Virus record (IMG/VR): IMGVR_UViG_3300024517_000087
Span: 1-28,330 of that record
Strand: one strand, 5' to 3'
Length of the DNA: 28,330 nucleotides
Source: a virus
Made by a program: the position numbers and the translations under genes. How positions within the stretch are numbered: the stretch's first letter is position 1; the number at the start of each line of letters is the position of its first letter. The notes under the pieces are model-generated. The model searched no databases and was not told the origin of the DNA. It saw nothing but the letters and a program-made list of their open reading frames with translations. Of the stretch, positions 1-28,330 are shown one piece after another.

Positions 1-736
1 CCGGGTCATACAATACAGACCCGCGAAACAGTCTTAGGGCTTGTTCGTGGTTACGCGTGTAGAATGCAATAAACTGCGCCAACGCCGCGTCCCGTTGGGA
101 CCAGTCGTCGCCAGCCCCCGGCGCGGTATAATAGAGGTCGAGGAACTTTGCCGCATTGCTGGCGCGTGTTATGCGGTCCAAGATTTCTTGGTCGGTACTT
201 TCGGCGGGCATGTCTTCCGGCATGTTACCCGAGGCGTCCACGCCACCAAGCCCGGCCACCAGTTCGTTCACTACGGACCCCATGTCCGCGACGGGTTGGT
301 CCCGTAGCACGTTGCCGGTAAATATCATGTACCGACCGCGATCGTACACCTCTAGACCCCTACGACGAACTCCACCACCGATGACACCACGTAACACTAT
401 GTGGACACCTTCACCGCTTTGGCTGTACTCCGCATAGGTGCCGGCAAATCCTTCCCACACAAGTGATTGGCCTTCTCGAGCTTTAAGGTCGTCCGTTTTG
501 TCGAGGTCAATAATGCAGTACGGGTCGGACGGGGTAAGTACAAAGCCGATCGCGCCGCCTTTACTGTCCAGCGCCGCGCGGACTTCCTCGTAAGATGACC
601 ACGACGAGGGGTCCGCCACACTGGCTAAGGAACCATCCGGTTTTCGTGGGGCTTTGTCGGGTTTACCTGTTGTCGGGTTAATAACTAGGCTGGACCAGCA
701 CCAGTGCCGGTACGCGTGCAGTTCTACAGGTATCAT
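1..736 (-). CDS. Phage primase-polymerase (NrS-1/prim-pol-like), N-terminal part, runs off the left edge
   Basis: This leftward reading frame starts at the ATG at 736 and stays open to base 1, so about 245 N-terminal residues are seen and the C-terminus is missing. The visible part looks like the catalytic domain of phage and plasmid primase-polymerases. It has the metal-binding IIDLDK motif (D77 and D79), then SGEGVHIVLRG at about residues 107-117, then EVYDRGRYMIFTGN at about 129-142, in the order known for NrS-1-type polymerases. Such proteins make primers at replication forks and usually carry a helicase domain further on, which would lie outside the window. A purine-rich AAAGG lies about 10 bases upstream of the start. 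It is the only replication gene transcribed leftward here, divergent from the rest. The family call rests on motifs read by eye; the exact subfamily is uncertain. Confidence 0.8.
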   Translation of the reverse strand, partial: MIPVELHAYRHWCWSSLVINPTTGKPDKAPRKPDGSLASVADPSSWSSYEEVRAALDSKGGAIGFVLTPSDPYCIIDLDKTDDLKAREGQSLVWEGFAGTYAEYSQSGEGVHIVLRGVIGGGVRRRGLEVYDRGRYMIFTGNVLRDQPVADMGSVVNELVAGLGGVDASGNMPEDMPAESTDQEILDRITRASNAAKFLDLYYTAPGAGDDWSQRDAALAQFIAFYTRNHEQALRLFRGSVLYDP

Positions 737-855
737 ATGGGTCGCCTTTGACTTTGGGTTGGACGGTTACCTTACCCGCAAAATTTACCGCTTTACAAGC
801 CCCGTGTGGCGCATGTAGGGTGTACGAACGCAACCTAACTAGACGGACCACACCC
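737..855. promoter_or_regulatory. Divergent intergenic region between the primase and the rightward replication genes
   Basis: This 119-base gap separates two divergent transcription units, so it should hold promoters for both. On the plus strand TTTACA (792-797) and TAGGGT (816-821) are 18 bases apart, a weak sigma70-like pair; TTGACT at 748-753 is another possible -35 box without a good -10. On the minus strand a TTGTAA/TAAGGT pair with 18-base spacing points to the primase. None is strong, and the placement is inference. Confidence 0.35.
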
Positions 856-1071
856 ATGACCTCTTACAAAGACAACATTAAACTATTTGGCGACGCCATG
901 TTAGCCAAGGGCCATACTCCGGTTGTCGACAACTATGGCGACATCGACGGGTTCGCGTACAGCGAAGGGTTTTGCAACGGTCCTAAATGCGAGACATGTG
1001 GCTGGGCTACATGCTGGCACTGTTACCCGGATCCCTCCGACATACCCAACTGTACAAACACGAAAGGATAA
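856..1071 (+). CDS. Small cysteine-rich protein, probable zinc binder
   Basis: A 71-residue protein that I do not recognise. Its middle carries C40, C45, C48, C53 and C56, arranged C-x4-C-x2-C-x4-C-x2-C, with another Cys at 66. This would suit a small zinc ribbon or knuckle. An in-frame ATG exists at 748, but it would add 36 residues across the divergent promoter region, so I chose the ATG at 856. It is the first gene of the rightward block, seven bases before the next gene, suggesting an early or regulatory role. That role is inference from position only. Confidence 0.6.
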   Translation: MTSYKDNIKLFGDAMLAKGHTPVVDNYGDIDGFAYSEGFCNGPKCETCGWATCWHCYPDPSDIPNCTNTKG

Positions 1072-1077
1072 CCCAAA

Positions 1078-1455
1078 ATGAAGACCTTTGAAGACACACT
1101 CGCCGAGTGGCAGGCTATTAAAACGCAAGCTCGCCAAATGGCCGAACAGGAAAAGATGCTGCGAACCGCGTTGTTCGAGGCCGCAGTGAAGGACCCGAAA
1201 GAGGGCGTTAACACGTTGGAATTGACCGACGGGCGTATTCTCAAGTTTACCCACAAGTTGAACCGCAAAGTGTCCAACATGGACAGGCTCGTGGAGGACC
1301 TCGCCAACGCCGGGGTCAATGACGTCGACCAGTACGCCGTACCAAAACGCACACTTAGCGTGGCCGCGTACAAGTCCGCCACAGGCCCGGCCCGTGTAGT
1401 CTTGGACAAATACGTGACGACCACACCGGGTTTGTGTGACTTGGAAATCAAGTAG
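1078..1455 (+). CDS. Hypothetical phage protein with N-terminal helical region (125 aa)
   Basis: A 125-residue protein starting at an ATG with a good AAAGGA ribosome-binding site about 10 bases upstream. The first 45 residues are rich in Lys, Glu, Gln and Ala and look like one long, possibly coiled-coil, helix. The rest is a mixed region with FTHKLNRKV and KRTLSVAAYKS stretches. It sits immediately before the Sak4-like ATPase and the ssDNA-binding candidate. Proteins of this shape are common beside phage recombination genes, but no function is known to me. The coding call is firm because of start signal, length and spacing; the function is unknown. Confidence 0.75.
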   Translation: MKTFEDTLAEWQAIKTQARQMAEQEKMLRTALFEAAVKDPKEGVNTLELTDGRILKFTHKLNRKVSNMDRLVEDLANAGVNDVDQYAVPKRTLSVAAYKSATGPARVVLDKYVTTTPGLCDLEIK

Positions 1456-1473
1456 GTCCCGGGGAGAAGGCTG

Positions 1474-1707
1474 ATGACCAAACGTAACATTCCGAACATT
1501 AACCCGGCGGGAACACGTTACAGGCGCGTTCGCCTGCGTGAGACCGGCAGTAACAGATTCACACAGGCCGGTAGAGCCGTATTCGCTGTGATAGGTGAGT
1601 ACATCAAAGCAGATTACGCGGTGACCGTAAAGACTTACCACGAAGACGGTTATGAGGTCGTGGATGTAACATGTGAACCGCCATTGTTTGAGGGTATGTT
1701 GCCATGA
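1474..1707 (+). CDS. Hypothetical small basic protein (77 aa)
   Basis: A 77-residue protein that I do not recognise. The N-terminal half is rich in Arg (RYRRVRLRETG around residues 15-25), the rest is beta-like with no conserved motif that I can name. The ATG is preceded by GGAGAAGG, a strong ribosome-binding site. Its stop overlaps the start of the Sak4-like ATPase in ATGA, so the two are probably translationally coupled. Basic charge and position would fit a nucleic-acid-binding accessory of the recombination genes, but this is only inference. Confidence 0.65.
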   Translation: MTKRNIPNINPAGTRYRRVRLRETGSNRFTQAGRAVFAVIGEYIKADYAVTVKTYHEDGYEVVDVTCEPPLFEGMLP

Positions 1708-2384
1708 AGATCGAAACAACGGATGTCCTCGGGCAGTCGCACGGTATCAAAGTTCTCGTTTACGGTCGCAGCGGTATGGGCAAAACCACTCTTTGTGGAA
1801 CAGCCCCGGCACCGTTGATTATTAGCGCCGAGGCCGGGTTACTTTCCTTGCGCCACAAAAGAATCCCGGTCATACAGATTAAACAACTGTCTGATCTGGA
1901 AGACGCCTACCGCTGGCTTACTACGAACCCCGACGCAAAGCACGTACAGACGGTGTGCATCGACTCTATCAGCGAAATCGCCGAGGTTTGTTTGAACGCT
2001 GCCAAGCGGGCCACAAAGGACGGGCGCAAAGCATACGGCGACTACGTCGATAACATGTTGCCTGCGATTAAGGCCTTTCGGGACCTGTCCGGTAAACACG
2101 TTGTGGTCACCGCCAAGCAGGGTGCCAATAAGGACGAGTTTACCGGCATGACTAGCTTTGGTCCCAACGCACCCGGTCAACAGCTGCCGAAGGATTTGCC
2201 GTACCTATTCGACGAGGTGTGGAACGCGAACGTCGGTGTCAACGCGGACGGCACGCGGTACCACTACATCCGTACTCAGGCCGACTTGCAGTACGAGGCC
2301 AAAGACCGAAGTGGTGTCCTCGACGAAATAGAGTACCCGGACCTCACCAACATGTTCGGCAAGATACTGGCGAGTGCACCATGA
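1704..2384 (+). CDS. Sak4-like RecA-fold ATPase (AAA_24 type), phage single-strand annealing/recombination protein
   Basis: A 226-residue P-loop ATPase. Walker A is GRSGMGKT at residues 21-28, Walker B is TVCIDSI at about 83-89, and a downstream HVVVTAKQG strand followed by a DEVW segment fits the compact RecA-core proteins known as Sak4 or AAA_24. Members of this family promote single-strand annealing and recombination, often with a partner ssDNA-binding protein. Here that partner is probably the DUF669 protein two genes downstream, and a Cas4/RecB-like nuclease follows. It overlaps both neighbours in ATGA junctions. The length is normal for the family. A generic AAA ATPase is the main alternative. 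Confidence 0.8.
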   Translation: MKIETTDVLGQSHGIKVLVYGRSGMGKTTLCGTAPAPLIISAEAGLLSLRHKRIPVIQIKQLSDLEDAYRWLTTNPDAKHVQTVCIDSISEIAEVCLNAAKRATKDGRKAYGDYVDNMLPAIKAFRDLSGKHVVVTAKQGANKDEFTGMTSFGPNAPGQQLPKDLPYLFDEVWNANVGVNADGTRYHYIRTQADLQYEAKDRSGVLDEIEYPDLTNMFGKILASAP

Positions 2385-2632
2385 CTACTTGGGAACGACG
2401 TTTTGTGACCCTAAGTGCCTCCCATTTTAAAGGTATGGTCATAGTGTTTGCCATCGGTGTCGGCTGGTGCATGTCGTTATCGACCTACCTAGTTACATTA
2501 GTTGTGTGCCTCATCTGGCCCAACTTGTGGCCCTATTCCAGCTTCGCCTTGTTGCTGGGACCCGTTGTGCTGGCCTTGGACTCTACGCGCCGCACAGCTC
2601 ACAACCGCCATCCATCAAACGGAGACAAATGA
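2381..2632 (+). CDS. Small predicted membrane protein (83 aa)
   Basis: An 83-residue protein with two hydrophobic segments, about residues 18-46 (long enough for one or two passes) and 52-67, followed by a basic, polar tail. The start is the ATG at 2381 that overlaps the stop of the Sak4-like gene in ATGA. The next gene begins two bases after its stop. I do not recognise a family. A small inner-membrane protein inside a DNA-metabolism operon is unusual; it could attach replication to the membrane or act on the host cell, but neither is shown by the sequence. Confidence 0.6.
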   Translation: MTTWERRFVTLSASHFKGMVIVFAIGVGWCMSLSTYLVTLVVCLIWPNLWPYSSFALLLGPVVLALDSTRRTAHNRHPSNGDK

Positions 2633-2633
2633 T

Positions 2634-3275
2634 ATGGTTGCTTTTAACTTCGACGCGAACACCGTTCGCCCTAACGCTGGTGCGGCGGATGTGTTGCCGT
2701 CCGGTGTGTACACGGTGCAGATTACGAATACCGAGATGAAACCGACCAAAGACGGTGCCGGGGCGTATTTGCAGGTCAACATGACCGTTCTGGACGGTGA
2801 CCACAAGGGCGCGACGGTTGTCGACCGCCTGAACCTTCAGAACAACAACTCCAAGGCCGTCGAAATCGCTTACGGTACGTTGTCGGCCATCTGCCACGTT
2901 ACCGGCGTTCTCGCTATGTCTGACACCGGCCAACTGCACGGGCGTCCTTTCAAGGTGAAGGTTCTGTCGACCCCGCGTCAGGACGACCCGACGAAGATGG
3001 GTAACGAGCTGAAAGGTTACTACGACGTGCACGGTAACGAGCCGGGCGCGGGAAACGCTGGCCCTTCTGGTGCCCCGGCCCAACCGGCCGCACCTCAGCA
3101 GCCCCCGGCCTCCCCGCCACAAGCGGCCCCTGCCGCTCCGGCTTCGGCCCCTGCGGCGGCCCCGGCCCCGGTTGCTGCGCCGGCGGCACCCGTGAATGCA
3201 CCACCTGCTCAGGTCCCTGCCCCTGCCCCTACAACAGCGTCCGCACCACCGGCGACGCCACCTTGGGCCTCCTGA
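2634..3275 (+). CDS. DUF669-family protein, probable ssDNA-binding protein with Ala/Pro-rich tail
   Basis: A 213-residue protein in two parts. Residues 1-135 resemble DUF669 phage proteins: an N-terminal FDANTVRP segment, then LPSGVYTVQI, DGAGAYLQV and RPFKVKV strands in the usual order, then a conserved KGYYDVHG turn. The remaining 75-80 residues are almost wholly Ala, Pro and Gln, ending in PPWAS. A flexible linker with a short aromatic end is the architecture of single-strand-binding proteins, where the tip recruits partners. The position between the Sak4-like ATPase and a nuclease supports an SSB role in recombination and replication. The start is the ATG at 2634; an upstream in-frame ATG at 2502 lies inside the preceding gene. 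The SSB role is inferred from family and context. Confidence 0.75.
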   Translation: MVAFNFDANTVRPNAGAADVLPSGVYTVQITNTEMKPTKDGAGAYLQVNMTVLDGDHKGATVVDRLNLQNNNSKAVEIAYGTLSAICHVTGVLAMSDTGQLHGRPFKVKVLSTPRQDDPTKMGNELKGYYDVHGNEPGAGNAGPSGAPAQPAAPQQPPASPPQAAPAAPASAPAAAPAPVAAPAAPVNAPPAQVPAPAPTTASAPPATPPWAS

Positions 3276-3286
3276 GTACGAAGAAT

Positions 3287-3314
3287 CCCTAACCGGGTTG
3301 GTCTCTGGTTAGGG
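3287..3314 (+). repeat. Inverted repeat (8-bp arms) after the DUF669 gene
   Basis: CCCTAACC at 3287-3294 and GGTTAGGG at 3307-3314 are perfect complements around a 12-base loop. No T-tract follows, so it is not a standard intrinsic terminator. It is the first of two hairpins in tandem in this 116-base gap. Confidence 0.65.
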
Positions 3315-3317
3315 CTA

Positions 3318-3362
3318 GGTCGGCCCGTGACGCTTTGGGTTGCTACTGGCTCCGGGCCGACC
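3318..3362 (+). repeat. Inverted repeat (10-bp arms) upstream of the nuclease gene
   Basis: GGTCGGCCCG at 3318-3327 and CGGGCCGACC at 3353-3362 pair perfectly with a 25-base loop. It lies four bases after the previous hairpin and 30 bases before the nuclease start. It could be a transcript stabiliser, an attenuator or a protein-binding dyad. Confidence 0.65.
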
Positions 3363-3391
3363 GCCATAACAAACATGTAAAAGGAAATACA

Positions 3392-4282
3392 ATGTCCGAC
3401 GTTGGCAACGCTTTGGTACGTGCCATAGACGCGCACTGGTCTGAGCAGCAAGGGTCCGGCCACCGTTACCACCTCGGGGCCAGTATTCTGGGACGGTCGT
3501 GCCTACGCGAAGTGTGGTTCAAGTTCTGGTGGTGGCACGCTCCAAAACACACAGGACGAATCTTGCGCCTCTTTAACCGGGGGCACAGGGAAGAACAACA
3601 CGCAGTAGAAAACCTGCGTAGACTTGGGGCTGTTGTTGAAGACACGGACTCTAACGGACGGCAGATTAAGTTCTCGCGTTTGTGGGGCCTCATGGGTGGA
3701 GAACGAGACGGTGCGGTCAGCAACCTTGAGGACTACGGTCTGGTGGGTGCGGGTCTACTCGAAATAAAGACCCACGGCGAAAAGTCGTTTAAACATGTCT
3801 CTGACAAAGGCTTGTTGTCCGCAAAACCAGAACATTATATCCAGATGCAGATGTACATGGCGTGGAGCGGTATGTCTTGGGGCCTGTACTACGCCGTTAA
3901 CAAGAACACGGACGACCTCTATTGTCAGGTGGTACCCGCGCGCCCGGAACTCGCCGAGCAGTACACAGACCGCGCCACCAGTGTGATCCAGTCCCGTACA
4001 CCGCCAAAAGGTGTTTCCGAGGACCCGTCGTGGTTTGTGTGTAGGTTCTGCGACTACAAAAGGCATTGCCACGGTGTACCGGACGAAAAGACTGGCGAGT
4101 ACAGATACGCCGAGGCCGACAAAAACTGCCGCACATGTGAGCATGTAGAACTACGCCTTGGCCCAGACCCCGAGGACACCGAGCACGGTCATACGTGGGT
4201 TTGCAACCTGTGGGGCGGCGAGGTGCCACGCGATTACCTACCGAAAGGGTGCGACAGATGGGTGCAGCGACATTTATCATAG
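3392..4282 (+). CDS. PD-(D/E)XK nuclease, Cas4/RecB-like with probable Fe-S cluster
   Basis: A 296-residue nuclease. The PD-(D/E)XK core is visible as GERDGAV (D106), LLEIKTH (E124 and K126) and a following YIQMQMYM helix with Q151. An isolated C37 (GRSCLREVWF) together with C217, C220 and C226 (C-x2-C-x5-C) matches the one-plus-three cysteine layout of Cas4 and AddB iron-sulfur nucleases. A further set, C246, C249, C271 and C287, sits in the C-terminal 55 residues and may form an added zinc site. It would resect DNA ends for the neighbouring Sak4/SSB pair. The ATG at 3392 has AAAAGGA upstream; an earlier in-frame ATG at 3335 would begin inside the hairpin region and was not chosen. Confidence 0.82.
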   Translation: MSDVGNALVRAIDAHWSEQQGSGHRYHLGASILGRSCLREVWFKFWWWHAPKHTGRILRLFNRGHREEQHAVENLRRLGAVVEDTDSNGRQIKFSRLWGLMGGERDGAVSNLEDYGLVGAGLLEIKTHGEKSFKHVSDKGLLSAKPEHYIQMQMYMAWSGMSWGLYYAVNKNTDDLYCQVVPARPELAEQYTDRATSVIQSRTPPKGVSEDPSWFVCRFCDYKRHCHGVPDEKTGEYRYAEADKNCRTCEHVELRLGPDPEDTEHGHTWVCNLWGGEVPRDYLPKGCDRWVQRHLS

Positions 4283-4353
4283 AACTAGGGGCTGTTGCCG
4301 GCATAGTAGTCGGCATCTTTTGCTTAGCGGTCTTTATGGGGTGCGAAAAATGA
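4258..4353 (+). CDS. Possible micro-protein with one membrane segment (31 aa)
   Basis: A 31-codon frame starting at an ATG inside the end of the nuclease gene and stopping in an ATGA overlap with the next gene. Residues about 6-28 are continuously hydrophobic (IIELGAVAGIVVGIFCLAVF), ending MGCEK. It fills the gap between the nuclease stop and the next start exactly, with the overlap style used throughout this operon, which supports real translation. The small size means it could still be chance. No family or function is recognised. Confidence 0.45.
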   Translation: MGAATFIIELGAVAGIVVGIFCLAVFMGCEK

Positions 4354-4586
4354 TACCGATGCGTATTGAGGGTTTTACCCGAGAGATGGGTAAACACCAA
4401 GACGAATACTTTACCGTGGCGATCCGCGACGTGGTAGACGAGACTGGCACACCTTACATGGTCAGTGCGTGGGAACCAACACCGCAAGAGCTTGCTACTC
4501 TGCAGGCCGGCGGGTCCGTGCAACTGTGGATTATGGGTACACAGTTCCCGCCCGTGGCACTTGTTTGTAAGGAACCGCCCGAGTGA
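4350..4586 (+). CDS. Hypothetical protein (78 aa)
   Basis: A 78-residue protein starting at the ATG at 4350. An in-frame ATG at 4158 lies inside the nuclease gene and is rejected. It is a small mixed protein with MRIEGFTREM, FTVAIRDV and SVQLWIMG stretches suggesting a compact beta fold. Similar short proteins occur in many phages and prophages without assigned function. It overlaps the helicase start in GTGA, so the two are probably coupled, and it may be a helicase accessory; that is inference only. Confidence 0.6.
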   Translation: MIPMRIEGFTREMGKHQDEYFTVAIRDVVDETGTPYMVSAWEPTPQELATLQAGGSVQLWIMGTQFPPVALVCKEPPE

Positions 4587-6316
4587 TCCAACTTCGCCCG
4601 TATCAGGACCAAGCTGTTCAGGCTATTTGGCAGTACTTTATGAACGGAGGACAAGGTAACCCGGTGGTCGCCATGCCCACAGGTACAGGCAAATCCCTCG
4701 TTATAGCCGAATTCATTAAGTCCGTGTTTCGGGCCTACCCGGACCAGCGGATTCTAAACCTCACACACGTCAAAGAACTCATCGAACAGAATTATAACCA
4801 GATGGCTTCCCTGTGTCCGGGGGCCCCGCTAGGGGTATACTCTGCCAGTCTAAAGCGGACTGACGTGGCACCTGTTACGTTCGCCGGGATACAGTCCGTT
4901 TACAAACGTGCTAGGTTATTCCAACACACGAACATTATTTTAATAGACGAGTGCCACCTCGTTTCGCCTAACGCGGACACCACATACAGGACCTTTATAT
5001 CGGGTTTACGCGAATTTAACCCAAACCTCAAAGTAATCGGCCTGACGGCGACACCTTGGCGACTAGGGCACGGGCCGCTTGTCCAGCCTAACGGGTTGTT
5101 TACGGACATCTGCATAGACCAGACCTCGCCAGAGTGGTTCCGGTATTTTATTGACAATGAGTTCCTCGCCCCGCTGGTACCAAAGCGTATGACTAGCACG
5201 CTCGACGTAACAAACATTAGAACACGCGCGGGGGAGTTCCTGGCCTCGGACGTGGCTTTGGCGCTGGACTCCCAAAGGGTCACACTTGGCGCGTTAACCG
5301 AAACAGTTGAGGTAGCCGCCGACCGCAAGAAGTGGATGGTTTTTGCGTCGTCTATCGACCACGGTCTAGAGTGCCGGGAAATACTGTCCACACTCGGCGT
5401 TTCCAACACCATCGTGCACAGTAAAATGAGTACAGCCGAGCGCGACAATAACGTCGCCTTGTTTAAATCCGGGCAGGTGCGCTGTATCATAAACAGGGAC
5501 ATCCTAACCACGGGCTTCGACGTGAAAGACGTGGACTGTATTGTAATGTTACGTCCAACACAGTCCGCCGGGTTGTGGGTACAGATGCTAGGACGCGGTA
5601 CGCGCCCGGCTCCGGGCAAAACTGACTGTCTTGTACTGGACTTCGCCGGCAACACCGCCCGGTTAGGGCCTATAGACAACCCCCATACACCGCGTGTGCG
5701 GGGCGCTGGCGGGGGTGAGGCCCCGGTTAAGGTTTGCCCTACCTGTTTAACGTACATACATGCCAGCGTTACGCTGTGCCCCCACTGCGGCCATGAGTTC
5801 CCGCGACAAACGGAACCAACCTTAACACGAGAGGCTTCCCACCTATCGTTATTGTCCTCGAACGACATGCCGCAAATGGAAGTTTTCCCGGTGCAGTCTA
5901 TGGTGGCAGAACCCGCGTCGTCGCGAAAAGACGGGACGCCTATGATGCGGGTAAGTTACTATTGCGGCAAGCAAGGTGTGCGGCGGTTTAGTGTATACGT
6001 TTGCCCCGAACATAACGGGTACGCGGGAAAGAAGGCCCGCGAGTGGTGGCGGGACCACGCGTACAAGGACCAAGGGATGAAGTCCGATCCACCGGACACG
6101 GCCGCCGGGGCTATCGCGTACTTTAACGAACTGTACGTGCCTACTCATATCCGGGTATGGGTGAATAAGCGTTACCCGGAAGTCATGGCTTACGATTTTA
6201 CAGGCACGGCTTTCGGTACCACCACAGGAGGACGCGCGTCGGTTCGTACGGGCGAAACACCAAAAGAGCCGGAACCTGCAGAAGTTTTCTACGAAGACGA
6301 TGAAATCCCGTTTTAG
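4583..6316 (+). CDS. Superfamily 2 DEAD/DEAH-type helicase with zinc ribbon
   Basis: A 577-residue helicase. Domain 1 has a Q-like start (LRPYQDQA), Walker A PTGTGKS at 32-38, DECH at 122-125 and TATPWR at 155-160. Domain 2 has the helicase C motifs, ending QMLGRGTR at 334-341. A zinc ribbon follows with C385, C388, C399 and C402. The C-terminal 170 residues contain a YYCGKQGVRRFSVYVCPEH segment and an acidic end. Such helicases remodel forks or recombination intermediates in phage replication. The start is GTG at 4583, with AAGGAA eight bases upstream and a GTGA overlap with the preceding stop; the first in-frame ATG is 20 codons in, after the Q-like motif. The precise role (UvsW-like or other) cannot be told from sequence. 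Confidence 0.88.
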   Translation: MIQLRPYQDQAVQAIWQYFMNGGQGNPVVAMPTGTGKSLVIAEFIKSVFRAYPDQRILNLTHVKELIEQNYNQMASLCPGAPLGVYSASLKRTDVAPVTFAGIQSVYKRARLFQHTNIILIDECHLVSPNADTTYRTFISGLREFNPNLKVIGLTATPWRLGHGPLVQPNGLFTDICIDQTSPEWFRYFIDNEFLAPLVPKRMTSTLDVTNIRTRAGEFLASDVALALDSQRVTLGALTETVEVAADRKKWMVFASSIDHGLECREILSTLGVSNTIVHSKMSTAERDNNVALFKSGQVRCIINRDILTTGFDVKDVDCIVMLRPTQSAGLWVQMLGRGTRPAPGKTDCLVLDFAGNTARLGPIDNPHTPRVRGAGGGEAPVKVCPTCLTYIHASVTLCPHCGHEFPRQTEPTLTREASHLSLLSSNDMPQMEVFPVQSMVAEPASSRKDGTPMMRVSYYCGKQGVRRFSVYVCPEHNGYAGKKAREWWRDHAYKDQGMKSDPPDTAAGAIAYFNELYVPTHIRVWVNKRYPEVMAYDFTGTAFGTTTGGRASVRTGETPKEPEPAEVFYEDDEIPF

Positions 6317-6319
6317 GTG

Positions 6320-6347
6320 TTGACGGTGTCTTGGGATGGTGTAAGTT
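6320..6347 (+). promoter_or_regulatory. Candidate sigma70-type promoter
   Basis: TTGACG (6320-6325) and TAAGTT (6342-6347) are separated by 16 bases, directly after the helicase gene and about 42 bases upstream of the next start. The -35 box matches five of six consensus bases. The gap has no other evident function. Confidence 0.5.
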
Positions 6348-6388
6348 AGGGACACCAAGTGAAGCAACCCACCCCGGAGAACAAGACC

Positions 6389-6862
6389 ATGACCAAGACA
6401 TACAGCACCAAAGCCAACGCCCAACGCGCCGCCAAGACTCTGATTTCGCGCATCCCCGATGAGTTTGTGGTTAGCGCGCCTTACGCTCTAGGTGACGACG
6501 CGTGGACCTTCGACGTAACCACAACGGTCGCCGAGGTCACTGTCGCCCCTGAAGTTAAGGTGCTGCTGGAACCGTTTACCGTCATCTACCCGGCGCCGCC
6601 CGCAACGAACAAGCCGGCCATCCGCCGGAACCCAATGAAACCGTACGCCAACTGGGACTTCTCGGATTGTGATACGCCTGTTGCTGTGGCACGCGAAATC
6701 TTTGAGTACTACTACACAGTAGGTCGCATCGACGAACGCAAGGAAGTCCTCGACGCAGCCATGCAAGTTGGTGTCCAGCGGAATACCGCACACACACAGT
6801 ACCGTCGTTTTCGCATCGCCAAAGGACTGCCGGGCGCTGTAGGTATTCGGCAAGTAAAATAA
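6389..6862 (+). CDS. Unknown protein with C-terminal HTH-like TQYRRFR module (157 aa)
   Basis: A 157-residue protein of unknown function. Its N-terminal third is basic and helical, the middle holds a Pro-rich stretch (VIYPAPPATNKPA), and the C-terminal 60 residues form a helical module ending in NTAHTQYRRFRIAKGLPG. That module resembles the C-terminal parts of the proteins at 6940-7260 and 10087-10302, so the three are probably related. It looks like a short helix-turn-helix with a basic recognition helix and may bind DNA. The ATG at 6389 has GGAGA eight bases upstream; an in-frame GTG at 6359 is the alternative start. It probably has its own promoter, suggesting a regulatory role, but this is inference. 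Confidence 0.7.
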   Translation: MTKTYSTKANAQRAAKTLISRIPDEFVVSAPYALGDDAWTFDVTTTVAEVTVAPEVKVLLEPFTVIYPAPPATNKPAIRRNPMKPYANWDFSDCDTPVAVAREIFEYYYTVGRIDERKEVLDAAMQVGVQRNTAHTQYRRFRIAKGLPGAVGIRQVK

Positions 6863-6865
6863 GGG

Positions 6866-6905
6866 TTGACCCCACCAATGTGCCCGTCGTAACCTCGGCG
6901 GGCAC
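6866..6905 (+). promoter_or_regulatory. Candidate promoter overlapped by a perfect dyad
   Basis: TTGACC (6866-6871) and TAACCT (6890-6895) are 18 bases apart. A perfect inverted repeat, GTGCCCG (6880-6886) and CGGGCAC (6899-6905), brackets the -10 box. This would suit an operator for a repressor, possibly the HTH-like protein encoded just downstream. The same dyad could instead be a weak terminator hairpin for the gene upstream, since TACTTTT follows it. Confidence 0.4.
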
Positions 6906-6939
6906 ACTACTTTTAACCAGCCATATAGGAGAGCAAACC

Positions 6940-7260
6940 ATGGCCAAGAAATCCAATACAGCAGAAACGGGCGACGCCGAACCCAAGGCGCCCAAGGTGG
7001 TTCTTGTCGAGCAGAACGGGGTGACACAGCCTCGTGAGGGGTCCAAGACCCGTCGCATCTGGAACATCGCCAACGAAGTCAGTACTGCCAAGAACGCCCC
7101 GGCGCTTTTGGCTGAGGTGAAGGACCTTGCACTGGCTGAAAACCTGAACCCGGCGACCATCCAGACCCAGTACAACCGCTGGCGCACCTTCCACGGGTTG
7201 CCCCCGCAGGGCCGCGCGAAGTCCGCACCTGCTGCGGAGCCGGTGGTTGCAGCCGAATAA
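6940..7260 (+). CDS. Small HTH-like protein of the TQYxRWR type (106 aa)
   Basis: A 106-residue protein with a Lys/Glu-rich N-terminus, a helical core (RRIWNIANEVSTAKNAP, then LAEVKDLALAENLNPATIQTQ) and the basic signature TQYNRWRTFHGLPP, followed by an Ala-rich tail. I recall short proteins of this pattern in other phages and bacteria without known function. The core is closely similar to the end of the 157-residue protein just upstream. A start at 6940 with AGGAGAG nine bases upstream is better than an earlier in-frame ATG at 6880. It is followed by a strong terminator, so it may form a one-gene unit that is well expressed. DNA binding is inferred only from the helical, basic signature. Confidence 0.7.
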   Translation: MAKKSNTAETGDAEPKAPKVVLVEQNGVTQPREGSKTRRIWNIANEVSTAKNAPALLAEVKDLALAENLNPATIQTQYNRWRTFHGLPPQGRAKSAPAAEPVVAAE

Positions 7261-7269
7261 CTGTTACTG

Positions 7270-7300
7270 CCCCCGGCGGAGTGCCCCTGCCGGGGGTTTT
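7270..7300 (+). terminator. Intrinsic terminator before the preQ0 genes
   Basis: CCCCCGGC (7270-7277) pairs perfectly with GCCGGGGG (7289-7296) around an 11-base loop and is followed directly by TTTT. It separates the HTH-like gene from queE. Some read-through must occur, or an unseen promoter must lie downstream, for the queE operon to be transcribed. Confidence 0.85.
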
Positions 7301-7322
7301 ACCCAACACCCAAGGAACACCA

Positions 7323-8063
7323 ATGAACCTCCCAAACAAGCAAGCGCCGGAACCCCGTGTGCTGTCCAACGGTACGGAACTGGACGTGCATTCGGTTTTT
7401 CGTACTATACAAGGCGAAGGCCCGCACAGTGGACGTAAAGCCGTCTTCGTTCGGTTGGCTGGGTGCAACCTACAGTGCCCGCTGTGTGACACGCAGTACA
7501 CGGACGGCAGACAGACGGTTGGTCTACGCGACTTGTGTGAATCCCTCTACAGTACGTGCCTTGACTACGACTGCGATTTCGTAGTTCTTACTGGCGGTGA
7601 ACCGTTTCGTCAGAACATCGCGCCTCTGGTGCAGCAGTTGACGCAAATTTACGACCTAACCGTGCAGGTCGAAACCAATGGGCGTCTTGCACCACAGGAT
7701 TACGATAAGCTTCTGTTGGCCCGCAACACCGGTCGCTTCGACATCGTAATCAGCCCGAAGACGTCTACTGTTAACCCGGTTTGCGCCAGTCTGGCCACAG
7801 CGTGGAAGTACGTTGTTTGTTATGATGACGTGGACGAGGACGGTCTACCCGTACAAGCTCTTGACCACCCTGTGCCCACGGGTGCCACTGTGGCGAGACC
7901 TCCGGAGGACTTTACGGGCTTGGTCTATGTACATCCGGCGGACGAACAAGACGTGGACCTCAACACCCTTAACCTCAACGCGGCCGCCATGGCCGTTCTG
8001 GACTCAGGCGACAACCGGCGACGGCTTGGACTCCAGATTCATAAGTACGCCGATTTGGAGTAA
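7323..8063 (+). CDS. queE: 7-carboxy-7-deazaguanine synthase (QueE), radical SAM enzyme
   Basis: A 246-residue QueE. It converts 6-carboxytetrahydropterin to 7-carboxy-7-deazaguanine using S-adenosylmethionine and a 4Fe-4S cluster. The cluster motif is C48-x3-C52-x2-C55 within AGCNLQCPLCDT, preceded by the QueE hallmark FRTIQGEGPHSGR at about 26-38. TGGEP at 90-94 is the SAM-binding glycine motif, followed by VETNG at about 116-120. The length is typical. The ATG at 7323 has AAGGAA a few bases upstream; a frame extending back to 7281 would overlap the terminator and is rejected. It is the first of four consecutive preQ0-pathway genes, six bases before queC. Confidence 0.93.
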   Translation: MNLPNKQAPEPRVLSNGTELDVHSVFRTIQGEGPHSGRKAVFVRLAGCNLQCPLCDTQYTDGRQTVGLRDLCESLYSTCLDYDCDFVVLTGGEPFRQNIAPLVQQLTQIYDLTVQVETNGRLAPQDYDKLLLARNTGRFDIVISPKTSTVNPVCASLATAWKYVVCYDDVDEDGLPVQALDHPVPTGATVARPPEDFTGLVYVHPADEQDVDLNTLNLNAAAMAVLDSGDNRRRLGLQIHKYADLE

Positions 8064-8069
8064 CCCAAC

Positions 8070-8810
8070 ATGTCAATTCCGGAAATGATGTCTGTTTTAG
8101 ACCGGGCCTTTACGCCTCTGACGGACCAGAAGGGCCTTGTTGTTTTGAGTGGCGGCCAAGACAGTGTGACAACACTACACTACGCCATGGCACGACACAC
8201 GCCGGCCAATACGTTGGCCATCGGCTTCAACTACGGCCAACGACACCGGACCGAGCTGGACCAAGCGTTTAAGGTTGCCGCAAAGTATAACGTTCCGTAC
8301 AAGGTCCTCGACTTGTCGGCATTGCGCGACGTGGGTCATTCGGCGCTTACAGGCCCCGGTGACGTATCTAAACCGCACGAGACCCTCAAAGACGTACCGG
8401 CCTCCTTTGTCCCGGCGCGTAACGCCATGTTCCTGACACTGGCACACAGCTACGCCGTTCACGTCGGTGCGGCGCATGTGTATGCCGGTATGTGCCAAAC
8501 AGACTACAGCGGATACCCGGACTGCCGTGCCGAGTTTGTGGCACAGCTCAACACCGCGTTGAATACCGGGTACCTGCAAGATGTCGTGTTTGACACGCCT
8601 ATCATGCATATCGACAAGGCCGAAACGTTCGCCTTGGCCGAACACCTTGGCGGGCTGTCCGACGTGTTGGAACTGTCCCATACGTGCTACGAAGGAGATC
8701 GTTCTACGCGGCACCAATGGGGCTACGGCTGTGGGAGCTGCCCGGCATGCCTGCTGCGCGCCAAGGGTTGGGAAGACTACGTAGAACGTTTTGTTGGGGG
8801 TGAGGAGTAA
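8070..8810 (+). CDS. queC: 7-cyano-7-deazaguanine (preQ0) synthase (QueC)
   Basis: A 246-residue QueC. It turns 7-carboxy-7-deazaguanine into preQ0 with ATP and ammonia. The PP-loop ATP-binding motif SGGQDS is at 27-32, FVPARNAMFL near 111 is the second family motif, and the C-terminal zinc site has C206, C221, C224 and C227. The spacing between the first and second Cys is 14 residues, against about eight in the E. coli enzyme as I recall it, an insertion of about six. It is a stand-alone QueC, not the amidotransferase-QueC fusion (Gat-QueC) of phages that make archaeosine-like bases, which makes preQ0 the likely end product. GGAG upstream decides the ATG start. Its stop overlaps queD in TAATG. 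Confidence 0.93.
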   Translation: MSIPEMMSVLDRAFTPLTDQKGLVVLSGGQDSVTTLHYAMARHTPANTLAIGFNYGQRHRTELDQAFKVAAKYNVPYKVLDLSALRDVGHSALTGPGDVSKPHETLKDVPASFVPARNAMFLTLAHSYAVHVGAAHVYAGMCQTDYSGYPDCRAEFVAQLNTALNTGYLQDVVFDTPIMHIDKAETFALAEHLGGLSDVLELSHTCYEGDRSTRHQWGYGCGSCPACLLRAKGWEDYVERFVGGEE

Positions 8811-9301
8811 TGTTTTACGTCCTGAAACGATACGGGCACGAACAGGGATTTAGCTGCTGTTTTCGACAGTACAAGGCGCAGTCCCATTGCAACACACTGC
8901 ACGGGTACGCACTCGCCTTTGAACTGGAGTTTGGTTGTGCCTTCCTCGATCAACACAACTGGGTTATAGACTTTGGCGGTCTAAAGCCGGTGAAAGAGAT
9001 GTTAACCCATAATTTCGACCACACACTGGCTGTGGATCAGAGCGACCCGTTGGCCGACGTCTTTGTCCAGCTACAGTCGAAATGGAAAGTCGCAGATGTT
9101 CGGCTGTTTGACAATGGTGTAGGCTGTGAACGGTTCGCGGAATTCGTCTTCACGTGGGTAGACAACTGGCTGTCCACACACCCAGACAACGTGATACCAG
9201 ACCCCCACCCTAACGCCGGTCAACCGCGCGCGTGGATTGAGCGTGTGCGTGTCTCCGAACACAACGGCAACCACGCGGACTACACAGGAAGTGCTATATG
9301 A
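8810..9301 (+). CDS. queD: 6-carboxytetrahydropterin synthase-like protein (QueD) with an altered zinc site
   Basis: A 163-residue member of the QueD/PTPS fold, which makes 6-carboxytetrahydropterin from dihydroneopterin triphosphate. The catalytic elements are present: C27 (C-x3-H), D70 and H71 (NFDHT) and a Glu in CERFAEFVF (107-111). In contrast, only one of three expected zinc histidines is in place: the FxAAH motif reads FSCCF, and HGH reads HGY (31-33). An IDFGGLKPVKEM segment is typical of the family, and the C-terminus is longer than in E. coli QueD (about 120 residues). Position between queC and folE makes the pathway role very likely. I recall this SCxFRQ...HCxxLHGYAL pattern from related alphaproteobacterial and phage proteins, so it is probably a functional subfamily rather than a broken gene. 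Confidence 0.85.
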   Translation: MFYVLKRYGHEQGFSCCFRQYKAQSHCNTLHGYALAFELEFGCAFLDQHNWVIDFGGLKPVKEMLTHNFDHTLAVDQSDPLADVFVQLQSKWKVADVRLFDNGVGCERFAEFVFTWVDNWLSTHPDNVIPDPHPNAGQPRAWIERVRVSEHNGNHADYTGSAI

Positions 9302-9855
9302 CCGAGTATTCACAGAAGGACCTGTTCCGCGCAGCGGGAGAGGGTATACTACGCGGCGCGTCCCAGTTTGGTCGCCCCGGTACCCTCGAAACCCCGGACC
9401 GTGTGGCCAAGGCTTGGGCACACTGGACAGCCGGTTATGACATAGACACAAGTGTCCTACTGAAGACGTTTGAAGACGGTGCCGAGAACGTCGACGAGAT
9501 GGTGGCTGTCGTGGACATACCGTTTTACAGTCATTGCGAACACCACCTTGCGCCCTTTTTCGGTACGGCCACTGTTGCCTATATCCCGAACGGTCGTGTC
9601 GTCGGCCTCAGTAAGTTAAGTCGTCTTGTCGACGTCTTTGCGCGGAGACTACAGGTTCAAGAACGTTTGACGCAACAAGTGTCCAGCACCCTTATGACCG
9701 AACTCCAGCCCTTGGGCGCTGCGTGTAAAATCCGTGCCCGGCACCTGTGTATGGAATCACGAGGGGTCTGTCAGCAGGGTCACCACACGGTGACGACCTC
9801 GTTGCTTGGGCGTTTTCGTGACCCAGAAGTCCGCGCCGAGTTTCTGGCTTTGTGA
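9298..9855 (+). CDS. folE: GTP cyclohydrolase I (FolE)
   Basis: A 185-residue FolE, which converts GTP to dihydroneopterin triphosphate, the first step of both folate and 7-deazaguanine synthesis. Zinc ligands are C80 and H83 in YSHCEHHLAPFFG and C151 in HLCMESRGV. The substrate-binding segment GLSKLSRLVDVFARR (about 103-117) and the QVQERLTQQ helix are well conserved. The start is ATG overlapping the queD stop in ATGA, with AGGA upstream. It is somewhat shorter than E. coli FolE, mainly at the N-terminus. Together with queD, queE and queC it supplies every step from GTP to preQ0, so the phage need not rely on the host pathway. Confidence 0.93.
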   Translation: MTEYSQKDLFRAAGEGILRGASQFGRPGTLETPDRVAKAWAHWTAGYDIDTSVLLKTFEDGAENVDEMVAVVDIPFYSHCEHHLAPFFGTATVAYIPNGRVVGLSKLSRLVDVFARRLQVQERLTQQVSSTLMTELQPLGAACKIRARHLCMESRGVCQQGHHTVTTSLLGRFRDPEVRAEFLAL

Positions 9856-9867
9856 TCGACTTTTCGT

Positions 9868-9896
9868 TTGACACTGTTGTGCCCCGGCTGTAATGT
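9868..9896 (+). promoter_or_regulatory. Strong sigma70-type promoter candidate
   Basis: TTGACA (9868-9873), a perfect -35, and TAATGT (9891-9896) are separated by the optimal 17 bases. It lies in the 73-base gap after folE and would drive the small genes, the DpdA-type gene, the clamp-like gene and the polymerase. It is the best promoter match in the window. Confidence 0.65.
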
Positions 9897-9928
9897 TGGG
9901 GTACAAACTCGAACACAGGAGCAACCCA

Positions 9929-10090
9929 ATGACCTTCGAAGACCAGACCATCCCTACCGGCAAACGTACCATCCGTATCACTGTTCGTGGCTCCATCATG
10001 GGTTACATCGGTCGCACACGTTGGGAGTGCTTTGGCGAACGTTCCGATCCGGCCGCAGAAGCCGCAGCGCAAGAGTGGGTGCAGCAATGA
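9929..10090 (+). CDS. Hypothetical small protein (53 aa)
   Basis: A 53-residue protein, too short for family recognition. It starts with a charged strand (GKRTIRITVRG), has an MGYIGRTRWECFG centre and ends in an Ala-rich amphipathic helix (PAAEAAAQEWVQ). The ATG at 9929 has CAGGAG eight bases upstream, and an ATGA overlap joins it to the next gene. It is first in the unit behind the strong promoter. It may be a small regulator or an accessory of the DpdA-type enzyme, but nothing in the sequence shows this. Confidence 0.55.
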   Translation: MTFEDQTIPTGKRTIRITVRGSIMGYIGRTRWECFGERSDPAAEAAAQEWVQQ

Positions 10091-10302
10091 CCTACGACTA
10101 TGACCTCGCTACAGACATAGCAGACTGGCTTGCGGCCTCGCAGTTTGGGACGCAAGCGAACCAGCTCCGTTGCGCGGCCATGTGCGCCATAGAGGAGGGC
10201 GTTACCGTGTCCGAGTTTGTTGCCGCATGTGAGGCGCTGGGCGTAAACCCCGGAACGGCGCGTAACCGCTGGTACGAAGTTCGCCGGCAGTACGCAGCGT
10301 GA
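10087..10302 (+). CDS. Small HTH-like protein (71 aa)
   Basis: A 71-residue all-helical protein. Residues about 40-67 (VSEFVAACEALGVNPGTARNRWYEVRR) resemble a helix-turn-helix with a basic end, and NPGTARNRW matches the NPATIQTQYNRWR and NTAHTQYRRFR signatures of the two small proteins at 6389-7260. It overlaps the 53-residue gene (ATGA) and the DpdA-type gene (GTGA). It may be a DNA-binding regulator of the modification genes or an accessory of the transglycosylase; both are inference. Confidence 0.6.
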   Translation: MTYDYDLATDIADWLAASQFGTQANQLRCAAMCAIEEGVTVSEFVAACEALGVNPGTARNRWYEVRRQYAA

Positions 10303-11198
10303 AACTATACCTCGCCGCCGGCTATAACTCCGCAATGGGCCGCTTTCAGGGTGCATACAAACGGCTCAGTCCTCAAGCCAAGACTGCCTTCGACTACTGT
10401 AACCACAGGTTGGAATCTTATCACTACTTGCATAGTGAATCCTTGTTGGAACACATACGCCGGGACGGTCGCAAGGTGTTTTTAGATTCGGGTGCGTTCT
10501 CCGCCTTTAGCTTGGGGGTTGATGTGTCACTAGAAGACTACGCGGCCTTCTGCCATAAGAACGCGGACATTATTCTTATGCCGTCGGTACTGGATGCCAT
10601 CGGTGACCCGGACGGCACGTGGGTGAACCAAAAGAGACTCGAGGATCTTGGGGTGGCCTGCTTGCCGTGCTACCACTTCGGAGAACCGGAAGCCGTGTTG
10701 GAATACTACTTGGAACACTACGACTATATCACTATTGGCGGCATGGTTCCCATCTCCAGTCCTAACCTGAAACGATGGTTGGACCGTATATGGCCCGACC
10801 ATTTGCTGGACAGTAATGGTCAACCTCGGGCTAAGATACACGGCTTTGGCCTTACCTCCCCCGAACTTATGGAACGGTATCCGTGGTACTCTGTTGACTC
10901 GTCTTCATGGGTGCAGATCGCGTCTTTTGGTGCGGTGTTTGAACCGGACTACGGTGCGTTGCATATATCGGAGAAGGCACCCAACAGGAAATCCTTTAAC
11001 CAACACTTCGACAACCTTGCCCCGGTGGTACAAGACAGGCTCCGCGCAACGTTTGAGTTCTACGGGTTCACGGCGGACCAGCTCAGGACCTGCTACATTC
11101 ATCGACGCGCGTACAACGCCCTACGGTATACGCTGCTTGCCGAACAGATCGAAAAGCGCCGTGACCCACACGTTACGGAACAGAGGTACTTACTATGA
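10299..11198 (+). CDS. dpdA: DpdA-type 7-deazaguanine DNA transglycosylase (TGT-like)
   Basis: A 299-residue protein of the phage DpdA branch of the tRNA-guanine transglycosylase superfamily. These enzymes swap guanine in DNA for a 7-deazaguanine base. Visible motifs are FLDSGAFSAF at 61-70 (D63 matches the conserved Asp of the TGT active site), VLDAIGDPDGTW at about 97-108, CYHFGE at 124-129, YITIGGMVP at about 143-151, KIHGFG at 179-184 and YSVDSSSW at 197-204, whose D200 is a candidate nucleophile. No TGT-type zinc-binding cysteine cluster is seen at the C-terminus, as is usual for these short forms. The start is GTG in a GTGA overlap with the preceding gene. Its neighbours encode the whole preQ0 pathway, which is the strongest support. 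The base inserted cannot be read from sequence. Confidence 0.85.
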   Translation: MKLYLAAGYNSAMGRFQGAYKRLSPQAKTAFDYCNHRLESYHYLHSESLLEHIRRDGRKVFLDSGAFSAFSLGVDVSLEDYAAFCHKNADIILMPSVLDAIGDPDGTWVNQKRLEDLGVACLPCYHFGEPEAVLEYYLEHYDYITIGGMVPISSPNLKRWLDRIWPDHLLDSNGQPRAKIHGFGLTSPELMERYPWYSVDSSSWVQIASFGAVFEPDYGALHISEKAPNRKSFNQHFDNLAPVVQDRLRATFEFYGFTADQLRTCYIHRRAYNALRYTLLAEQIEKRRDPHVTEQRYLL

Positions 11199-12151
11199 TA
11201 GAAGCCCTACGCTTTGTCCAAGGTGCCGTGGCTACAAAGGACTACGTCCCGGAGTTGACACACTTTCGTATTGCCGCCGGGCACATTATGGGATTTAACG
11301 GGCGGCTCGCACTTTGTAGCCCTATTGACTTGGACATCACAGCTGCCCCCAAGGCTAGCGTATTTGCCAAAGCCCTTTTATCCTGTGGTAACAGTGTGTC
11401 CTTAAACCTTACGCCTAACGGACGGTTGGCCGTTAAGAGCGAGGGGTTCCGCGTGTATATAGACTGTATTGAGGACTACGCTTTCGACTACTACCCCGTC
11501 GGGGATACGTACCCGGTGCCCGCCGGATTTCTTGACGCCATTAAAACCCTTGCCCCGTTCATGGGAGAGGACGCTTCGCGCCCGTGGTGTATGGCACTAC
11601 ACCTCAACGGGCACAGCGCCTACGTCACAAACAACATCATTGCGGTAGAATACTGGATAGGCGCGGACGTTCCTACCATCACTATTCCACACAGCGCCAT
11701 ACGCGAGGTACTCCGGTTAGGTCTGGAACCTATTAGTCTTCAAACCGACGGGTCCAGCGTTACGTTCTGGTACGGTACAGGCAAGTGGTTACGCTCCCAA
11801 CTTGTTGAGGCCGAGTGGCCCTTGGCCCCGTTCGTCAAGATACTAAACAGCGGTTCCTTCGACAACTGTGTGCCGGCGGACCAGTCCTTGTTCGAAGCCC
11901 TTAACAGGCTGAAGCCGTTTATGCCCTCGACCAGTAACCGTGTATTGCTGTTAACGGACAAGGTAGCCACAAGCTCCGTAGACGGTGACGGGGCGGAGGT
12001 GGACGTGCCGGGTATACCGACCGATAGGGCTTTCAATCGCGACATGCTGGCCCTTGTGGGTACCGTGGCAGAGGCCTACGACCTACAATCCGAACCGGGC
12101 TTCTTCACCGGGCAAAAGTTGCGGGGCGTGATTATGGGAATGGCTCTATAA
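11195..12151 (+). CDS. Sliding-clamp-like protein (DnaN-like, divergent)
   Basis: A 318-residue protein that I read as a divergent beta clamp. The repeated pattern fits DnaN domains: AGHIMGFNGRLALCSPIDLDI near the N-terminus, FLDAIKTLAPFMGED followed by MALHLNGHSAYVTNNIIAVEY near 110-145, and LFEALNRLKPFM near 229-240, each with a helix then strand and loop. It is shorter than the 366-residue E. coli clamp. It lies directly upstream of the family A polymerase gene, where phage clamp genes are found. It overlaps the DpdA-type gene stop in ATGA and has AGAGG upstream. The identification is by pattern, so a structure-based comparison would be needed to settle it; an unknown replication accessory is the alternative. 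Confidence 0.6.
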   Translation: MIEALRFVQGAVATKDYVPELTHFRIAAGHIMGFNGRLALCSPIDLDITAAPKASVFAKALLSCGNSVSLNLTPNGRLAVKSEGFRVYIDCIEDYAFDYYPVGDTYPVPAGFLDAIKTLAPFMGEDASRPWCMALHLNGHSAYVTNNIIAVEYWIGADVPTITIPHSAIREVLRLGLEPISLQTDGSSVTFWYGTGKWLRSQLVEAEWPLAPFVKILNSGSFDNCVPADQSLFEALNRLKPFMPSTSNRVLLLTDKVATSSVDGDGAEVDVPGIPTDRAFNRDMLALVGTVAEAYDLQSEPGFFTGQKLRGVIMGMAL

Positions 12152-12181
12152 GTGTCTCAGTCATTGTAAGGAAGTAACACA

Positions 12182-14182
12182 TTGCGGTTCGATAATATTG
12201 GTCTGTTTTGGGAAGACCATCCTGAGACAAAGGGTAACCGTGTACGGACGTACATCCAGCCGGACATACCGGACACGGGCTGGACAACGCCCGTAGACTT
12301 CCCAAACCTGACTGCAGCCACGGCTATAAGCTACGACGTGGAAACGTACGACCCAGAGTTGAAGACGCACGGGCCGGGTTGGGGTCGTGGTTCGGGGCAC
12401 ATAGTCGGCGTGTCTTTGTCCGTACCGGACGGAACAAGTTGGTACTTCCCAATGCGCCACACTATCGAGCCAGAGTACAACATGGAACCGGACAATGTAC
12501 TTCGGTTCCTACGCCACACACTGGAAGACAACCGCCCGAAAATAGGTGCCAATCTATACTACGACATGGGTTGGCTTATGTGGGAAGGTGTTACCCCCGG
12601 CGGCGACCATTACGATATCCAGTACGCCGAGGCGTTGTTGAATAGTGAGGCGCCAAATATATCGTTGGAGCACTTGTCGCAGTCCTACCTTGGTGAAGGT
12701 AAAGACTCGCCGTTTCTGTACCAGTGGCTAGACGATTTCTATGGTGGCGGAGCAACCGAGAAGCAGCGCGCCAACATATACCGTGCACCACCGAGACTAG
12801 TGGGGCCTTACGCCGAAAGCGACGCCTACTTGCCTACACGCGTGATCGCGGAACAGTGGTCGAAACTACACGATTGGGGGCTGCTTGACTTGTACCTAAC
12901 GGAGTGTCGACTAATTCCGTTACTTGTTCGTATGCGCCTGCGCGGGGCGCCTGTGGATCTAAGCTACACAGAACAGTTACACGACGAACTAGCTGAAGAC
13001 ATTAAGGCCGCCGACGCAAAGCTACAATCCACAGTAGGCTTCGAGGTAAACGTAAACGCCAGCACCAGCCTAGCCCGTGCGTTCGACCAGCTAGGACTTA
13101 CCTATCCACGAACGGTACCAACGAAAAAGGCCCCTAACGGTAATCCCTCTTTTCGTAAGGACTTCCTGGAAAACCATGGTCACCAGTTCGCGCAGATGGT
13201 TACAGAACGACGCCAAATGGAAAAGATACGCGGCACGTTCCTTGAGTCGTATATCCTGAACAGTAACGTGAACGGCCGGGTACACGGTGAGTTTCACCCG
13301 TTGAAAGGCGATGGCTATGGTGCCCGTTCAGGGCGCTTTGCCAGCCGTAACCCCAACCTGCAAAACATTCCCACCCGGTCAATACTCGGTAAACGAGTTC
13401 GTAAGGCCTTTAAGGACCAGCACCGACCGTGGCGAAAGTATGATTACAGCCAGATTGAGTACCGCCTGCTGGCCCACCACGCAGTCGGTAGGGGGTCCGA
13501 CGAAATCCGCCGGCGGTACAACGCGGACCCTCACACGGACTATCACGTCGCAACACAAACTATTGTGCACGACTACACAGGTTTGCACGTAGAGCGCAGT
13601 CCAATTAAGAACATTAACTTTGGATTTATCTACGGTATGGCACAACCCAAACTGGCCCGCATGTTGGGGCTGGATGACGCGACAGCCAAAACGCTCTTCG
13701 AGGCCTACCACGCAGCTGTTCCTTTTGCGCGGGAAACAATGCAGTACTACATCGGCCTAATTGACCGGCAGGGTTACGTATCTACGTTTGCGGGTCGCCG
13801 GTCTCAGTTCCCAAAGTGGACAAGTCGTAAATGGCGGGACGACGCCGAGGCTAAGGACTTCGAGGACGCTGTTATGGAGTACGGTTCTGTGAAAAGGGCC
13901 TTTAGCCACAAGGGTCTGAACCGGGTACTACAGGGCGGGGCGGCCGATATTATGAAACGCGCGATGGTCCAGTGCTACGAAAGTGGTGTATTCGACCAAA
14001 CAGGTATCCCGCTGTTAACGGTACACGATGAACTCGACTTTGTGGACGATGGTGTGGCGCAGGTTGTGTGGGACGAGATGGCTCGTATAATGGAAACATG
14101 TGCCCCGGAACTAACTGTCCCGGTACTCGTCGACCAGGAGTTGGGACCGAGTTGGGGTGAGGTAACAGAAATCACGCGTTAA
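12182..14182 (+). CDS. polA: Family A DNA polymerase with 3'-5' exonuclease domain
   Basis: A 666-residue replicative DNA polymerase. The proofreading domain has D52 and E54 (SYDVETYD), D128 (GANLYYDMG) and D214 (YAESDAYLP). The polymerase domain has motif A KYDYSQIEYR with D421, motif B R472, K476, F480 and Y484 (IKNINFGFIYG), and motif C H615, D616 and E617. Position 480 corresponds to E. coli residue 762 and is Phe. There is no 5'-3' exonuclease domain, which is usual for phage forms. The start is TTG at 12182, chosen because AAGGA lies nine bases before it and no ATG occurs before conserved exonuclease sequence. It follows the clamp-like gene by 30 bases. Confidence 0.93.
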   Translation: MRFDNIGLFWEDHPETKGNRVRTYIQPDIPDTGWTTPVDFPNLTAATAISYDVETYDPELKTHGPGWGRGSGHIVGVSLSVPDGTSWYFPMRHTIEPEYNMEPDNVLRFLRHTLEDNRPKIGANLYYDMGWLMWEGVTPGGDHYDIQYAEALLNSEAPNISLEHLSQSYLGEGKDSPFLYQWLDDFYGGGATEKQRANIYRAPPRLVGPYAESDAYLPTRVIAEQWSKLHDWGLLDLYLTECRLIPLLVRMRLRGAPVDLSYTEQLHDELAEDIKAADAKLQSTVGFEVNVNASTSLARAFDQLGLTYPRTVPTKKAPNGNPSFRKDFLENHGHQFAQMVTERRQMEKIRGTFLESYILNSNVNGRVHGEFHPLKGDGYGARSGRFASRNPNLQNIPTRSILGKRVRKAFKDQHRPWRKYDYSQIEYRLLAHHAVGRGSDEIRRRYNADPHTDYHVATQTIVHDYTGLHVERSPIKNINFGFIYGMAQPKLARMLGLDDATAKTLFEAYHAAVPFARETMQYYIGLIDRQGYVSTFAGRRSQFPKWTSRKWRDDAEAKDFEDAVMEYGSVKRAFSHKGLNRVLQGGAADIMKRAMVQCYESGVFDQTGIPLLTVHDELDFVDDGVAQVVWDEMARIMETCAPELTVPVLVDQELGPSWGEVTEITR

Positions 14183-14219
14183 ACCCCCCAAATCCGCGCG
14201 TACAGCGGGGTCTCCGTGT

Positions 14220-14265
14220 ACCGGGGTACCTACACCCCACATTGGTGCTGTAGGGGGAACCCGGT
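14220..14265 (+). repeat. Nested inverted repeat after the polymerase gene
   Basis: ACCGGG (14220-14225) pairs with CCCGGT (14260-14265), and inside it CCTACA (14229-14234) pairs with TGTAGG (14249-14254). The result is a two-stage stem in the 170-base gap after the polymerase. No T-tract follows directly, so a terminator role is uncertain; it may stabilise the transcript or bind a protein. Confidence 0.5.
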
Positions 14266-14293
14266 GTAATAAACAGGGGGCGGTATTTTTCGC

Positions 14294-14322
14294 TTGAACC
14301 GTGTTCCAGAGTGTGGTTTAAG
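14294..14322 (+). promoter_or_regulatory. Candidate sigma70-type promoter
   Basis: TTGAAC (14294-14299) and TTTAAG (14317-14322) are 17 bases apart, about 31 bases upstream of the next start. It would start a new unit for the last three rightward genes. Confidence 0.45.
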
Positions 14323-14352
14323 GTGTGTAGCAACTCAACGGAGACCACCCCA

Positions 14353-15180
14353 ATGACCGACACTTTTGACAACTTTATCGACAGTCTCATCTCAGACGAC
14401 GTGGACCAGTTGAAGGCCGCCCCGACCAAGCGCGAGAACAAGGTGACGTTTACTTGTACCGCGTGCAACGGCTCGGGGCTGTGGAACGGTGGTCGGGTTA
14501 ACCGCCACGGGAACAAGAAGTGCAACACGTGCATGGGCTCCGGCTCGTTGAAGACAGACCCGCGCAAGTTACGCCAGCGGCGTCTGGCTGCAGCTGTACG
14601 CAAGGAAGACCAGCGCAACGCCGCACGCGAACAAAACCTCGGACACGACGGGCTTTTCTCGGCGCTGCGTGACGCGTCGGACTGGAACAGCTTCGCGCAA
14701 TCGCTGGTACAACAGCACGAGGAAGGCAAGGTGTGGACCGAAAACCAAGTTGCAGCCGCGCGCCGCATGGTCGCCAAGATTGAAGCCAACCGCGCCGCAC
14801 GTGTGGCTAACGCACCCAGTGTCGACCTACAGCCAATCCGCGACATGTTTGAAGCCGCGCTGGCTAACGGGCACAAGCGCCCGACGTACCGGGCTGAGGG
14901 CCTTGTTATTAACCGGGCACCCGACCACGGTAGGAACCCCGGCGCACTCTACGTTAAGACCGAAGACGGCGACTACCTCGGCAAAGTCCTTGGCACCTCG
15001 TATATGGGCAAGGACGACGCGGCCGAAGCGTTGGCGTCTATCGCGTCCAACCCTCTCGACGCAGCCATTCGCTACGGTCGCAAAACTGGCCGTTGCGCCT
15101 GTTGCGGTCGTGAACTTACCAACAAACTGTCGGTGGAATTGGGTATTGGTCCCATATGCCGCGATAAATGGGGTTTGTGA
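14353..15180 (+). CDS. Zinc-finger protein with DnaJ-like repeat and C-terminal DUF6011-like domain
   Basis: A 275-residue protein with two probable zinc sites. Near the N-terminus C35-x2-C38-x-GSG and C57-x2-C60-x-GSG form a DnaJ-type CxxCxGxG pair. The last 30 residues (GRCACCGREL with C248, C250 and C251, then GPICRDKW with C269) match the DUF6011 pattern seen in many phage and plasmid proteins. Between them is a long charged helical region and a LYVKTEDGDYLGKVL strand pair. The ATG at 14353 lies after the candidate promoter and an ACGGAGA site. Such proteins may bind nucleic acid, but their function is unknown. It is followed by a GTGA overlap with the next gene. Confidence 0.72.
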   Translation: MTDTFDNFIDSLISDDVDQLKAAPTKRENKVTFTCTACNGSGLWNGGRVNRHGNKKCNTCMGSGSLKTDPRKLRQRRLAAAVRKEDQRNAAREQNLGHDGLFSALRDASDWNSFAQSLVQQHEEGKVWTENQVAAARRMVAKIEANRAARVANAPSVDLQPIRDMFEAALANGHKRPTYRAEGLVINRAPDHGRNPGALYVKTEDGDYLGKVLGTSYMGKDDAAEALASIASNPLDAAIRYGRKTGRCACCGRELTNKLSVELGIGPICRDKWGL

Positions 15181-15419
15181 ATTTGAATAAGACTACTGTG
15201 CCGATGGCGTTGGCCCTAGTGGCCACGCACATCGGTCACCCGGTGCAAGCATCCGACCTGCAAGAGTTGCAGGACCGTTGCGAGTGCCATTACAATTCAG
15301 GCGACATGTCCGCATTGCGGGCTGAGCTTGACGAGATCGGTCCTGAGCATCCGTGTGCAGAATACATCCTGCGGCTGCTTTTGACCGGAGAACCGGCGGA
15401 GTGTCTTCCGCCATATTGA
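15177..15419 (+). CDS. Hypothetical small protein (80 aa)
   Basis: An 80-residue helical protein with three Cys (DRCECHYNSGD near the middle, HPCAEYILR later). I do not recognise it. I chose the GTG at 15177, which overlaps the previous stop in GTGA as in other genes here. An ATG at 15168, inside the previous gene, would add three residues and is the alternative. From about 15250 the sequence uses codons more like an alphaproteobacterial chromosome than the rest of the rightward genes. A hairpin with GGCGGA (15395-15400) and TCCGCC (15407-15412) lies at its end. Confidence 0.55.
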   Translation: MNLNKTTVPMALALVATHIGHPVQASDLQELQDRCECHYNSGDMSALRAELDEIGPEHPCAEYILRLLLTGEPAECLPPY

Positions 15420-15438
15420 ACCCTGAGAGGACTACACG

Positions 15439-15762
15439 ATGAAAAACCTTCTTATTGCCACCGCAGCAACGGCGCTGCTTACTGCTCCTGCGATTGCCCA
15501 GTGCGAGCGTGAGGTGACCTACTTCAGCGGCTCGCTCGTCGCCGACCCGGTGTTCTACGCCCACGGCTGCGACGCTTTCCAGTATCATGACCTGTCGGCG
15601 CGTCAGGCAGCGCAGCTTATCAGCGCTGGTGCTTGCAGCGTCGAGAGCTCCCCGTCTGGCCGAAACACCTACGTTCAGGTGGCGGTCGAACAGCCTGAGA
15701 TCGAAACGGTCATGGTCTACGTCGAGACCGACGGAATGTCGATCCGGCCGACCTGCGACTGA
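15439..15762 (+). CDS. Predicted exported small protein with signal peptide (107 aa)
   Basis: A 107-residue protein with a clear Sec signal peptide: a Lys-bearing start (MKNLL), a hydrophobic stretch with several Ala and Leu, and an AIA-Q cleavage site after residue 20. The mature part has four Cys (22, 44, 66 and 106), enough for two disulfides, and no further membrane segment. The residue before C22 is Gln, so it is not a standard lipoprotein. AGAGGA lies about nine bases before the ATG. Codon use (AGC, GCG, CTG) looks more host-like than the replication genes. It is last in the rightward block, right before a terminator, a common place for accessory cargo genes. A periplasmic role such as superinfection exclusion is possible but unproven. 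Confidence 0.65.
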   Translation: MKNLLIATAATALLTAPAIAQCEREVTYFSGSLVADPVFYAHGCDAFQYHDLSARQAAQLISAGACSVESSPSGRNTYVQVAVEQPEIETVMVYVETDGMSIRPTCD

Positions 15763-15770
15763 CACGAACC

Positions 15771-15819
15771 CCCGCGCTCAGGTGACAGTGTAAACTGTCT
15801 GTCCTGCCTCCCTCGCGGG
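15771..15819 (+). repeat. Nested inverted repeat downstream of the exported protein gene
   Basis: Three sets of arms nest around a GTAA loop: CCCGCG (15771-15776) with CGCGGG (15814-15819), CAGG (15779-15782) with CCTG (15803-15806), and GACAGT (15784-15789) with ACTGTC (15794-15799). It may be a structured 3' end or a protein-binding dyad, placed just before the terminator. Confidence 0.5.
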
Positions 15820-15826
15820 CAACTGG

Positions 15827-15855
15827 CCCCGGATCGAAAGGTCCGGGGTCCTTTT
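15827..15855 (+). terminator. Intrinsic terminator of the rightward block
   Basis: CCCCGGA (15827-15833) pairs with TCCGGGG (15842-15848), followed by TCCTTTT. It ends the rightward transcripts at the junction with the leftward late operon. Confidence 0.8.
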
Positions 15856-15866
15856 ATGTGCGGAGT

Positions 15867-15894
15867 AAAAAGGCCCCGGCGTTTAAGCCGGGGC
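15867..15894 (-). terminator. Intrinsic terminator of the leftward late operon
   Basis: Reading the minus strand, GCCCCGGC and GCCGGGGC (15887-15894 and 15873-15880) pair perfectly around a six-base loop and are followed by CCTTTTTA. It lies 100 bases downstream of the holin gene stop and faces the rightward terminator. Confidence 0.85.
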
Positions 15895-15993
15895 AAGTTC
15901 AACAGGGGGACAGGGACCCAACTCCCAGAACAAAAGTAGGGTCTCCATAGAATGCCGGTAAAGCGACCGACGGCGCATAACCACACTGTGTGG

Positions 15994-16356
15994 CTATCTG
16001 TTAAATCGGTCTAAACCGACAACGCCAAATATAGCTACGATGATGGCCCCGGCCCACTGGTCCAAAGGTCCCGGCAGCGCTGCGATGGACCACGACTGTG
16101 GGTAGGCGCAACCGGCGCACCACAACACGGAGTATACCAATACAGCGGACCACCACACCGCCAACGGCACAGCAAACATTACCATCAACCAAAAGCCGCC
16201 TGCACGCATCCAGTCCGCGCGCGTACGAAGGTGTTCTTGCAGTAGCTCGCCTTTAATCCTGTTCTGGTCTGTTTGGCCTTCTATACGCCGGTCAACAGTA
16301 TCCAACACCCGGGACAGCGCCCCGCCGGTCAGTACCTTGAGTATCGCGGCCCACAT
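15994..16356 (-). CDS. Holin, GTA-type (three transmembrane family)
   Basis: A 120-residue membrane protein. Residues 1-50 are a charged amphipathic part (VDRRIEGQTDQNRIKGE then HLRTRADWMRAGG), followed by hydrophobic segments at about 53-80 and 100-115. This arrangement matches the holin family known from Rhodobacter gene transfer agents and alphaproteobacterial phages (GTA_holin_3TM, named from memory). It would make the inner-membrane hole that releases the endolysin. The ATG at 16356 overlaps the preceding stop in TAATG; a longer frame from 16467 would run over the small gene upstream and is rejected. It is the last gene of the late operon. Confidence 0.8.
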   Translation of the reverse strand: MWAAILKVLTGGALSRVLDTVDRRIEGQTDQNRIKGELLQEHLRTRADWMRAGGFWLMVMFAVPLAVWWSAVLVYSVLWCAGCAYPQSWSIAALPGPLDQWAGAIIVAIFGVVGLDRFNR

Positions 16357-16535
16357 TAATCTACACGACCGATAGGCGTGGTGGTGATAGTCCGCAGGTA
16401 CGTGTTTACCAAGGCCACGATAAGCATCCAGTACGGGAGCCACGCCGTTGGGAACACGGCGTGCCACTCGGTCAGGGCAAGGATGGGCACAATCGCAGAC
16501 AGGATGTTAAACGCTATGGTTCGCCAACCTTTCAT
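16356..16535 (-). CDS. Small membrane protein between endolysin and holin (59 aa)
   Basis: A 59-residue protein starting MKGWRTIAFNILSAIVPIL, with hydrophobic segments at about 7-22 and 33-46 and a polar TTTPIGRVD end. It overlaps the endolysin stop in ATGA and the holin start in TAATG, so coding is well supported. Proteins beginning like this are common in alphaproteobacterial phage lysis regions by my recollection. It may be a second holin-like or anti-holin component; the sequence does not decide. Confidence 0.72.
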   Translation of the reverse strand: MKGWRTIAFNILSAIVPILALTEWHAVFPTAWLPYWMLIVALVNTYLRTITTTPIGRVD

Positions 16536-17332
16536 TTCAGTTCCTCCAGCTGGGCTGTGTAAGCAGCCTGTCTATCTTCGTGGTAACGCGCCTTTCGTTC
16601 GGCGCGCCAGTACAAGAGCGCGGCGACGATTACGGCGGTGAGAGCAACCGCCGCAATCGCCTCGATTGACAGCTCGCCAACCGATACGCCCCCAACACTA
16701 CCGGCCCCGGTAGTGGTGACTTGTGCGGCCCCTGAGCGCCTTTCGTCCTGCGCCTGTTTTGGGGCCTGTGTTGCCAGTTCTTCCAGTTTGCGAACGGCTG
16801 TGTGTGTGCTGCCTGCGGCGCGTAGCCACATGCGCGTACCAATAGCTTCCACGTCGGCCACACGCCGACTCCACCCGCGTCCAAAGGCGTCCCAGTGTGA
16901 GAGGCCGCGTAGGAACCCCATTCGTCGCGCACACGCGCGCTGTATAACCTCCACAGGGGCGGAACGGGCCGCCGCTATGGTTACCCCACCAACGCGCCCG
17001 TCCTGCGCTACACCAAGCGCCCCTTGTAACCAACAAACACCGCGCCTTGGCCCGGAGTTAACCGAACCGTCCATGACTGTTAAGTCTATACCGTACGGCA
17101 AGGCGTCACATCGGGCGGCTTGCCAGTAGTTCGCCTCATAAATAGCCGAGGCCTCGTCTTTGGTTAAGGCGCGGACGTCCGACTTCGTAACGGTTTTTCT
17201 ACGCCACGCGGCAAGGGTTATGTGCGTGATACCCATGTTGGTAGCCCCGCCGGGGTCCCTTGGGTGGTCAACGTAACCGCCTTCGTGGCGAAAGATTACT
17301 TCCATAACGTTGGTGAAATTACTCTGTGCCAT
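16532..17332 (-). CDS. Endolysin, GH108 muramidase with C-terminal membrane segment
   Basis: A 266-residue lysin. The N-terminus is a glycoside hydrolase 108 domain (N-acetylmuramidase) with the HEGGYVDHPRDPGG motif and catalytic E17. A PG_binding_3-like part follows (NSGPRRGVCWLQ, ALGVAQDGRVGG, RMGFLRGL). After a Gly/Ala-rich linker there is one hydrophobic segment at about 224-242 and then a charged 24-residue tail. This C-terminal membrane anchor is not usual for GH108 lysins and suggests a membrane-tethered enzyme. The start is the ATG at 17332; an upstream in-frame start at 17362 overlaps the previous gene more deeply. It lies before the small membrane protein and the holin, in a normal lysis cassette. 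Confidence 0.87.
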   Translation of the reverse strand: MAQSNFTNVMEVIFRHEGGYVDHPRDPGGATNMGITHITLAAWRRKTVTKSDVRALTKDEASAIYEANYWQAARCDALPYGIDLTVMDGSVNSGPRRGVCWLQGALGVAQDGRVGGVTIAAARSAPVEVIQRACARRMGFLRGLSHWDAFGRGWSRRVADVEAIGTRMWLRAAGSTHTAVRKLEELATQAPKQAQDERRSGAAQVTTTGAGSVGGVSVGELSIEAIAAVALTAVIVAALLYWRAERKARYHEDRQAAYTAQLEELK

Positions 17333-17990
17333 CTGTGATCCTAAATTGCAGGGGACCGGCAACGGCGGCGTCTATTAGTGGACAGTCCACATACGTGACA
17401 GAAATAAACCCGAGGCCGCGGCCCGGACTCACATCGTCGTCCGCCGGTATTCTGGCCGTGTAAGTCAGTATTTGCAATCGCGTTGGGTCTGGTAGAAGGG
17501 CGATGCCCCGGTTGTCGGCGGTCAATATGCTGGCGTCTTCAAAACGGTGGTAGCTGCCGGACCCATTTACGAAATACAAGTCGACTGTCGGTACGCCGCA
17601 ATCCCTCAGCTTGTAACCTGCTGCAGTTATTTCTACCCGGCCCCCAACGGCCCCGTCGCTTATAGACGTGTCCGGAGTGGACCAGCGCCAAGAGGGTGTT
17701 GTGTCCTGTTCTTGTAGGGCCGCTAAGCCGGTAACGACTTCTTCGAGGCGTAGGGTGACTTGGTCCAGTCTGTCGAGGTGTGCACCGTTCCGTCGTACTT
17801 CTTGTTCGAGGTCGGAAGTAGCCTCTGAAATAAGCCCTGTGGCCCAAATGTTGACACGCGGCCCGACTGTCCAGACTGTCACGGCCCAGAGAACCCCAAG
17901 AGCGGCAGACGCCGCGACAACAGTTGTTGCAGCCGTACGAATCCATCGCATTACCACCGTGTCCTGCCGTATCTGTTCTTTCATCGTCAT
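17319..17990 (-). CDS. Membrane-anchored coiled-coil protein of unknown function (223 aa)
   Basis: A 223-residue protein. An N-terminal hydrophobic segment at about 19-43 follows a short positive head (cytoplasm-in orientation expected). Then comes an amphipathic, probably coiled-coil region (ATSDLEQEVRRNGAHLDRLD) and a C-terminal beta-rich domain of about 120 residues ending LQFRITDGTE. I do not recognise the family. It sits between tail-tip genes and the endolysin, with ATGA coupling to the upstream gene, so it could be a spanin-like lysis protein or an inner-membrane protein for DNA entry. Its 14-base overlap with the endolysin gene is the largest in the operon. Confidence 0.65.
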   Translation of the reverse strand: MTMKEQIRQDTVVMRWIRTAATTVVAASAALGVLWAVTVWTVGPRVNIWATGLISEATSDLEQEVRRNGAHLDRLDQVTLRLEEVVTGLAALQEQDTTPSWRWSTPDTSISDGAVGGRVEITAAGYKLRDCGVPTVDLYFVNGSGSYHRFEDASILTADNRGIALLPDPTRLQILTYTARIPADDDVSPGRGLGFISVTYVDCPLIDAAVAGPLQFRITDGTE

Positions 17991-18466
17991 GGCGTGACCC
18001 CAGATATCGCCAGAGCCTGTATCACCCCGGATGTGTCTGTAGCCGCGCTAACGTTGAGCTCAATTGCATTGTTGGCCCCCAAAGATACTAGTCTAAAGCG
18101 AGTAAGATCGTCTGGGGGTTGCCCCGCGCCATTGGTCGTTGCGGTGACAACAGTGACGTAAGACCCAAAAGTAGACCCATTGTCGGAAGATAAACGGTAT
18201 CTTACAGTAACAGTTTTTGCACCAGAGCTTGTTGAGGCGGACCGAGCGCTTGCAAATATCAAAAGGTTATCTATTCGATCCAGGTCGGTATAAACACCAG
18301 CGCCATCTAAAAACGTCATATTCAACGCAGCAGACACGACCTTTGGCGCGTTTAGCGCACCCTCAGTAATCGCAATCGGGTTGTCCCGCATAAGCGTAAG
18401 CAGCGGCTGTGTAACCGGGCTGTCTTGGTCGATGTTCGCGTTGTCGATTGCCGTGTATGTGGTCAT
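17987..18466 (-). CDS. Tail-tip-associated protein (159 aa)
   Basis: A 159-residue protein. Its start (TAIDNANIDQDSPVTQPLL then RDNPIAITEGA) is a pattern I recall from proteins encoded after phage tail-tip genes, where it is annotated as hypothetical or tail protein. The rest is Ser/Thr/Ala-rich and beta-like, ending ALAISGVTP, consistent with a small virion domain. It is coupled by ATGA to the large tail-hub gene before it and to the membrane-anchored protein after it. A role as distal fibre or attachment domain is likely but inferred. Confidence 0.65.
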   Translation of the reverse strand: MTTYTAIDNANIDQDSPVTQPLLTLMRDNPIAITEGALNAPKVVSAALNMTFLDGAGVYTDLDRIDNLLIFASARSASTSSGAKTVTVRYRLSSDNGSTFGSYVTVVTATTNGAGQPPDDLTRFRLVSLGANNAIELNVSAATDTSGVIQALAISGVTP

Positions 18467-20223
18467 GAGATTTTCCCTGCCCTTTCCCCGTCGCTTAGTA
18501 GCCCATCGGCGTCACCGATGTAGCAGTTTTTGAATGGGGCAACGTCGTACCCCGGATAATCAGCAGCGTCGTCTGCCATCACGTAGTGAATGCGCCCGTA
18601 AAGAGTTGTGTCTTCCGCGGCATACTGGACGATTTCACCGGGTACTGTTTCTTCCGCGCTGGTGATCGTCCACTGGCGGATACGCCGTTCGCCGTACTGG
18701 TTCACGTCGAGGAAATGGGATATGTATACTGTGTCACCTACCCAGTACCCTCTGTCTTTCGCGTCCATCTGAAACACGATCTGCGACGGGATATCCACAT
18801 AACGTGTAATGAGGCTGCTGGCCGTAGTTTGGGCAAGTGCCGCCGATTGCAGCCACCGGGCAAAGATCTTCCGGATGGAAGGCTCGCCGTAAAGTGCGTC
18901 AGTCTCGCTTTCGAGGTCGGCAATGACGAATTGTGAACGGTAGTTTGAAGCCGAGTCGATGTCACCAGTTGGGTCAATGATGTTGTAGTATATCCAAACT
19001 TGGCTAGCACGTTCGCGTGGCTTTTCGGTTAACCGCAACGAACCCTCAAGGATGTTTAGGTCGTCCGTAACGGTATCAGGAGCTTGGTCGATGCCCCGGA
19101 TGGCCTTCAACTTCACCAAAGCGTCCCTCTCGTCCCACCAGACATAGAAAAGGCACTGCGTCTGCAACTGCGAAACAAGGTCCTGAACGCCCTCCGGTTC
19201 AGTAATTAGGGCACTCAGGTTATAGAACGACTTGTACGCTCCGATTTCCGCCGCCCACTCGACTGTATCCAAATAGGACGAGTCGATTCCACCGTAGGTG
19301 GTAAGTAGGTCTTCGAGTATGACGTCAGGCGCTACGCTTGTATACCGCAGGCACTGTTGTACGCTGTCGTTTGTTTCGTGCGAGTCGGCCACAGTTCCGT
19401 CTGTGCCGCGCGTAACCCCGGTGAAGTCTACACCGTTTGCGCCGTCTGAACGCCCGGTATACGTCATAACTTCGTCGCCAATGCGGAGCGTACCCGTGGC
19501 GTCGTACTCCGACGCTAGGGCGTTGGCTGCGGTGAAACTGGTGGCGCTGTCGTTCAAGTCCGCGTACAGTAGACCCGGCGACGCGATAGGAGCTTGCGCC
19601 TTACGTTCCTCGATACGTGCCAAAACGTCCTTACCCTGTATCGTGACGCCACCCCCGCTGTCCGGACCGGATACGGACTGCAGGAAATAAGTTCGAACGA
19701 CCATGGCACTGAGGGTTTGGCCGGTGTACCCCTCGTAGACCTTTATGACCACATTCTGGCGGTACTTGTTTCGCGTAAGCCACCGTGTCCAGAATGTGCC
19801 GCGCCCAGCGTCGTAAGGGTCCCAGCTGCGACCTTCCACGTAAGGGTCCACTCGGCGGTCCGTGTGTGCATGGTCACGGAACTGGATGGTACACAACGCC
19901 CTGTTTCCGAGGCCCTGCGCGTCCGGGTTGGCAGATGCGAGGTTGATCCGCGTGGGGCTGGTGGAAACACTCACAAGGGACGGAATGATGTAGGGTGCGC
20001 CACTGACACCCATTTCGGCTACGGTACCCTTGGCGAAGAACAGGCTCAACGGCGTGCCACGGGCAAAATTTGCTGTGTCCTGACATGTCGCCCGTGTGTT
20101 GTAGCACTTGACGTCCGCCCCACCCGAAGCCGTGCAGGGCGCGGAACCGTACACATTGGTGCAGAACGGTTGCTGTATTTCTACGATTTGGATTGGCTCG
20201 CGGCCTACGGTTGTCTCAGTCAT
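18463..20223 (-). CDS. Large tail-tip/baseplate hub protein (586 aa)
   Basis: A 586-residue protein in the distal tail position. The N-terminus has a Cys-rich segment (QPFCTNVYGSAPC, then CYNTRATCQDTANF) as in other siphophage tail-hub proteins of this length. The middle includes LQSVSGPDSGGGVTIQGKDVLARI and a RIGDEVMTYTGRS repeat-like region; the C-terminal third has long beta-strands. It is probably part of the hub that binds the tape measure end and the fibres. The ATG at 20223 was chosen; a GTG two codons earlier is possible. It overlaps the previous stop by a few bases. Exact equivalence to the GTA gp13/gp15 proteins is not established. Confidence 0.75.
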   Translation of the reverse strand: MTETTVGREPIQIVEIQQPFCTNVYGSAPCTASGGADVKCYNTRATCQDTANFARGTPLSLFFAKGTVAEMGVSGAPYIIPSLVSVSTSPTRINLASANPDAQGLGNRALCTIQFRDHAHTDRRVDPYVEGRSWDPYDAGRGTFWTRWLTRNKYRQNVVIKVYEGYTGQTLSAMVVRTYFLQSVSGPDSGGGVTIQGKDVLARIEERKAQAPIASPGLLYADLNDSATSFTAANALASEYDATGTLRIGDEVMTYTGRSDGANGVDFTGVTRGTDGTVADSHETNDSVQQCLRYTSVAPDVILEDLLTTYGGIDSSYLDTVEWAAEIGAYKSFYNLSALITEPEGVQDLVSQLQTQCLFYVWWDERDALVKLKAIRGIDQAPDTVTDDLNILEGSLRLTEKPRERASQVWIYYNIIDPTGDIDSASNYRSQFVIADLESETDALYGEPSIRKIFARWLQSAALAQTTASSLITRYVDIPSQIVFQMDAKDRGYWVGDTVYISHFLDVNQYGERRIRQWTITSAEETVPGEIVQYAAEDTTLYGRIHYVMADDAADYPGYDVAPFKNCYIGDADGLLSDGERAGKIS

Positions 20224-21517
20224 AGCCACGCGCCGTCAACTGTAGTCCCACACTCATCAGGTCCCGGACACCCATGTTAGTTGGTATAGGCTGGGCGTTT
20301 GTCTGTGCCAACACTACGTCACCCACGTCGCCGGGTCGCCACGCGATAAAGAAGGGACTTTCCTCTATAGCCTTTTGAAACGGAGGCCAGTTTGTGCGGA
20401 CCCATGCAGCCGTCAAGTTTTGCCAGTCATACGACGTAGTGAGGTATAGCCTCTGGCGAGTACGCCCTAGGAATTCACCAGTCTCAGACTGATTACTCCG
20501 CATTGTTGTTTGCCGGCCAAAAGGCACTGGTGTGTGCCCACCGTAAAGAGGCCGTTCCATTTGTAACGCCTTGCCGAACTTGATTACGCCAATCTCGGGC
20601 GCGCTTCCTGCCGTAATTCTCAGCCGCCAGCTCTGACGCGTCTTAGGCTCAAATATGGCCATGAGCGGCTCGTCGGTTGTCAGTGTCGTGTATCCTGTTA
20701 AGTCATACCAAGTTGATGACGCCGCAGCTGCTGTGGTTCTGATATAAGGCGTGGCCGAAGTACCCTCTTCAAGTTGTGCGCCCCAAGCGTATACTGAGCC
20801 TGTGGCAGTCGTTGTGCCAGACGGATAAATTAGTAGCTCTGTAGACCCCCCAAGAGCGGAACAGGTCAGACTAGCTCTATACCATCCGTTTCCTACTGAA
20901 ACAGCGTTTAAATCTGGATTTGTCCAGTCTATTATTAGGTTTTCTATGTTAGTGGCCGAACCAGGATCGCGCAAAGTTAACCGGGTTTCCGCAGCTGTCC
21001 CCATTTTCAAATACACGCTTGCGGTATATGTATTTCCCAATGTGGTAATTCCGCTTTTTCTTACAGCTTCAAATGTTCCACTTGATTTGCTGATTGTATC
21101 AGCGGTTGTATTTCCGTCAGGTGCGGTGGTCGTATTGGGTGTGACCGTGATTTCCGGTCCGGTGTCAGTCCATTGGTCGAACTGTTCACTGTAAGACAAC
21201 AAATTTGTGCGGGATACGCCCTCATACTCTACAATAATTGTGTTCCCGTTAGTCCCCATAGTGTGTGCGCCGATCACACAGTAGTCACATTCTACACTAG
21301 ACCCGTGGTCATACTCCCAAGTGGCAGTCAGTGATGATGGACTCCATTTTTCGTAAGTCAAGCCAGTAGTTGGTCCATTGGCAAAAAACCCGGTAGCAGT
21401 GCTGCTGGCCGTGACCGTGCCTCCATTCAGCCAGTTATTATCATGAGCAATACGCGCATGAGTTAATGGTTGGTCGCCATTTGGTAAAGTGTAGCCGCCT
21501 TCGAGTATAACCGTCAC
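20216..21517 (-). CDS. Distal tail protein with an inserted jelly-roll-like module (433 aa)
   Basis: A 433-residue tail protein directly after the tape measure, so probably the distal tail or minor tail protein. The C-terminal 160 residues, with LQMERPLYGGHTPVPFGRQ, TTSYDWQNL and RDLMSVGLQLTARGY, are typical of this position in siphophages. Residues about 103-267 look like a separate beta-sandwich, carbohydrate-binding-like module (starting SRTNLLSYSEQFDQW, ending WGAQLEEGTSATPYIRTT), inserted within it. The stretch encoding that module is AT-richer than its neighbours. The start is GTG in a GTGA overlap with the tape measure stop. The module could bind cell-surface sugars and affect host range. 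Confidence 0.72.
   Translation of the reverse strand: MTVILEGGYTLPNGDQPLTHARIAHDNNWLNGGTVTASSTATGFFANGPTTGLTYEKWSPSSLTATWEYDHGSSVECDYCVIGAHTMGTNGNTIIVEYEGVSRTNLLSYSEQFDQWTDTGPEITVTPNTTTAPDGNTTADTISKSSGTFEAVRKSGITTLGNTYTASVYLKMGTAAETRLTLRDPGSATNIENLIIDWTNPDLNAVSVGNGWYRASLTCSALGGSTELLIYPSGTTTATGSVYAWGAQLEEGTSATPYIRTTAAAASSTWYDLTGYTTLTTDEPLMAIFEPKTRQSWRLRITAGSAPEIGVIKFGKALQMERPLYGGHTPVPFGRQTTMRSNQSETGEFLGRTRQRLYLTTSYDWQNLTAAWVRTNWPPFQKAIEESPFFIAWRPGDVGDVVLAQTNAQPIPTNMGVRDLMSVGLQLTARGYD
20717..21211 (-). other. Inserted domain of different composition inside the distal tail gene
   Basis: This stretch encodes residues 103-267 of the distal tail protein. By hand count 20881-21180 is about 46% G+C, against 55% in sample lines at 20401-20460 and 20521-20580. 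The encoded NLLSYSEQF...YAWGAQLEEG...YIRTT framework recurs in unrelated phage and prophage proteins, by my recollection, as a mobile jelly-roll module. Confidence 0.55.
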
Positions 21518-23223
21518 GACACAAACCTCACAATCGCGCCGTCTTCGACAGCTTCGTTGATACCGTTGATTAGCGAAATAACACTGTCCCGCGAGAACAT
21601 GTCGCCACCGACAAGCTGAATAGCCACATTGCGCGACACACCCCCACCGCTTTGCTCGTCTTGACCACTGGGTACTGACGGTGCCCCGGCTGGTGACCCG
21701 CCACCGCCACCGCTACCGCCTATGTTCTTGATGGCGCTTACAGCTCCCATACCGGCGGCGAATACCTGTGCCGCGTAGAGGAACCGGCTAAAGACACCAA
21801 GACCCGGTGTGGCTAGCGCTTCTGTGTAAGCAACCCATGCGTTACGTACAGCCTGTATAGCGTCGAACGCTGCGGCGATGCGCCCCATACGCTCCCCTTC
21901 GGAACCCATTAGGTTGCCAAGGCTCCGGAAGTAGCTACCCCAACCAGCTAACTGACCGGCGAGACTATTCGACTGAATCATGGCGATGTTGTCGTGAAAG
22001 GACTGAATGGCATTGGCTTGTTGTTCTAATGCCCGTTCAAGCGCTGTTTGGCTGTCCTCGCCACTGCCGCTACCACCTTCGCCGTCCTCGCCGCCGCCGA
22101 CACCTAATAGTTCCGGCAGCGTAAGGTTGTCGTCACGAATCGAGGCCAGAACATCCCGAATGGCCTGCACACTGCCAAGCGGGCCCGCAAGGGCTGTACC
22201 TAGACCACCCTGCGCGCTACTCAACACGTCCTGACCCATGGTGCGGATAGCTGTACCGTCCGCGCCTATTCCAGTACTTTCCATCGGGGCGATTTGACCA
22301 AAGCTTGTTCCGAAGGTGTTGTTTAAGCCTCTCGCGATAGCGTTGATGCCGCCAGTGATAGACCGATTTAGGTTGACCCATGCAGTTTCTACCACCCCGA
22401 AAGCTTCCATTAGAGCGCCCTGTATAATCATACCAAGACCACCGAAAGCTTCCGCCATCAAGTTAACACCCATCCGCAGGCGTTCCCATAATTCGCTGAA
22501 TACAGCACCGATTAGACCGAATACCTCTCCTAAACCGCCAGCGGCATTCGTCAACCTTGTAAACTGATATACTAGTTCACCGATACCGATGATTAATATA
22601 CCCACACCTGTCCGGATAAGTGCCGCGCGTAGCGCTACCAGTGAACCGACAAGGCTCATTGTGGCGATGCGAGCAATAGCTATCCCAGCAACCCACCGAC
22701 CTGCGAACAAGGCTACTGCCACGCCTGCTGTAATAATAATCCTGTCAAGGTTATTAATGACAGCGCCAATGGCTGTAGACGCGAACTCCCGTAACCCGGC
22801 AAAAGCCCCCGCGAGTGTATCTACCACAGGCGACAATTCCCCGAATAGGCGGGCCATGGTACCGGCCTCGACGTTCGCCCCGCGCATCACGCGCACAAGT
22901 GGAACCCCGATAGCCACAACGGCGCCGATTACTGCGCCCAGTACACCAAAGCCGCCAAGCAACTGCGGTAACTGCTGGCCCAAGGCGATTGACGCAGAGG
23001 TGCCTGCGCCAACCTGCGTGGCGAAGTCCGCAAACTGGAACGACGCGTTTTGTAGCGCCATGCTGCCGGGGCTCCGCCGACCCATAGAACGAGAAATTGC
23101 CCGGCCTGTTTCGTTTGCACGGTCGCGGACACTGTCAAGCGCTTCGTTTGCCCGGCGCGTAGACCTACGTAGGCTTTCCGAATCGCCAGTAATGACAACG
23201 TCTAGTTCTGCTCTGCGTACCAT
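21514..23223 (-). CDS. Tail tape measure protein (569 aa)
   Basis: A 569-residue tape measure protein. The N-terminal 60 residues are a charged coiled coil (ESLRRSTRRANEALDSVRDR). Then come several long hydrophobic segments between about 80 and 280 (LGGFGVLGAVIGAVVAIG, ITAGVAVALFAG, GVGILIIGIGELVYQ), a Gly/Ser/Glu-rich linker near 395-415, and a C-terminal helical part with a Gly-rich stretch. It sets tail length: at the usual 0.15 nm per residue this predicts a tail of about 85 nm. It starts two bases after the end of the chaperone fusion frame and overlaps the distal tail gene in GTGA. Position after the gpG/gpGT pair supports the call strongly. Confidence 0.9.
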   Translation of the reverse strand: MVRRAELDVVITGDSESLRRSTRRANEALDSVRDRANETGRAISRSMGRRSPGSMALQNASFQFADFATQVGAGTSASIALGQQLPQLLGGFGVLGAVIGAVVAIGVPLVRVMRGANVEAGTMARLFGELSPVVDTLAGAFAGLREFASTAIGAVINNLDRIIITAGVAVALFAGRWVAGIAIARIATMSLVGSLVALRAALIRTGVGILIIGIGELVYQFTRLTNAAGGLGEVFGLIGAVFSELWERLRMGVNLMAEAFGGLGMIIQGALMEAFGVVETAWVNLNRSITGGINAIARGLNNTFGTSFGQIAPMESTGIGADGTAIRTMGQDVLSSAQGGLGTALAGPLGSVQAIRDVLASIRDDNLTLPELLGVGGGEDGEGGSGSGEDSQTALERALEQQANAIQSFHDNIAMIQSNSLAGQLAGWGSYFRSLGNLMGSEGERMGRIAAAFDAIQAVRNAWVAYTEALATPGLGVFSRFLYAAQVFAAGMGAVSAIKNIGGSGGGGGSPAGAPSVPSGQDEQSGGGVSRNVAIQLVGGDMFSRDSVISLINGINEAVEDGAIVRFVS

Positions 23224-23225
23224 GG

Positions 23226-23836
23226 TTAGTCCTTCTTGACCTTGGCTGCGTGGGCCTCACGTAAGGCGCTACGTTCTTCGTTAGACATAAAGGTCTTATC
23301 GTGCTGGCTTCGTTGTGTCACGTAGTGGTGGTCGGCAAGCCAGTAGTACTCTTGATACGTCATTTCCCAGAACTCCCCCGGCTGGACGCCCCACTGCCCG
23401 ACACAGTGCTGGTAGAACGTCCGTATAATTGCCGAGGTACTTACGCGTTTCCCGACGCGGCGGCCTTCTTGTTGTCACCCTTTTTAGGTTTAGGCAATTC
23501 GGCGCTGGTGCCGGCGACCAGTGCGGCGAGGTACAACCCCAACGGCTCCAGCACGTTAACAGGACCGGCCTCCATCACCATGTCGCCTACCTCCTCCAAC
23601 GTAAGCGAGCCACCACCGGCCGCGTGTCCTGCGTGGAGAATTTTAACCACGTTAAGGACCGTCATAGGCATAACAGGTGTATGCGGAAGCCCGGTCTTCT
23701 GGGCTTCCGCCGCCAACATTTCGTCCCGGGCCAAGACCATCGGGTCGATAACTTGGTCTGTGATCGCCATGTTGGCTTTGAACGTTGTGGCGCAGTCCAA
23801 AGTACTGCTACCAATCTTAACCTTGTGTGTTCGCAT
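23226..23836 (-). CDS. Tail assembly chaperone fusion (gpGT type), made by -1 frameshift
   Basis: The extended product of the chaperone gene. The ribosome reads 130 codons from 23836, slips back one base on GGGAAAC (23453 to 23447), and continues 73 codons in the -1 frame to a TAA at 23228-23226, giving a predicted 203-residue protein. The extension begins RVSTSAIIRTFYQHC and includes a QPGEFWEMTYQEYYW segment and a basic end. Such EFWxMTxxEY-like sequences are typical of the T part of lambda-like gpGT proteins. The frame has no start signal of its own. The fusion binds the tape measure and tail tube subunits during assembly and is not in the finished virion. The frameshift is predicted, not shown. 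Confidence 0.75.
23441..23836 (-). CDS. Tail assembly chaperone (gpG type)
   Basis: A 131-residue protein that occupies the lambda gpG position between the major tail and tape measure genes. It ends in a Lys-rich stretch (LPKPKKGDNKKAAASGNA) just after the slippery site. The ATG at 23836 has GGAGAG upstream; an in-frame TTG at 23848 is a less likely start. It is the main product, made when no frameshift occurs. Residues before the end, with LTLEEVGDMVMEAG, suggest a helical chaperone fold. Confidence 0.8.
   Translation of the reverse strand: MRTHKVKIGSSTLDCATTFKANMAITDQVIDPMVLARDEMLAAEAQKTGLPHTPVMPMTVLNVVKILHAGHAAGGGSLTLEEVGDMVMEAGPVNVLEPLGLYLAALVAGTSAELPKPKKGDNKKAAASGNA
23447..23453 (-). 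other. Programmed -1 ribosomal frameshift heptamer GGGAAAC
   Basis: On the minus strand the frame reads TCG GGA AAC GCG TAA, so GGGAAAC is phased as X XXY YYZ, the rule for -1 slippage. It lies one codon before the zero-frame stop and enters an open -1 frame of 73 codons ending next to the tape measure start. Lambda uses the similar GGGAAAG at the same place. Confidence 0.78.
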
Positions 23837-23864
23837 TGTGCTCTCCAATCGCGAGTAATAAAAG

Positions 23865-24275
23865 TTAGGCCGTGGATGCTGTGTATGTCAGGGGGCCAGC
23901 TGACATAAGGGTTGCGGTGAATTCGACGGCACCGTCGTGTTCGCCTGTAATTTCGAAGGCCGACACAAAGAAGTTGCCGGTAACAGTGCCCGGTGTGGCC
24001 AGCGACGAAGGCAAGTTAACCGTGGCACCTGTAAGCGTCCGGCCCGTGATACCGCTCATGATTTCGCCGATAAGTACCTCGTCCGAGGTAATACCACCAA
24101 CCGAGATGTCCGCACTGCGTACACCGGGATCCGGCAACAAGACGCGTTGACCGCTGTCGTCGTCCGTCGTCACATCCACGGGTTCGGCAGATACCGATAA
24201 TCCACGAGTCCGGATGCCCACAAGTGTGGTGCTGTCCCAGTCTACGGTTAGTTCCCGTCCGTTAAATCCAGCCAT
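23865..24275 (-). CDS. Major tail protein (tail tube)
   Basis: A 136-residue tube protein. It starts AGFNGRELTVDWDSTTLVGIRTRG and has SVSAEPVDVTTDDDSG near 27-42, a pattern of major tail proteins of the TP901-1 and GTA type, which polymerise around the tape measure. LTGATVNLPSS and GNFFVSAFEITGEHDG strands, then a VEFTATLMSAGPLTYT end, complete the beta-barrel fold. It lies between the tail terminator and the chaperone genes, as expected. The ATG at 24275 follows the stop of the next gene upstream by three bases. Confidence 0.87.
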   Translation of the reverse strand: MAGFNGRELTVDWDSTTLVGIRTRGLSVSAEPVDVTTDDDSGQRVLLPDPGVRSADISVGGITSDEVLIGEIMSGITGRTLTGATVNLPSSLATPGTVTGNFFVSAFEITGEHDGAVEFTATLMSAGPLTYTASTA

Positions 24276-24278
24276 GTC

Positions 24279-24689
24279 CTAGGCCTCCTGAATTGTGATG
24301 CGAAATGTAATAAAGCCGTGATGGGTTACGCCATCCGGGTCCGGGACCACCCCGGAAGAGACGAACAGGGAATCCACCACATTGTACCCGGCCCGTGTAA
24401 GTGTTGCCCGGTGGAGTAGGGCATACGTTTGGTCCAGCAGTCCGTCCACCTCTTTGCGCCCTTTGTAACGGCTCCAGACGTGGACCGTTGTATCCACGTA
24501 GGCCCCAACATGCGAGTCATTATCAAACGGTACCACGTCTGAGTCACCCACCGTGAGGTAGGGGAATAGGTTGTCCGGCTGTCCTTCCGGCTCAAACGGT
24601 ACGTGGTCTAAAACGCCTGCTCCAGACACACCCGCCAAGAGTGTGCTGTAAACCATGATTTTGACAACGCTGCGAAAGTCCGTAGCCAC
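24279..24689 (-). CDS. Tail terminator/completion protein (DUF3168-like)
   Basis: A 136-residue protein of the DUF3168 type, which in phages and GTAs caps the tail tube and helps join it to the head. Features are VPFEPEGQPDNLFPYLTVGDSD near 30-50, VDTTVHVWSRYKGRKEVDGLLD near 66-87, and a C-terminal FITFRITIQE strand. The start is GTG at 24689, two bases after the upstream stop; the first in-frame ATG is 11 codons later and would remove the N-terminal helix. It directly precedes the major tail gene in the normal order. Confidence 0.82.
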   Translation of the reverse strand: MATDFRSVVKIMVYSTLLAGVSGAGVLDHVPFEPEGQPDNLFPYLTVGDSDVVPFDNDSHVGAYVDTTVHVWSRYKGRKEVDGLLDQTYALLHRATLTRAGYNVVDSLFVSSGVVPDPDGVTHHGFITFRITIQEA

Positions 24690-24691
24690 GG

Positions 24692-25147
24692 CTAGCGCCC
24701 CCCGTACTTAGCTCGCAAGCGCAGCGCCGCGTCTGCGACAGCTGTGTTGAACGAGCGGAGTAGGAAGGGCCGTGCGCGCATCTTTACGGTACCCAGTTCG
24801 AGGTACACACCGTAACGAAGATTCGTGTAAACCTGCCCAACCGGGTTGCGGGAACCGACCATCGGGAGCTGCAACTTGATGCTGCTGGCCAGACGCCCGG
24901 TGTCCGACGCCGGGTATTCGCCGGGGCTGGACGCTGTATGTACACGGCGAGGGGCGCTTTTACGGTATGTCCGCCCGGTGGCTGGACCTCGCTGTACACC
25001 GCGCACGGCCAGCCGGTGCGTCTCTAGCGTCAGGTCCGTGATGACATCGGTCAAAGCCTCTTTACCGCGCAACAACGTAAAGTTGATGGCGGACTCAGCC
25101 GCTTGTGCGCTGGACCGGGTAACACGTATGCCGATGCTTATTGTCAC
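24692..25147 (-). CDS. HK97-gp10-like head-tail connector protein
   Basis: A 151-residue protein of the HK97-gp10 type. The signature is SSPGEYPASDTGRLASSI near 73-90, then VYTNLRYGVYLELGTVKMRARPFLLRSF near 106-133. Such proteins form part of the neck or tail completion ring. The start is GTG at 25147 in a GTGA overlap with the head closure gene, and it ends two bases before the next gene. The length and gene order fit the family. Confidence 0.85.
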   Translation of the reverse strand: MTISIGIRVTRSSAQAAESAINFTLLRGKEALTDVITDLTLETHRLAVRGVQRGPATGRTYRKSAPRRVHTASSPGEYPASDTGRLASSIKLQLPMVGSRNPVGQVYTNLRYGVYLELGTVKMRARPFLLRSFNTAVADAALRLRAKYGGR

Positions 25148-25506
25148 GACGGACTATTCTCCAGCACCATTATTTCCAAGTATCGTTGTTTGTCCTCTAC
25201 GTCGACGACTGATGTAATCCCCCACGTCCTACCCTTATACAGTACGCGGTCTGCGACTGTAAAGTAGGGAGCGCCGTTGCTATCCCCACGAAAACGTATG
25301 ACAATACGGTAGCGATTACCGGGCGAAACGCGTTCTGCCTGCCAACGTTGCGACCCGCCTACGGCCCGGACCCATGCCCACATGCCGCCGGGTGGGTCTT
25401 CAGCCCACGCGTCCACAAGGCCGCCTTCGCCATCACTGGTCGGCGAGTTCCGTTGGATAACAATTAGGGCCGAGAGTTTGCCCGCTGTTATGTCACAGCA
25501 CTTCAT
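25144..25506 (-). CDS. Head closure / head-tail joining protein
   Basis: A 120-residue protein resembling the phage head-tail joining family (HK97 gp9/SPP1 gp16 type). It has SALIVIQRNSPTSDGEGGLVDAW at about 12-34, a WAWVRAVGGSQRWQAER segment, a YRIVIRFRGD strand and a VADRVLYKGRTWGITSVVDV stretch before the C-terminus. It seals the portal after packaging and links the neck to the tail. It overlaps the gene before by one base (TGATG) and the gene after by GTGA. Confidence 0.83.
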   Translation of the reverse strand: MKCCDITAGKLSALIVIQRNSPTSDGEGGLVDAWAEDPPGGMWAWVRAVGGSQRWQAERVSPGNRYRIVIRFRGDSNGAPYFTVADRVLYKGRTWGITSVVDVEDKQRYLEIMVLENSPS

Positions 25507-25838
25507 CAGTTCAGTTCCGGCTGAATTAGTATGCGTGCGCCTTTACGGTCGTTTGGAAATGTCTCCACTTTACCGTTAGAGAATGTTACCTCGAACTCCG
25601 CATAGTACTTGCCGGGCGTGGCTGTGTCACCAACCTGCCAAGCGTAGGACACTGTCGCGGTGACCGTACTGACAACGGTTGCGGCCGCGTCGACCACCAC
25701 TGTACCGTCCTCTTCGGCCATATGAAACTGAACGGTCGCGCCGGTTAATGCTGCGAGGCTACCGGCAGCGTCCGTCAATACGGCAGCAAAGTCCGGGCTC
25801 GTGTCGTTCTGTTTAATATAAAATATATCGTCCGACAT
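25506..25838 (-). CDS. BppU-N-like Ig-fold protein (110 aa)
   Basis: A 110-residue beta-rich protein. It begins DIFYIKQNDTSPDFAAVLTDAAG and contains LTGATVQFHMAEEDGTVVV and WQVGDTATPGKYYAEFEVTF, ending in a TFPNDRKGARILI strand. That order of motifs is the one I know from the N-terminal domain of baseplate upper proteins (BppU/DUF2479 type) and similar small virion proteins. It lies between the large fibre-like gene and the head closure gene. It might attach the fibre-like protein to the particle; this is inference. It is coupled to both neighbours by short overlaps (TAATG and TGATG). Confidence 0.7.
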   Translation of the reverse strand: MSDDIFYIKQNDTSPDFAAVLTDAAGSLAALTGATVQFHMAEEDGTVVVDAAATVVSTVTATVSYAWQVGDTATPGKYYAEFEVTFSNGKVETFPNDRKGARILIQPELN

Positions 25839-28330
25839 TAATTCGCCCTCGTTGGTGTCTGCCCCGTAAGGACCGCCCGGTTAGGACCGGGGGATACTAC
25901 TGCGGCAGTGTTGGGGTTGGTTACGTTGATTGTCAAGACGCTCCGGCTTGGTGCCGCCGAAAGGTTGTTGGAACCGGCGGAAGATACGACCAAAGCGTTC
26001 CGGCTTAACGCAGCTGTAACCGTTCGTCCGGTGCCGTCGTTCCCGCCCACGCCTCTCGTAATTAGACGCCCAACACCGTCGACCTGCGTCGTACTGGACC
26101 TTACGCGACGGGGGTTTGTGCGCAGACTGCTTCGCCCTCCGAAAATCGTTGTTCTCGGCGACACCCGTATAGGCACCGTATTTAACGCGGACACAGCCCC
26201 CGAACTTGTTGTACGTACCTGTACCAACCGGGGTACTGTAGTTACGGTACTGGTGGCTGCCACAGAGGTTGTCCGTACTCGAACAACTGTGGCCCTTACA
26301 GTTAACGACCCGGCCCCCGCAAAAGACGTAGCCGCAGAAATGGGCGCACCGGCTGGCGTCGTCGTAAAAGATGACGTACCCGCAAACGCCGTGGAAGAAG
26401 TCCGTACCGTTGTGGGCACCGTAGTAAGGGCGCCAGTACCGGTGGTAACTGTTGCTGTATTCTTTACACGGTTGGAGGCCGTCGTAAGAGCCCCAGAGCC
26501 AGCGAAAGCCGTGTTCGCGGCACGGACACGATTGGAAAGCGTGGCTACGGACGAAGAACCGGCAAAAACTGTTGAGGCTAGCTTCACAACAGCAGCAGCT
26601 TCCGGCGTCGTGGTTAGTGTCCCAGTTGCGGCAAAGACCGTGGATGTTTGTTTCACCCTGTCGGCGGCGATAGTGAGGGTGCCCACACCGGACGCGGCTG
26701 TAGACGCCTGTTTCACCCGCGTTGGGGCGACCACCAGAGACCCAGACCCGGCAGCGAGGGTGCTGGACCCTTTCACCCGGTTGGCGGCTGTTGTCGTAGA
26801 AGACGTACCGCCAAAGGCCGTGGCTACTGTTTTGACACGATTCGGGGCTGTCGCCAGCGCCCCGGCAGCGCCGATGGCGACTGCGGACGTTTTGACCCTT
26901 TTGAAGGCGACGGCGAGCGTGGAACTACCCGCGAAAGCCGTGGCACGATCAAAGGTCGTGCCGCCGCCCGCACTCATCGCGGTCATGTCAACGATTTGAA
27001 CGGCGTAGTCCAGATTGTTGCCGGTTCGGGAAGCGGACGCGCCGACCTCGGTCAGGCTGTTGAAATAAAAGTTCCGCCAGCCGCGTGAATAAGCATTACC
27101 CGTGCCGCTGGAATAGGCATGTCCGACCACCAGCGATTGGGTCAGGTCGGTCAGGCCCGAAGACGTGATGTCGAACGTGGTCTCAAGGGGGCCGCTGTCG
27201 GCAGCGGTGTAGCGCGTTACGGCCCATTCGCTGTTTTCAATGACGTGGGCAACGACCCGGTTGGTGCCGTTGCTGTCGTGGTTGGTGTCAAATTCCCAAT
27301 CAAGAGTATCGTTGTCCGTGAACGTGACCAGCGGCCAGTGGTCGGCGATTGCTTGGTTGGTGCCCGTTGCGGCGGTGTCCCCCCGGAACCCGCTAATGAT
27401 GAGCGAGTCCGCTTGGTCTGTGACCGCCGTGACGGACCCGGTAAAATCCGAAGCCGCGTAGAGATCGAACGTGCCGGTGTCGGCGCTGAAATCCCCGCTG
27501 TCGCCGTGAAGGACCGTCCAGTTAGAGCCGCTGAACTCGACAAGTGTCACATATACTGTGACGTTGTTGCTGATCGTTCCCTTCTCGACGTTCAGCCGGT
27601 CGCTGCTGTCGATCCACGCAATCGCCGTGCCGCTGTCTGCACCCGCGCCGCTGTCATCGTTCATGATGCCAGTGATGAACGGCACCACGGCGTTGCGGTC
27701 GGTCGGAGCCGTGAACCCGCTGGTGCTGGCGTAGGTGCGCGTCGATCCGTTCAGCGTGACCGCTACCCGGCCAAGAACAACAAACTCATTCGGGCCACCT
27801 GTGGCCCCTGTATATTCCCAGATCGAAGTTCGGAAATTCGCGGCGGGCGTGTTGGACGCGCTTTCCCGGTAGTAGGTCAGCGTGTCAACTGCGGTCAGAA
27901 CGCGACCACCCGCCAGATCGTCGCCATTGCTGGTGCCCGTGATGGCTCCCGCGTGTGTCATGCGGTTGTTGTTGGCCAGTTCGACCGCGTAACTTAGGCT
28001 TGCGACCTCCGTAAAGCTGGTATTCGTCCCCCCGCTGTTTGTCACATCATCGCTGATGTGTTGGACCTTCATCGCGGAAGGCTCAGGCTCAGGACCGCCC
28101 GTGGGCGTCAGGATGAGGGTTGCTGCCGCCCACCCGTCGTCGCCGCCACCCCCAAAGGCGCTCGGGTTTTCCGAACCCGCCGAAACCGTGGCGCGGATCG
28201 CCGCCATGATGTCGCAACCGGAACCGCTGGACCCAAGGTTGCCAAAACCAAGCATCGTGTAGCCCGCCGGGGCCGTGATGGGGTCCGTTACATCATCTTC
28301 AAGCGCGCCGATGACCAGAACATCATCGCT
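25838..28330 (-). CDS. Large fibre-like virion protein with 20-residue repeats (5' end outside the window)
   Basis: At least 830 residues are visible, and the frame stays open to the right edge, so the true start is outside; an ATG at 28255 is internal. The visible N-terminal part (about 440 residues, down to base 27000) is rich in Gly, Ser, Thr and Asp with beta-sandwich-like stretches such as GYTMLGFGNLGSSGSG and GGGGDDGWAAATLIL. The rest is a tandem array of 20-residue units with consensus near NRVKTxSTAFAGTGxLTTxP, followed by a non-repeat end. It may be a tail or head fibre. Position before the head-completion genes, not after the tail genes, makes a head-fibre or neck-fibre role possible. 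Codon use in the N-terminal part differs from the repeats. Confidence 0.75.
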   Translation of the reverse strand, partial: SDDVLVIGALEDDVTDPITAPAGYTMLGFGNLGSSGSGCDIMAAIRATVSAGSENPSAFGGGGDDGWAAATLILTPTGGPEPEPSAMKVQHISDDVTNSGGTNTSFTEVASLSYAVELANNNRMTHAGAITGTSNGDDLAGGRVLTAVDTLTYYRESASNTPAANFRTSIWEYTGATGGPNEFVVLGRVAVTLNGSTRTYASTSGFTAPTDRNAVVPFITGIMNDDSGAGADSGTAIAWIDSSDRLNVEKGTISNNVTVYVTLVEFSGSNWTVLHGDSGDFSADTGTFDLYAASDFTGSVTAVTDQADSLIISGFRGDTAATGTNQAIADHWPLVTFTDNDTLDWEFDTNHDSNGTNRVVAHVIENSEWAVTRYTAADSGPLETTFDITSSGLTDLTQSLVVGHAYSSGTGNAYSRGWRNFYFNSLTEVGASASRTGNNLDYAVQIVDMTAMSAGGGTTFDRATAFAGSSTLAVAFKRVKTSAVAIGAAGALATAPNRVKTVATAFGGTSSTTTAANRVKGSSTLAAGSGSLVVAPTRVKQASTAASGVGTLTIAADRVKQTSTVFAATGTLTTTPEAAAVVKLASTVFAGSSSVATLSNRVRAANTAFAGSGALTTASNRVKNTATVTTGTGALTTVPTTVRTSSTAFAGTSSFTTTPAGAPISAATSFAGAGSLTVRATVVRVRTTSVAATSTVTTVPRLVQVRTTSSGAVSALNTVPIRVSPRTTIFGGRSSLRTNPRRVRSSTTQVDGVGRLITRGVGGNDGTGRTVTAALSRNALVVSSAGSNNLSAAPSRSVLTINVTNPNTAAVVSPGPNRAVLTGQTPTRAN
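26040..26960 (-). repeat. Degenerate tandem array, 60-base unit (about 13-15 copies)
   Basis: The minus strand encodes units such as NRVKTVATAFGGTSSTTTAA, NRVRAANTAFAGSGALTTAS and TRVKQASTAASGVGTLTIAA, each 20 residues. The RVK start and the G-x-G/S-x-L-T-T end are kept, the rest varies. A few units carry short insertions (TPEAAAVVK, PAGAPIS) in place of the RVK start. The edges are approximate. Confidence 0.75.

Follow-up and report, generated by a model that had tools for sequence, protein, structure and literature searches.

A very probable lambda G/G-T type programmed -1 frameshift in the tail assembly chaperone gene of a largely uncultured siphovirus lineage

The virus record IMGVR_UViG_3300024517_000087 (28.3 kb; its 28,330 nt are the whole stretch analysed here and are called the window) very probably uses a programmed -1 ribosomal frameshift of the lambda G/G-T type in its tail assembly chaperone gene, as judged from sequence layout and conservation. 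The mechanism is already known; the lineage is newly added to it, and the frameshift is unannotated there. The window carries a siphophage head-tail module on the minus strand with the order head completion, neck, tail terminator, tail tube, chaperone gene, tape measure and further tail genes. The Pfam and PHROG matches of the neighbours place the chaperone gene between tail tube and tape measure. The relevant features are:

24279..24689, minus strand: tail terminator (Tail_completion_gp17, E 1.8e-16; PHROG tail terminator)
23865..24275, minus strand: tail tube protein (Phage_tail_2, E 2.1e-18), the anchor for finding relatives
23441..23836, minus strand: zero-frame tail assembly chaperone (G-like), 131 aa, from translation; a homologous ORF lies downstream of the tail tube in relatives
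23447..23453, minus strand: slippery heptamer G_GGA_AAC, in phase, with the same or an equivalent heptamer in relatives
23441..23443, minus strand: zero-frame stop TAA, one codon 3' of the heptamer
23226..23447, minus strand: -1 frame extension (T-like domain), 73 codons plus stop, conserved in relatives
23376..23437, minus strand: predicted mRNA hairpin, a possible stimulator, 9 nt after the heptamer
21514..23223, minus strand: tape measure protein, 569 aa (PHROG tail length tape measure, E 1.4e-15)

The zero frame starts with the ATG at 23836 and has 131 codons before the TAA at 23443-23441. Its 3' end reads GCC GCC GCG TCG GGA AAC GCG TAA, so that GGGAAAC (23453-23447) is phased as G_GGA_AAC and a single codon, GCG, stands between heptamer and stop. 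In the shift to the -1 frame C 23447 is read twice; this frame reads GGG AAA CGC GTA and stays open for 73 codons up to the TAA at 23228-23226, and two bases separate this stop from the tape measure ATG at 23223. The perfectly phased heptamer one codon before the zero-frame stop and the 73-codon frame ending two bases before the tape measure gene had been predicted from the letters, and both were confirmed to the base. The accompanying remark that standard gene calling would miss the extension was also right, because the -1 frame of the window has no ATG, GTG or TTG before its conserved motif (see below), and gene callers could pick up no more than 45 codons of it, from an internal ATG.

We collected 80 IMG/VR loci and then measured the next gene. 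The choice of loci was independent of the chaperone, because they were fetched by tail-tube similarity alone. Many of them were near copies from different samples; there were 58 distinct fusion sequences, including that of the window. The tail-tube anchor worked; with only the window's fusion protein as query, IMG/VR gave no match. Megablast of the window against cultured phages also gave no match. In 76 of the 80 loci the chaperone gene has a slip heptamer in phase close to its end. It was GGGGGAG or GGGGGAA in 37 loci and GGGAAAC, GGGAAAG, GGGAAAA, AAAAAAC or AAAAAAG in the rest of the 76. GGGGGAG is an imperfect X_XXY_YYZ site, at which the P-site codon re-pairs fully and the A-site codon less well. 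The four remaining loci comprised two with the near variant G_GAA_AAG (L068 and L073), one whose contig ends inside the chaperone gene (L052) and one indel copy (L022). L022 is a near copy of L019; around its position 1746 the chaperone zero frame continues beyond where it normally stops, which looks like the effect of a single-base insertion or deletion close to the heptamer, either an assembly error or a natural variant. In all loci except L052 and L022, the -1 frame ran for 64-87 codons past the zero-frame stop, compared with 2-48 codons for the +1 frame. A wider set, found via the chaperone itself, agreed with the tail-tube-anchored set. Only two relatives were found in genome contigs, both in Rhodobacteraceae. 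As a separate observation, locus L001 (IMGVR_UViG_3300044825_000023) carries tandem copies of the tail-tube gene (1561-1965 and 1973-2380, within 1561-2380) before its chaperone gene.

The -1 layout was also present in all seven deposited phages examined, namely phages of Pseudoalteromonas (two), Oceanospirillum, Marinomonas, Alteromonas and Pseudanabaena and one uncultivated spring phage, with the heptamers G_GGA_AAC, A_AAA_AAG, C_CCA_AAG or G_GAA_AAG. In all seven the region is annotated as two separate genes, the second one started inside the domain. Relatives lacking both heptamer and -1 frame had been named as evidence that would speak against the original prediction; this was not seen, as the heptamer or an equivalent site, its reading phase, the -1 frame and the protein motif persist in nearly all of the 80 tail-tube-anchored relatives and in the seven deposited phages.

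The -1 frame behaves as a protein-coding sequence. In the relatives the distance between its opening and the heptamer is often just 0-3 codons. The extensions share a (Q/A)PSEFW motif and a C-terminal A-R-x-x-H-x-x-K pattern, the former at the near-constant distance of 22-30 codons after the heptamer. Pairs of relatives mostly showed dN/dS values of 0.08-0.3 for the extension, and substitutions fell mainly on the third codon positions of the -1 frame. Judged by this pattern of substitutions, purifying selection acts on the -1 product in the relatives. In the chaperone gene the window is only about 47% identical in bases to its nearest relatives; its own values of 0.5-0.6 are therefore near saturation and little informative.

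Could the -1 frame be a separate small gene, started internally at the ATG at 23363-23361 by translational coupling and without any slippage? This is how the deposited relatives are annotated, and in the window a Shine-Dalgarno-like GGGGGAG lies 9 nt before this ATG. However, conservation begins well upstream of the ATG, with Y12, W19, P23, E25, F26 and W27 of the extension, and a -1-frame start codon before the motif is absent in the window and in 43 of 77 sequences in all. An internal start would also leave the conserved in-phase heptamer unexplained, and we regard it as very unlikely. It is extremely improbable that a real indel or an assembly error has split a single continuous gene. Although L022 is an indel copy at this place, the identical two-frame layout is found in dozens of independent contigs and in the seven deposited phage genomes, and the gene is otherwise intact.

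It is hardly credible that a chance heptamer lies beside an unrelated open frame. The bare GGGAAAC does occur at chance frequency, 3 times in the window with 4.6 expected, and is thus not rare, but the combination of phase and open frame is. Codon shuffling of the chaperone gene produced an in-phase X_XXY_YYZ (Y = A/T) within 11 codons in 2.4% of cases, and shuffling of the segment produced 73 open codons in 4.1%. Conservation together with the coding signature is the decisive evidence against chance and far stronger than these shuffle tests. Stop-codon readthrough is inapplicable, because the extension lies in a different frame, and transcriptional slippage was judged unlikely at the GGGAAA site with its runs of just three.

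On the basis of a programmed -1 frameshift, slippage is inferred to occur in the window's virus at some frequency. Most ribosomes would translate the 131-aa chaperone and stop at the TAA at 23443-23441. In a minority, the P-site tRNA would slip back by one base from GGA to GGG and the A-site tRNA from AAC to AAA, and these ribosomes would continue in the -1 frame to give a 203-aa fusion. In lambda, binding of the tape measure falls to the G part and that of the tail tube protein to the T part, and the short and long products stand in a ratio of about 30:1 (review PMC5009743; for the frameshift, Levin 1993 and Xu, Hendrix, Duda 2004, as cited there). By analogy, the zero-frame part may coat the tape-measure protein, the extra domain may recruit tail-tube subunits, and the two products would be needed in a set ratio.

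We also looked for elements that could stimulate slippage. The hairpin predicted in the window has a folding energy of -31.0 kcal/mol (z -2.24), and 4 of 200 dinucleotide shuffles were as stable. In seven close relatives a hairpin stronger than that of the window starts 7 nt after the heptamer, with z values of -3.8 to -6.2 in five (dinucleotide shuffles) and about -4 in the other two (simple shuffles). The usual spacer of -1 stimulators is 5-9 nt (PMC5009743). The relatives' hairpin showed covariation, as both sides change in 6 of 24 pairs, and 92% of the cells paired compared with 32-51% when the partners were slid. As the sequences are few and the hairpin lies in a protein-coding region, this evidence is suggestive of the hairpin acting as a slippage stimulator, which would raise the frequency of the shift. 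We consider it possible, if a little short of probable, that the conserved hairpin, 7 nt from the heptamer in the seven relatives and 9 nt in the window, sets the frameshift level in this lineage, so that RNA structure, in addition to the heptamer, tunes the chaperone ratio. The covarying hairpin provides naturally occurring variants with which to ask whether this frameshift is tuned by RNA structure. An upstream Shine-Dalgarno-like stimulator was not clear in the window (-4.5 kcal/mol, a value also reached at 30% of control positions). Such pairing was enriched across the relatives (mean -6.7 versus -3.3 kcal/mol). Because the window showed no enrichment and the regions are purine-rich, this candidate was dropped.

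The protein family was addressed by profile and structure comparisons. The window's extension matched Phage_TAC_6 (PF09550) weakly, with 15.2 bits (E 0.029) and relatives reaching up to 17.3 bits, all below the gathering cut-off of 23.4 bits. The window's zero-frame part had no match to Phage_TAC_11 (PF11836, GTA gp10 family), while several relatives' zero-frame parts resembled it, the best with 19.2 bits (E 0.0013), below the gathering cut-off of 27.8 bits. AlphaFold, run on the two parts separately and not on the fusion as one chain, gave confident small, mostly helical folds with pLDDT 87 for the zero-frame part and 86 for the extension. Foldseek with the zero-frame model returned an unannotated top viral match (E 7e-9), and viral models named tail assembly chaperone at E 0.026 and weaker. 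Against the PDB, Foldseek and VIA-align with the same model gave noise, with no significant match and no solved chaperone among the rows. Foldseek with the extension model yielded noise only, and a PDB sequence search with a three-member profile found no match. With profile matches below cut-off, an unannotated top Foldseek match and no PDB match, no single strong match underlies the chaperone label; its basis is the gene's position, the layout and weak profile hits that recur in the expected order. The original prediction of a programmed -1 frameshift in a tail chaperone gene is supported by the heptamer, its phase, the -1 frame, the conserved motif and the position between tail tube and tape measure, with the chaperone profiles remaining below cut-off.

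The arrangement resembles lambda G/G-T in its position between tail tube and tape measure, in the -1 slip on X_XXY_YYZ near the 3' end of G and in an extension that has no start of its own and ends beside the tape measure gene. It differs in the heptamer, which is G_GGA_AAC in the window and GGGAAAG in lambda, and in that relatives in the window's lineage carry a conserved hairpin 3' of the heptamer. The family scans reported no match to the lambda G or T sequence. Chaperones of the GTA type (Phage_TAC_11/GTA-gp10 and Phage_TAC_6) have the same domain order, seen in the zero frame of relatives and then in the -1 frame of the window and relatives, and the zero-frame gene of one cultured relative is annotated as 'gene transfer agent family protein'. 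In contrast, all matches to these families stay below the curated cut-offs, and the window's zero-frame part lacks the TAC_11 match. For the haloarchaeal siphovirus HCTV-1, G_GGA_AAC was reported as the G-T shift site (PMC5009743). The heptamer and the kind of gene are the same as in the window, whereas the host is archaeal and the window's only two genome-contig relatives are in Rhodobacteraceae. A lineage of largely uncultured siphoviruses is added to the conserved G/G-T frameshift, and the genomes of its deposited relatives split the fusion into two genes, which cuts off the start of the second domain.

Three further regions of the window were recorded. A second in-phase heptamer, GGGTTTG at 15171 (15168-15180, plus strand), stands at the end of ORF 14311-15180, and a 78-codon -1 frame follows from it; as that frame can start at an ATG of its own at 15168, frameshifting is less likely there than an ordinary start overlap. 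An 805-aa ORF (25838-28255, minus strand) has protein-level repeats of the type AFAGSGALTT..NRVK, lacks long tandem DNA repeats and had no match in Pfam or PHROG. A 7-deazaguanine gene set (7281-11198, plus strand) comprises a QueE-like radical SAM protein, QueC, PTPS/QueD, GTP cyclohydrolase and a queuine tRNA-ribosyltransferase-like protein, and its gene content suggests deazaguanine modification of the phage DNA.
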